Assembly: GCA_034231615.1 (NCBI GenBank)
Contig: CM067316.1
Span: 65,576,353-65,640,352 of the forward strand
Direction: 5' to 3'
Length of the DNA stretch: 64,000 nt
Source: Meghimatium bilineatum
Lineage: Eukaryota > Mollusca > Gastropoda > Stylommatophora > Philomycidae
The notes below the pieces were generated by a model. The model saw only the letters and a list, made by a program, of their open reading frames with translations. It was not told where the DNA came from and did no database searches. This document shows, piece after piece, positions 1 through 64,000 of the stretch (the stretch's first letter is position 1; each line of letters starts with the position of its first letter). The translations under genes and the position numbers were made by a program.

Positions 1-1894
1 GATGATACATATACGAGACAGTTATGAAAGGGTATAACAGGTGATACAGGTGGGAGAAAGTTGTGAGAGGGTATAACAGGTGATACAGGTGGGAGGCAGT
101 TGTGAGATCTAGGAGGTGATACAGGTGGAAGGCAGTTGTGAGAGGGTATAACAGGTGATACAGGTGGGAGGCAGTTGTGAGAGGGTATAACAGGTGATAC
201 AGGTGGGAGGCAGTTGTGAGAGGGTATAACAGGTGATACAGGTGGGATGCAGTTGTGAGAGGGTATAACAGGTGATACAGGTGGGATGCAGTTGTGAGAG
301 GGTATAACAGGTGATACAGGTGGGAGGCAGTTGTGAGAGGGTATAACAGGTGATACAGGTGGGATGCAGTTGTGAGAGGGTATAACAGGTGATACAGGTG
401 GGATGCAGTTGTGAGAGGGTATAACAGGTGATACAGGTGGGAGGCAGTTGTGAGAGGGTATAACAGGTGATACATGTGGGAGACAGTTGTGAGAGGGTAT
501 AACAGGTGATACAGGTGGGATGCAGTTGTGAGAGGGTATAACAAGTGATACAGGTGGGAGGCAGTTGTGAGAGGGTATAACAGGTGATACAGGTGGGATG
601 CAGTTGTGAGAGGGTATAACAGGTGATACATGTGGGAGACAGTTGTGAGAGGGTATAACAGGTGATACAGGTGGGAGGCAGTTGTGAGAGGGTATAACAG
701 GTGATACAGGTGGGATGCAGTTGTGAGAGGGTATAACAGGTGATACATGTGGGAGACAGTTGTGAGAGGGTATAACAGGTGATACAGGTGGGAGGCAGTT
801 GTGAGAGGGTATAACAGGTGATACAGGTGGGAGGCAGTTGTGAGAGGGTATAACAGGTGATACAGGTGGGAGGCAGTTGTGAGAGGGTATAACAGGTGAT
901 ACAGGTGGGATGCAGTTGTGAGAGGGTATAACAGGTGATACAGGTGGGATGCAGTTGTGAGAGGGTATAACAGGTGATACAGGTGGGAGGCAGTTGTGAG
1001 AGGGTATAACAGGTGATACAGGTGGGATGCAGTTGTGAGAGGGTATAACAGGTGATACAGGTGGGATGCAGTTGTGAGAGGGTATAACAGGTGATACAGG
1101 TGGGAGGCAGTTGTGAGAGGGTATAACAGGTGATACATGTGGGAGACAGTTGTGAGAGGGTATAACAGGTGATACAGGTGGGATGCAGTTGTGAGAGGGT
1201 ATAACAAGTGATACAGGTGGGAGGCAGTTGTGAGAGGGTATAACAGGTGATACAGGTGGGATGCAGTTGTGAGAGGGTATAACAGGTGATACATGTGGGA
1301 GACAGTTGTGAGAGGGTATAACAGGTGATACAGGTGGGAGGCAGTTGTGAGAGGGTATAACAGGTGATACAGGTGGGATGCAGTTGTGAGAGGGTATAAC
1401 AGGTGATACATGTGGGAGACAGTTGTGAGAGGGTATAACAGGTGATACAGGTGGGAGGCAGTTGTGAGAGGGTATAACAGGTGATACAGGTGGGAGGCAG
1501 TTGTGAGAGGGTATAACAGGTGATACAGGTGGGAGGCAGTTGTGAGAGGGTATAACAGGTGATACAGGTGGGATGCAGTTGTGAGAGGGTATAACAGGTG
1601 ATACAGGTGGGATGCAGTTGTGAGAGGGTATAACAGGTGATACAGGTGGGAGGCAGTTGTGAGAGGGTATAACAGGTGATACAGGTGGGATGCAGTTGTG
1701 AGAGGGTATAACAGGTGATACAGGTGGGATGCAGTTGTGAGAGGGTATAACAGGTGATACAGGTGGGATGCAGTTGTGAGAGGGTATAACAGGTGATACA
1801 TGTGGGAGACAGTTGTGAGAGGGTATAACAGGTGATACAGGTGGGATGCAGTTGTGAGAGGGTATAACAGGTGATACAGGTGGGAAACAGTTGT
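1..1894. repeat. 39-bp minisatellite array with 17-monomer higher-order repeat
   Basis: About 48 tandem copies of a 39-bp unit (core GTGATACAGGTGGGAGGCAG) run from the left edge, so the array is truncated by the window. Monomers carry diagnostic variants (GAGGC, GATGC, CATGTGGGAGAC, ACAAGTG). The ACAAGTG variant recurs at 541 and 1204, and CATGTGGG near 472, 1135 and 1798. Both spacings are 663 bp, which is 17 monomers. No coding potential is claimed. Confidence 0.97.
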
Positions 1895-1939
1895 CGTGAA
1901 ACATCTTACGTGTTACTTAATCAATATACATTGGGCATT

Positions 1940-2095
1940 TGTGTGTATGAAAGCATAAACCAATTTGACTCATATGTTTGGGGCTATTTTTCTGTTAATA
2001 AATTTAACAGCCTTTTCCTCTTAAAAACAACCTTTTTTCCCCCTAGAAACTCTCCAGATGATACAAGAATTAGATGATATTCTATAAAAAAACAC
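1940..2095 (-). repeat. Dispersed repeat, inverted partner of 4470-4610
   Basis: The reverse complement of this stretch resembles 4470-4610. Shared landmarks in order are a CATCTGG-GAGTTTCTAG block, an A-rich AAGG block, ACAGAAAAAT, and CATATGAGTCAAATTG. A shorter third match to the CATCTGGAGGAGAGTTTCTAG block lies at 4645-4690. The family is unknown. Confidence 0.6.
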
Positions 2096-2328
2096 ACATA
2101 ATAGATCAAATGGTACCATGACTATAGAAACATTAATATTCAAGTTTTTTTCCTTATTGTATACGTAATAAGCATACTTGAACCCAAATACAACAAATAG
2201 ATTACTTCCCATGAATGAATTCAGTAAATACATCAATTCTATTATTTGCTCTGCATTACATCAATAATATCCCTTGAAATGCATTACAAATACATCAATT
2301 GGTTCACTTGACAGGTGTACCCGTGAAA

Positions 2329-2538
2329 ATGATGCCGGAACTCAAGACACATCTGATGAACCTAATGCAGGAGCTACTGGCTCGAGGCAAAGTAAATCAA
2401 GTTGCGGTTCTGGAGCAAGAAAATGGCAGCATGATTGTGTCTCTGCCAACGTGGAAACTCTGTCATGCAGATGAAATAGGATTGATCAAGTCAATCTCTA
2501 GCACGGAAACCATGATCAAGATGAAAATTGATCGTGAG
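2329..2538 (+). CDS. Profilin-like coding exon 1
   Basis: 70 codons ending GAT CGT GAG before donor gtaggtgctc. A possible acceptor (cacttgacag) ends at 2314, just upstream of the ATG pair, so a 5'UTR intron is possible. Confidence 0.62.
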
Positions 2539-5500
2539 GTAGGTGCTCTATGGACGGTATCGATCGTTCTCGAGACAGTCTTCGTATTCTCTTCTGTTTT
2601 CGTCCAGCACATGATGATGATGACATTTGTTACATCCCCTTTTTAAATTCAATTAGAGTTATGTCCCTGAGTTCGTAGATGGTATGGCTACTGTAGACGG
2701 ATTTTGGTCTATCCGTGTCTTTCTAGCTGCTCTTCGCTTTTGTGCTGCTGCATTTCTACTGTTTTCACAAGATGATGCATCTTTTATGTGATTGTAGAGC
2801 GCTATTATATAATGATTCTCCTCTAGCTATATTATAAACACTGGGATCTATCTTTGGGAATTGAATCAATACCTTGTGTAGCACGTCACCGCCACTGGGG
2901 TAGTAAAACAGGACAAGGAGTATCTCCAGTTATTGATGATGTGCCCTGCTAGTGTGTAGTGTAGTGCTTTAACACAGCGCAGCAGTTTCACAGGCTACGT
3001 TTCTTATTTTAAGAGAGCGGTATTCAGTTGTTAGCTGTAGGCTGGATACGAAAGGGAGCAAAGAACATCAGCACTATGACATGAGCTGAGACAGTCAGCA
3101 GTATTACTGCAGCTCGATCGTGCATGAGCTGACTGAGAAGGTTTGTAAAGAAGTTGGTCATGCCACTTCAGAATTCTAAGTGACACAAATGCCATGTTAA
3201 AGTTTGAGGCGTCGGGAGGTAAAGTGCAGATATAGCTATCATGATCATAGGCTACTCTCGCCAGTTGAAGGCTTGTTGATTCGTTCACATAATAACACAT
3301 ACTCTCGCCAGTTGATGTCTTGTTGATTCGTTCACATAAATTGGTTAATTCATTGTTGGTGTGTTTATAAAAACAATCGATGAGAGAGAACGAGACTTTG
3401 CAAGTCTAGAGACTTGAATCCCCTATCAATGGCGCAAATAAAACGGCGACACAACGCATTTCATTCTCTGGACTACATCCTGCTAGAAATCTAGTAGGAC
3501 AATGGTCTTGCTACAAGGGAGAGCCAGCAGGAGTTTGAGAATGAACGATGAAGACAAAGAATCCCCGATTTAACAAACAATTTCTGAGCTAGAAGAGATG
3601 ATATCTATTGCACATCGGCAGTGATATTAGGCAGTTGTTACAGGATTTGCTCAACCTTTCTCATTTTTTACACGGCATTCGTCCTAATATCACCAAGGTG
3701 GACTTTAATTGACAGTTGACAGTGATGGGCCACACCAATACAAGGGAAGGACAGTCGAAACCACTATCTTGGTTTCCGTTATGGATATATCTTCTTCTTC
3801 TTCAACGTTCCTTATCAAACTCGGTGGATCGTTCTCAAAGCAGGACCACAGGACAATGGTCTTACTAGATTTCCAGCAACATGTAGTCTATAGAATGGAA
3901 ATGCATACATCGGACATTCCTCGTCACCCAGGAGTCTGTCACAAATGTGACATGCCTGCATCTTTTCGTCACCCATGGGTAGTATGTAACAGAAGACAAA
4001 AGAAACGGAGTCAAGGCGACATTTGGACAATGATACGGCGGTGGACTAGAGTGCAGTTATGCTCTGGGAAGACGACAGATGGACCGGGCAGGCTGATGGT
4101 AGTGTGACGATATGCAAGCAGCTAGCTACGGGAACAATCAGCATGAATATATTGTGCGATCTACTAAATGAGATAATGAATGCTCTGACTGCTTTTGTTT
4201 ACCACCTACATTTCATATTTCTTCTTCTTCTTCAGCGTTCATTCTCAAACTCCCGATGGATCTCTCTTGTAGCAGGAGACATTCTCAAACTCCCACTGGG
4301 TCTCTCTTGTAGCATGAGACATTCTCAAACTCCCACTGGGTCTCTCTTGTAGCAGGAGACATTCTCAAACTCCCAAACTCCCGCTGGGTCTCTCTTGTAG
4401 CAGGACAATACTTCTCCAAGATTTCGAGCAGGATGTTGTACAGAGAATGGAAGTACATTGATAACACACATAGATTATCATACAATTCTTGTTATCATCT
4501 GGGGAGTTTCTAGAATCTGTCCATACAAATGATTTTTTAAGGGGAAACAACTGTTTAAAATTGTGAACAGAAAAATGATCCCAAATATATGAGTCAAATT
4601 GATTTCTTGCTTACACACACACTATGTTGTGTGATCTATTATGTTATTCGATCATCTGGAGGAGAGTTTCTAGCATCCTCCGATAAAAAAGGTTTTATTT
4701 GCGCCAGCGCCAATGTCCTGCATTCCAATGGTGGAAACATTTCATACTGTCACAATCAGATGAAGTATCATCTCCGCATACCTATGTTCAGCTGTTCACA
4801 TTCTCTTATTCCTTTATGCTTTAAATAGCACACCCCTATTGTTGTTCAGTTCCCGCACTACCACACACAACAATATCCAGCTATTGTTGTTCAGTTCCAG
4901 CACTACCACACACACAATATCCAGCTCTTGTTGTTCAGTTCCCGCACTACCACACACACAACAATATCCAGCTCTTGTTGTTCAGTTCCCGCACTACCAC
5001 ACACACAACAATATCCAGCTATTGTTGTTCAGTTCCCGCACTACCACACACAATATCCAGCTATTGTTGTTCAGTTCCCGCACTACCACACACACAACAA
5101 TATCCAGCTATTGTTGTTCAGTTCCCGCACTACCACACACACAACAATATCCAGCTCTTGGTGTTCAGTTCCCGCACTACCACACACACAACAATATCCA
5201 GCTATTGTTGTTCAGTTCCCGCACTACCACACACACAACAATATCCAGCTATTGTTGTTCAGTTCCCGCACTACCACACACACAACAATATCCAGCTATT
5301 GTTGTTCAGTTCCCGCACTACCACACACACAACAATATCCAGCTATTGTTGTTCAGTTCCCGCACTACCACACACACACAACAATATTCAGCTCTTGGTA
5401 TATAGTACTGTTTTAAATCAGAATGTGTGGGTGTCTATAGTTTGATAACAACCCAGATTGCTGTAAAAGGTAAAGAAATATTTCAACCAGGTTAGTATGT

Positions 5501-6821
5501 ATATGTATGAGGCCAGCATGCAGTGCGAGCTATGATGATAAACATGATGAGAGGAACGCCTGGTCCACTATCGATACGGCTACAGACGCCATAATTTCAA
5601 CTGAATAGGTGAAACACTGACCATATTAGTTATAACTGCTAAAAAACAGCTGTGTCGGACCATTGACACAAATAAAAGAGCGACACAACGCATCTTAGTA
5701 ATGAGAACTATTTGCTGCTATAAACCTAGTAGTACCTGATACATGAGAGATCCAGCGGGAGTTTATAAACCAATGCATACAAATGTCTACTGTCTTTGAC
5801 AAAGATATCCATGTAAAGGTATATTGAAGTATACATAGATGTCACAGTTAAACTCATAAGTCGTTTTATCCAGACATGTAACTAGCGTCGCACAGAATCC
5901 CATATTGAGTTGCAAGTACGCGCTCCTTAGCAACATGCGAGGACACTAACATATAGATTAAGATGTGGGTTGATTGTATGTGAGTTGATTGTATGCGAGT
6001 TGATTGTATGCGTGTTGATTGTATGCGGGTTGATTGTATGTGGGTTGATTGTATGTGTGTTGATTGTATGTGAGTTGATTGTATGTGTGTTGATTGTATG
6101 TGTGTTGATTGTATGTGGGTTGATTGTATGTGGGTTGATTGTATGTGTGTTGATTGTATGTGGGTTGATTGTATGTGGGTTGATTGTATGTGGGTTGATT
6201 GTATGTGAGTTGATTGTATGTGTGTTGATTGTTTGTGTGTTGATTGTATGTGTGTTGATTGTATGTGGGTTGATTGTATGTGAGTTGATTGTATGTGTGT
6301 TGATTGTATGTGAGTTGATTGTATGTGTGTTGATTGTATGTGAGTTGATTGTATGTGAGTTGATTGTATGTGTGTTGATTGTATGTGAGTTGATTGTATG
6401 TGTGTTGATTGTATGGTGTGTTGATTGTATGTGTGTTGATTGTATGGTGTGTTGATTGTATGGTGGGTTGATTGTATGTGTGTTGATTGTATGTGGGTTG
6501 ATTGTATGTGAGTTGATTGTATGTGGGTTGATTGTATGGTGGGTTGATTGTATGTGTGTTGATTGTATGGTGGGTTGATTGTATGTGAGTTGATTGTATG
6601 TATTAGATGAAAACACGTATACATACATTTCTTTATTTCAGGATTACACATTTTTCAAACATGGACGAGACAAGGTCGTTGGACGGTCTGGGGAAAGTGT
6701 CCTTGTGGCACAGAGCACAGATGCTTGTGTGGTAGTGGGCATTGCTAATGACAATACCCCAGGATCGTGTTTGTATGAAGTGACAGAATTAGTTCGAGCC
6801 CTTAAAAATAAGGGTTGGTGA
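2329..6821 (+). CDS. Profilin-family gene, two coding exons (join 2329-2538, 6642-6821)
   Basis: Joining 2329-2538 (70 codons) to 6642-6821 (59 codons plus TGA) gives 129 aa, a typical profilin length. Profilins bind G-actin and poly-proline ligands in the cytosol. The start was chosen at the tandem ATG ATG (MMPELKT) because it directly precedes an N-terminal amphipathic segment and a GKVNQVAVLEQ strand, as in profilins. The donor is GAG|gtaggt and the acceptor tttcag|GAT, both in phase 0. The second exon holds the profilin-like strand pattern DYTFF, VLVAQSTDACVVVGIA, then a C-terminal helix EVTELVRALKNKGW. It resembles divergent profilin-3/4 forms more than canonical muscle profilin. Any 5' non-coding exon is not seen. 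The upstream in-frame ATG at 2299 is an alternative start. Family assignment rests on pattern and length, not a search. Confidence 0.65.
2600..2850 (+). repeat. Dispersed repeat, partner of 50510-50890
   Basis: Shares ordered blocks with 50510-50890: CACATGATGATGA, AGAGTTATGTCC, GTTC-TAGATGG, GATCTATCC-like, TTTCTAGCT-CTCTT, CTGTTTTCACAAGATG. The 50.6-kb copy carries an internal 51-bp tandem expansion that this one lacks. Family unknown. It lies in the profilin intron. Confidence 0.6.
2851..3420. other. Profilin intron, little recognisable
   Basis: Non-coding sequence. A 30-bp direct repeat (ACTCTCGCCAGTTGA... TTGTTGATTCGTTCACATAA) occurs at about 3251-3290 and 3301-3340. No exon is supported. 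Confidence 0.5.
3421..3562 (+). mobile_element. SINE copy (GAAGAAG-tailed family)
   Basis: Carries the family landmarks in order: GGCGCAAATAAAACGGCGAC, ACAACGCATTTCATTCTCTG, GACTACATCCTGCT, AGAAATCTAGTAG, TCCAGCAGGAGTTTGAGAA, then GAACGATGAAGA. The same order recurs at many sites in this window in both orientations. Confidence 0.8.
3790..3912 (-). mobile_element. SINE copy, diverged
   Basis: Reverse-complement copy: TTCTTCTTCAACGTTC tail side, AGGACAATGGTCTTACTAGA, TTTCCAGCAACATGTAGTC, then AGAATGGAAATGCAT. The head is missing. Confidence 0.75.
4209..4460 (-). mobile_element. SINE copy with internal 40-bp tandem amplification
   Basis: Reverse-orientation SINE beginning TTCTTCTTCTTCAGCGTTC. 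The segment ATTCTCAAACTCCCACTGGG plus TCTCTCTTGTAGCA, present once in other copies, is repeated about four times at 4237-4405. The element then continues to GGACAATACTTCTC and AGAATGGAAGT. This is a minisatellite growing inside a SINE. Confidence 0.85.
4470..4690 (+). repeat. Dispersed repeat copies
   Basis: Copy at 4470-4610 matches 1940-2095 in inverted orientation. A partial copy of the CATCTGG-GAGTTTCTAG block follows at 4645-4690. Confidence 0.55.
4838..5398. repeat. 47-bp minisatellite
   Basis: About 12 units containing TTGTTGTTCAGTTCCCGCAC and CACACACAACAATATCCAGC. Small CA-tract length changes interrupt the register. Long ORFs over it are artefacts of periodicity. Confidence 0.95.
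5645..5790 (+). mobile_element. SINE copy, degenerate
   Basis: Retains GTGTCGGACCATTGACACAA, AGCGACACAACGCAT, CCTAGTAGTACCTG and GAGATCCAGCGGGAGTTT. The tail is eroded. Confidence 0.65.
5966..6602. repeat. 16-bp minisatellite abutting profilin exon 2
   Basis: About 40 copies of GTTGATTGTATGTGTG and close variants. It ends 39 bp before the exon 2 acceptor, so it occupies the region where the branch point and upstream pyrimidine tract would normally lie. Confidence 0.97.
6642..6821 (+). CDS. Profilin-like coding exon 2 with stop
   Basis: 60 codons from GAT TAC ACA to TGG TGA after acceptor ctttatttcag. It encodes the C-terminal strand and helix of the profilin-like protein. Confidence 0.65.
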   Translation, partial: DYTFFKHGRDKVVGRSGESVLVAQSTDACVVVGIANDNTPGSCLYEVTELVRALKNKGW

Positions 6822-6906
6822 GCTGGCTAGCTACAGGGACATACGGGTTGGTGAGCTGGCTAGCTATATGGAAATAAGGGTTGGTGAGCTAACTAGCTAC
6901 AGCGAC
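6808..6906. repeat. 33-bp repeat seeded on the profilin stop codon
   Basis: GGGTTGGTGAGCTGGCTAGC begins at 6812, 6845 and (diverged) 6878, spacing 33 bp. The first copy contains the last codons and the TGA of the profilin-like CDS. The others lie in the 3'UTR. Confidence 0.9.
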
Positions 6907-7001
6907 ATTATATTTTTGTGGGATCAGTTCTGTCAGTGCAGGCGATATTTGACAACATTCTGTCCAACATAAAGTGGTTAGTCTCTGAAAAAATGGACTT
7001 T

Positions 7002-7325
7002 AGAATCTACAAGCAGCAAAGTGTTTGATCTATAGAACAAACTTTCTCCAGAATATACAAGCAGCAGCAAGATGTTTGATCTATAGAACAAACTTTCTAC
7101 AGAATATACAAGTAGCAGCAAGATGTTTGATCTATAGAACAAACTTTCTACAGAATATACAAGCAGCAGCAAGATGTTTGCTCTATAGAACAAACTTTCT
7201 ACAGAATATACAAGCAGCAGCAAGATGTTTGCTCTATAGAACAAACTTTCTACAGAATATACAAGTAGCAGCAAGATGTTTGCTCTATAGAACATTCTTT
7301 CCCCAGTGTGTACAAATAGCAAAGT
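7002..7325. repeat. 51-bp minisatellite, probable profilin 3'UTR
   Basis: About six units of 51 bp containing GATGTTTGATCTATAGAACA and ACTTTCTACAGAATATACAA. The unit is divisible by three, so open frames appear on both strands without meaning. Confidence 0.95.
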
Positions 7326-7338
7326 ACTTGGTCTGTGA

Positions 7339-7344
7339 AATAAA
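7339..7344 (+). terminator. Candidate poly(A) signal for the profilin-like gene
   Basis: AATAAA about 520 nt after the stop codon, followed by a T/GT-rich stretch at 7350-7400. Position and context fit a cleavage signal but nothing else supports it. Confidence 0.35.
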
Positions 7345-7423
7345 AATCTGTCTTTTCTGCTTATATATTTGTGTGTTCTTTCTTTACATTCTTTCTCATT
7401 TATTTTATTTGTATTACATCAGT

Positions 7424-7585
7424 CTTCTTCTTCTTCAGCGTTCATTCTCCAACTCCCGCTGGATTTCTCTTGTAACAGGACAATGGTCCTACAAGATTCC
7501 CAGTTGAATATAGTCCAGAGAATGGAAATGCGTTGTGTTGCCGTTTTATTTGCGCCAATGGCCCAACACATCCGTCTTCGGCGGT
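7424..7585 (-). mobile_element. SINE copy, near full length
   Basis: Reverse-orientation copy from TTCTTCTTCTTCAGCGTTCA through GTCCAGAGAATGGAAATGCG and CCGTTTTATTTGCGCCAATG to ACACATCCGTCTTCGGCGG. Confidence 0.85.
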
Positions 7586-7867
7586 GTATTACATCAGTTA
7601 TTTAAATGTTTCCTGTATTTTATTTGTGTATTTCAATATGTTTCTTGTATGATTATCTTTAATCTGTTTGTTGTGTGTTCAAGTTTCTATGTTGATTTTT
7701 AGTCCATTTTTCTTGCTTGTTGATTGTTAAACCGATTTCTGTTTGTTATTTTGTATTCTTATGTGATTTTCATCAGTATGGTGATTGCTTATTCTTATTG
7801 TTTACCATTGTCTTTGTATTTCTCGTGTCTGTTTATCATTCTTGTTTCTTTATTCCACTTGTTGGTT

Positions 7868-7932
7868 TATCATTAGCGCCCGTTGCAGCCAATCTTCGCT
7901 GAAGAGATGGCACTTGATGATGATGATGAAAG
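7868..7932 (+). mobile_element. RTE-like LINE, extreme 3' fragment
   Basis: GTTGCAGCCAATCTTCGCTG, GAGATGGCACTTGATGATGA and a GATGAT tail match the 3' ends at 21010-21055 and, inverted, 17874-17930. Essentially only the 3'UTR is present. Confidence 0.75.
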
Positions 7933-8053
7933 AATCAATAAAGTTAGTAACGCACAAAAAAAATGCAATTAAATATATTTACATAAGTGATCAAAATAGT
8001 TGATTGTTAAAACACATTTGGTGGATTTCCAAACCTCAGATATGGTTAAAAAA

Positions 8054-8074
8054 TGTATGCAAGTAAAGTTGATG
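8054..8074 (+). repeat. 20-bp direct repeat flanking the mariner
   Basis: TATGCAAGTAAAGTTGATGA occurs here, about 37 bp outside the left TIR, and again at about 12174-12194 next to the right TIR in the same orientation. Mariner normally duplicates only TA, so its origin is unclear. Confidence 0.7.
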
Positions 8075-8244
8075 ATGAATGGCCGAACCTGAGATGTGAT
8101 ATGACAATGTGAGGGTGTGTTCAAATGAAACCCATCAAAGTGTGGCTGTTTTTACAAGATTAGGAAAGGTACAATATGTGTTTTAATGAAGTCAAGCAAT
8201 TGTTAGGAAACATGTATGCACATGGAGTCTGAAGAAGAAGTCAT

Positions 8245-8788
8245 CATAGGTATCTCAAACATGGAGTCTCCCACTGTTTGGGTAGACATAGGTATCTCAA
8301 ACATGGAGTCTCCCACTGTTTGGGTAGACATAGGTATCTCAAACATGGAGTCTCCCACTGTTTGGGTAGACATAGGTATCTCAAACATGGAGTCTCCCAC
8401 TGTTTGGGTAGACATAGGTATCTCAAACATGGAGTCTCCCACTGTTTGGTTAGACATAGGTATCTCAAACATGGAGTCTCCCACTGTTTGGGTAGACATA
8501 GGTATCTCAAACATGGAGTCTCCCACTGTTTGGGTAGACATAGGTATCTCAAACATGGGAGTCTCCCACTGTTTGGGTAGACATAGGTATCTCAAACATG
8601 GAGTCTCCCACTGTTTGGGTAGACATAGGTATCTCAAACATGGAGCTCCCACTGTTTGGGTAGACATAGGTATCTCAAACATGGAGTCTCCCACTGTTTG
8701 GGTAGACATAGGTATCTCAAACATGGAGTCTCCCACTGTTTGGGTAGACATAGGTATCTCAAACATGGAGTCTCCCACTGTTTGGGTC
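8245..8788. repeat. 42-bp minisatellite derived from mariner C-terminus
   Basis: 13 units with CATGGAGTCTCCCACTGTTT and GGGTAGACATAGGTATCTCA. On the minus strand each unit reads PKQWETPCLRYLCL, and the terminal unit joins in frame to mariner sequence (IHCRPKQWE), matching the C-terminal GI-KLPKQWE-C region of mariner transposases. The array is an in situ amplification of transposase sequence. Confidence 0.85.
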
Positions 8789-8789
8789 G

Positions 8790-9062
8790 ACAGTGAATTC
8801 TCTCAGAGAAGGGTATTGTTTGCACATTAAATCATTTGATCACAGCTGTCATGACATCTTCATCAGAGTGGAATTGTTGTCCCTTTAGAACTTTATTTAA
8901 AGGTGCAAACAAATGAAAGTCACACGGTGATAGGTCAGGGATGTTGGCTGGATGTGGCAGAGCTTACAATATTTTCTGTTTTAACGCAACATGCGGGTGA
9001 GCATTGTCATGCAACAGAATGACACATATAGCAGCATGCCAGGTCACTTATTCATGATGGCT
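8790..9062 (-). pseudogene. Mariner transposase fragment with catalytic-region motifs
   Basis: Minus-strand translation contains PGML, VILLHDNAHPHVA, a stop, then ANIPDLSPCDFHLF and GQQFHSDEDV. These match the conserved order around the second and third catalytic acidic residues of mariner transposases. At least two in-frame stops are present. Confidence 0.8.
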
Positions 9063-10098
9063 GTATGTAGCTTGTCTAGTGTGTTCTTGTAGCTGATAGC
9101 ATTGATGTAGCTTGTCTAGTGTGTTTGTGTAGCTGATAGCATTGCTGTAGCTTGTCTAGTGTGTTTGTGTAGCTGATAGCATTGCTGTAGCTTGTCTAGT
9201 GTGTTTGTGTAGCTGATAGCATTGCTGTAGCTTGTCTAGTGTGTTTGTGTAGCTGATAGCATTGCTGTAGCTTGTCTAGTGTGTTTGTGTAGCTGATAGC
9301 ATTGCTGTAGCTTGTCTAGTGTGTTCTTGTAGCTGATAGCATTGATGTAGCTTGTCTAGTGTGTTCTTGTAGCTGGTAGCATTGCTGTAGCTTGTCTAGT
9401 GTGTTCTTGTAGCTGATAGCATTGATGCAGCTTGTCTAGTGTGTTCTTGTAGCTGATAGCATTGATGTAGCTTGTCTAGTGTGTTCTTGTAGCTGATAGC
9501 ATTGATGTAGCTTGTCTAGTGTGTTCTTGTAGCTGATAGCATTGATGTAGCTTGTCTAGTGTGTTCTGGTAGCATTGATGTAGCTTATCTAGTGTGTTCT
9601 TGTAGCTGGTAGCATTGCTGTAGCTTGTCTAGTGTGTTCTTGTAGCTGATAGCATTGATGCAGCTTGTCTAGTGTGTTCTTGTAGCTGATAGCATTGATG
9701 TAGCTTGTCTAGTGTGTTCTTGTAGCTGATAGCATTGATGTAGCTTGTCTAGTGTGTTCTTGTAGCTGATAACATTGATGTAGCTTGTCTAGTTTGTTCT
9801 TGTAGCTGGTAGCATTGATGTAGCTTGTCTAGTGTGTTCTTGTAGCTGGTAGCATTGATGTAGCTTGTCTAGTGTGTTCTTGTAGCTGATAGCATTGATG
9901 TAGCTTGTCTAGTGTGTTCTTGTAGCTGATAACATTGATGTAGCTTGTCTAGTTTGTTCTTGTAGCTGGTAGCATTGATGTAGCTTGTCTAGTGTGTTCG
10001 TGTAGCTGATAGCATTGATGTAGCTTGTCTAGTGTGTTCTTGTAGCTGGTAGCATTGATGTAGCTTGTCTAGTGTGTTCTTGTAGCTGATAACATTGG
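9062..10098. repeat. 40-bp minisatellite derived from mariner ORF
   Basis: About 26 units containing TGTAGCTTGTCTAGTGTGTT and CTTGTAGCTGATAGCATTGA. On the minus strand the unit adjoining the intact sequence reads NAISYKNTLDKLHTAIMNK, in frame with PGML and the DNAHPH motif. This is the mariner segment just before the catalytic HDN block. Because 40 is not divisible by three, internal units change frame. Confidence 0.88.
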
Positions 10099-10101
10099 TG
10101 C

Positions 10102-10370
10102 TCACATTAGGCTCTTTAAAGTCTAATAAAAGTTCTTGATTAAAAAAAAGACTAAGCATAAGCTGGTGAAGTTTTTGCTCTCTGTTGATTCAGTATGTTG
10201 TTATTACATGCTGGCTGTATTGCTGCATGTCTCAAATGCTGACACCAGGAGATAGTTATGCTTTACCTGCTACATTTAATTCACAACAGAAATGAATCTT
10301 TTTTCACAACGTAATGCTACACATCCAACTTATTCTTTCCTTTTTATCATAGCCAGTCAAAAACCGTGTG
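10102..10370 (-). pseudogene. Mariner transposase central fragment
   Basis: Frames on the minus strand give FLTGYDKKERISWM and LSLFFNQELLLDFKEPNVST. The second runs directly into the segment amplified in the 40-bp array. It resembles the ETW-YDPETK to VFFD stretch of mariners but is frameshifted. Confidence 0.6.
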
Positions 10371-10915
10371 GTATCAACTGAGAACACACATTCTGATACT
10401 TCAGTTTCTGTCAAACTATCATTTCAGCTGTCCCTAATGACACAGAAATGTCTTCAAGAAATAGGCATAGATGGAAAAGACATCAGACTGATTGGAAATA
10501 TATATTGGGAACAAACTGCATCAATAAGGTGTGAAAACAGCTACTCTCCATACATAGAAATTATAAGAGGGGTAAGACAAGGATGTATTTTATCACCAAG
10601 CCTATTTAATATCTACACAGAGAATATCTTTAAAAATATAGAAGAAATGCCAGGACTCAAGATCAATGGGAAAATAATAAACAACCTTAGATATGCAGAT
10701 GACACTGTTCTTTTGGCAGAAAGTCAACATGAACTACAAAGACTAATAGATCGTCAATAAATCAAGTAATGAATATGGACTGGATATAAATATCCAAAAA
10801 AACAAAAACCATGATAATCAGCAAAGACACAGAAGAACTGGAGGTAAACATAAACATACAGGGAGAGAAACTACAAGTAAAACATTATCAATATCTTGGA
10901 CACATAGTCACAAAT

Positions 10916-11031
10916 ATCAATATCCATACTATTCAAGAACTGCAAAGAATAGCTTTGAACAGATAGAATTGGAGAGATCTGACCTCTGTCCTATGCGCTA
11001 ACTTCAGCGCAAAAGGAAAATGAATGAATGA
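10916..11031 (+). mobile_element. Severely 5'-truncated LINE tail nested in LINE, with 12-bp TSD
   Basis: Encodes IQELQRIALNR and WRDLTSVLCANFSAKGK, the same 3' end as the minus-strand LINE at 56165-57045, and ends in (TGAA)n. The target-site duplication ATAGTCACAAAT flanks it at 10904-10915 and 11032-11043. Confidence 0.92.
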
Positions 11032-11142
11032 ATAGTCACAAATGACGGCAGAGGTGAAACAGAAGTTAAAAGGAGAATAGGAATTTCTAAAAGTACCTTT
11101 AATGACATGAGGAAAATGGTAACATCTAAACAAATTACAAAC

Positions 11143-11350
11143 TAGGGACCAAACCCGAAATAAAGGAATGACGAAAACGGATGTGCTGGACCTCGGACGT
11201 CCAGGTCACAAAGTGGCCAACCGAGGAGCAAATAACACAGTTGTACTGTGGAACTTGCAGCACAACGTACTTCACGCTCCCCGGCGGAAATCACACGTTA
11301 AATTTGTTGTGGTTACATGAGAGCGAACGCTGAAGAAGAAGAAGAAGAAG
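11143..11350 (+). mobile_element. SINE subfamily copy with 14-bp TSD, nested in LINE
   Basis: About 208 bp from AGGGACCAAACCCGAAATAA to a GAACGC(TGAAGAAGAA) tail. It is flanked by perfect direct repeats AACAAATTACAAAC at 11129-11142 and 11351-11364. Part of the body (CGGATGTGCTGGACC, CTTCACGCTCCCCGGCGGAA) recurs at 47350. The tail is shared with the other SINEs of this window. Confidence 0.92.
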
Positions 11351-11744
11351 AACAAATTACAAACAAGTTAAAAAAGAGAATTATAAAATGCTACATCTAT
11401 TCCATATTAATGTATGGCTCAGAAACATGGACACTAAGTAAACAATTAGAAGACAGAATTGATGCCTTTGAGATGTGGGCATATAAAGAATAGGGAGAAT
11501 ATCATGGAAAGAGAAGAAAACAAATAAAGAGGTGCTAAAAACACTTAATATTAAAAAAGAATTACTAAGAGAAATAAAGATCAGGCAAATAAAATATTTT
11601 GGACATTAAAAAACATGACATTTGAATGAAGACCTTACTTGAGGGTAAAGTCAAAGGGAAGCGAGCAAGAGGTCGGCAGAGATACAAGTGGGAGAGTAAC
11701 ATCACAAGATGGACAGGTTACAGTCTAGCTGAATGCACCTCCAA

Positions 11745-11985
11745 TGGCTTCTTCTGCCACAACAACATGTGCCTGACTCAGCTGAGCAAGATCAGTTACC
11801 TGTCACCCTTTGTGAAACATTCTTGCCCAATCCTTCATGATTGTCTACAACACAGATTTTCCACAACCACACTGCCTGGATTCTTGGATGATTGTTACTT
11901 GGTCAACATATTTCATCTGTAAGAAACTGAATCACTGTTTGTTGGTCTAATTTGTTATCACGCTGGCCCTGTTGACCGTCTGTAC
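11745..11985 (-). pseudogene. Possible mariner N-terminal (HTH) fragment
   Basis: Minus strand shows QQTVIQF, HPRIQ and VDNHEGLGKNVSQ in shifting frames. This resembles the second helix-turn-helix and linker of mariner transposase. It lies where the N-terminus should be relative to the LINE that splits the element. Confidence 0.5.
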
Positions 11986-12091
11986 CAGAAACAAGCACAC
12001 AAAGAGAATGCTCACATGATTATCTGTTCATTGGTGTATGATTATTATGTCTGTGATTATGTCTTCATGTTCCTCTTGTGCTGACATAGAT

Positions 12092-12179
12092 GACGCTGTG
12101 TGAGCAGGTCTCATTTGAACACACCTCGTATAAGTGACGCTGTGTGATTGGGTCTCATTTGAACACACCTCGTATATGC
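12092..12179. repeat. Duplicated right TIR of the mariner
   Basis: Two adjacent 44-bp copies of GACGCTGTGTGA then GTCTCATTTGAACACACCTC and GTATA. Confidence 0.8.
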
Positions 12180-12278
12180 AAGTAAAGTTGATGACAACAA
12201 TAAGAATTAAAGAAATGTTGAAAGCAGAGGCAACTTTGCTGCACACAGAATAATTGCTGGCATATAAACAAGAACAAT

Positions 12279-12395
12279 GGCAGAGTTCTAAATCTGCTGA
12301 ATGGTTAACTTGACTGGCAGAGTTCTAAATCTGCTGAATGGTTAACTTGACTGGCAGAGTTCTAAATCTGCTGAATGGTTAGCTTGACTGGCAGT
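12279..12395. repeat. 37-bp repeat spanning the TMEM59 stop codon
   Basis: GGCAGAGTTCTAAATCTGCT begins at 12279, 12316 and 12353, and a partial GGCAG at 12390. The 12353 copy contains the final codons and the TAG of the TMEM59 CDS. The others are in the 3'UTR. Confidence 0.93.
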
Positions 12396-12484
12396 GGTCG
12401 GGCCTGGTTGACATCTTGAACAAATATACTCTTCTTATCATCAAGTGTTCGCAGGTAACCAAGGTTACTGCGGATGCTCAGCTT
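12362..12484 (-). CDS. TMEM59: TMEM59-like exon 7 (C-terminal tail, TAG stop)
   Basis: 41 codons after acceptor cttgccacag. It encodes KLSIRSNLGYL near the start and PLPVKLTIQQI at the end; a KLSI and PLP-K pattern is typical of the TMEM59 tail. Confidence 0.92.
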   Translation of the reverse strand, partial: KLSIRSNLGYLRTLDDKKSIFVQDVNQARPLPVKLTIQQI

Positions 12485-15400
12485 CTGTGGCAAGAAACCA
12501 GAAAATGTACATTATTGTTTGATTACAAACATAAATACTGGATTAGAAATCAACTGAGTAGCACACCCATATGCTGATCTGCTCTCAATGTCTTATTCAA
12601 TCTTTTCCCGCTGCAATACTTTTATCCAAGCCTGGATTTGACTTCTCAGTCATCTGCGGACTCACTACTAAACCTCACTTGTTTCTGTCATGCTGATCTT
12701 CGCTTGTGACAGAAAGCACATCATTGACAAAAATGTAATTGACTTGTTTCCTAATTTATACTCTTCTAAAAATATTCTGTCTAGCCATTAATATGTGAAT
12801 GTGGACATTCATTTTTTACTAGTTGTGAATGTGGACAGTCATTTTTTTTACTAGTTTTGAATTGAATTATTGATGACTTTTGATGGGAATGTTGATTTTT
12901 GTATTGGAAAAACTCCATTATCACATTGCATGTTTTGCCCGTTGGATGGCAGTTTTTCTGCAATCATTACCTGTTATCGATCTTGTAGAAACCAGACAGA
13001 ACTTTTTTGAAACAATTATGATATATCCAGCAGCTGTGAGTAAATGGTTTTATATTTCAGAGTAAGAAAAGGTGGGTTCCACCAGCTAAATCCATCACAC
13101 ACTGAGATATTCCAATAGATAATCTAGAGATGTACACAAGAACAAATACTTTCAATAGTGAAACGATGGAAACTAGCATGCTTTGTACATGCATGCTGTC
13201 CACAACAATACTACAGGGAACAGTCGAAGGTGGATGAAGCAGAGCAGGAGAAATACAAGCATACACAGACAGACATCAAGAATTGGACAAGACAAGATTT
13301 TTCCTCACTCATTCCATCGTTGAAGATAGAAACTACTGGAGGACTGTGTGTTGATGCATCCAATGTGGTACACATATGACATTGAATGTTACAGGCTCAT
13401 AGATAGATAGAACAGGCTACTTTCCAAAGCATCATGCATCACTGAGATTTGAAGCCTTCTGGATATAAAATAAAGCTCTGGAAAATCTTCACATTACACA
13501 AAAGTATTCAAGAGCTTTATTGCTCTTAATTTCTGTTCTGGAGACCACAACAAACAGAATAAACAAACAGACTGAATTTAAATGCAAGTATTAAGATCAG
13601 GAACATGGTAGACTAGTTGCTAGTGAGCTTGCTTACTATCGTCGGGTTACAGCGTGTGAGGTTCAAAACCATGTCTCAACAAAAAATAATCTGGGTCATG
13701 ATGTCTCACCTGATACGACTACCTCTGCAGTCGATCCAGCTGTAAATGGGTACCTTACACATGAGTTAAGGATGGTAAACACAGCAAGGAAGGTTATTTT
13801 CATCCCTGACGGAAGGTTGCTGCCATGGAACCTTACTTTAACAAGATCAGACAATGATGAATGTGCTGTTCTGCAAGTGACTGACTGTCCTAGAACTGTT
13901 TTAATTCTACAGATTATTGTTATCTCTCCAATTGTGTTTCTTCTAACATTTTCCCTATATATGTAGGTCAGACTGACATGTGGTCTGCAAAACTACAACA
14001 GTAAATCACTCCTGAAGAAATGATCTGAGTATATACACCTGGATGTTACATGCAGGATGTTAATGGGGGCTACCAATAGAAGTAGAGACTTTAGAAATAT
14101 ACAAGAGGGAAAAGCATTTGACAGTGCATGGAATAGATATGCAAACAAATATGGACATAGATATATATATATATATACATCTAAACATACATATACATAC
14201 AAATATATACAAATGACAATAAATAAGAAATACATATAAAACAGAACAAAATCAAAACATAGATGTATGCAAGATGCCCACACAAAATTCACAAGCATGT
14301 AAATATATTTCCACACTCAAGTGAGGGCCCACACAATAATATGAGTACATATTGACACATAATGGAGATATGTGCATTAACATAAACAAGCACTCACATA
14401 AACATATAATAAATGTAGAATTTAGCATCACTGTAACCATAGAAGGGATCACTAGAATGTACCAATAATGGTGAAATGACATCACATTTTGCCTAGAATG
14501 CTTATGTCAACTATCAAACACAAAATTCAGAGATAAGAACTTGGAGATAGAAATACAGTAGAAATCCCAATTAATCGGGGATTGGGCAGATTCAGATAAT
14601 CCAAAATTAAGATAATTGGATATAGCTCAAGAATGAAGCAAAACAGTGTACATACATACCAATCATACATTGAAATGAACAAAATTTTATCGATTAAAGA
14701 TCAGTAATATGTCAGCAACTATGTATTGCAAATAAATTACATACACTGCTGTAAAAATACAGTACTGTAAAAATATGCACAATTACATAAATGGCACATA
14801 TGTACAGTAATACATTGTACAGTGTATGTACATATGTGAATCAAGTGAATAAGTTCTTTTTAATCAAATATTTTCAATAAATATACGTATCTCACATGAA
14901 CATCTCTAGTAGAGTGCGTTGCCTTGAGGTAGTAGCACGTTTAAGAGCGGCAAGGTCCTGCAGGCACTTGAAGGAAAGAAGTTGTAGTGTTACATTCTGG
15001 TTGCCTATCCATCCACTTTTAAGCATTGTTGAAGCACATAAAAGCTTCCCCGTGCGTAGGAATATTTTCGTGTGTAGGAATATTTTCACCTTCTGTCTCT
15101 CCCCCAGTGTCATCTTTGTCTTCATTATCACCTTGTTGTTCGTCCATGACACCCTTGGCGATCTCATCATCTGTCATTATCTCAAACCCATGATCGTTTT
15201 TATCACACAACAACCGCTCCTTCACGTCATCGACGTCGCATTCTGAACAACCCGTGAATCAAACTGACAAAAAAAATGGCTACCTGCACAGTAGAAGAGG
15301 GCAATGACTCATTGCTTTGATACTATTAATAACTCCAGTTACATACCATAGTAACGGCACGGGCGCACTGCCACGGGACCTCTCTACCGCATCCACTAAC

Positions 15401-18400
15401 GCTCTTGCTCTAAATTATTTTATCCAAATTCGATCAAGATAATCAGGGATTTTGTTATTTCGGATTTGGATAATCAGATTTCTACTGTATTGGCATAAAA
15501 ATGTTTAAGTATTGATGGACATATGGGAAAAACCGTAGAAAGGACAAGAAATTTGTACAATCTGACAGGCATGAACATGCTTTCTTGACTTACCTGCTCA
15601 ACTTTCTCTTCAGGTACCGTAACCACAACTGACATGCACAACCAAATCAACGCTAAGGAACTGAACAAGAACAACACGCTGAGAAGAAGTCGTGGAACAC
15701 CTGTCTTGTGGGCAATGCAGGTCAACCAATCACTCGTGTCATCCATCTCATGTGCCCATGAGTCTGCCTGAAATGTCAACAAAATATTCACCACAAAACT
15801 GACACATAAAACTAATGGGTGAGATTGGCAGAATAAAGTGATATATCTGCACACAAACCAGACAGAATCAAACTAGATGGTTGCATGTGTTCACATTTAC
15901 AACATTGGTAGAATCAAACTAGATGGTTGCATGTGTTCACATTTACAACACTGGTAGAAACAAACTAGATGGTTGCATGTGTTCACATTTACAACACTGG
16001 TAGAAACAAACTAGATGGTTGCATGTGTTCACATTTACAACACTGGTAGAAACAAACTAGATGGTTGCATGTGTTCACATTTACAACACTGGTAGAAACA
16101 AACTAGATGGTTGCATGTGTTCACATTTACAACATTGCTAGAATCAAACTAGATGGTTGCATGTGTTCACATTTACAACACTGGTAGAAACAAACTAGAT
16201 GGTTGCATGTGTTCACATTTACAACATTGGTAGAATCAAACTAGATGGTTGCATGTGTTCACATTTACAACATTGGTAGAATCAAACTAGATGGTTGCAT
16301 GTGTTCACATTTACAACACTGGTAGAAACAAACTAGATGGTTGCATGTGTTCACATTTACAACACTGGTAGAAACAAACTAGATGGTTGCATGTGTTCAC
16401 ATTTACAACACTGGTAGAAACAAACTAGATGGTTGCATGTGTTCACATTTACAACACTGGTAGAAACAAACTAGATGGTTGCATGTGTTCACATTTACAA
16501 CATTGCTAGAATCAAACTAGATGGTTGCATGTGTTCACATTTACAACACTGGTAGAAACAAACTAGATGGTTGCATGTGTTCACATTTACAACATTGGTA
16601 GAATCAAACTAGATGGTTGCATGTGTTCACATTTACAACATTGGTAGAATCAAACTAGATGGTTGCATGTGTTCACATTTACAACATTGCTAGACATTTC
16701 ATCGCAGTCTCAGCTATTATAGCAAGAGCTTGTAATAACTATATATGAAATTCTGCGACTAGTTATGCCTAGTTGTGATAAGACATCACTGTTACCATCA
16801 CAATTTTCACTAGGCGCGAACAAGGAATCAACCGGTAGCCACAGGTATAGGCCTAAGTGGTAGCTCTGTCACTGGGCAGGGCGGGTCACCCATTTGTCCC
16901 GACATAAAGTATTGTCAAAGGTAGCGGATATAAATGGATATCTCCATTATGGGAAACTACTAAATTATTCTCCCAAGAAGAAAGTCATGTTGACACACAG
17001 AAGTAGGCCTACAGTATGTAGTGTTAATACTGCAACATGGAGCATCAGATAGTTAGCACAGAGTGGTAAATTAGGCAACATCAAACAAGAAATGGAAAAA
17101 ATGAATGTAAATATCTTTGAAATGAGATGGACTGGGGCAGGAGAGATAAATTTAAAGTCATATACTCAGGTGGACAAAAACACAAGAGATGTGTAGGTGT
17201 ATTAGTAGGCACAGAAACTGGAAAAAAACAGTGAAAGGTTTCATGGCAATATCAGACCGGGTAATATTAATTGAAACTAACAGGAAAACCATTGGATATT
17301 AACATTGTACAAGTTTATGCACTCACATCAAGCAGTTAAAGGAAGACATTGAACATTTTTATGGAGACCTAGAAATCGCAATGAAACAGTGTAAAAATCA
17401 TGAAGTAGCTATAGTAATGGGGGAATTTAATGCAAAAGTAGGTGAAACAGAAATAAAAGATGTGACTGGAAGATTTGGTTTAGGGGTTAAGAACGACAGA
17501 AGTGATTTATTGATAGTGGGCACACGCACATAATTTAATAATAGGGAATACATGGTTCAAGCAACACCCAAGACGACTGTGTACATGGATTAGCCCAGGA
17601 GATAATACTCAGAATTCAGTTGATTAGTCTCTAAAAGACATAGAAACAGCATTAGATCTATGAAAACATGGCCATGCGCTGACTGCAACAGTGATCATAT
17701 ACTACTGTTGGGGAAATGTTTTATAAGATTAAAGAAAATCAAGAAATCACCAAGAATTATGAAATTAAATTTCACAGTTTTTAAATCAGATGCTGACATT
17801 AAAGAAAGATACAACATAATTGTACAAAATAGATACAATGCTATTGCAAAGATTCGGTGTATTGAAGATCAATCATCATCATCATCAAGTGCCGTCTCCG
17901 CAACGAAGGTTGGCTGCAACGTATTTCCAACATCTCCTGTCTCTTGTCTTGGTGGTGCACTCTACTAGACTGTAACCTGTCCATCGTGTAATGTTACTCT
18001 CCCACTTGTATCTCTGCCTTCCTCTTGCTCGCTTCCCTTTGACTTTACCCTCAAGTAAGGTCTTCATTAAGGTGTCATGTCTTTTAATGTGTCCAAAGTA
18101 TTTTATTTGCCTGATCTTTATTTCTCTTAGTAGTTCTTTCTTCATATTAAGTGTCTTTAGCACTTCTTTATTTGTTTTCTTCTCTTTCCATGATGTTCTC
18201 CCTATTCTTCTATATACCCACATCTCAAAGGCATCAATTTTGTTTTCTAATTGTTTATTTAGTGTCCATGTTTCTGAGCCATACATTAATATGGAATAGA
18301 TGTAGCATTTTATAATTCTCATTATAATCAATGGAACATGATAAAACATTTGATAAACCAAACATCTAAAGAGATAATACCAAAAGTAAAATGTACATCA

Positions 18401-21400
18401 AAACAAAAATGGATTTCTGAAGAAATATTAGAATTGATGAGCACCAGAAGGAAAAATAAACACAAGATAGTGGAATATCAGAAAATACATAAGGAGATAC
18501 GAGAGAAATGCAAAATAGCAAAAGAAAGCTGGCTGAACAAGAAATGCACGGAAACAGAATACAATCAAGATACAACATTACTACATAAGCAAATTGATGT
18601 GATAAAAGGGAGAAGAACGCAAACTGTTACAGTGTGTCTAAAATCTAAGATAGGGCAGGTATTGATGGGAAAAGATCACGTAGTACAGAGATGGTCAGAA
18701 TATATCAAAGAACTTTATGATGACAATAGACCTGAGATAAACATACAAGATAATGGCGAGGGTCCACCAATACTCGCAGCAGAAGTAAGGGAGACCCTAA
18801 GACACATGAAATACGTCATAGTCCCAGGACTAGACAATATCACATTAGATGAAACAGTAACTTTAAGTAACTTTGGAGTTGAAATAATCACAAAATTGCT
18901 GAATGACATATATAATTGCGGACACATACCAGTTGACTTAATGAGATCCATATTTATAGCCTTACCTAAGAAACCAGGGACCACCGAATGTGAAGAACAC
19001 CGTACAATCAGCCTCATGAGACAAATAACAAAAATACTTCTCAGAATCATCATGAAGAGAGTGAGAGAAAAAAAAAAGAAATAAGTCCAGAACAATGTGG
19101 CTTTGTAGAACAAAGGTACAAACAATGCTATATATATTTTTATAACACTAATTGAGAAGTCTATAGAGGTAAAATCAGATCTGTACCTCTGTTTTATAGA
19201 CTACACGAAAGTATTTGATAAAGTTAAACATAGTGAAGTCATACACGTGCATGCAATGTACACTGTGCATGTCTTATGACATGCATGGAAGATAAACAGT
19301 TTTGCTATTCCTTGTTCCATTTTCTATCTCTGGCAACACTCGGGTGAATTGATAACTTGTTATATTTTAAAAAATAACATATTTACAGTTAAAACACACA
19401 AAATTCTACAGTAAGTCCATCTGATACAGTCAGTCTGATACAGTCAGTCTGATACGGTCACAGTAGAATATCTACGTAGTGTGTGTCTGCACTTATTTGA
19501 AACAAACCTCTGCAGCATTGACTTCGTTACTGACAGCCTTCGATGACTTGAGCTGTGACTGTCTCAGAACAACTGTAGCAGTCTTATCTAAAGCTTGTGT
19601 TATAGTCTCCATGACTGAGTTGGTACCTCTGTTTGCTAAATGATATGGGAACACACAACACATATACATATATGGTTATGTGTTTAAATTAACAAATGAC
19701 ATAACAGATGAACAAAGTCTCCACATACAGATATCTTATCTTGAACCTACTATCACATCTTTGCCTAAACCTACTGACATAGCATCTTTGCCTAAACTTA
19801 CTGACATGGCATCTTTGCCTAAACCTACTGACATGGCATCTTTGCCTAAACTTACTGACATGGCATCTTTGTCTAAACCTACTGACATGGCATCTTTGCC
19901 TAAACCTACTGACATGGCATCTTTGTCTAAACCGGCTAGTGATAGATAAATATATAGAAGTCCAAAAAAGTATCTATATTTGCTTCATAGACTACAGCAA
20001 GGCCTTTGACAGAGTCCAACATGAACAATTAAACAAATGTCTTCAAGAAATAGGCATAGATGGAAAAGACATCAGACTGATTAGAAATATATATTGGGAA
20101 CAGACTGTATCCATAAGGTGTGAAAACAGCTACTCACGATACATAGAAATAAGAAGAGGGGTAAGACAAGGATGTATTTTATCACCAAGCCTATTTAATA
20201 TCTACACAGAGAATATCTTTAAAAATATAGAAGAAATACCAGGACTCAAGATCAATGGGAAAATAATAAACAACATTAGATATGCAGATGACACTGTTCT
20301 TTTGGCAGAAAGTGAACATGAACTACAAAGACTAATAGATCAAGTCAATAAATCAAGTAATGAATATGGACTGGATATAAACATTCAAAAAACAAAACCC
20401 ATGATAATCAGCAAAGACACAGAAGAACAAGAGGTAAACATAAACATACATGGAGAGAAACTACAACAAGTAAAACATTATCAATATCTTGGACACATAG
20501 CCAAAATGACAGCAGATGTGAAACAGAAGTTAAAAGGAGAATAGGAATAGCTAAAAGTACCTTCAATGACATTAAGGAAAATAGTAACATCTAAAAAATT
20601 TACAAACAAGTTAAAAATGAGAATTATAAAATGCTACATCTATTCCATATTAATGTATGGATCAGAAACATGGACACTAAATAAACAATTAGAATTGATG
20701 CCTTTGAGATGTGGGTATATAGAAGAATAGGGAGAACATCATGGAAAGAGAAGAAAAGAAACAAAAAGGTTCTAAAGACACTTAATATGAAGAAAGAATT
20801 ACTAAGAGAAATAAAGATCAGGCAAATAAAATACTTTGGACACATTAACAGACATGACACCTTATTGAAGACCTTACTTGAGGGTAAAGTCAAAGGGAAG
20901 CGAGCAAGAGGTAGGCAGAGATACAAGTGGGAGAGTAACATCACATGATGGACAGGTTACAGTCTAGTAGAGTGCACCACCAAGACAAGAGACAGGAGAT
21001 GTTGGAGATACGTTGCAGCCAACCTTCGTTGCGGAGACGGCACTTGATGATGATGACTGACATAGCATCTTTGCCTAAACTTACTGACATGGCATTTTGG
21101 TTTAAAACCAACCTGTGTCACAATAATACCCACCACCTGTCTCCCACTAATATACCCCTCCTTCCCCCCTTATTGCTTGATCACATACATACTACACATC
21201 TTATCCATTTATTATCAATAGTTATGAACTAGAGGAGAAGAAGCTTCAGAACACATGATGATGATGACTGACTCTATACAAAAACTAACCAGGCAAATCT
21301 TGCATATCTTTCATGAGTCTGACCCGAGGTTGTGAATTCACTACAACCAACACGCCAGAGTTATCTTGTAAGATGAATAACCAGGAAATAGGTAAATGCT

Positions 21401-24400
21401 GCGTGATCTTCACTATCAGATTGTTGCATAACTTGTGCATGTGGAGTACAGGGTACATCATATGTTGTATCCCGCCAACAACAATATTGGAGTCAGTGTC
21501 AAACTGAAAGAAGAAACATTGGAGTCAGTGTCAAACTGAAATAAGAAACATTGGAGTCAGTGTCAAACTGAAATAAGAAACATTGGAGTCAGTGTCAAAC
21601 TGAAATAAGAAACATCAGAGTCAGAGTCAAACTGAAAGAAGAAACATCAGAGTCAGTGTCAAACTGAAAGAAGAAACATTGGAGTCTGTGTCAAAGTGAA
21701 TGGAGAAACATTGGAGTCAGTGTCAAAGTGAATGGAGAAACATTGGAGTCAGTGTCAAAGTGAATGGAGAAACATTGGAGTCAGTGTCAAAGTGAATGGA
21801 GACTATTCCTTGGTGTCAATAACATACAGGCAAAAGAATACAACTTTTATCTGTTTTAAAAAAGACCATAATCCTATACTCAGTGGGGGCACTCATTTTT
21901 CCCTACCTAAAGTATTGTCAAATGCAGGAGATATAAATGGATACTCCCCATATGGAAGTGGAAAGTAACGGGAAACTACTGCATTATTCTCCCAAGAAAA
22001 CAGTCATGGTGACACATACATATTTTGTAATATGAACCTTTATAATATGTAATATTGATCAGAGAAGGACCTGACATACCACCAACAAATCAACTAGTAA
22101 AGGCCTGTTCGTTGGACAAATATCACATGGAAGGAAAAAATCCTGGTATGGGTGTCATACCAGCAGACATGTTCAAGACAGGAGGAGAGGTGCTTGTCCA
22201 GAAGCGTACCAAGATCTTTGTTACATACTGAAACTCAGGAACCCTGCCTCAAAACACGAAAGATGCTTCAACTGTCCACCTATATAAAGGCAAGGGATAT
22301 AAACAGTCATGTGACAACCACTGAGGGATATCATTGCTATCCATAGTTGGTAAAATATTAGCTCGTGTAATACTGAACCAACTTATATAGCAACAAAACA
22401 CATTTTCATTCTCTGGACTACATCCTCCTGGAAATCTAGTAGATTCATGGTCCTGCTACAAGAGAGATCCAGCGGTAATTTGTGAATGAACGCTGAAGAA
22501 GAAGAACTCACACCAAACAAACCACACATAAATCCACATATGATCAAAGAATAGCTGCAAACAGTCAATAATTTCACCTAGCTTGACAGCACTCTCACAA
22601 GATGTAAACATCGACACTGAGGTAACCAACAGAATAGCAAAAGCTTGTGCCACATTTGGAAGACTGCAAGAAAATGTATGGGAAAGAAGGGGAATAACAA
22701 CTACCTCCAAACTCATAGTTTATCAAGCAGCAGTAATATCATCAATCCTTCATGCCTGTGAAACATGGACAGTATATGCAAGACATGCTAGAAGACTCAA
22801 CCACTTCCACCTAAGCTACCTTCGTAAGAGACTCAACATCCATTTGTGGGAGAAAATACCAAACAGTGAAGTACTGATGAAATCTAAGTCTGTAAACTAA
22901 AATCTAAGTCTGTTGATGAACACGCAGACACGCTGGGTAGGACACATTGTCCGCATGAAAGATCATTGTCTACGAAAAATGTTATTAAGTAAAGAACTCC
23001 AGATTGGTTCCTGCAAGGTCAGAGAACAGAAGAAGCATTTTAAAGAAACTCTTAAGACATCAATGGCTCACTTCAAAATAGACACAAATTCATGGGAGAA
23101 TCTTGTAAAAAGATCCAACTGGCGTCACAGAATCAAGACTGGTGCAGCAGCTGTAGAGAACCTCAGACATTAAACTGCACAATAAAAATGTGTTAGATGA
23201 CAGGAAAGACCTGCTCAATGTCCCAGAAATCATCCCCATTACTGTACTACATCTCACTGGGCTTCATCTCGCTGGATAATTGTTCTACCAAATTTCCATG
23301 GGAGTCTGCGAATGAATGCTTACAAATCATACAACAAGGAATCTGTTAAAAATGATAAGCTGGTACAAGAACTGAGCAGACAAACATAGACAATTATTAC
23401 CTGCAGATCAGGCATACTTACATTGTTCCATTTTCCTACAAATGGTTTCTGACTTTCACATCCTAATATACAAGCTGATTGTTCATTCTCTCTTTGTGGG
23501 TATGCTTCTCTACAGTCTGCAGAAGATTGCAAATGTCATATTTTATTGCATGCCATGTTCAAGTCTTCATACATGCATCACAACTATACATGCAATCACA
23601 CAATTATATTATACATGCAATCACACAATTATATTATACATGCATCATACAATTATACATGCATCACAATGGTTTATTGGTTGCTGATCCAGCAGTGCAT
23701 GGGCTCATACCTTTTGACCACATGCCATTGTGTGATATATGCATGTGTTTGTGAGCTGTTGTTTTGTTTCATATAAAGTGTTCCATTTATCTGGCCCTGG
23801 AGGAAGAAGCATTTTTCTGATGTCATCTAGGGCTGGGCATTCAAAATGGTGGTGGTCAACAGTTTCATGGGGATCTGTGCACAGCCAGCACCCTGGAGTG
23901 TGTTATGGTTGTATTCTATTCAGGTGATTGTTAAGCTGTACATGTTGTGTGCACAGTTAGAAGATGATAAGAAACTGATATGAGGAGAAAACTGACAGCA
24001 CTGTTTTCCTATTGGATGAGGCCCCACATTATGTGCCAGATGGTCATCTTCTGCATGTTTGTTGGATAGGCTGTTAGTGTGGTGACATGTCCCTGAATGT
24101 CATTCTTGGTATAAGTAATAATGCCACAGCAGTTGGTATACTTACAGGCATAGCTGGTATATCCTGATAGATATGGGTCAGTGTCTTTGTGTATAGTCTC
24201 CTGTAAGACGGCCACATGTATCTTGTGAGTGTGTAGAAATTTAGCAAGATCTAGTTTTTTTGTTTCTTATACTACAGATGTTCAGCTGTAGGATGTTAAA
24301 TGAAGACTTTATTTTATGACAGTCTTGGCTCTGCTGGTTGGTTCTTCCTCCAAGGTTTTCTGAGTTTAATGTTTTAGTACTTCTGTAGATGTTGCTATTG

Positions 24401-27400
24401 TGTTGTGTATTGTGCATGTCGATATTTGTGTTGCTGTTTTTGATGCACTCCAGTAGTTAATTTCACGGCCAGAACAGCCTGGTTACCCACTGCCTGCTGT
24501 GGACCTTGATAACCGAGGCGATGTCCGATCTCGTTTGTAAGTAATATTTGTTATACTGGCATTATATTGTTGGGAAGTTTGTGGATTTTCAGCCCAGCCT
24601 TGGCCAGAGCATAACTATCACACCACCAGGAAGGTAGGTTTCAACCTATGCACTGCTCCAAGCAGCTGCAGCCAAGATAGGGTTCACTGTGCGCATTCCC
24701 CGCCACCAATTGACTACTGGTTATGTCGAACTTCTCTATTGCTCCAGGCATGCACCCAAATGTTCATGTCAAAAGGATTGTCACGTCCTGAGTCACTGTG
24801 CCTCTATGATGGGTTTCAGTCATAGGAAAAAACAGTGCTGTCAGTTTCCTCCTCCCCAGTGCTGCACAGTACATCTCTGGCTCCCTCCCAACCACAGAGG
24901 GTGCATACATATATATTTAGGTAAACTTGAAACACATTTCAACAACAAAATAAAAGCATAATTGTATAGATGATGTGCCATGAAGCTTCTATAAGAAGAG
25001 AATCTCAATATAATGGCATGTCATCTACTAAAGTTGTCTGTTGCATGGGTGGTTTGTCTAGTGGGCTATTTGTGCACTCCACAGATGAAAACCATGCGGA
25101 TGTATCACAATCATACATGGATCACACAATCATACATGGATCACACAATCATACATGCATCACACAATCATACATGCATCACATATAGATCACAATCATA
25201 CATGATCAATGGAAGCTAAATGATATCTGTTATGAAGACCATCACATGAGATAATTAGTTAGTTAGTTAGTCGTTGGACCATCATCACTGCAAACTGGAC
25301 ACATCCATAGTTGCTCCGATCTCTCCTTGAGTGTATCCGCCATCACACTTCTGCGGACAGTACCGGTCCTATGCTGGTTGACCATCATTCTTCTGCGCCC
25401 TCCAAAATGTTCACCTCTAGCAACACCGCATTTCAATCCCTGATCTTTAATCCTAGCCATTGAAAAGGAATCATCATCCACATTAGTCTCACTCTCGCGT
25501 GTTATATCTCTTAAGGAGTTTAAAACGTCAGCGCGATCCATTGCCCCATCGCCCTGTGCCACAATCATACACGATGCCAGTTGATCCGCTCTTTCATTGC
25601 CTCGAACGCCCACATGTCCCGGCCTGAAAATAAATGTAACCGCTTTCAAGCTCGCATTTCTCAAGGCCTCAATCCACTGTTCGCGAACGAGACCCACTTG
25701 TACCTTCTTAATCATACTCATAGAGTCACTCAAGATGCAGACCTGCGTTACCTTCTGTGTGCGTAGCCACTCAAATGCCTTGGTCACCATCATAGTCTCC
25801 ATGGTCATACTACTCGTAGTGACCGCAAAGGCACCACTTTCCTCCTTGATCATTTTACCTGCGCACTGAGCTGTAAAGGCCCAAGCACTGCGAATATGCC
25901 TAATTACAGATCCATCATTGTATATAATCACATCCCCCTCTTTGGTATTCTCACTGATTAAAGCCTGCACTTCTTTCTTCACAGCTGTGGGACACCATTC
26001 TCTGTATTCCCTGCTAAGTGATATTACTACTCTCAAACAAGTTTCAAAATCTGTGGGTAGACCTATCCATTCCGCACCTGCTGCCACATCCTGTAATCTG
26101 CACATGCTTTGTATTACATCCTCAGCACGTCCCATCCACGATCTTCCTCTCTTGAGTCTGCTGCTTTTAACTTTCTGTATTTCGGAATGCAACGGGTGTT
26201 CCTTATCTACATGTATTTGAAGGTACGCCCGTGCACTGCAATACTGTAATCTATGCTCAGCTGTTGGGCAGTCAAGTAGGTATCGCATAGCTCTTGTCAA
26301 TGTGTCTCTTGTGCATCCCAGAATGATACGCATTGCTGCATTCTGGACTCTATCCAGTCTTTCGATCTGAGTTTGGCTAAGAGTCAGAATTGCCAGTGCA
26401 TATTCCACCACAGCCACAACCAAACCGTGGTACAAAAGAAATAACAATCTTTGCTCACACTGCGCAGCAGCCATAACCTTCATTGCTGCTAAGCCTTTGC
26501 CTGCCCTTATGATAATGTGGTCAACATGTTCTCTGAAACTCAGGCTTCTGTAAAAAAAACACACCCAGATATCTCATTGTGCTAGTTCTTTCTAAACTTT
26601 TCCCGGACAACGAAACTTGTGGCATGGGTGTCTTTGCAATGTGATTGTTCAAGGAAAACCATGTCACGAATGCCTTAGACGGATTAACCACTGCTCCCGT
26701 ATCTCGACACCAATTTGTCAGTCTGTCCAGCTCCTTCTGTAGTTCCACGACGCACTCTTCTCGATTTCTGCCCTGTCTATACACCAGGATATCATCGGCA
26801 TATGACATCGTTCTGCCAACACCTGTGATTTGATTGCCAGCGATATGTACTGTGTATACATTGAAAAGTACAGGAGATAGAGGCGATCCTGTGGCAGGCC
26901 AGGGCTAATAACCGTTGGTGTAGATATCCAGTTACCACACTTAAGAACTACAACCCTGTGCATCAGGGCGGCGCCATCCCAACGCACGACAAAAGGATTA
27001 ACTGCAAGATTTAACAGCTGGTGCATCAAGATATCCAAGGACACCCTATTGTACACATCCTCAAGGTCTATTACGACCGCACATGTCTCCATGCGCGAAT
27101 CGAACCCCTCAAAAACATCCTGCGCAAATATAGCTGCATTCTGCCATGTCTTCTTTCCTGGACGATATCCTCCTAACAATGTTGGTAAACACTTATTTCT
27201 TTCAAGATAACACGATACCTTCCGGGCCACAATTTTTTCCAAAAGCTTGCCAATCGTATCATACTTAAAGGATCTTACCTTTGGCCTTATCTTCTTACTT
27301 TTGTATGAGATAATTAGTACCCACACATGTGAGATAATTAGTACCCACACATGTGAGATAATTAGTACCCACACATGTGAGATAATTAGTACCCACACAT

Positions 27401-30400
27401 GTGAGATAATTAGTACCCACACATGTGAGATAATTAGTACCCACACATGTGAGATAATTAGTACCCACACATGTGAGATAATTAGTACCCACACATGTGA
27501 GATAATTAGTACCCACACATGTGAGATAATTAGTACCCACACATGTGAGATAATTAGTACCCACACATGTGAGATAATTAGTACCCACACATGTGAGATA
27601 ATTAGTACCCACACATGTGAGATAATTAGTACCCACACATGTGAGATAATTAGTACCCACACATGTGAGATAATTAGTACCCACACATGTGAGATAATTA
27701 GTACCCACACATGTGAGATAATTAGTACCCACACATGTGAGATAATTAGTACCCACACATGTGAGATAATTAGTACCCACACATGTGAGATAATTAGTAC
27801 CCACACATGTGAGATAATTAGTACAGTTGAATCCTTCTATAGCGCATCCTCTTATAACAACTTTCCATATTTTCACAACTTTTTTCACAATCAACCAATT
27901 ATATCTATTCTATCAGCTGAAGTCGGTTGTGTCAGGTCAATGGCACATATAAAACGGCAACACAGCGCATTTCCATTCTCTGGACTACATCATGTTGAAA
28001 ATCTATCAGGAACATTGTCTGACTTCTAGTTCAGGAAGTAAAGAATAGCACCACTTTATTCTGTCCAGGAATGTCATAGGAAGTGACTAAGTAAAGTTGG
28101 GGAATTGTCTACAGACAACCTGACTCCCTGTGAAAAATGTTGGGGGATTGTCTGCAGACAACCTGACTCCCTGTGAAAAAAGTTGCGGGATTGTCTGCAG
28201 ACAACCTGACTCCCTGTGAAAAAAGTTGGGGGATTGTCTGCAGACAACCTGACTCCCTGTGAAAAAAGTTGGGGGATTGTCTGCAGGCAACCTGACTCCC
28301 TGTGAAAAAAATCATCATTGTCATATCTTGTCTCAATTTATCTTCTATCCAATAATTCCCATGGATGATCAGGAAATGAAATGAATGCCAGTGGACATTG
28401 CACCTTTGTCATTTTGTGGTAGACTCCTAGGTGACTGGGAATGCTAGATGTGCCATGACTGCGGAAATGTGAACAAATATGATAGAAGAATGCTAGATAG
28501 ACAGCCCAGAAGTGTGTGCTCCTGGCAGGATGTGGTAATCCCGAGATACTGGAATAACACTCTCAAAATGATACTAAACATGAATTCATCCACCCCCCCC
28601 CATTTACATCCATACATTCATCCACCCCCACATTTACATCCATGCATTCATCCACCCCCACATTTACATCCATGCATTCATCCACCCCCACATTTACATC
28701 CATGCATTCATCCACCCACACATTTACATCCATGCATTCATCCACCCCCACATTTACATCCATGCATTCATCCACCCACACATTTACATCCATGCATTCA
28801 TCCACCCCCACATTTACATCCATGCATTCATACAACCCCACTTTTACATCCATGCATTCATACACCCCCACTTTTACATCCATGCATTCATCCACCCCCA
28901 CTTTTACATCCATGCATTCATACACCCCCACTTTTACATCCATGCATTCATACACCCCCACATTTACATCCATGCATTCATCCACCCCCACTTTTACATC
29001 CATGCATTTGCAACCTTATAAGAGTCTCAGTGTTTCCACGGTTACACAACTGAGTTACACAACTGAGTTACACAACTGAGTTACACAACTGAGTTACACA
29101 ACTGAGAACAACCTATGCTTTTGTCAGAGAGGACATGTGCTGCCAGGAGCTATTTTCTCACAGCTAAAGCAATTTTTTCATCACCATTATCTGTGTGTGC
29201 TGTATATAGCATATTTCTGTTACACTACATACATATTACATTGATTCTGGCCAAGTTGTTGCAATGAGATTTGACCATTTCAGTTGTTACAAGATACACT
29301 ATCAGAAATGAAGGCATGCATGATCTGTCACAGATTTTCTCTAGTGTGCCATTTATCTGAACAATTTAGTAGCCACTGACTTAGATAATCTTTCATGTCC
29401 TGTCAAACTAAAACTGTGTCTTGTGATCAATATTCTCTAAAACATGGCGGGTGAGCGACTGAGCACATAATTAGAAGGTAACTGCTCATAAATAAAATAT
29501 AGCAACCCTCACACATAAATAAAATATAGCAACCCTCACACATAAAGAACTATAAATTGACCAATTTCTTTGATTTTTTTGTTTTAGGTAGTAACAACCG
29601 TACCCGCTCATGGTAGAAATATTTACTGCTCCGGCATCTTAAGATTTACTCACATGAGAAAAAAATTAGATGGAATGTTGGTTGTGATAACAAAATTAAT
29701 TTTCAAAAACTGAAAGAATGATGACGTAAAATGTCGACTAGATGGTAATATTAACATACTGTCTGAGCAAGGCTTGATGGAAAAATCTTTGTCTTTAATA
29801 TCAAACACCAGCTGGTTAGCAGGATGTAGCCCTTTGGATCAGAAAGTGTCACAGTTTACAGCTTGACTGTGATATCTGTGCCTTTCGGTCATACACATCC
29901 AGATATTGGTGCTGTAACCTGATATCTGACTGAAGAACGATGAAGAAGATACACATCCAACTTTTGTGTCACTTTGAACTACAGGATTGGACATCAAATG
30001 ACAACCCAACAGCCTTTGCTGCTTCTTATGACATGCATGGCAGATCACAGTGTTGCTATTTTGTTCTTCCATTTCTCTCCCAGAACATGCATGTGATTAA
30101 CCTACAGCCACCCACCGGCTGCATATGTCACATATTTCCTTTCTCCAATAGAAACACGAGGGCAGTGTATGTGACATTCAAATTAGCCATTTGTTGTCAT
30201 GGTAAACAATCTCACATGATCTTTCCGATCATGATTTTGCAACAACTCTTTACTAGAGTTACTGTCCTTGTATTTTTCAGCAGTATTTGAAAGATTCGTA
30301 CATTACATTTGGTCTATTAACGTTGGGAAGCCAAGCCACAATGTTTACTTAATTTTGGAAAGCCATTGTTCGTGTAGGCCTATTCTTCTTGGATACTGAT

Positions 30401-33400
30401 TCAATCGAAGGAGATTTTGAAGGCTTGAATGTGTTAGCTATTGTAGATTAAGCTAAAATAACTGAAATGTGGATAATATTTCATAATAATGGTGACGTAA
30501 ATTATATCAGTAGTCCGGGTTTTCTGGCTATCATCATCCTTGACCCCGTGAGTGGACTAGGTCTAGACTAGGCCTATCAGGAAACTGTGAGTTCTTTATG
30601 TGCATGTGTTTCTGCTATTGTCTATGTTGGTAGTCCCACTGACACACACAAACAAACAACATCACCATATCCAGCATCCACTTATCTCTATTGTCTCTGA
30701 ATTTGAAATCAATAACTCAATAAATAAAATAGTTATAGGCCTATGCCAAAAAAGCAAACAAATTGTGCCAGGGGAAGTAGGCTATTTTTAATCTGGGTTC
30801 CTACAGGATGTGAATTTATGTCTACATCCACCGAAGATGGATTTCTAAGGCCATTGGCTCAAATAAAATAGAAACACAATGCTTTTCCAATTTACGGACT
30901 ACATTCTGATGGAAATCTAGTAGAATCATTGTCCTGCTACAAGACAGATCCATCAGGAATTTGTGAATGAACGCTGAAGAAGAATGTCTAACAAGATGAA
31001 TGAGCAATAAGAATGTGCGTACTGTCTGAGCATGACTTGATGGTATCGTTAATCTCCGCCCCTTTTCTAAGCAGTTCAATGATTGAGTACAAACGACATC
31101 CTCGGCTACAGCAGTATCTTGGCCGACTCTAAATTGTTTTATAAGGAAATAAATATTTTACAATGATTTTTAAAAAAAGTAACGTACACGTAGTATGCTA
31201 AAGACAACAGCAGGTTTCATTATACGATTGTATACAAACTGAAGGGCTTAGTAAAAGAAGGGAATATTCCACATTTGTAAACTTCTCAACAAAATTCCAT
31301 CAAAAGTTATTAAGTGCAGAAAAAATTTCAAGATTGTATGAACTTTTCTATATTTTCTGAACATTTAATATATACTATCATCATATTTTCCAAAAAACTT
31401 AATTTTAACAGAAATTTGTGATAGGCCCTTCTTCCAAAAACCCTTCAGTTCATTTGTCACAAGTATAAATGTCACATCTAACACACAAGTATAAATTTCA
31501 GATATAACACAAGTATAAATGTCACATCTAACACACAAGTATAAATTTCAGATATAACACAAGTATAAATGTCACATCTAACACACAAGTATAAATTTCA
31601 GATATAACACAAGTATAAATGTCACATCTAACACGCAAGTATAAATTTCAGATATAACACAAGTATAAATGTCACATCTAACACTAAGATCAATGTCACA
31701 TTTAGCAGAACAATAAATGTCACATCTAACACAAAAATTAAGTCAAATCTAACACAAGTATAAATGTCACACAGGTTTGAAACATCAAATCTAACACAAG
31801 TATAAATTTCACACAGGTTTGAAACATCAAATCTAACACAAGTATAAATGTCACACAGGTTTGAAACATCAAATCTAACACAAGTATAAATGTCACACAG
31901 GTTGGAAACATCAAATCTAACACAAGTATCAATGTCACACAGGTTGGAAACATCAAATCTAACACATAAATATAAATGTCACACAGGTTGGAAACATCAA
32001 ATCTAATACACAAGTATAAATGTCACACAGGTTGGAAACATCAAATATAACACAAGTATAAATGTCACACAGGTTGGAAACATCAAATCTAATACTATAG
32101 GTCCAGATGCCAAAGATAGACAGCCACAAGAAGAAAAAAGATAGGCCGCTGTGTACACTTGGTCACACTATACGATAGAAAATCGTACAAGCAAAAAATA
32201 TCATGGTAAACCGTAACATGAGACATTTCATTGTTTGGACTACATCCTGCTAATCTGCAGGAGTTTGAGAACAAAGACAGAAGTGTATGAAACACAAACT
32301 ATAAGTTGGATGGAGATAAATAGGGTTACCATAATTTTCATAGTCAAAACAGTTACCATAGTAGCGGCAAGCAAGGTTGAAGTCAGTATCAGGAGTGACA
32401 GAACAATGTAAAGTAGTGCTGCTACTTTGTATGTCTTACATTTAGATAAGGCCTTATAGTTTATTTTATTTTGAGGAAAAATGTGAAACATATATTGAGG
32501 TAGTAAAGATGTGGTTTTATAGAAGAATGTTAAGAACACCATGGACAGATAAAAAGAGTGATGAGGAAGATATCTTGAAAGAAGTTAATTTTTAAAAAAA
32601 TACTGTTTACCCGCATCAGAAAGAGACAGTCCACATTTTATGGACACATCATCAGAAGAGGAAACATGGAACACATTGTAACTACAGGCAAGTTGAAGAG
32701 CAAGAGGGGTAGGGGAAAACCAAGAGAGAAGATGCTTGAATACCTAGCATTGTGGCATGGGAGGACATTGGTACAGGAATAACTGACAGCACATAAAAGA
32801 GAAGGTCGTGGAAAGACATGATAATCAATACCACATGGCATGGACCATACGAAGAATAATCTAGATTCCATAAATCACTATCTAGATTCCATAAATCACT
32901 ATCTAGATTCCATAAATCACATGTTTTTATTGTAAAGGAAATAATGTCAGATCTATTTACAAGTACCTATATTTATATTCTGTACAAGCATATTGCATGG
33001 ATGTACAAGCAACTTTTATAAAATTTATCCTTATGACCAACAGAAGTATATTTTATATGGCAACATTATTGCTAAAATTGAATCTGCCAGGCCAAAAGGC
33101 GCAGATATCGCAGTTAAGTGGTAAACCATGACACAACGCATTCCGCTTTCCAAACTACACCATTCTAGGAGTTTGAACATTGAAAAAAAAAAGAAGATAT
33201 AGCAACACTGATTTTCATATAGACTAATTATTGAACTTTTAGGCCCCCAAATGAACTTGAGTAGCAGCATGTCAATGTAATGTAGATGGATCACCTGTGT
33301 GTTGCCGGGCCCGAAAGGGGAGCAAAGAATAGCAACACTGTTTACCTTCCGCGCATGTCGTAAAAGGCGACTAAGGAGGTTATGGGATGGAGTTGGCTGT

Positions 33401-34677
33401 TCCATCCCATATAGGGTCAGTGACCCAAAGCCATGCTGAAGTCGGATGTGTCAGGCCGAAAGGCGCAGATATCGCAGCAATGCTGTAAACCATGACACAA
33501 CGCATTCCGTTCTCCGGGCTACATCCTGCTAATCTGCAGGAGTTTGAGAACGAACACAGAAGAAGAAGATGTAGATGGATGATTTTCATTCTTCTCACAT
33601 TTTTGTGGGAGTTGGAACTGACCAAATTCTTTTTCCCATCTGAGAAATTCCATGTTTTTTGCATTAATTTTAAAAGTTGAATTCTAACAAGAAAGCTATT
33701 TATTTAAATTTTTAATGTTGATATTATTAAGCAGTGTGTTCCCTGGATTGTTGATAGTTGTTGGTCGAGGGGGAAAGGGTAAAACATTTCCAAACAATTG
33801 TTGATGTAATGTATAGATAGCCTTTTATATATAACATTCTTCCTGTGGTTCATTGCAAAGGGACCTAACAAAGATTGCACTATGCTTCATTGAAACTGAG
33901 TGTATTGACCTCCCATGTGTAGGTGACTTTGTCTCTCAAGGTATTGCAGACCTAGGCAATAGTGGCCAGTCATCTGTGTATGAAAGACATATGGGTTTGA
34001 GTTGAGTCATCTGCACACAAAGTATCTGTATATGAAAGTATCAGGCTATAATTAGGAGCCATGCGTGTATGAAGGATATATGGTGAGATGAAAGGTTTCG
34101 TAGCTGCCATATGCATATGGACGATCTGTCGGATAAAATTGGGTGTTTGTATGTGCATAAAAGAATAAGAGAAAAACGTCCTCAAAAAGTGAGACAGAAA
34201 ACTGAGAGATAAAATAACGAGAAAGGATGCAGATACTTAAAACTAAAACGTTTAAAATCCTACTGCACGCATATAATTATTAATGATTAATCCGTTATAT
34301 TCATCGATATTCTATTATAAGCAACTTTCCATCTGTGTCTTGCTATGAGTTATGGAAACAATTTTGGCTATGCTTAGTATTGAAATCTGCTGCAAATTGA
34401 GCGGACACAACACAGAAAATAAGTGCCTTTTTTATTTACTAATTATGAGAACCATCATAGAGACTAGACTTCACTAGACGCGGCAGTAAGTTCAAAGGCA
34501 GCTTATGACGGTAATTTTTTTTACCTTATCGTAAGTATGCATTGGATATGTTTTTAGGCAGACATCTTCACATGGGTCAACGTCCCTAATTGCATTGTCA
34601 ATCAGAGCTGCAGTGGACAAAGAAAATAGGACGCCGAGGATGCTGTACATCAACTGTTTATGTTCCATCGCCACCAT
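12362..34677 (-). CDS. TMEM59: TMEM59-like transmembrane protein, complete, seven coding exons
   Basis: Join on the minus strand of 34677-34525, 31128-31023, 23516-23422, 21503-21290, 19635-19508, 15767-15594, 12484-12362: 993 nt, 330 aa with stop; human TMEM59 is about 323 aa. TMEM59 is a type I Golgi/endosomal protein that modulates glycosylation and trafficking and can trigger local autophagy. Order seen: signal peptide (residues about 1-22), Cys motif CEDVCLKTYPMHTY (36-49), RGCRLYSI (60-67) with sequon NDT (78), CREAYPQ and ACILGCESQKPF (88-112), a WLFILQDNSGVLVVV strand (159-173), a helical linker, a transmembrane helix at about 256-283, and tail KLSIRSNLGYL. All six introns keep phase. 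Donors are gtaaaa, gtacgc, gtaagt, gttagt, gtttgt, gtaagt. Start is MVAMEHKQ; the second ATG at 34668 is an alternative. Confidence 0.92.
13157..13377 (+). mobile_element. LINE 3' fragment, decayed
   Basis: Reads KLACFVHACCP, REQSKVDE, DIKNWTRQDFSSLI and GGLCVDASNVV. This is a degraded version of the 3' end at 34953-35144 (minus), which has TDNIKEWTGQDISTLI and LCAEAFNVV. Confidence 0.7.
13610..13850 (+). mobile_element. tRNA-derived SINE
   Basis: The head contains an A-box-like TAGTTGCTAGTGAGC and a B-box GAGGTTCAAAACC about 40 bp later. The body follows with GATCCAGCTGTAAATGGGTACC-type sequence (positions 13734-13753) and GAAGGTTGCTGCCATGG. The promoter spacing matches RNA polymerase III internal promoters. 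It is in TMEM59 intron 6. Confidence 0.65.
13851..14553. other. TMEM59 intron 6, AT-rich unassigned
   Basis: AT-rich sequence with a short (TA)n run near 14160 and ACATA-rich stretches. No exon or element is supported. Confidence 0.5.
14556..15487 (-). mobile_element. Pogo/Tigger-type element, internally deleted, TA-flanked
   Basis: Terminal inverted repeats start CAGTAGAAATC on both ends, continue with TTATCC/AATCGG-like pogo sequence, and are flanked by TA at 14554-14555 and 15488-15489. The minus strand encodes the acidic C-terminus of a Tigger-like transposase: EIMTDDEIAKGVMDEQQ, GEAFMCFNNA, then after a stop KWMDRQPEC, LQDLAALKRAT and a terminal LLEMF. The catalytic domain is absent, so the copy is non-autonomous. 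It ends 107 bp from the exon 6 donor. Confidence 0.85.
15594..15767 (-). CDS. TMEM59: TMEM59-like exon 6 (transmembrane helix)
   Basis: 58 codons, phase 0 on both sides (acceptor gacatttcag, donor gtaagt). It carries the hydrophobic helix VPRLLLSVLFLFSSLALIWL followed by TVPEEKVEQ. Confidence 0.93.
15863..16694. repeat. 46-bp minisatellite with 8-monomer higher-order repeat
   Basis: About 18 units of CAAACTAGATGGTTGCATGT plus GTTCACATTTACAACA. The CATTGCTAG variant recurs near 16132 and 16500, spacing 368 bp (8 units). The neighbouring ATTGGTAGAATC variants repeat in the same order. It lies about 95 bp upstream of TMEM59 exon 6. Confidence 0.95.
16850..19260 (+). mobile_element. RTE-like LINE, endonuclease plus start of RT, 3'-truncated
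   Basis: A 5' segment shared with 21872-22030 (GTATTGTCAAA, ATTATTCTCCCAAGAA) is followed by NTATWSIR, FEMRWTGAGE, VMGEFNAKVG and WISPGDNTQNSVD, the APE-type endonuclease motifs. After a nested element it continues with WISEEILELMSTRRK, RWSEYIKELYDD, VPGLDNI and LPKKPGTTE, and stops at LCFIDYTKVFDKVKH. Frameshifted and dead. A second, separate copy starts at the same RT motif at 19940. Confidence 0.9.
17874..18326 (-). mobile_element. RTE-like LINE 3' end nested in opposite orientation
   Basis: The minus strand encodes ILMYGSETWTLNKQLENK, YRRIGRTSWKEKK, KIRQIKYFGHIKRHDTL and GKVKGKRARGRQRYKWES, then a GATGAT tail. A 6-bp ATCAAT duplication flanks it at 17868-17873 and 18327-18332. Removing it rejoins host-LINE codons IEDQ and WNMIKH. 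Confidence 0.9.
19508..19635 (-). CDS. TMEM59: TMEM59-like exon 5
   Basis: 128 nt joining phase 1 to phase 0 (acceptor tatcatttag, donor gtttgt). It encodes a helix-prone linker including NSVMETITQALDKTATVVL. It sits between two LINE copies. Confidence 0.88.
19745..19931. repeat. 27-bp minisatellite, left part
   Basis: About seven units of CTTTGCCTAAACCTACTGAC plus ATGGCAT. The array resumes at 21056 after an intervening LINE. Confidence 0.92.
19940..21055 (+). mobile_element. RTE-like LINE, 5'-truncated, inserted in a minisatellite
   Basis: Starts within the RT and reads KSIYICFIDYSKAFDRVQ, GVRQGCILSPSLFNIY, YADDTVLLAES, KHYQYLGH, then YRRIGRTSWKEKK, RGRQRYKWES, RDRRCWRYVAANLRCGDGT-like codons and a TGATGATGATGA tail. 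27-bp array units lie on both sides. This is the best-preserved 3' half of the family here. Confidence 0.92.
21056..21105. repeat. 27-bp minisatellite, right part
   Basis: Two units (ACTGACATAGCATCTTTGCC, ACTGACATGGCATTTTGG) continue the 19745-19931 array beyond the LINE. Confidence 0.85.
21290..21503 (-). CDS. TMEM59: TMEM59-like exon 4
   Basis: 214 nt, phase 0 in and 1 out, donor gttagt. It encodes FDTDSNIVVGGIQHMMYP then WLFILQDNSGVLVVVNSQ and VRLMKDMQDLP, matching the W-F-LQ-D-G beta segment of TMEM59. Its acceptor is the first of six tandem copies. Confidence 0.92.
21486..21803. repeat. 32-bp array made of the TMEM59 exon 4 acceptor and exon start
   Basis: Ten units begin at 21486 and recur every 32 bp. 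Read on the minus strand each is an 18-nt exon-start copy (TTTGACACTGACTCCAAT in the exon itself) preceded by GTTTCTTCTTTCAG. Six junctions keep a pyrimidine-rich tract ending CAG (AG at 21504, 21536, 21568, 21600, 21632, 21664). The distal units have CAC instead. Confidence 0.93.
21872..22030 (+). mobile_element. RTE-like LINE 5' segment
   Basis: Matches 16900-17000: CCTAAAGTATTGTCAAA, GATATAAATGGATA, GGGAAACTACT, ATTATTCTCCCAAGAA, GTGACACA. Confidence 0.75.
22050..23175 (+). mobile_element. Non-LTR retrotransposon RT, internally deleted, SINE-interrupted
   Basis: The first part reads GGEVLVQK, NSGTLPQNTKDAS, GISLLSIVGKILARVILNQL with stops. After the SINE at 22383-22505, a later RT part reads ISSILHACETWTVYARHARR, RWVGHIVRMKDHCLRKMLL and NWRHRIKTGAAAVEN. 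It belongs to a different family from the YADDTVLLAES LINE. Confidence 0.85.
22383..22505 (+). mobile_element. SINE copy nested in LINE
   Basis: Landmarks ATTCTCTGGACTACATCCTC, GGAAATCTAGTAGATTC, AGAGAGATCCAGCGG and GAATGAACGCTGAAGAAGAA. The head is missing. Confidence 0.85.
23422..23516 (-). CDS. TMEM59: TMEM59-like exon 3 (second Cys pair)
   Basis: 95 nt, phase 1 in (the A from exon 2 completes AAC) and phase 0 out. Acceptor cttctgcag, donor gtaagt. It encodes CREAYPQRENEQSACILGC then ESQKPF, the AC-EAY...ACHLGCQ region of TMEM59. Confidence 0.93.
23575..23665. repeat. Short CACAATTATACATGCAT-type tandem repeats
   Basis: Repeats of ATACATGCAATCACACAATT and ATACATGCATCA with irregular spacing. 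A related tract lies at 25103-25205. Confidence 0.8.
23765..24300 (-). mobile_element. LINE fragment: endonuclease start joined to 3' zinc-knuckle end
   Basis: The minus strand gives LAKFLHTHKIHVAVLQETIH and CGIITYTKNDIQG (APE endonuclease start) at about 24030-24260. Then CWLCTDPHETVDHHHFECP (CCHC-type 3' motif) follows at about 23790-23900. The catalytic RT between them is deleted. Confidence 0.8.
24301..25102. other. TMEM59 intron 2, possibly LINE 5' region
   Basis: Directly upstream (in minus sense) of the endonuclease fragment, so part may be its 5'UTR. Translation shows nothing firm. Confidence 0.35.
25103..25205. repeat. 21-bp repeat
   Basis: Four to five units of CACACAATCATACATGGAT and variants, related to the tract at 23575. 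Confidence 0.88.
25260..27304 (-). mobile_element. I-like LINE with RT and RNase H, 5'-truncated, 14-bp TSD
   Basis: The minus strand holds an RT (GYRPGKKTWQNAA, VVIDLEDVYNRVS, MSYADDILVYRQG) and an RNase H domain. The latter has IIYNDGSV, METMMVTKAFEWL, CILSDSMSM and FRPGHVGVRGNERADQL, which supply the D-E-D-D/H residues. It ends with a CPVC...D segment and a (TAAC)n tail. ATGAGATAATTAGT flanks it at 25246-25259 and 27305-27318. Two frameshifts break the ORF (near 26540 and 26890) but the 25263-26564 part is open for 433 codons. It lies in TMEM59 intron 2. Confidence 0.92.
27306..27827. repeat. 24-bp minisatellite grown from a LINE target-site duplication
   Basis: About 22 near-identical units of GAGATAATTAGTACCCACAC plus ATGT. 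The first 12 bases are the target-site duplication of the adjacent LINE. Unit length divisible by three gives long open frames on both strands. Confidence 0.96.
27905..28030 (+). mobile_element. SINE copy, 3'-truncated
   Basis: GCTGAAGTCGGTTGTGTCAG, ATAAAACGGCAACACAGCGC, ATTCTCTGGACTACATCATG and AATCTATCAGGAACATTGTC. It stops before the GAAGAAG tail. Confidence 0.8.
28096..28310. repeat. 43-bp minisatellite
   Basis: Five units of GGGGGATTGTCTGCAGACAA plus CCTGACTCCCTGTGAAAAA. Confidence 0.95.
28583..29008. repeat. 30-bp minisatellite
   Basis: 14 units of CATTCATCCACCCCCACATT plus TACATCCATG. Strongly strand-asymmetric (C-rich on plus). Confidence 0.96.
29042..29106. repeat. 13-bp repeat
   Basis: Five units of GAGTTACACAACT. 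Confidence 0.95.
29107..29819. other. TMEM59 intron 2, unassigned
   Basis: A 29-bp direct duplication (ATAAATAAAATATAGCAACC) occurs near 29490-29545. No exon, SINE or LINE landmark is visible. Confidence 0.5.
29820..29960 (-). mobile_element. SINE copy, AGATATC subfamily
   Basis: Reverse-orientation copy: GGATGTAGCCCTTTGGATCA, GTGTCACAGTTTACAGC, GATATCTGTGCCTTTCGGTC. It matches the 33.1- and 33.5-kb copies. Confidence 0.7.
30825..30985 (+). mobile_element. SINE copy 38 bp from TMEM59 exon 2 donor
   Basis: GGCTCAAATAAAATAGAAAC, GGACTACATTCTGATGGAAA, AGATCCATCAGGAATTTGTG and AATGAACGCTGAAGAAGAA. It almost abuts the weak gtacgc donor of exon 2. Confidence 0.85.
31023..31128 (-). CDS. TMEM59: TMEM59-like exon 2 (RGCRLYSI Cys motif)
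   Basis: 106 nt, phase 0 in, phase 1 out. Acceptor aaacaatttag, donor gtacgc (non-optimal). It encodes SRPRYCCSRGCRLYSIIELL then NDTIKSCSD, the Y-C-RGCRLFSI hallmark of TMEM59. Confidence 0.9.
31457..32097. repeat. Compound 50-bp and 42-bp minisatellite
   Basis: 31457-31690: units of ACAAGTATAAATGTCACATC with TATAAATTTCAGATATAACAC (about 50 bp). 31720-32097: units of ACAAGTATAAATGTCACACA with GGTTGGAAACATCAAATCTA (about 42 bp). The shared ACAAGTATAAAT core suggests one evolved from the other. Confidence 0.9.
32195..32275 (+). mobile_element. SINE fragment
   Basis: GTAAACCGTAACATGAGACA, TTTGGACTACATCCTGCTAA and TCTGCAGGAGTTTGAGAACA. Confidence 0.7.
32495..32845 (+). mobile_element. LINE 3' fragment
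   Basis: Reads MWFYRRMLRTPWTDKKSDEE, then in other frames YGHIIRRGNMEHIVTTGKLK and RGRGKPREKMLEYLALW. The same family occurs at 37107-37513 (minus) and 45003-45185. Confidence 0.85.
32863..32922. repeat. 21-bp repeat, three units
   Basis: ATCTAGATTCCATAAATCACT three times. Confidence 0.93.
33070..33200 (+). mobile_element. SINE copy, AGATATC subfamily
   Basis: CCAGGCCAAAAGGCGCAGAT, GTAAACCATGACACAACGCA, CTACACCATTCTAGGAGTTT. Confidence 0.75.
33300..33572 (+). mobile_element. SINE copy, longest with possible head
   Basis: A head-like GTTTACCTTCCGCGCATGTC, GGCGACTAAGGAGGTTATGG and CCATCCCATATAGGGTCAGT precedes the common body (TCGGATGTGTCAGGCCGAAA, ACACAACGCATTCCGTTCTC, GGAGTTTGAGAACGAACACA) and GAAGAAGAAG tail. 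This may be the full-length form of the family. Confidence 0.75.
33573..34524. other. TMEM59 intron 1, proximal part
   Basis: AT-rich, with near-repeats of TGTGTATGAAAG around 33970-34080. No coding exon is supported here. Confidence 0.5.
34525..34677 (-). CDS. TMEM59: TMEM59-like exon 1 (start, signal peptide)
   Basis: 51 codons from ATG GTG GCG ATG GAA to GAT AAG before gtaaaa. Signal peptide core LMYSILGVLFSLSTAAL, then CEDVCLKTYPMHTY. Confidence 0.9.
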
Positions 34678-34790
34678 TTTGAGAGCCAGACGTATAAGAG
34701 ACGATTGGACAGTAGTTGTCACGTGATAATAATATTTGGGTTCGCCTTGATCTATTACATTATATATTACATGATGATGATTTAAACCCA
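34678..34790 (-). promoter_or_regulatory. TMEM59 proximal promoter: CCAAT and CACGTG boxes
   Basis: On the minus strand, GTCACGTGAT is read as ATCACGTGAC at 34727-34718, about 41 bp upstream of the ATG, and a CCAAT box lies at 34708-34704. ATCACGTGAC is one base from the TFEB CLEAR palindrome GTCACGTGAC used by lysosomal and autophagy genes. A TE begins near 34790, so the non-repetitive upstream region is only about 110 bp. Function is inferred. Confidence 0.5.
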
Positions 34791-36940
34791 TAACAATACA
34801 CCCAGGTCTTCCACAGAGATCTCTCCTCTCACCCGTATTATTCAATGTATACACCGTGGCAATCACACAGTAGCAGCTCGACGGAAGGAGATAGAACAGT
34901 ATCTTTTGCGGATGATATCCTGATATCAATCAATCAATAAACCCATAACCCTTCAGGGTCGTAGGGGTACCACATTGAATGCTTCAGCACACAGAGTCCT
35001 CCAGCGAATTCTATCCTCAGCGATGCGGATGAGTGTGGAAATATCTTGCCCTGTCCATTCCTTGATGTTGTCTGTCCATGTCTTTATTTGTCCTCCTCTG
35101 CTTCTTCCACCCTCGACAGTTCCCTGCAGTATTGTTTTTGACAAGGAATCGTGCCTGCATACATGTCCGAATCATGCTAGTTTTCGTCGTTTCACTATAT
35201 TGAAAGCAATGGCTCCTGGACACCTGCACACATCTCTACTTTATTTCTTACGTACACATTGGTCTTATGTTCCCTATAGGAAATTAGTAGAATTCTTCTG
35301 TAGCATATATACTCGAAAGCCTGTAATCTTCTCTCCATGTCCGCAGTGAGTGTCTAACTCTCACAACCATACAACACAACAGAAAGCACCAGCGACTTAT
35401 ACAGTTTGATTTTCACTCCAACACTGATGTTGCTTTTCCAAATCACAGTTAGCCTTGACGAGGACGCTAAAGCCATCTCCAGCCTTATTTTTAGTTCTGC
35501 TTTGCATTTACCATCGCTGCATATACTGGATCCGAGGTATTTGAAGGTATTCACCTCCTCAAGATTATGTTCATTCATCATGATATTAGTCTGGTTTTCT
35601 GTGTCTCTGCTGTTTACCAAGATTTTGCTCTTATCTGTATTGATTTCCATTCCGTACTTGCTGGTAACTTTTTCCAACTTTGATGTTAATTCTTGCAATG
35701 ATTGTTCTGACCCAGCTATAAGATCAATATCATCAGCGAAACGCAAGTACCCTAATGTACAGACAGGGAAAGTTTAGAAGAGAAACTGTCGGATCACTGC
35801 AGTATAAGCTAGACTGTATCGCCTCCTGGTGTGATGATTCAGGGGCACTGATCCACCAAGAGAAGGCTGCGTTGACATGGTTCTCTCTTAACAATCACAT
35901 CGTAAAGTCTGCGACACCGATGGCGGAGATGAGAGGGTACGATATAATCAGGACCTCATCCTTACAATACCTGGGCGTGCGATTTGATCGTAGTGCGTAT
36001 TCCGGGAACAAGTTGATCATGTTATCGCAAAGGCCCGCAAAGAACTTTCAGCCCTGATAGTGATGGCAGCGGCTTACACTACACAATCACAGCTCGTAAT
36101 CTTAGGCCTATATAAGGCTCTTGGCCTCCGTCATTAAATACGCAGGCGCCACTATCACCGCCAGTCACACACAGATTGAGAGAATTCAAAACGAAACAGA
36201 TCATTCTCGATTGTACAAGGGACACACACTGTGTTGCTATGAGATTTCTCCTTGATTTTTCGAGCATATATCATAGAATTAATATGTGGCGTGCCAGTGC
36301 ATACCTCAGAGTGAGTTCTCATATAGACCACCCACTGCACAGCGAGCTCCCTCGTGTGAAGGGATACAGCCTCAAGAGAGACAAATCGTGGATGAGTTGG
36401 GCCGAGGATACCGTTAAACATATCTACGCTCAAGAAGACATAACTCGTGGCGAGAAATTGATACCTATTCCTACGATCTTTCAAGAGGCAGTCAAGACCG
36501 TCATAACACAAATGTGATTTACACGGACGGGTCGGCCATCCGCCACTACCAATGGTCATGTGCCTAAACAGCCAGATCAAAAAGTAAGAACAGTACACGA
36601 AGCCAGATTAACCCAGGTACCGGATTAATCCGAGAAGTAAAGACTGCGAGGGAGAGATGACTACCGCCCTCATTTGCAGAGCCTCTGAAATGTGAGATCG
36701 CTAACATCTCACACCCATACAGCATTAATAAATGCTATGGGTTACTTTATTTTATACTATGTGACTCACTGAATATGATTCAGAAAGTAAAAACTGGTGA
36801 TGTATGTAGGAGATGGGTGGAGTCATTAGAGAGAGCTAAAATGCGGACATCACTGCAAAAACTAACACGTATCTTTGTCCTCGGACACGCGAGGGTGGAG
36901 AGAAACGAACGGGCCGACCAATTATCCCACCATGCCTCTC
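34790..36940 (+). mobile_element. I-like LINE, interrupted by an opposite-strand LINE
   Basis: An RT piece with PGLPQ-like, LSSHPYYSMYT / FADDIL (about 34800-34925) resumes at 35752 with YRQGKFRRETVGSLQYKLD, ALTWFSLNNHIVK and SLQYLGVRFD. It continues to the RNase H domain VIYTDGSAIRH and RNERADQL, ending near 36940. Closely related to 25260-27304. It has frameshifts and stops. Confidence 0.85.
34930..35750 (-). mobile_element. RTE-like LINE nested inside I-like LINE
   Basis: The minus strand gives RFADDIDLIAGSEQSLQEL, INTDKSKILVNS, FKYLGSSI, VLYGCES, then TILQGTVEGGRSRGGQIK and IKEWTGQDISTLIRIA. The insertion falls between FADDIL and YRQG of the host LINE. It ends (ATCA)n at 34925-34940 and a CCTRAT repeat may be the TSD. 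Confidence 0.88.
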
Positions 36941-37106
36941 TGTTCTCAGTTCCTTTTTTAAGTGTGTTGAATCTGAATCCTGTCCAGTCTTTAATATTAT
37001 CAATCCATACTTTCTTTTCACCTCCCGTTCTTCCTATATCCTCAAGTGTTCCAAGTAGGATTGTTTTGAAAAGTAAATCATGCTTCATCACGTGACCAAA
37101 CCACAC
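36941..37106 (-). mobile_element. RTE-like LINE 3' fragment
   Basis: Minus strand: MWFGHVMKHDLLFKTILLG, EKKVWIDNIKDWTGF, ending WW next to the RNase H end of the I-like LINE. Confidence 0.8.
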
Positions 37107-37513
37107 GTTTGCGACATTTCATCATCATCATCAGGTGCCATGCCGACTACCGTAGGTGGTCATGGCTCTCCACAGCTCTCTGTCCACAGTATTATGTATC
37201 AAGGTCGTTGTTGTTTCCCTGCCGTGCCAGGTTGTCAAACTGTCTCACGTTTTATATTTTCTCACGTTGTCGCCCTCTGTCTCTGTTGCCTTCAATTTTG
37301 CTTGTTGTTACTATGTTCTCCAAACCTGCCTGTCTCATAAAGGGGCCAACAAATGAAGATTGTCTTTTTCTTATATTATTGATTAAAATCTGTTTCGCAT
37401 TTGACTCTTTCAACACTTCCACATTAGATTTTCTGGCAGTCCATGGTGTTCTCAGCATTCTTCTATAGAACCACATCTCTGTTGCTTCTAATTTCCCACT
37501 TGTCCAAGTGTAC
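37107..37513 (-). mobile_element. LINE 3' end
   Basis: Minus strand: MWFYRRMLRTPWTARKSNVE, NIRKRQSSFVGPFMRQAGLE, EGNRDRGRQREKI and a terminal GATGATGATGA tail. Confidence 0.85.
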
Positions 37514-37830
37514 ACTCAAGTAGAGATTGGAGCACCTATTTAATGGTGGATACACTAAAGTAGAGATTGGAGAACCTATTTATCATGTACTAGTGAGTAC
37601 ACTCGAGTGGAGATAGGAGTAACTATTTAATGGTGGGTACACTCGAGTGGATATCAGAGCTACTATTTAATGGTGGGTGCACTCGAGTGGAGATCAGAGA
37701 AGCTACTATTTAATTGTGGGTGCACTCGAGTGGAGATCGGAGCTACTATTTAATGGTGGGTGAACTCGAGTGGAGATCGGAGCTACTATTCAATGGTGGG
37801 TGCACTCGAGTGGAGATCGGAGCTACTATG
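37514..37830. repeat. About 40-bp minisatellite, XhoI-site rich
   Basis: Eight units around GGGTGCACTCGAGTGGAGAT and CGGAGCTACTATTTAATGGT. The CTCGAG hexamer recurs in most units. Confidence 0.92.
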
Positions 37831-37839
37831 GAGATGTGC

Positions 37840-38380
37840 AGAGATGATGACCTGATGACTAACAATTAAAAAAACAAAACAAAAACACATAGATTTGTTT
37901 TGAAAATATCTATTTTCTAAATTCTAGGTAAATTGTATTCTTTATTTAATTTATAAATAAAAATGACAATAGACATAATTTATATAAAGTATTTATAGAT
38001 GTATAAATATTTATAACCAGTAATTTTGATTGCACAAATAACTCAACAAAATATATTTGTATAAGCACAGATTGTAAACTTATAACACTGTCCAACAACA
38101 TTTTACTTTCTGATATATATATAAATAAGTGTTCTTAGGTCAGTTTCTATCACTAATTTCATATTTGAAATCCGTTTACCTCGATCACATCGGGTTCTTA
38201 AGATATTTGTGAATTTATATTTTTTTGGAAAACCATTATATGTTCCGTTTCATTTATACTATGTAACTTTAAAAAAATTATTAAAATGCAAAATAATTCT
38301 ACTTTTTATACTGCTAAAACATGTCTGGCGTATGTTGTAGTATTTTTCAAACAGTTCTGTATTTTGAAATAATTCTGAGC
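37840..38380. other. AT-rich 5' flank of the TE-associated ORF
   Basis: Very AT-rich with no repeat landmarks. It directly precedes the ATG at 38386 and could be that element's 5' region. Confidence 0.4.
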
Positions 38381-38385
38381 AAAAT

Positions 38386-40195
38386 ATGGCTTCTAGAAGT
38401 TGTAGAAATTCTGCTGATTTGTTCTGTTACTCGTGCGGATATTTTACCGATCGTGTTCACAAGAAATACTTTACACCATTACTAAAGAAAACATATGAAC
38501 TTTATTTAGATTCGAAATTTGATGATGCAAATAAATCTTGGAAACCAAATGCTGTTTTTTCAACTTGTGCTAATATATTGGCAGGTCGGTTATGAAAATT
38601 GCCTAAGTTTCAGTCGATGCCTTTTGGAGTTCCAGTAATACGGCATGAACTGAAAAATCATGCTACTGATTGTTACTTCTGCTTGACAAATATCCATGGT
38701 TTCACTTTTAAAGCAAGAAAGTCTGTGGTTTACCCAAATATTGAATCAGTTACGAAACCGTTGCCTCATGATCCTACCACAAGTCCGATACCCAACATAC
38801 TAGAACAATATCCGTCGGATGTGAGTGAACCATGAGAAAGTGATAATTCACCTGTGTTAGAAACTAATTCTGACTCGGATTATATATCAGTGAATGATGG
38901 TGTTCACTTAATTAAACCATTCAGAGCTTTCACATCTAATACGTGATCTCGTTCGTACCAAAGGACAAGCGGAGTTACTTTGTTCACGACTCAAAAAATG
39001 GAATCTGTTAGCACCCAATACTCCAATGTCTGAATTTCCTCATAGCAACAGAGAACTTGTTCAATACTTTGAGGTTGATGATGACATTTGCTATTACAAA
39101 GATGTAAACGGTCTAATGGTGCACCTCAGTCATGAGCCCATAATCAACAAATGGCGACCTTTCATTGACGCTTCCAAAACTAGTCTAAAACCTGTTTTAT
39201 TGCATAACGGAAATTTATTTTCATCAATTCCAGTTGCCTTCTCAGTTCATATGAAAGGAACGTATGATAATATGGCTATACTTTTGGCAAAAATAAAGTA
39301 CAATGACTACCAGTGGCGGATTTGTGGAGACCTAAACGTCATTGTAATTCTCACGGGCATGTAGACTGGGCATACTAAATTTTGTTTTTTCCTATGTGAA
39401 TAGGATAGCCGTAACAGACAGGAACATTATGCAAAAAAGGTGTGGCCTATCAGGGATCATGTGTAGCTGAGACATAAAAATGTCCTCCACCAGCAATTAG
39501 TTAACAAAGACAATTTTATCATCGTTACATATAAAGTTGGGGCTCATGAAGAATTTTGTAAAAGCGTTAGATAAATGGAGAAAAGCTTTCACTTATCTTC
39601 GAGAAAAGTTTCCTCAAGTTAGCGATGCAAAGATAAAGGAAGTTACATGGTTGTGAATGTCGTGCATGGAAAGAGTTATTCTTCTTCTCTAGCGTTGATT
39701 CTCAAATTCCTGCTGGATCTCTCTTGTAGCAGGATAATGGTACTACTAGATATCCAGCAGGATATCGTCCAGAGAATGGAAATGCATTGTGTCGCCGTTT
39801 TATTTGCGCCAAAGGCCCGACACATCCGTCTTCGGCGGGGGGAGGAGTTCAAATCTATTGTTGATAACTTTCTGGGAAATCATAAATCTGTTGACTATGT
39901 GGATATTGTCAAGTAGTGTATAGATGCATACAGAATTATGGGCTAGAACATGTTCCTCAAAATCCATATGCTCGATTTGCATCTTGACTTTTCCCCTGAC
40001 AACCTTGGCCAAGTCAGTGATGAACATGGAGAGTGAATCCATCAAGTTATCGCCCCCTGATGGACTCACGTGATCAAGGATGGTGGGAGTGTGACCATGT
40101 TTGCTGTTGGATACTTCATTGCAATGTACTACTTGTCATTCATTCACAGACGGAAGTCGTCAGCAAAGAAATTCAAGCCTACATAACACCGTCTG
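38386..40195 (+). pseudogene. Decayed TE-associated conserved ORF (orphan invertebrate family), split by SINE
   Basis: A once-continuous intronless frame. It starts MASRSCRNSADLFCYSCGYF with a KKYFTPLLKKTYELYL segment, then HATDCYFCLTNIHGF, WRPFIDASKTSLKPVLLHNG and ICGDLNVIVIL. After stops, remnants read GHTKFCFFLCE. Beyond the SINE at 39665-39840 it continues EEFKSIVDNFLGNH, LKIHMLDLHLDFSPDNLG and VSDEHGE. I recognise the overall pattern (C-CGY..., CYFCLTN, LHNGN, GDLKV, SDEHGE) from multicopy uncharacterized proteins in arthropods and cnidarians. No function is established and I assign none. At least six stops make it dead. Confidence 0.8.
39665..39840 (-). mobile_element. SINE copy inserted in the TE-associated ORF
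   Basis: Reverse orientation: TTCTTCTCTAGCGTTGATTC, CTGGATCTCTCTTGTAGCAG, CAGAGAATGGAAATGCATTG, TCCGTCTTCGGCGGG. GAGTT flanks both sides, and removing the insert rejoins TGG AAA GAG TTC AAA in frame. Confidence 0.9.
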
Positions 40196-40199
40196 TTAC

Positions 40200-40835
40200 G
40201 AATGATATTGTAATACTGTAGGTATTGTTAAAAAACTTCAATTGCGTATTTCTAAAAATCCCGACCTGATAGAGAAAAACGGTTTGCAGATTTAAAAACA
40301 GCGCATTAAAAGTGACAAGAAAAATATAGACATGTTAGAGAAAGTTCAAAAATTATTTTTTTGTTAGTCAGTGTAATAAAATGGTAAAATATCACTATGA
40401 CGACAACACACAATAAATACATCACAGAGAAATCAATGACTTAGATGAGACACCTGGTCAAGGCATCAAGTTGACTTGGCTCATGGGCACAGTAACTGAT
40501 CAGCACAGTCATTTGAGATTGAGCTTATTTTCTGCACATTTTTTCCATCTGATTATTGCATTATAGTCAAATATTTTACAATATACACTACCAGTAAAAG
40601 ATAATGATTACAGTAATAACAGCAATGTATAGCTTGTAGAATCAGATAAAGCTGATATGATGACATATATTGAATAAAATTGATGAAAAAGTTGACATTA
40701 TAACTGATATAAGAGAGGAAGCTTACTTGTATAATCAATTAAAGCTGATATTATAACTTGTATAAACACAAACAGCTGATATTATAACTTGTATAAACAC
40801 AAACAGCTGATATTAATCATCTTAAAAGTATCTGC
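40200..40835. other. AT-rich unassigned
   Basis: Low-complexity AT-rich DNA. A 31-bp direct repeat (AGCTGATATTATAACTTGTA) occurs at 40744-40810. Confidence 0.45.
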
Positions 40836-41170
40836 AGAAGTGCTGCTGGCATTTGACATGGCACCAAGAATAGTAACATTGTGACAGCTGGGTTTTGACA
40901 TGGCAGCCAAGAATAGTAACATTGTGACGGTTGGGGTTTGACATGATAGTAAAAAATATTAACATTGTGATGGCTGGGGTTTGACATGGTAGCCAAAAAT
41001 AGTAACATTGTGATGGCTGTGGTTTGACATGGTAGCCAAAAATAGTAACATTGTAACGGTTGGGGTTTGACATGGTAGTAAAAAATAGTAACATTGTGAT
41101 GGCTGGGGTTTGACAAGGTAGCCAAGAATAGAAACTGTGATGGCCGGGGTTTGACATGGCAGTAAACATT
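40836..41170. repeat. 43-bp minisatellite
   Basis: About eight units of TTTGACATGGTAGCCAAAAA plus TAGTAACATTGTGATGGCTG. Confidence 0.92.
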
Positions 41171-41220
41171 AGTAATATTGTGAGGTGAATGTTATATCAT
41201 AAGAAATATTGTGACTGCGA

Positions 41221-41880
41221 ATGAATATAACAATAGATAACACCAAAGTGAAACAAGCCAAAGAATTTAAATACCTAGGCAGCATTTTTTCCAAAGATGG
41301 AAGACTAGACAGAAAAATAGAAACAAGGTGCCAGAAAGCAAACACAGTGACTTACCAACTTTCACCATTACTTCTTCATCCAAAGATCAAGATGGAAATT
41401 AAAAAAAAAAAATCTACAATTTTTATACCAACACTGTGCTACCAATGTCAAACATAGTCTTTAACAGCTTCGCAGAAAATAAAAATCATCACATGTGAAA
41501 TGAAGTGTCTGAGAAAAGCTGCAACGGTTAACAAACTAGTTAAAATAAGAAATTAGGAAAAGAGTTGGTATAATATCATGTATCGAACATATTGAGAGAC
41601 AGCAAGTAAAATGGTTCTGTCACCTTATGAGAATGAAGCCAAACCAAATACCAATAAGAGCATATAATACAAGAATATTCGGGCGTAAAGCCAAAGGTAG
41701 ACCAAGAAAACGGTGGATAGAAAACATCAAGATAGCATTGAACAAACATGGACTAAATGCAACCTCGGTGACACATCTGACCTTGGAACGACAGCTTATT
41801 CTCCCACCCCTACGCTTAACGGCAAGTGTGAATGCGATCAACAATCATTCACCTGGGGAAAGACAATTACAATGAATATA
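41221..41880 (+). mobile_element. LINE 3' half of RT
   Basis: AKEFKYLGSIFSKDGRLDRK, ERQQVKWFCHLMRMKPNQIP and KAKGRPRKRWIENIKIALNK. The same family as 62990-63545 (minus). Confidence 0.85.
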
Positions 41881-41899
41881 AAAGTAATATTGTGACTGT

Positions 41900-42936
41900 G
41901 AATGTATATAATAAGAGGTAACTAAGGAGTGAGGACAAAATGACCCAAGAATGCCATGTTGGATCCTTTAGGCAGAAAATTGTAAATATCACAGAATTAG
42001 TTCTGGCTCTTTACCTTCGCATAAATGTTTACCTTACATAATGTTTACCTTCACATAAATGTTTAGCCTTTTGTAAATGTTTACCTTCATATAATGTGCA
42101 TGAGGTATGCATTTTTACATCTCAGACAACAATGGAAGAGAGAATATTTTGGGACTAAACCCAAAATCTGAAGATGATTATTCAGTGTACCAGAGACTAA
42201 ATTAATATACTCTCATTAAATCAAATAAAAAAATGAAATTAACAGCTGTAGATTAATAAATCTGGCCAGTTGTTTGTTTAAACAAATGAGAGCTACAGAG
42301 CTAGCCTGATCAGTTGTCTGTACATGCCAGATGGGATGCCTAGGAAATAGTAGATGTTCAAGAGATACAAGATGCATTCAAGAACCCAGAAAACTCAAAG
42401 GCTACACTGGGATGGATTTATTGAGGCAGGTATTGGAACTCCTATGGATGTGTCTTGTGTATGATCTGATTTATTTATTGAGACACGGATTGGAGCACTG
42501 ATGTATTGGGATTTTTTGAGGCAGAGATTGGAGCACCTATGGATGTTACATACATATTGCATTTAAGTGTAAACAGTTTACACAATATGGACATGTTCTG
42601 GTTAGTAAGTGCATGAAAAACTACACTCGTCTGAGATTCTTACATAAAAAATTACTCTCGTCTGAGATTATCTTATTAATATAAATTATCTGTAAACTCA
42701 TAGTGGACCAACGACAACCCATTTGTCATTTTCCCTATTTTCTGTTTTTGTCCGTGGCCCACTAAGAGTTATTTTCTTGTTCTATTCTACAGTACCTCTA
42801 TTTTAACCAAAAATATTCTACAACCTGAAGGAATATAGGCAGACAGAGATCTGAAATTATTCTTACATGCACGAGATATTCACATATTTTCACAAATTGT
42901 CTCTACCCAAAATTTGTTATATAAGCTTTATTAAGC
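41900..42936. other. Intergenic, unassigned
   Basis: Small duplications (ACATAAATGTTTACCTT at 42019-42090; TTACTCTCGTCTGAGAT near 42630-42670) but no gene or element is recognisable. Confidence 0.45.
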
Positions 42937-43012
42937 TTATTGCTTAATCTCTTCCACTCCTTATTGCTTAATCTCTTCCACTCCTTATTGCTTAATCTCT
43001 TCCACTCCTTAT
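42937..43012. repeat. 24-bp repeat, three units
   Basis: CTTATTGCTTAATCTCTTCC plus ACTC. Confidence 0.93.
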
Positions 43013-43131
43013 TTCATGTGATAGATCATAAATCTGTCAACAATACTTCACTATCATGTTCAAAATAAATATATCATAAATAGCCAACATAGTCTTATTA
43101 TTGACAAGATAGATTTCTCTGACCGGACACT

Positions 43132-43450
43132 AACAAATATATATTCAACACAGATATCTATAAATATATATTCAACACAGATATCTATAAATATATATTC
43201 AACATAGATATCTATAAATATATATTCAACACAGATCTATAAATATATATTCAACACAGATATCTATAAATATATATTCAACACAGATATCTATAAATAT
43301 ATAGTCAACATAGATATCTATAAATATATATTCAACATAGATATCTATAAATATATATTCAACACAGATCTATAAATATATATTCAACACAGATATCTAT
43401 AAATATATATTCAACACCTATAAATATATATTCCACATAGATATCTATAA
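43132..43450. repeat. 27-bp AT-rich minisatellite
   Basis: About 12 units of AAATATATATTCAACACAGA plus TATCTAT with short deletions. Confidence 0.93.
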
Positions 43451-44068
43451 ATGCTTTTCAGTTTATTATTTATATCGATTTTGTAACTTATTAAGTTACC
43501 AATGCAGAAAAAACAAATGCAATCTACTGGAATTTGAACAGTAAACCACTGGGCTAGAAAGCCCATGTTATATTATTTTATTTATGTTATGTATATTTAT
43601 ACTATATAACATTACTATGTTATGTAAATGTGTATTTATATCCCTCCCAATCATATAACACAAGACCATAAAGCACAATATCATCAACATTCACAAATCT
43701 AGGTTGATCAATAAGGACAAATTAGTATCACATTATTACAGTAAGGGGTAATACAAGACTCTGAATAACATGATCACAATGATAAATGTATGCAAATGAA
43801 AGTCACAAAATACAATACAAACCAGCACTGTTGTATAACTTAAAAATATGGAAATCAATGACAGGCATAATAATGAAATGACAAACTTTCATAAAAGGAC
43901 AACTGTATAGAATAGAGTGTTTCAAATTATATGATGGAACCACCAGTCCCACAGTCACAACTCCTGCCGATTGAATCGGCATCATTGAAATAAGACCACT
44001 TCTATTGGCTACCTCACCTCAGAAATCAATTTGCATACCTATCCTCCACAGTCCAGTCAATGTCACCA
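43451..44068. other. Intergenic, unassigned
   Basis: AT-rich up to 43900, then more balanced. Nothing recognisable before the Tc1 fragment. Confidence 0.4.
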
Positions 44069-44270
44069 ACTTGTCGATTTTCAGATCAAACGGCCAGGAA
44101 CCGACTGCACGAAGCTAGAAGATCCTACAGAGGTCCCGTTCTTACAGACTGGCATTGCCTGAACCAACTGCAGTGGGTGAACCAGCATTGTCAATGGGCT
44201 GCTGGGAATGACTTGAGATGGGTTTGGTTTAGTTAGTCTGAAATTTTCTGCATGCCAAGGTTGAAACAAT
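44069..44270 (+). pseudogene. Tc1-like transposase fragment (HTH linker to first catalytic block)
   Basis: The plus strand reads FSDQTARNRLHEARRSYRG, PVLTDWHCLNQLQWVNQHCQ and LRWVWFS, then a stop where SDESRF would follow. This is the Tc1 order of NRLHE...RRP-RGP...R--WA--H..W--V-FSDE. Confidence 0.8.
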
Positions 44271-44388
44271 AATTCCGTTAAATAAAATGTTGGTACACGT
44301 TTGAAATAATGTTGCGTTTATTTTTTTTAACAGTATGTATATATAATATATAAACATATGTACACACAATCATTTTTTATTGACAAAA

Positions 44389-44555
44389 ATGTGGGAGTAC
44401 AGTATGTAAAAATGTGGGAGTACAGTATGTAAAAATGTGGGAGTACAGTATGTAAAAATTTGGGAGTACAGTATGTAAAAATGTGGGAGTACAGTATGTA
44501 AAAATGTGGGAGTACAGTATGTAAAAATGTGGGAGTACAGTATGTAAAAATATGG
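44389..44555. repeat. 23-bp minisatellite
   Basis: Seven units of AAAAATGTGGGAGTACAGTA plus TGT. Confidence 0.95.
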
Positions 44556-44644
44556 ATGGTCTATATTGTGATGCGACCCCAGCCACCCAGTTACAGTATG
44601 TACTGCACTAATAGGCAATATTCATAAATATACTATTTCATATC

Positions 44645-44800
44645 CCACCAAAGACGGATGTGTTGGACCATTAGCCCAAATAAAATGGTGACACAATGCA
44701 TTCCATTCTCTGGAATACATCCTGCTAGAAATCTAGTAAGACCACTGTCCTGCTGCAAGAGTGATCCAGTGGGAGTTTGACAATTAATGATGAAGAAATT
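44645..44800 (+). mobile_element. SINE copy, near full length
   Basis: CACCAAAGACGGATGTGTTG, CCCAAATAAAATGGTGACAC, ATTCTCTGGAATACATCCTG, AAATCTAGTAAGACCACTGT and GATGAAGAA tail. Confidence 0.85.
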
Positions 44801-45002
44801 TCATATGCAATATTTTGAGAAATCAATAGTTGACTTAGTTGTACTATCATAGAAAAGGTGGGACAAGTTTATCTTTAGTTTCAAGTTTTGATATTCCCTG
44901 TGTTAAATATAAGGCTATATTATCAAAGCATTGAAGATTTCAGCACTGAAAATAGATCACACAGACTTTTGGGTTGTTCATATTCTAATATAATCTACTT
45001 AT

Positions 45003-45185
45003 AATTTAGTAACCACCGGAAAGATCAAGGGGAGAAGAGACAGAGGAAGACAAAGAGAGAAATTTACTGTCACTGTGGTATGAGAGAATGTCAGCAACTG
45101 AGCGTATTAACAACACAAGAGACAAGAGAATCGTAGAGATACATCAACGCTTACGCCACTAGGCATGGAACTTGATGAATTAATA
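45003..45185 (+). mobile_element. LINE 3' end
   Basis: VTTGKIKGRRDRGRQREKF then degenerate codons to a CACTAGGCATGGAACTTGAT terminus, like 37107-37513. Confidence 0.8.
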
Positions 45186-45381
45186 TAATTATTTTTAGAA
45201 ACAACTGGAACATGATTCAAGTAATAGCTTACAGAATGGTAATACTCAAATGTCCAGGAGTGAGTGATGGACCCTCATGTGTAGCACTGCCACAACTAGG
45301 GAAAATCAAGCACACAATAATTGGAAATGGAATATTCATTAGAAAACAGTTTGAGAAAAAACATTTTTTGAAAGCTTATTC

Positions 45382-46130
45382 ATGTCTGGACATCATCTCT
45401 GCTGGACATCATCTCTGCTGGACATTATCTTTGTCTCAAAGTTCATGTCTGAACATCATCTCTGTTGGACATCATCTCTGTTGGACATCATCTCTGCTGG
45501 ACATCATCTCTGCTGGACATCATCTCTGTTGGACATCATCTCTGTTGGACATCATCTCTGTTGGACATCATCTCTGCTGGACATCATCTCTGTTGGACAT
45601 CATTTCTGTTGGACATCATCTCTGCTGGACATCATCTCTGCTGGACATCATCTCTGCTGGACATCATCTCTGCTGGACATCATCTCTGCTGGACATCATC
45701 TCTGTTGGACATCATCTCTGCTGGACATCATCTCTGCTGGACATCATCTCTGCTGGACATCATCTCTGCTGGACATCATCTCTGCTGGACATCATCTCTG
45801 CTGGACATCATCTCTGTTGGACATCATATCATCTCTGCTGGACATCATCTCTGCTGGACATCATCTCTGCTGGACATCATCTCTGCTGGACACCATCTCT
45901 GCTGGACATCATCTCTGCTGGACATCATCTCTGCTGGACATCATCTCTGCTGGACATCATCTCTGCTGGACATCATCTCTGCTGGACATCATCTCTGCTG
46001 GACATCATCTCTGCTGGACATCATCTCTGCTGGACATCAACTCTGCTGGACATCATCTCTGTTGGACATCATCTCTGCTGGACATCATCTCTGCTGGACA
46101 TCATATCATCTCTGATGGACATCATCTCAG
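45382..46130. repeat. 16-bp minisatellite
   Basis: About 45 units of CATCATCTCTGCTGGA, with CTG/TTG variants and rare ATATC insertions. Three-frame open reading is spurious. Confidence 0.97.
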
Positions 46131-46184
46131 TATCAAAGTTCTAGTTATTGGTTGATTTTTGGAATGATTTCTAAACATTATCCC

Positions 46185-46460
46185 CCTTACCGTATCATGT
46201 TTACACAATAATGTGACAATGAGTAATTCCTTACCTTATCATGTCCACACAATAATGTGACAATGAGTAATTCCTTACCTTATCATGTCCACACAATAAT
46301 GTGACAATGAGTAATTCCTTACCTTATCATGTCCACACAATAATGTGACAATGAGTAATTCCTTACCTTATCATGTCCACACAATAGTGTGACAATGATT
46401 TCTAAACATTATCTCTTCTCCCTTACCGTATCATGTCCACACAATAGTGTGACAATGGGT
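46185..46460. repeat. 44-bp minisatellite, downstream of the NIPA-like stop
   Basis: Six units of TTACCTTATCATGTCCACAC plus AATAATGTGACAATGAGTAA. Confidence 0.94.
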
Positions 46461-46668
46461 AAGTATTTCCTAAAAATGTGTGGCAGCACAATTGTTAAAA
46501 AGCACTGAATAACTGTAGAAATGCTCTTTTTCTGCATCACATGTTGGGATCATTATACAAATATTTTGTCTGAAAATATATACTATACACTGAAGGATGT
46601 CCAAGGAACGAAAGTTCACACTACACTGATCAAATGGACTACAACAGATAATAAGAAATTGTCAGCAG

Positions 46669-46916
46669 TTACTTCCCTTGATAACCACCTGAATCGTCCA
46701 GTCCCAGTTTTTCTCTGTCCACCAGCATGTCCATTGATGTTATGGACACAGTGTCACTATCATCACCATACCTGCTGGAGCCTTCTGTCTGTTCTTCAAT
46801 TGTTTCCAAAATATCTGCACGAAGAATTGGTACCTTGTCACCATCTGTATGCTTTAAATGTTCCACATGTCCATGAGGTTGCACTTGACCTATATTCACA
46901 TTAGCCAGCATCCAGG
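46669..46916 (-). CDS. NIPA-like exon h (cytoplasmic tail, TAA stop)
   Basis: Acceptor tttgtacag. The split codon T|CC gives IPSWMLANVNIGQVQPH, then an acidic tail to GGYQGK stop. Confidence 0.92.
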
Positions 46917-49900
46917 CTGTACAAATAAAAGATTAGATGACAAAATGAAGCAAAGAAATCAACATTGAAAAAACAAGACATATGTACAGACAATATAAGT
47001 TAAAAAACAAGACATATGTACAGACAATATAAGTTAAAAAACAAGACATATGTACAGACAATATAAGTTAAAAAAACAAGACATATTTACAGACAATATA
47101 AGTAAAAAAACAAGACATATTTACAGACAATATAAGTTAAAAAACAAGACATATGTACAGACAATATAAGTTAAAAAACAAGACATATTTACAGACAATA
47201 TAAGTTAAAAAAACAAGACATATTTACAGACAATATAAGTTAAAAAAAACAAGACATATTTACAGACAATATAAGTTAAAAAAACAAGACATATTTACAG
47301 ACAATATAAGTTAGTCATCAGATCATCATCACTGTACACAGAACTGCAGAAATCGGATGTGCTAGGTATATTTTGCGCAGATTGAACGATATCACAACAT
47401 ACTTCATGCTCCCTGTGGAAATCACCAAATATTCACGATGATTATTTAAGAGCGGTTGCAGGAGAAGTGCACAGAACACATCCACATGTGCTCCAATCTC
47501 CTCCTGAGAATATTAGCAGTTAACGATGATCGATAGTTCTTTATTAGTAGACGAACATTCTTCAAACACAACAATGGTGCTAATTTCTGGCAATATCCAA
47601 TTTGAAGCCCAGATTTTTAAAATCTGGACAAAGAAAATGGATCATCATCTTAATTTTTTCCTTTGTCCATGCTGTTTCAATATGTACAGACAGTGGCTGA
47701 TGACTGCAAGTTTAGTCAAAGAAAAATGTAAGATTGGTTGATGGAAAAGTAAAATTAGACATGAAAATGTGCACAATAAATGCAGAGAAACTCAGAAAAT
47801 AAGCCAAGAGATATAAACAATTGATGTTTCTAACATTTGAACTTTCTTGGCAGTATTAAATAGTTCTTTCCCTCAAACAACTCAACCAGAAATCAAGCAT
47901 CGAAGATTGACTGCACTTACATGGAATGAGATCCGAAGCCACATGTTGAGATTTGGTATCAGGCACAGCATCGTACGAGCTGGCACCTTTTCCAACTGCT
48001 ATGAAGTAGACGGCCAGAAACGATAGGGCACAACTAAAATAAAACCAAAGAATGAATTAATAAAAAACCAACCAACATTATCAAACATTTTTCTATGTCA
48101 CATGTTTTAATCAAACATTTTTCTATGTCACATGTTTTAATCAAACATTTTTCTATGTCACATGTTTTAATCAAACATTTTTCTGTCACATGTTTTAATC
48201 AAACATTCTTCTATGTCACATGTTTTAACCTTTAGCAAGCCAGATTAAAAAATACGAAACGTCTCCATGCCACCGGATTCTTTTTTGAAAATGTGCGTTA
48301 TTGATGGTGACTGTTTTGAAAATGTGATAATTTTTTGGTTGTTAAAGATATTTAAATAATATTTGCACATATAAATAAAGAATTGAATTATGCATATATT
48401 GGTGTAATTTATGTACGTGTGTGTGTGATACCAGACATATGAGAAAGTGGTAAAGACGTTTTTCACAAAAAACATATATTTTGTAACAAATAAAGAGGAA
48501 AAAAATTAATAAAAAAATTACTTACCTTATTTATCGAATTCCTTGGCAACACTGTAAACTAAATCAAGCAAATCTGTTGTATTTATGTTCTTTCACTGCG
48601 AAATTATCAAAATATAGCCAGAGGAACTGTATAAAACATGTAGATTTGCAGTAAAATCCTTCTTTGAGCTTAGGTCTAGTCATTTTTGGTTCCACTTCAA
48701 CATATTCGATATCAAACATCTACATGTCTCCAAACCAACGCTGCATTCTGTATATTCACTGCTGTGAAACTAAATAACTCAATAATTCATGATTCAAGCC
48801 ACGATTAAATGTTATTTTATTCAAAATACGATGAAAGATAGGTCTATAAAACCGGTCACATCATGGCATCGTACCGGTGTGCAGATATGGTCAGATTAAT
48901 TGCTATAAAATTTGTATCTTCTGGCTAGCCATTGTTACAACGATCATGCCGGACGTAGGAATGAACCGGCTTCAATAGCGCATGTTCCCGAGTAACCAAT
49001 CAGGCTGTGGGGCGTCTATTATAACGATATCTCATTGGATGGGGTATGTCGCCAACGGCGCTAGACAGCATTTTGTTTTTCGGCGGCCGGAGTTGATATA
49101 GGCGTGGTGAAGGTTAATCAAACATTCTTCTATGTCACATGTTTTTATCAAACATTCTTTTATGTCACATGTTTTAATCAAACATTCTTTTATGTCACAT
49201 GTTTTAGTCACACTTTGTTTATCCTTCACATATTTTTCCCAGTGACACATTCAATAGATCTTTGATTCGAGTGTTGATTCATTGATGTCTATGACAATTG
49301 CAGTAATTATTACTAAATATGTAATGTTATGTAATAATATGGATATATTAGAGTTATTATATAACCACGCTTTGGTCTAGTGCGTTCGACAAACATTTCC
49401 AAGTTTTGGAGTGCTATTGACAAGTCTGATAGTCCGTTTCTATGACTATTGATGAAAATAGCAAAATCTTTAACCTTAAGGACGCTTTGATTTAGTGCAT
49501 TCAACAACAGTTTACAAGTCTCCGACATACAGGTGTCAAGTGTACAAGGACCATTGCTAGGCACACTGTAATCAATAAAAAAAAGGTCAAATATTTAATA
49601 TTTTGGTTACCAGATTAGATAAATCTGGCTAGCTATTTTGACTTTCTTTTTCTGTAAGTTTAGTGGACGTGACGGATCAAATGTCATTGAAATATCAAAA
49701 TTTCCGACATCTGCACACTGGTATGGTGCCATGAAAGTAAATCAGGTTTTTATACTTTTGTTTTATTGTAATTTCAGTAAAATCATTATGGATTGTGATT
49801 TGAATGATGATTTCTTGGGAGGTAGTTTTCACAGCTTCAGAGAACGATTTATGGCTAATCTATATGATTTATTTATTTTCCCCAACAATATTATGATAAT

Positions 49901-52900
49901 TTGGCAATGAAACAACATAAATACTGTTGAATTAGGTGTGTTTTACAGTGTTGCTGCTTCAGAAAAGAAAAAAAGGTACCGGTAAGTAATAATTTGTGTG
50001 TGTTTTGTTTGTTATAATTTGTTTGTTTTTTGTGAAAAAACATCTTTACCACTTTCTTACGCATCTTTTACTATGCACACAAAAACAAATGTACACCAAT
50101 ATATGTAGTATTAAATTCTTTATTTACATGTACACATATTATTTACAAATCTCTAACAACAACAACAAATTATCGCGTTTTCATAACAGCCACCAACAAT
50201 AACAAACATTCTCAATAAAGAATATGGTGGCAGGACAGAAATTACGTAATATATATATATGTATGTATATATATGTATATTTATGAAAGAAAGCTCTAGA
50301 GAGAAAACTCACCCTTCCCTAGCCAATGCAATACGAGTTTGATGAATGAGAATTTATGGGGTTAAAACAAGCAGTTCTCAGTCATGCTAAACAAGCAGTT
50401 CTCAGTCATGCTAAACAAGCAGTTCTCACTCATGCTAAACAAGCAGTTCTCAGTAATGTTGTACTAACTAGGCTTATTTTAAAACATGATCACATCCTAC
50501 TGTTGTCTGTCTATCACATGATGATGACCATTTGTTACTTCCACTTTATGAAATTCAGTGAGAGTTATGTCCTTAACTATGAGTTCATAGATGGCAAATA
50601 AGCCTAATCATGGTGGCAAAGGTCCTTGGCCAAGACAGGCATGGGATATTTATTGTAGGTGTGATTTGATCTATCCTTGGACAAGACAGGCATGGGATAT
50701 TTATTGTAGGTGTGATTTGATCTATCCTTGGACAAGACAGGCATGGGATATTTATTGTAGGTGTGATTTGATCTATCCATGACTTTCTAGCTACTCTTTA
50801 CTGTTGATCTGCTGCTTTTCTCCTGTTTTCACAAGATGCTGTACCATTTTTTACTGTGGTCAAAAGTGCCATGTAGATCTATTTTGTACAAGTTCTTCCC
50901 ATGTATCATGGTTTATTTCACAGGCTTTTAGCGAGGGCTTTAACGAATCCTTGTAGCACTTTTTTTTGGGCCACCTTGAGCTTGTATGCCCTTCTGCAAC
51001 TCACCATCATCTTTGGTAGGCAATGATCTGGCATATGTACCACATGACCTTGGAAACAAATCTGTGACTGCATTAAGATAATATCCCTACTATGTGTATG
51101 TATATTATCAAACAAATAAATAGAATTATTCTATCAAATAAAACAATATTATAGTTACCCAAAGAGGAACATTGTCATCTGCATGCCACTCATTCCATAG
51201 AATTCTTTATAAAAAATGATACCTGGAAATCACAGTGAAAAAAATAATGAAATACAACTTGGATATTTAGATGAATATGTTATCATATAAACTTCAGATG
51301 ATTACATGTAATTTTTGTACTGTCAAGTTAACAATAATACATGTCATATGCAATTTTGTTTCTGTCAAGTTAACACTATAACCTGTCTACTTTTACTTTG
51401 TTTCTGTCAAGTTAACACTATTACCTGTCTACTTTTACTTTGTTACTGTCAAGTTAACAATTGTACTTCTCATATGCAATTTTATTACTGTCGAGTTAAC
51501 TGTCGCATAATGCATGTTTCCTGTTAGGGGGTTGCAGGGAGGAATTTTGTAGCTGTGTGCTATTGCTGTCGCCACATCATGTACAGGGGTGTTTTTTAAT
51601 TTACTCTCAGACAGAAAAAAACACCTAGAGGAAAACCAAACCAAAAGCTCACCAAGACACAGTCGGCCTATAGGAAAAAATCAAAGCACTGAAGGCCAGC
51701 TCATATACCTAGCACAGGAAATCAAACATGCTTTTCAAAAGAAGAAAAAAGTGCTGGCAACTTTTATGGACTTGAGCAAGACCTTCAATAAAGTATGGAA
51801 AGATGGAGTCCTCTTCAAGCTTCCCCAAAACAAAATTGAAGGAAAAATGTTCAGCTGGATAAAAGATTTCCTCTGCTACTGCACAGCAAGAATAAAAGTA
51901 GATGGTAAACTAAGCAAACATGTTACTCTCCAACAGGGAGTGCCTCAAGCAGGAGTCATCTCTCCTACCTTCTTCTTAGTATTCAACAATGATATTGGAG
52001 AGAAACTGTCACATTATATTTCAAAGGACCTCCAAGCAGAAGACTTTGCTGTCTGAAATGTGGCAGGCAATCTATCTACTTCAAAGAACAGAATGCAGAC
52101 TGCACTTGACACCCTCATAGATGAATGAGAATCGAACTGGGAAGTCCAGATCAACCTCTCCAAAACTGTAACAACCATCTTCTCACTATCAAACAACCTC
52201 TCCAAAACTGTGACAACCACCGTCTCACTATCAAACAACCAAGAAAAAAAGCAAGCCTACAAGTAAATGGAAGTGAGTTAGCACAGGTAACCCTACCTAT
52301 CTCGGAGTAAAACTAGCCAAGCTATTCATGTGGAAGTCAAACATGGATAGTCAATGAACAGAAAGCAGACAGGGAGATATCACTGATGAAGAAATGTGCA
52401 AGTACACGCTAGAAAGCGCTATGGGGCAGCTGCTTGGACCTGCAGAAGACAGTGGACTTTGCCCTGATGACAGGCCTGACATTCTAACATGACCGCAGAT
52501 GCTGAACACAGCAGAAGAAGACTGTCAAGTAAATACCACTGCTGATCAGATGTAACTTGGCTACTGTTAATTAAATGTGATACTAGTTAGTTAAATAACT
52601 TACCTGCCAAAATTGCAGAGATAGTGAAGATGACAAAGTTGACAGGTACAACGACAGTGGCATCATTACTTTTCATTGCCAGATTGACATATCTGAAGAT
52701 TGAATCAATCAAACTTTTCTTATAGTTTGTCAATATTTTGTTGAAGTTTGTAAAGGATGTTGCGTGTATTCTAATTTTCATCATTTACCTTGCAACGTCT
52801 GCAGAGTATGTCTTCTTCTTTCATCTTTTTATGGGTCACCAGATAGTGCTTCCATGTTTTACATATTCCTCATGTATATCAAGTTTTGGTCCCTTACAGG

Positions 52901-55900
52901 TTAAGATTCCTATCCAGTTTGTGGCTTCTACACAATTCTCACTATTTGACACCTTCTTAACTGTATAAATGAGTAATAGAGTCACTTCTGTTTGATGTTC
53001 ATATACATAATTACGGTTCTATCTGAGGAACAATTCTGAACATACGAATGGTGACTATCTTCTAAAAATAAATACCTTTCTTAGTAATTTTTTATTAGTG
53101 GCTTGTCTCTCAGAACTTCTCAGGCTATGTATGGTGTCTCAGAACTTCTCAGGCTATGTATGGTGTCTCAGAACTTCTCAGGCTATGTATGGTGTCTCAG
53201 AACTTCTCAGGCTATGTATGGTGTCTCAGAACTTCTCAGGCTATGTATGGTGTCTCAGAACTTCTCAGGCTATGTATGGTGTCTCAGAACTTCTCAGGCT
53301 ATGTATGGTGTCTCAGAACTTCTCAGGCTATGTATGGTGTCTCAGAACTTCTCAGGCTATGTATGGTGTCTCAGAACTTCTCAGGCTATGTATGGTGTCT
53401 CAGAACTTCTCAGGCTATGTATGGTGTCTCAGAACTTCTCAGGGTAACTATGGTGTCTCAGAATTACTGTTTTCTCATTCAGTCTCACAGAAAATATCTT
53501 GCTAAAATGTGCACATCTCTCTCTCTCGCCCTTCTTCCAGTTCAAAGATTATCAATCCTAGTGAAGAAAGTCCCTCTTTTCAAACACAGTGGTTATTTTT
53601 GTTAAAAGAGTCCTTGTGTATGGTCCTACCATGGTTTTATACAGATTACCTGTTCTTCTGGAATCTTCCAAATTTTTCTTTTACATAGTTTTCTTAAATT
53701 CTCTATCATGTGATACCCACTGGTCACTAGTCTGCCCCAACCCTGGGCCAAAGCACGTCATGACACATCGTCACATGCTGGTCTTGAGAATTCTACTTTT
53801 TCAGAGCGAGTGATCAGACGTAGTGGAGTCTTGACATCTGCCAGGAACACGTGTGGTTTCTATTTCATAATGTCACCATGACGTGACACCTCCCATGGTC
53901 TGGGCATAGAACACCCTTTATCTTCCCTGATCAAACTGGTGTGGCCTTGAACGGATTACCTGTCATTAGGCTGTATGTTGGAATAAAGACTAATATACTC
54001 TGATCTATTTTTGTGTCAAATATCTGACAATTATACCATGCCCCTCGGAGTCTATCCTTCCAGTTTTACTTCTCTCATACGGGAAGGTCCATTAACTGTT
54101 CTCTACTTGTATGTACAGCCACCTTTTAAGTTTTCTACCAGCAACCATATATCTAATATTACTTATTAACTCCCTCTCCCTTATCTATAGGTTAAAATAA
54201 ATTGTTAAAACTGTATCTTGTCTTCTGTTAACTTGTCCATCGTGTGTGTCTTCTGTTAACTTGTTGTCCATTGTGTGTATTTAGTTATTTGCAAATAGAA
54301 AATATATTATAATCAAGTTAATATGAAATATTAAAATGTAGTGAAGAAATAAACTAAATGGCGACTTGATTTCAACAAAACAAATATTTGGACATACTTA
54401 ATCTGTACTAGAGCAGTAAAAATGAGCACTGTCAGCATACAATACAAGACAGGCTTGTCCCACTGGTTGAAGCCTACTATAGACAGCTGGATCATCCCTG
54501 AGACAGCCTTAGCTGAGATGACAGTCAACGATGCTGATGATACAAGAAATAACATCTAGACTTGTCCTTACATAACTTACATAACATCTAGACTTGTCCT
54601 TACATAACTGAAATAACATCTAGACTTGTCCTTACATAACTGAAATAACATCTAGACTTGTCCTTACATAACTGAAATAACATCTAGACTTGTCCTTACA
54701 TAACTGAAATAACATCTAGACTTGTCCTTACATAACTGAAATAACATCTAGACTTGTCCTTACATAACTGAAATAACATCTAGACTTGTCCTTACATAAC
54801 TGAAATAACATCTAGACTTGTCCTTACATAACTGGTTTAACCATTTATAACTAAATGACTTTTGTTTAACTAAACCTGAACAACCTAGAGCTCTTTTAAT
54901 GCAGAGATTATGAAGAACAAATGTGAGAAATTGTAATCCTTAAATCAATATATCTGTGAGTTTTATATTATTAAAATATAAAATATGAGGGCTTGTAATA
55001 TTAAAATATAAAATATGAGGGCTTGTAATATTAAAATATAAAATATGAGGGCTTGTAATATTGAAAGATAACATGTGGGGGCTTGTAATATTGAAATATA
55101 AAATGCGAGGAGTTCTAATATTGAAAGATAACATGTGGGGGCTTTTAATAATGAAAGATAACATGTGGGGGCTTGTAATAATGAAAGATAACATGTGGGG
55201 GCTTGGAATATTGAAAGATAACATGTGAGGGCTTGTAATATTAAAATATAACATGTGGGGGCTTGTAATATTAAAATGCGAGGGCTTGTAATATTGAAAG
55301 ATAACGTGGGGGCTTGTAATATTAAAATATACAATGCGAGGAATTCTAATATTGAAAGATAACATGTGGGGGCTTGGAATATTGAAAGATAACATGTGAG
55401 GGCTTGTAATATAAACTCTTCTTGTCTCCTGAGCTACTAATATCTACATTTTGGAGACCCGATATTCCAATAAGCTGCTGAAATCGACATTTTGTTACAA
55501 ATTTACTATGATAAATTATAAACATCATGATGTCCATAAAATCAAATGAACCGTTCACATTTGCTGTACTTCTGATCGTGCGAAAGTTGGAGACATTCAT
55601 TTTGAATTCAAAAAATATTTTCATATAAACAAGTGTGTTTATATTTTCAGTTTGTGTAACTTATTGCTACTTGTATTTGAAGTAATGAAATCTAGACCTC
55701 CTCGATGTTTTACAGCTAGTTAGGCTTTGGAAATGTTCCAAAAGACATTAGATAATAATTCCACCATTAGCTTAGGTGATGATTCTAGGCCAAATATTTA
55801 ATTATTATGATCAGACTTTTTTGGAAGTTCTGATTCAGATTTGAACATTGATGAAGCTGAGAGGGCATTTCCAATGCAATATATATTGCTTTCTCCCTTA

Positions 55901-58900
55901 TCTACATAAAAAAAACATGATTTTAGGAGTATCACATGTGAATATGAATATTCAGAACTTTATATCAGGCATAGTAATTTGTATTATATATATCTTAGGA
56001 TATGTAAATAAGTCCTGGGCACTAAAATGTACACATAAAGAATGGAACATTTTGTGAAAAGTTCATATTTTGTAATAATTTTCTGACTTCAAGGCAGTGT
56101 GGCATTTATAAGTAATTCTGTATATATAAATACTTGTATGCATTACAAAATGGTTCAGGATATATTCATTCATTCATTTTCCTTTTGCGCTGAAGTTAGC
56201 GTATAGGGTAGAGGTCAGATCTCTCCAATTCTGTCTGTTCAAAGCTATTCTGTGCAGTTCTTGAATATTATGAATATTGGTTGTTTTACTTTCTCTAAGT
56301 ATTGTTCTTCTGAGTGTTTCTTTTGGTCTACCCCTTGCTCTTTTGCCTGTAGGTATCCATTCAAGAGATTGGTGGTGTATTCTGTTGGTGTCTGCGCGTA
56401 GGACATGCCAGATGTAGGACCAACGGCGTTTTCTGATAACATCTGTGATGAAATTTTGATGTGTCTCTTCTCTGATTTTATCATTCGATTTGAATTCACT
56501 CCAATGGGTGTTAGTTATCCTACGAAGACATTTGTTCTCGAAACTCAGTAATTTCTTTTCTGAAGATAAAGAGCTTTTCCAGCTCTCACATCCATATGAT
56601 AGCACCGGAATAACGCAGGAATTAAATAAGCGCATTTTCATGCGTGTGCTGATTGACTTTGACTTCCAGATATTAGACAGTCTGTTAAATGCACTTGATG
56701 CTAGTGCAATGCGAATTGTAATTTCTGTCATGACATCACCGTTGAGTGTTAATTTGCTTCCTAGATAGGAGAATCTGTGTACCTTTTCAAGTTGTTGTCC
56801 ATTTAAAGTAATTTCGTTAGGTGAATTGGTGAAGTCCATAATTTTTGTTTTTGCTGAATTGATTTGGAGACCTATTTGTCCTGCAATGAGTTTTAATCTA
56901 TCAGTTTTTGTTTGTGCATCTTGATGGTTTTCACTCAATAGTGCCTGATCATCGGCAAAATCCAGGTCTTCTAATGTTGTTTTATTTATCCATTTGATTC
57001 CTAAATTTGTGTTGGATGTGCTTTTTCTCATAGCCCAGTCAATTGCGATATATGCAGATGTGTTTTATTTCAAAAATAAATGGATTATGATTCAGTTTTC
57101 TGGGATACAAGCTTAGGTATGTATATATTTCTATTGTTTCCCCCCAAATTTTCTTGTTTTTTTATGAATTAAAATTTACACAACTAACACAATATTGTAT
57201 GTAAGCAAACAAACTGAACTGAGTCTTATTGCCTATCCATTTCTGAATACTTTTGTGTCAGATTTGTTTATGTGGACAGAATGGTGAGGGAGACATTGAA
57301 AAAATACAAATACTACCCCAAATCATTAAAAATATTCAAAAATGTGCTCTGGAAAACCTTACTGCAGCTTATGGAGATGATAACATGTGAGGGCTTATAA
57401 TCTGGAAACAAAAATTAATGTCATAAATTGTAAGATGCAATATGTAAGAGACTTATTCTTCTTCTTTTGTTCACTTGAAACATGTCTATATCTGTAATTC
57501 TGTCTCCTTAATAAAACTCACTGTCTTTTGTAGTTCATGCAGTGTCCCATAGATAAGAGACATGTAAGATGTAACATGTGTAAGTACATGTAAGATGTAA
57601 CATGTGTAAGTACATGTAAGATGTAACATGTGTAAGTACATGTAAGATGTAACATGTGTAAGTACATGTAAGATGTAACATGTGTAAGTACATGTAAGAT
57701 GTAACATGTGTAAGTACATGTAAGATATAACATGTGTAAGTACATGTAAGATGTAACATGTGTAAGTACATGTAAGATGTAACATGTGTAAGTACATGTA
57801 AGATGTAACATGTGTAAGTACATGTAAGATGTAACATGTGTAAGTATGCGTATTGTATCAGGTATAAGTACTTGTAGCTTACATGTGATGGAAGAAATAA
57901 GGAGGTAGATGAGAACATGCTTCACTCCCTTGCAGTACAACAGAATCAACAGACTTGTTAGAATGATCGCCTCAAGGCACTGAAACAGCAAAGACAATGA
58001 TATTTACGATAATGATGTTCATGATGATGAAATTGACAATGGTGATAATAAGGATTGAAAAATTATGATTGTTCCATTCTTTGAAGTATGTCTATGATTT
58101 TCTTTGTCTTTCTCTGCTCCTTCCACCTTTGATTGTTCCTTGTAGATGTGATAGTGATGTTGCTGAGAGTGATGTTGATATTGACAGTAGCACAGTTATG
58201 AAAGTGAATATGTTGATGGTGATAATGATGATGAGGGTGATGGTGAAGATTATGATGGATATAAAGGTGATAATGACTGTTCAAGGCTGATCAGACTGTT
58301 CAAGGCTGGATGGTCAATAGCTGTGGTTTTCACAAGAGTTTTGATCAAATTCTGCAATCTGGAGAGATGTCTTCAAATAGTCCTTGAAATCTTTCTCCTG
58401 GTCTTTGCTTGAACCCTAACCTGCACACATTTCACCATAGAACAGTCTGTTTGGAAGATGCTTGTCTGGCATACAGATGATGTGACCGTTCCAAAGAAAT
58501 TGAGACCTGGTCAACAAGGCTTAGATGCTTTCTGGGTGAAACTTCTACTGTATTACCTCTATGATGTGATGGGATAATGCTTTTATAGAAATGGAATCAT
58601 TTTCAGGGAGTGGGATGGTCAATGTTGTAAACAGTCATTTAATTTTGCCTTGCCATTCAGGTGTTCAAGGCAACAAGAGAGCAGATAGGCTTGTAAGTTC
58701 TGCCACTGTTTCGAGCAATAGAGAATTGATCAGACTGACATAATGAACTCCTTATGAGATATAGCACAAACAAACAAAATTAAGAAACGTGATGATTCCT
58801 TTTTAAAGTTCAGAATAATGGGACTGGTCTTGAAGAAATAACGGGACTGGACTTGAAATGTGGTACTGCAAGAAATAAATATAACAGTGGATGGAACAGA

Positions 58901-61900
58901 TGTGGGCACATACAGCCAGTCAAGCCATTTTTTTCTGACCCATCAAGCCATCCTTTTCTGACCTGCCAAACCATTTTAACTGACCTGCTACGCTCATCTA
59001 AAAGTAGCACACATACTGATTCCTGATATCAAGAAACATTACGTGCAGCACACATACTGACTTCTGATATCAAGAAACACTAAGTGCAGCACACATACTG
59101 ACTCCTGATATCAAGAAACACTATGTGCAGCACACGTACTGACTCCTAGATCAAGAAAAACTACGTGCAGCTTAAAAGGACTAAACAACATTGATTAGTC
59201 CTATGTCACATGAGAAATGCTCAATCTGGTCCACTGACCATAAATGGTTGCTAACCTTAGGTTTAGATAAATGTTTGTCAACTGAAACTCGTAAGTACTG
59301 CTCAACTGTGAATATACTTACGGAGATATGACCCTATATGTGGGAAATTCTGATGATCTTATGACTGACAAGCCAATCATCAAACTAACAACAACAAGCC
59401 AATCATTAAACTAACAAATATATATTGAAAGTTTCAATGGTGATCAAAATGGTTATAAAGTTGGCAATGCTGTCATGTGACGTATTCTTTCCAGAGTGTT
59501 GTCTTCCCAATGAGCTTTCTAAACCCCTCTCTATCTTGAGGGATGCGGCTTGCATTTTCCAACGATGTATTCATGTTATCTTTAATGTTGTCAGTCCATC
59601 GTCTTCTTGGTCTGCCCATTCTCCTCTTCCCAGGTGTTCTGCCCTCCATTATTTGTCGTTCTAAACAGTTGTGTCTCTTTATATGACCAAACAGGTGTAG
59701 TTTTCTTTTTGTTATTGTATTTAGTAACCAACATTCTGGAATTTTCAATGTGTTTATAATATCGGAGTTTCTCTTTTTTTCCTTCCATGATATTCTAAGT
59801 ATCTTTCTGTAGCATTTCATTACAAAGACATTGATTTTTTTTTGCCGCTGTTTTACTTATGGTCCATGTTTCGCAGCTGTATGTTGCAACCGGAAAAATA
59901 AAAGTTCGTAACATTAGCAATTTTGTTGTTTTTCCATATGTTTTTCAATCGTGTTATTTTACAATATGCCATTGCCAATCTCTTCCTTATTTCTGCCATG
60001 CAGTCTCCTGCACAGTTGATTTTTGCTTCAAAGTATTCAAATTTATCCACACATTCTATCTTGGTATTGTCTATTCTGATTTTTGGTTATTATGTTGTTA
60101 TATCTGTTGACATGATTTTTGCTTTTTTTAAGTGTTTAAATACAAGTTTTGTGATTTGTTTATTTATTTGTGTTCTTGATTAGTTGTTCCAGTCCCTTCA
60201 TATCATTTGAAAGAAGCACTATGTCGTCTGCATAGCATAGTTCAGGGATTTCGAATCCACAGATGTTTAAAGTGTGGTAGTCAGCATTATGTTATGTCTT
60301 CTCTCACATTCCTCATTATATATTCTGCGTAGACGTTGAATAGGTATGGGGAGAGTGTGCATTTCTGCCTTACTCCGCTCTGTGAGAATGGTAATAATAA
60401 TAATGATGATGGTGGCAATGAGGATGGTGATGTTTTTGTAGGTGATACTTTTGAGACACTTACAACATATGCAATGAAGATTGGTTGAGCCAGTGAATGG
60501 ATGATCTCAAAACTTCCCATGACTTTCTCAGACTGAAATAGAAAATAAAATCAATATTTCCATTATGGACAACTGCTAAAATATCAACATTTCCGTCATG
60601 GACAACTGCTAAAATATCAACATTTACCGGTATGTCATGGACAACTGCTAAAATGTGCATGAGCAGGAGACTGCTGTAAAACAGTGTCCAATAAATATCA
60701 AAAAATAATATGAAATTTGTGTACAAGTTTTACTTTGAACAAATATTTGTTTGTTGGTTTATGCTCACTTTCAAATAAACAGCACACATTTTCATGTCAT
60801 TTCTAGCAGAGAGATTGAAGTATTGTGTGCTACAATTTAAGTAGCACAATATAGCACTAGCACTATTTTGTGTGTGCTGTGATGTAGCACAATATAGCAC
60901 TATTTTGTGTGTGCTGTGATATAGCACAATATAGCACTATTTTGTGTGTGCTCTGATGTAGAATAATATAGCACTAGCACTATTTTGTGTGTACTGTGAT
61001 GTAGCACAGTATAGCACTAGCACTATTTTGTGTGTGCTGTGATATAGCACAATATAGCCCTAGCAATATTTTTGGTGTTTTTTTTATTTGGATGGGCTTC
61101 TCTAGCCTGTGAAAGCATTCTTATCTGTTGCTATGCGATGGGTGTGTAGCAGCTTTTAACCATTTATCAACTATTGTGCTGTTAGACTTCGTAGGTCAAA
61201 ACATGTCCTTGGGTGACCGTTTCTAGGGTGGAAATGGTAGGGTTGGCAAGGAGTTGTTCTTATTATTATGAAGTCATCTAATCTATCTCATACGAGGTGT
61301 TTCTCCGCTGGAAAATTCATCTCATGTAATCAGACTATCCATTGTCCCATGCATGTGGATACTCCCTGCATGTGACAATAGAGGCTAGGTTAGGTGTGTC
61401 TCATTGACTATAATTGTGAACACCTCGTCCATGTCTCAGATTCTACACACATTTGTCTGTGGATTGGGACCATGTGCATTCTGCCTTTTGATTGTTTGTG
61501 TCACCTGGTGCATTAGATCGATTTTCCATGCCACTTGCATTAGATTGATTTTCCATGCCACCTGCATTAGATCGATTTTCCATGCCACCTGCATTAGATC
61601 GATTTTCCATGCCACCTGCATTAGATCGATTTTCCATGCCACCTGCATTAGGAAGATTTTCCATGCCACCTGCATTAGGAAGATTTTCCATGCGACCTGC
61701 ATTAGGAAGATTTTCCATGCCACCTGCATTAGGAAGATTTTCCATGCCACCTGCATTAGGAAGATTTTCCATGCCACCTGCATTAGGAAGATAACTAGAA
61801 GCTTGTTCTCGGGTATGTACACTTCTAATTTGCTCAATTGTAACTGCACTTGGCACTGCCCTCTAGCTCTGTGCAGCTTTCACACTGTACTTAAAAGATT

Positions 61901-63811
61901 AGCTGCAAACTTTATCACTACTTTTGTGAGCTATGGGACTTGCCAGTCTAGCAGTCCAGGCCAGCAAGTTTTTTGGCTGTGGGAGTTGAGAGATGTCATT
62001 TATAGATATTTTTGTTGCAATAAATTCTTAAATTACCTTGATATAAACTGCTCAGACACAATCCCAGTGGTGTTAACCAAGTGTTTCCCATGAGCTTCAC
62101 AACTACTTGTTAGCCAGGTGTTTCACATGAGCTTCACAACTACTTCTTTTCATGACACTCCACAAGCACCACATGATGGTGGTGTCTTTTATGGTTTTTG
62201 GCTATCACTGAAGGTTATATAATATCTCCATGAAGGTTATATAATATCTTGCTATGAAGGTTATATAATATCTTGCTATGAAGGTTATATAATATCTTGC
62301 TATGAGACCAGAATTGTGCATCTCATGTATTTATTTACAAAGTGCAGCATGATGAATAAAGCAAGTCAGAAAAATGATTAACAGAATCATGACCATCATG
62401 GTGATATGTTACATCCTCATGGTGGTATATTACATCATCATGGTGGTCTATTACATCATCATGGTGGTCTATTACATCCTCATGGTGATATATTACATCA
62501 TCATGGTGATATATTACATCCTCATGGTGGTATATTACATCCTCATGGTGATATATTACATCCTCATGGTGGTCTATTACATCCTCATGGTGATATATTA
62601 CATCCTCATGGTGGTCTATTACATCCTCATGGTGGTCTGTTACATCCTCATAGCTTAGTGGATCAACATAAACATGTCACTCCTCGCTGTAGCCATCTTC
62701 TACATGTGCCACAGATGTGTTGCACGTCATTCTATTCCTGCTCCATTGTTCTCCTCTGTATACCTTTGGTCCATCTTGTTTGGTCCAAATTTTGCAACAT
62801 GCCATTTATAGTTCCTGATTATTTTATGCAAGGAGTCCCTGATTAGAGATTATAATGGAGATATGTTTAGAGATATCTTATATATAGATATAGATCTACA
62901 AGTACTTTGTAGGAAAGATAGTTTGAACATATCCTGCCCTCCTCTGTTGTTCTTAATTATTCACATTCTTTTGGTAGAGTTGATAGCACACAGCTAATAT
63001 ATGTGGGCTGCATTGGGTTGTCTTCAGACATTCTATAATGTCATAAAGGATTTCTTATTTTGTTCAATCTGTTCTGAATATTCATTTCAGATGTTTCCTT
63101 GGAAGTTAATTTATTAGCTAGGTAGATGAAGGTTGACTAAAAGATCAATGAAACTAACAAAACATATTGTCTATACAAAGGTGGTGTTGTCGTAGCTTCG
63201 ACACCTGCTGTTGAGCGTAGCGGTTTGTGTAAGAGATGTACTCTATCTTTCAGAGTCAGATGTGTTGCTCTGGTTGAGGTGTAGTCATGTTTATTCAGGA
63301 TAGTCTTGATGTTGTCTATCCAACTTTTCCTCTGTCTGCCCTTGGCTCTGTATCCTGATTCCATCTTGTTATAAGCTCTTATGGTAAGTTAATCGTTCAT
63401 CCTCATATGACGTCCAATACATTTTTCTGTTGTTTCTCTATATATTCAATGCATGATGTTATACCTATTATCTTTCTGATGTTCTCGCTGCGTATTTTGT
63501 TGAGTTTGTTGACTCTTAATAACCTTCCTTAGACATATTTCATTTCAGCATACTGGCTCCAAATACACACTTCCACATACAAACAAAACATATTGGCCTT
63601 ATATTCAAATATTTCAGTGCAATCATGAGCATCAAATCAAATGACAATGAAAAAATTCCAGCAGAAAACAAATAAGCACATCAGTATGTGAATGTACTGA
63701 ATCATTGGTTACTTGAACAGGGAGGTAAACAAACACACAAGTTGGACAAGACACTCACATTTGTTGAGAATGTTACCAGCAGAAAAGCTCCAATGATGGC
63801 CAAAGCACATC
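46669..63811 (-). CDS. NIPA-like magnesium transporter, 3' eight exons (5' end beyond window)
   Basis: Minus-strand join of 63811-63759, 60532-60464, 57979-57883, 54533-54398, 52692-52604, 51222-51159, 48033-47921, 46916-46669 (869 nt, 288 complete codons before TAA). NIPA/NIPAL proteins are multi-pass Mg2+ transporters of plasma membrane and endosomes. Visible helices in order: GCALAIIGAFLLVTF; FIAYVCLEAIILTSLLILLY; VLIYLLISSITSSLTVISAK; KPVLYCMLTVLIFTALVQIK; VVVPVNFVIFTISAILAG; MFLFGCALSFLAVYFIAVGK. Signatures include SLTVISAKAVSG, VVVPVNFV-FTISAILAGIIF and FYKEF. A polar tail (VPILRADILETIEEQ) ends the protein. Phase agrees at all seven junctions and every intron is GT-AG. About 80-120 N-terminal residues (TM1-3) are missing off the right edge. 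It is closest in pattern to NIPAL2/3, but paralogue assignment is uncertain. Confidence 0.92.
46965..47315. repeat. 34-bp minisatellite upstream of NIPA-like exon h
   Basis: About 10 units of AACAAGACATATGTACAGAC plus AATATAAGTTAAAA, ending 49 bp from the acceptor. Confidence 0.95.
47340..47430 (+). mobile_element. SINE fragment, 11.1-kb subfamily
   Basis: AATCGGATGTGCTAGGTATA and ACATACTTCATGCTCCCTGT match the SINE at 11143-11350. Confidence 0.65.
47921..48033 (-). CDS. NIPA-like exon g (last membrane helix)
   Basis: 113 nt, acceptor ggttttattttag, donor gtaagt. Encodes CALSFLAVYFIAVGKG and DTKSQHVASDLIP. Confidence 0.93.
48076..48228. repeat. 29-bp minisatellite, left part, TTAA in each unit
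   Basis: Units of TCAAACATTTTTCTATGTCA plus CATGTTTTAA. The array resumes at 49114 after a TTAA-flanked insertion. Confidence 0.95.
48229..49113 (+). mobile_element. Non-autonomous piggyBac-type element with TTAA duplication
   Basis: 885 bp bounded by TTAA at 48225-48228 and 49114-49117. Ends are imperfect inverted repeats: CCTTTAGCAAGCC on the left, and CCTTCACCACGCC as reverse complement on the right. Excision would leave a perfect array unit. No transposase ORF is seen. TTAA specificity is diagnostic of the piggyBac superfamily. Confidence 0.85.
49114..49212. repeat. 29-bp minisatellite, right part
   Basis: Continues the 48076-48228 array: TTAATCAAACATTCTTCTAT, GTCACATGTTT. Confidence 0.93.
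49590..50245 (-). mobile_element. Second, longer relative of the 48.2-kb element, inverted
   Basis: The reverse complement aligns block by block with 48260-48920: GTTATTG-TGGTG-CTGTT, GATAATTT-TTG, AAATAATAT, AGAAAGTGGTAAAGA, TTACTTACC, AACACTGTAAA, ACC-GTGTGCAGAT, TCTGGCTAGCCA. It has extra internal sequence and no clear TTAA end. Confidence 0.7.
50366..50455. repeat. 24-bp repeat, four units
   Basis: AAACAAGCAGTTCTCAGTCA plus TGCT. Confidence 0.94.
50510..50890 (+). repeat. Dispersed repeat, partner of 2600-2850, with 51-bp expansion
   Basis: Shared blocks as described for 2600-2850. Inside it, 50628-50780 holds three copies of a 51-bp unit (GGACAAGACAGGCATGGGAT, ATTTATTGTAGGTGTGATTT, GATCTATCC). 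Confidence 0.75.
50915..51110 (-). mobile_element. LINE 3' fragment (22-23 kb family)
   Basis: Minus strand: CFQGHVVHMPDHCLPKMMVS and AQKKVLQGFVKALAKSL, like RWVGHIVRMKDHCLRKMLL at 22.9 kb. Confidence 0.75.
51159..51222 (-). CDS. NIPA-like exon f (64 nt)
   Basis: Acceptor gtgatttccag, donor gtaact. Encodes G-IIFYKEFYGMSGMQMTMFLFG. Confidence 0.93.
51318..51505. repeat. About 47-bp degenerate repeat
   Basis: Four to five units built on TACTGTCAAGTTAACA and ACCTGTCTACTTTTACTTTG. Confidence 0.85.
51600..52530 (+). mobile_element. Jockey/CR1-type LINE RT fragment
   Basis: STEGQLIYLAQEIKHAFQKK, ATFMDLSKTFNKVWKDGVL, WIKDFL, GVPQAGVISPTFFLVFNNDI, then a degraded AEDFAV at the YADD position and a small internal repeat at 52155-52235 (AACCTCTCCAAAACTGT). 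Stops follow. Confidence 0.85.
52604..52692 (-). CDS. NIPA-like exon e (89 nt)
   Basis: Acceptor gattcaatcttcag, donor gtaagt. Encodes K-YVNLAMKSNDATVVVPV and NFVIFTISAILA, the most diagnostic NIPA segment. Confidence 0.95.
53105..53455. repeat. 29-bp minisatellite
   Basis: About 12 nearly identical units of TCTCAGAACTTCTCAGGCTA plus TGTATGGTG. Confidence 0.97.
53456..54397. other. NIPA-like intron, possible decayed element
   Basis: The minus strand of 53720-53900 has a partly open stretch including HVFLADVKTPLRLITRSEKV with flanking stops, which may be an unrecognised retroelement. Nothing firmer. Confidence 0.3.
54398..54533 (-). CDS. NIPA-like exon d (136 nt)
   Basis: Acceptor cttgtatcatcag, donor gtatgt. 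Encodes SLTVISAKAVSGMIQLSIVG and WDKPVLYCMLTVLIFTALVQ. Confidence 0.95.
54545..54835. repeat. 32-bp minisatellite 12 bp upstream of exon d
   Basis: Nine units of AAATAACATCTAGACTTGTC plus CTTACATAACTG. On the minus strand each unit contains TATGTAAGG, a donor-like heptamer. Confidence 0.95.
54962..55412. repeat. 30-bp minisatellite
   Basis: About 15 units of GGGGGCTTGTAATATTGAAA plus GATAACATGT, with AAAATATAAAATATGAG variants at the left. Confidence 0.94.
55683..55870 (+). pseudogene. Possible piggyBac transposase N-terminal remnant
   Basis: Starts ATG with MKSRPPRCFTAS, stop, ALEMFQKTLDNNSTISLGDD and FFGSSDSDLNIDEAE. The SAEEAL and acidic DDS/SDSD pattern resembles piggyBac N-termini. The rest is deleted. 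Confidence 0.4.
56165..57045 (-). mobile_element. LINE RT 3' half, open for 285 codons
   Basis: Minus strand: LEDLDFADDQALLSENHQDA (RT YADD-equivalent), VHRFSYLGSKLTLNGD, VIPVLSYGCESWKSSLSSEK, RRRWSYIWHVLRADTNRI, GKRARGRPKETLRRTI and NWRDLTSTLYANFSAKGK stop, then a (TGAA)n tail. The ORF has no stop, so this is a recent insertion. Confidence 0.92.
57568..57845. repeat. 26-bp minisatellite next to NIPA-like exon c donor
   Basis: About 11 units of GTAAGTACATGTAAGATGTA plus ACATGT, ending about 38 bp from the exon. Confidence 0.96.
57883..57979 (-). CDS. NIPA-like exon c (97 nt)
   Basis: Acceptor tgctgtttcag, donor gtaagc. Encodes CLEAIILTSLLILLYCKG then VKHVLIYLLISSIT. Confidence 0.93.
58270..58520 (-). 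mobile_element. LINE 3' fragment (22-23 kb family)
   Basis: Minus strand: RSQFLWNGHIICMPDKHLPN and RLFYGEMCAG, then degraded RF--LFEDIS. Confidence 0.75.
58600..58750 (+). mobile_element. LINE RNase H fragment
   Basis: The plus strand reads CHSGVQGNKRADRLVSSAT, the terminal GH-GV-GNE-AD motif of LINE RNase H. Confidence 0.7.
59012..59170. repeat. 41-bp repeat, four units
   Basis: CAGCACACATACTGACTCCT plus GATATCAAGAAACACTACGTG. Confidence 0.93.
59475..60390 (-). mobile_element. LINE RT 3' half
   Basis: Minus strand: GVRQKCTLSPYLFNVYAEYI, ELCYADDIVLLSNDMKGLEQ, FEYFEAKINCAGD, YRKILRISWKEKKRN, LHLFGHIKRHNCLERQIMEG and GRPRRRWTDNIKDNMN. Frameshifted. It ends about 75 bp from NIPA-like exon b. 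Confidence 0.88.
60464..60532 (-). CDS. NIPA-like exon b (69 nt)
   Basis: Acceptor ttctatttcag, donor gtaagt, phase 0 both sides. Encodes SEKVMGSFEIIHSLAQPIFI then AYV. Confidence 0.88.
60555..60662. repeat. 33-bp repeat upstream of exon b
   Basis: Three units of ATATCAACATTTCCGTCATG plus GACAACTGCTAAA, beginning about 20 bp from the acceptor. Confidence 0.9.
60835..61068. repeat. Compound repeat of TAGCACAATATAGCACTA
   Basis: About five units of GTAGCACAATATAGCACTAG with CACTATTTTGTGTGTGCTGT, length varying about 40-50 bp. Confidence 0.92.
61291..61428. mobile_element. Possible short mariner-like MITE
   Basis: About 138 bp bounded by ACGAGGTGTT on the left and AACACCTCGT on the right, inverted to each other and similar to the mariner TIR at 12171 (CGAGGTGTGTT). 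No clean TA duplication is present. Confidence 0.35.
61516..61795. repeat. 27-bp minisatellite, two unit types
   Basis: About 10 units of CCATGCCACCTGCATTAGAT plus CGATTTT, switching to the AGGAAGATTTT form after 61640. The blockwise change suggests two expansion phases. Confidence 0.95.
62210..62305. repeat. 26-bp repeat
   Basis: Four units of TGAAGGTTATATAATATCTT plus GCTATG. Confidence 0.94.
62394..62655. repeat. 21-bp minisatellite
   Basis: 12 units of TCCTCATGGTGGTCTATTAC and A. Divisible by three, hence open frames. Confidence 0.95.
62990..63545 (-). mobile_element. LINE 3' fragment
   Basis: Minus strand: LRVNKLNKIRSENIRKIIGI and GYRAKGRQRKSWIDNIKTIL, NKHDYTSTRATHLTL. The same family as 41221-41880. 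Confidence 0.8.
63759..63811 (-). CDS. NIPA-like exon a (53 nt, first visible)
   Basis: Acceptor cacttttcag, donor gtgagt, phase 1 in. Encodes (G)CALAIIGAFLLVTFSTN, the fourth helix of the NIPA fold. Confidence 0.88.
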
Positions 63812-64000
63812 CTGAAAAGTGAAAGAATGTGCAGACTTAAATAATGATCAATAACATTTTGGTATCATTTGAAGTCTGTAGGAGAAACAAATATTTCTGT
63901 ATGTGGTCTCACATTTGAAGTCTGTAGGAGAAACAATATTTCTGTAAATGTAATTCATTTAGCATCTGTAAATGAATGATATCCACAGTCCAGCAATGAA

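Follow-up and report, generated by a model that had tools for sequence, protein, structure and literature searches.

In register, a tandem array within a TMEM59 gene presents ten minus-strand splice junctions, spaced exactly 32 nt apart, that lead into exon 4, and among these array junctions the last copy (21503) alone gives an intact protein. We consider it fairly probable that the array is a mirage-type minisatellite of complete 3′ splice-site modules, in which the nearest acceptor is chosen through exon definition and errors are removed by decay. The window referred to below is the whole 64-kb stretch of DNA that was analyzed.

The gene was described by a six-exon model, in which exons were chosen by eye from translations and joined by consistent phases; the model stops short of the 3′ end of the gene.

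34677-34525, minus strand: TMEM59 exon 1
31128-31023, minus strand: TMEM59 exon 2
23516-23422, minus strand: TMEM59 exon 3, with donor AAT/GTAAGT, which pairs with the array acceptors over a 1918-nt intron
21503-21290, minus strand: TMEM59 exon 4 (214 nt), entered in phase 0, with donor GTTAGT from 21289
19635-19508, minus strand: TMEM59 exon 5
15767-15594, minus strand: TMEM59 exon 6

The spliced product matched the Pfam family BSMAP (PF12280), which we take to include TMEM59, over profile positions 1-197 of 197 (E = 8.9e-34; 117.8 bits vs a gathering cut-off of 25). Together with the phases, this match supports the first-pass annotation, which had placed an acceptor at 21504 before the fourth exon of a minus-strand TMEM59 family gene (fourth, that is, of the six modeled here). 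From the exon coordinates, introns 3 and 4 measure 1918 and 1654 nt. The exon 2 boundary is less certain because its acceptor scored −4.9 with the acceptor matrix used; this has no bearing on exon 4. A search by sequence returned no solved protein structure for the TMEM59 product at E up to 1, and no RNA family was found in the window at gathering score. No exact copy was found in viral_contigs for 20 bases of the repeat unit or in genome_contigs for 29 bases of the exon 4 start, as expected for an animal gene.

TRF placed a period-32 array at 21486-21796 (9.7 copies, 95% matches, score 489), and a 25-base unit probe had nine matches in the window at three or fewer mismatches, vs 0 in 100 shuffles. 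The register confirmed the earlier description of the 32-bp unit as the last 14 nt of the intron followed by the first 18 nt of the exon, with CAG at six junctions (21663 to 21503) and CAC at four (21791 to 21695).

21791, 21759, 21727, 21695, 21663, 21631, 21599, 21567, 21535, 21503, minus strand: exon-side first bases of the ten junctions
21486..21517, minus strand: unit +0, authentic, in which the intron closes with GTTTCTTCTTTCAG (21517-21504) and exon 4 contributes its opening 18 nt (21503-21486)
21518..21613, minus strand: units +1, +2 and +3, decoy acceptors with GTTTCTTATTTCAG, which has an A within the pyrimidine tract
21614..21677, minus strand: units +4 and +5, decoy acceptors whose 14-nt intron end matches the authentic one exactly (junctions 21631 and 21663)
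21678..21805, minus strand: units +6 to +9, in which CAC replaces CAG and the junctions are lost; tract TCTCCATTCAC
21685..21687, minus strand: extra AG (CACAG, exon start 21685) in unit +6

The authentic unit forms the exon-side end of the cluster, with the copies adjoining it on one side, and the match of the outermost unit (+9) begins at about 21802. Among the nine decoy junctions, five keep AG and four read AC. Few changes mark the two ends of the cluster: the authentic unit differs from its neighbors at 1 of 32 sites and the outermost unit from its own at 3 of 32. The variable columns of units +8 to +0 are spread over the intronic part (4/14) and the exonic part (4/18). The units also fall into blocks, with +1, +2 and +3 mutually identical (one change vs the authentic unit), +7 identical to +8, and +4 one change from +5; the exonic parts of +4 and +5 carry three and two changed sites, respectively, relative to the authentic unit. 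The earlier statement that six junctions keep both a pyrimidine tract and CAG holds for CAG at all six, whereas in three of the five CAG decoys an A breaks the tract.

Scoring with acceptor and branch matrices, both of them crude, agreed with the unit comparison in finding near-identical competing acceptors, as the first-pass annotation had proposed. The authentic site scored 9.40, as did units +4 and +5; units +1 to +3 scored 7.24, and the CAC units fell below 0. Unit +4 equaled the authentic site on both acceptor and branch-like scores, and of the 999 AGs that the gene span contains beyond the array, 11 scored above 9.40 and 48 above 7.24; the tie with unit +4 and the 11 higher-scoring AGs count against our main reading. 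At five of the six CAG junctions, a CTGAC with its adenine 22 nt upstream lies within the exonic half of a unit, a branch-point-like motif absent from the earlier description. The one serving the authentic acceptor is as follows.

21524..21529, minus strand: branch-point-like ACTGAC by the motif model used, adenine 21525, 22 nt upstream of exon 4 and contributed by the exonic half of unit +1

Before unit +5, the position reads CAGAC, and TTTGAC at 28 nt matches best; a single T-to-A change in the exonic part of unit +6 both makes the AG at 21685 and turns CTGAC into CAGAC. Because the exonic half of the unit carries CTGAC, five of the six CAG units appear, by the scoring used, to be complete 3′ splice-site modules. 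A complete module was defined, with thresholds set after the unit scores had been seen, by an acceptor score of at least 7, a branch-like score of at least 5.5 with its adenine 18-44 nt upstream, and no AG from 12 nt past the adenine to the site; on this definition the minus strand of the 64 kb contained nine, of which five are in the array, and the plus strand five, at most one per 320 nt. The idea that RNA structure hides the decoys was unsupported, as the 561-nt region folds less stably than shuffles (z = +2.34; every one of 100 shuffles was at least as stable).

All nine upstream junctions, when spliced to exon 3, lead to a premature stop, which lies 168 to 433 nt short of the exon 4 end. 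One extra unit leads to a stop at 21460, in the body of exon 4; with two to nine, translation ends at the TGA of TTTGAC, which falls in the repeat's third frame. The addition of three units (96 nt) had been thought tolerable, yet a stop at 21533 closes this product and rules out in-frame rescue by that route. Further AGs between 21685 and 21850 (21685, 21802, 21808, 21843 and 21850) also gave a stop in 5/5 cases, as did loss of either exon 4 (214 nt) or exon 3 (95 nt) by itself. When exons 3 and 4 are both skipped (21290-23516, minus strand; 309 nt), the reading frame runs on without a stop through exon 6. Nonsense-mediated decay usually acts on transcripts whose stop precedes a junction by more than about 50 nt. 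Since the decoy stops lie beyond this distance, the products are expected to be unstable, and TMEM59 RNA mis-spliced to any other unit should be lost to decay; leakage would then cost mRNA level and make no new protein. That errors give stops and not altered proteins suggests why a repeat can be tolerated at this boundary.

The array probably arose by tandem duplication of a 32-bp stretch over the intron 3/exon 4 boundary, after which the copies would have expanded and been partly homogenized in blocks (four CAC units, two, three, and the anchored authentic unit), a pattern such as unequal exchange or slippage turnover would give. The duplication would have put CTGAC, a candidate branch point, 22 nt upstream of the next AG. 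According to the available part of PMC1431707, the first AG downstream of the branch point is used, and AGs nearer than about 12-15 nt are bypassed. With AGs every 32 nt, this exclusion-zone rule would place the authentic branch point within ~47 nt of exon 4, entirely inside the array, and the best branch-like site in that interval is the ACTGAC listed above. The rule also gives each CTGAC before a CAG its own AG, and the contest would thus be one between whole modules.

According to the accessible sections of PMC9225289, 3′ sites separated by more than 12-20 nt are as a rule each defined by a tract and branch point of their own. Because the array sites, 32 nt apart, can therefore be expected to use separate branch points, the choice would be made at first U2AF and U2 binding, not by step-two AG scanning. 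The same sections recall the classical finding that, when two 3′ sites compete, the upstream one is used, state that the upstream site is favored across the intron, and describe an overall upstream preference for sites at least 20 nt apart. They add that exon definition takes over once flanking introns are longer than 200-250 nt, with a significant weakening of the upstream preference; a reversal is not stated in these sections. As both flanking introns are long (1918 and 1654 nt), exon 4 would be recognized by exon definition from its own donor, which may favor the nearest acceptor and hence the 214-nt exon. The overall upstream preference in PMC9225289, as far as its available text goes, argues against certainty on nearest-acceptor choice.

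A bolder version, which we put forward only tentatively and regard as doubtful, is that the branch points were born in the exon: the array would have displaced the old branch site, the authentic acceptor would depend on duplicated coding sequence, and the modules would form a self-propagating chain, with its copy number determining what share of TMEM59 transcripts goes to decay.

As a natural experiment on how acceptors are chosen, the TMEM59 array is clean. Classical work asked which distance decides between competing 3′ splice sites, that across the intron, with the upstream site winning, or that across the exon, with the downstream site winning; the part of PMC9225289 available returns to this question. 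At this locus six sites compete naturally in nearly constant local sequence, the introns on either side are long, and a single array junction keeps the frame; junction read counts would thus measure exon-centered selection directly. The first-pass annotation was right to call the choice of the proximal site a real question, but the question is not new, like arrays having been reported in lancelet Adh3, globin, troponin C and PGBD5.

The term "mirages" reportedly goes back to a 2002 paper. In the available text of PMC3087553 and PMC3902484, mirages are minisatellite-like tandem duplications of exon–intron boundaries in lancelet globin genes, known earlier from Adh3 and with remarks on troponin C and PGBD5, and all the cases under that name have cephalochordate hosts. 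Unit sizes there are 10-72 bp in Adh3, 150-160 bp in BflGb6 and 157 bp in BflGb9 (PMC3087553), and BflGb6 has six and three units in two haplotypes (PMC3087553, PMC3902484). Adh3 data and globin RT-PCR suggest, in the portion of PMC3087553 at hand, that regular splicing is undisturbed, although its authors remark that the copies could act as cryptic sites. Compared with these accounts, the TMEM59 array likewise spans intron and exon sequence of one boundary (14 + 18 nt), has its authentic junction beside the copies at one cluster end, keeps AG in many but not all copies (5/9 decoys), and bears signs of concerted evolution (+1, +2 and +3 identical; +7 and +8 identical). It differs in its gene, in its 32-bp unit, and in that most CAG units carry their own branch-point-like motif, of which we met no counterpart in the available text of PMC3087553 and PMC3902484. 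The array belongs to the mirage class, which is already described; this case is new. If the host is not a lancelet, mirages are more widespread than the cases in the accessible parts of those two papers.

Other tandem acceptors resemble the array less closely. The available part of PMC2812944 describes variable internal tandem repeats of human genes located in segmental duplications, with units averaging 30 bp, some of them at exon–intron boundaries; about half change coding sequence, and boundary ones may form novel introns. With use of the proximal site, and unlike in those repeats, the TMEM59 copies stay intronic and exon 4 gains no length. Three bases separate NAGNAG isoforms (PMC3250501, from the text available), and close AGs are chosen at step two (PMC9225289, likewise). 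Several AGs compete in one intron here as well, whereas the junctions lie 32 nt apart with separate branch-point-like sites. This spacing set aside a NAGNAG-type arrangement (AGs within about 12 nt sharing one branch point) as a candidate. One study (PMC4039745) is said to treat minisatellites and alternative splicing in C. elegans. Judged by titles and the starts of abstracts, a literature search on TMEM59, tandem repeats and splicing returned no report of such an array, and the available part of PMC2206037, on lancelet huntingtin, mentions tandem repeats, none of them over a splice site.

The direction of change within the array bears on how it arose. The CAC junctions had been described as decayed, which is reasonable for the AG because the ancestral acceptor should be AG, unless the exon grew into the repeat; it does not extend to the tract, where the polarity of change is not fixed because the distal type agrees with the outermost flank. 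The latter agreement, in tract TCTCCATTCAC, favors an opposite order of events, in which an intronic minisatellite with CAC came first, a C-to-G change next to the exon made the acceptor, exon 4 gained 18 nt (six codons, FDTDSN), and neighboring units later acquired the CAG type. A linker shorter by six residues is compatible with the family profile (117.8 bits whole vs 118.7 without FDTDSN), but the gain is just 0.9 bit and unspecific, the product scoring 119.0 without VGKWNN, 118.9 without DSNIVV and 121.7 without IVVGGI. Among seven of nine generated six-residue deletions that were scored, these three neighboring ones raise the score by 1.1 to 3.9 bits, and three others lower it by 4.5 to 5.7 bits (ESQKPF 112.1, QHMMYP 112.9, VLHMHK 113.3 bits). 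The linker around FDTDSN is length-tolerant, and the deletion score does not decide whether it was inserted; we consider the repeat-first order unlikely.

Retention of AG in five decoys, the tie of +4 with the authentic site and the early stop in every decoy product would also suit regulated tuning, in which units are used according to tissue or individual and the out-of-frame products serve as an unproductive-splicing switch with its strength set by copy number. The near-identical blocks, however, are as in young, freely turning-over repeats, and lancelet mirages are reported as spliced normally in the available text of PMC3087553 and PMC3902484; regulation of this kind seems highly improbable. 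Even less credible is an assembly error in the copy number or the whole array. One haplotype's BflGb6 mirage was apparently misassembled in the lancelet draft genome (PMC3087553, in the part available), but the present array is just about 320 bp long, its units differ in a block pattern, and repeats are the rule here, with 58 other non-redundant arrays in the window. Duplication of the boundary, followed by turnover of the copies, is the reading we prefer.

The window contained 59 non-redundant tandem arrays with a median period of 31, and all TRF rows together cover 24.0% of it; array coverage of the TMEM59 span is 18.4%. One of the 11 TMEM59 junctions lies inside an array, against a mean of 2.64 when the array map was rotated (P of at least one, 0.89). 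With 24% of the window in tandem repeats, overlap of one junction is therefore expected, a point to which the first-pass annotation had given no weight, and we rejected it as a surprise in itself. Exon bases within arrays numbered 18 of 870; if anything, exons are avoided, which fits selection against overlap. A general tendency of arrays in the window to be made up of splice sites is weak at most: in 40 arrays with at least three copies, taken on both strands and compared with mononucleotide shuffles of the units, strong acceptor-like sites occurred in 6 of 80 array-strands (3.4 expected) and strong donor-like sites in 8 of 80 (6.3 expected).

Several further repeats and matches were observed. 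In TMEM59 intron 2 (28093-28310, minus strand), about five 43-bp units each carry an acceptor-like T-run and CACAG/GGAGTC on the sense strand, with no recognized exon attached. Repeats of 44 bp at 46185-46460 (minus strand) contain six donor-like sites, GATAAG/GTAAGG or GATACG/GTAAGG, and lie downstream of an apparent terminal coding exon of another gene (46672-46932, minus strand, by eye). Also in intron 2, 22 of 24 bases at 29757-29780 (minus strand) match the end of exon 2 plus its donor (31043-31020); no other ungapped match of at least 22/31 was found in the window, but a gapped shuffle test did not support the match (score 20; shuffle mean 15, maximum 23). Retroelement-like ORFs (reverse-transcriptase or related, by eye) lie in TMEM59 introns at 22544-22900 (plus strand), 17303-20541 (plus strand) and 25263-26573 (minus strand).
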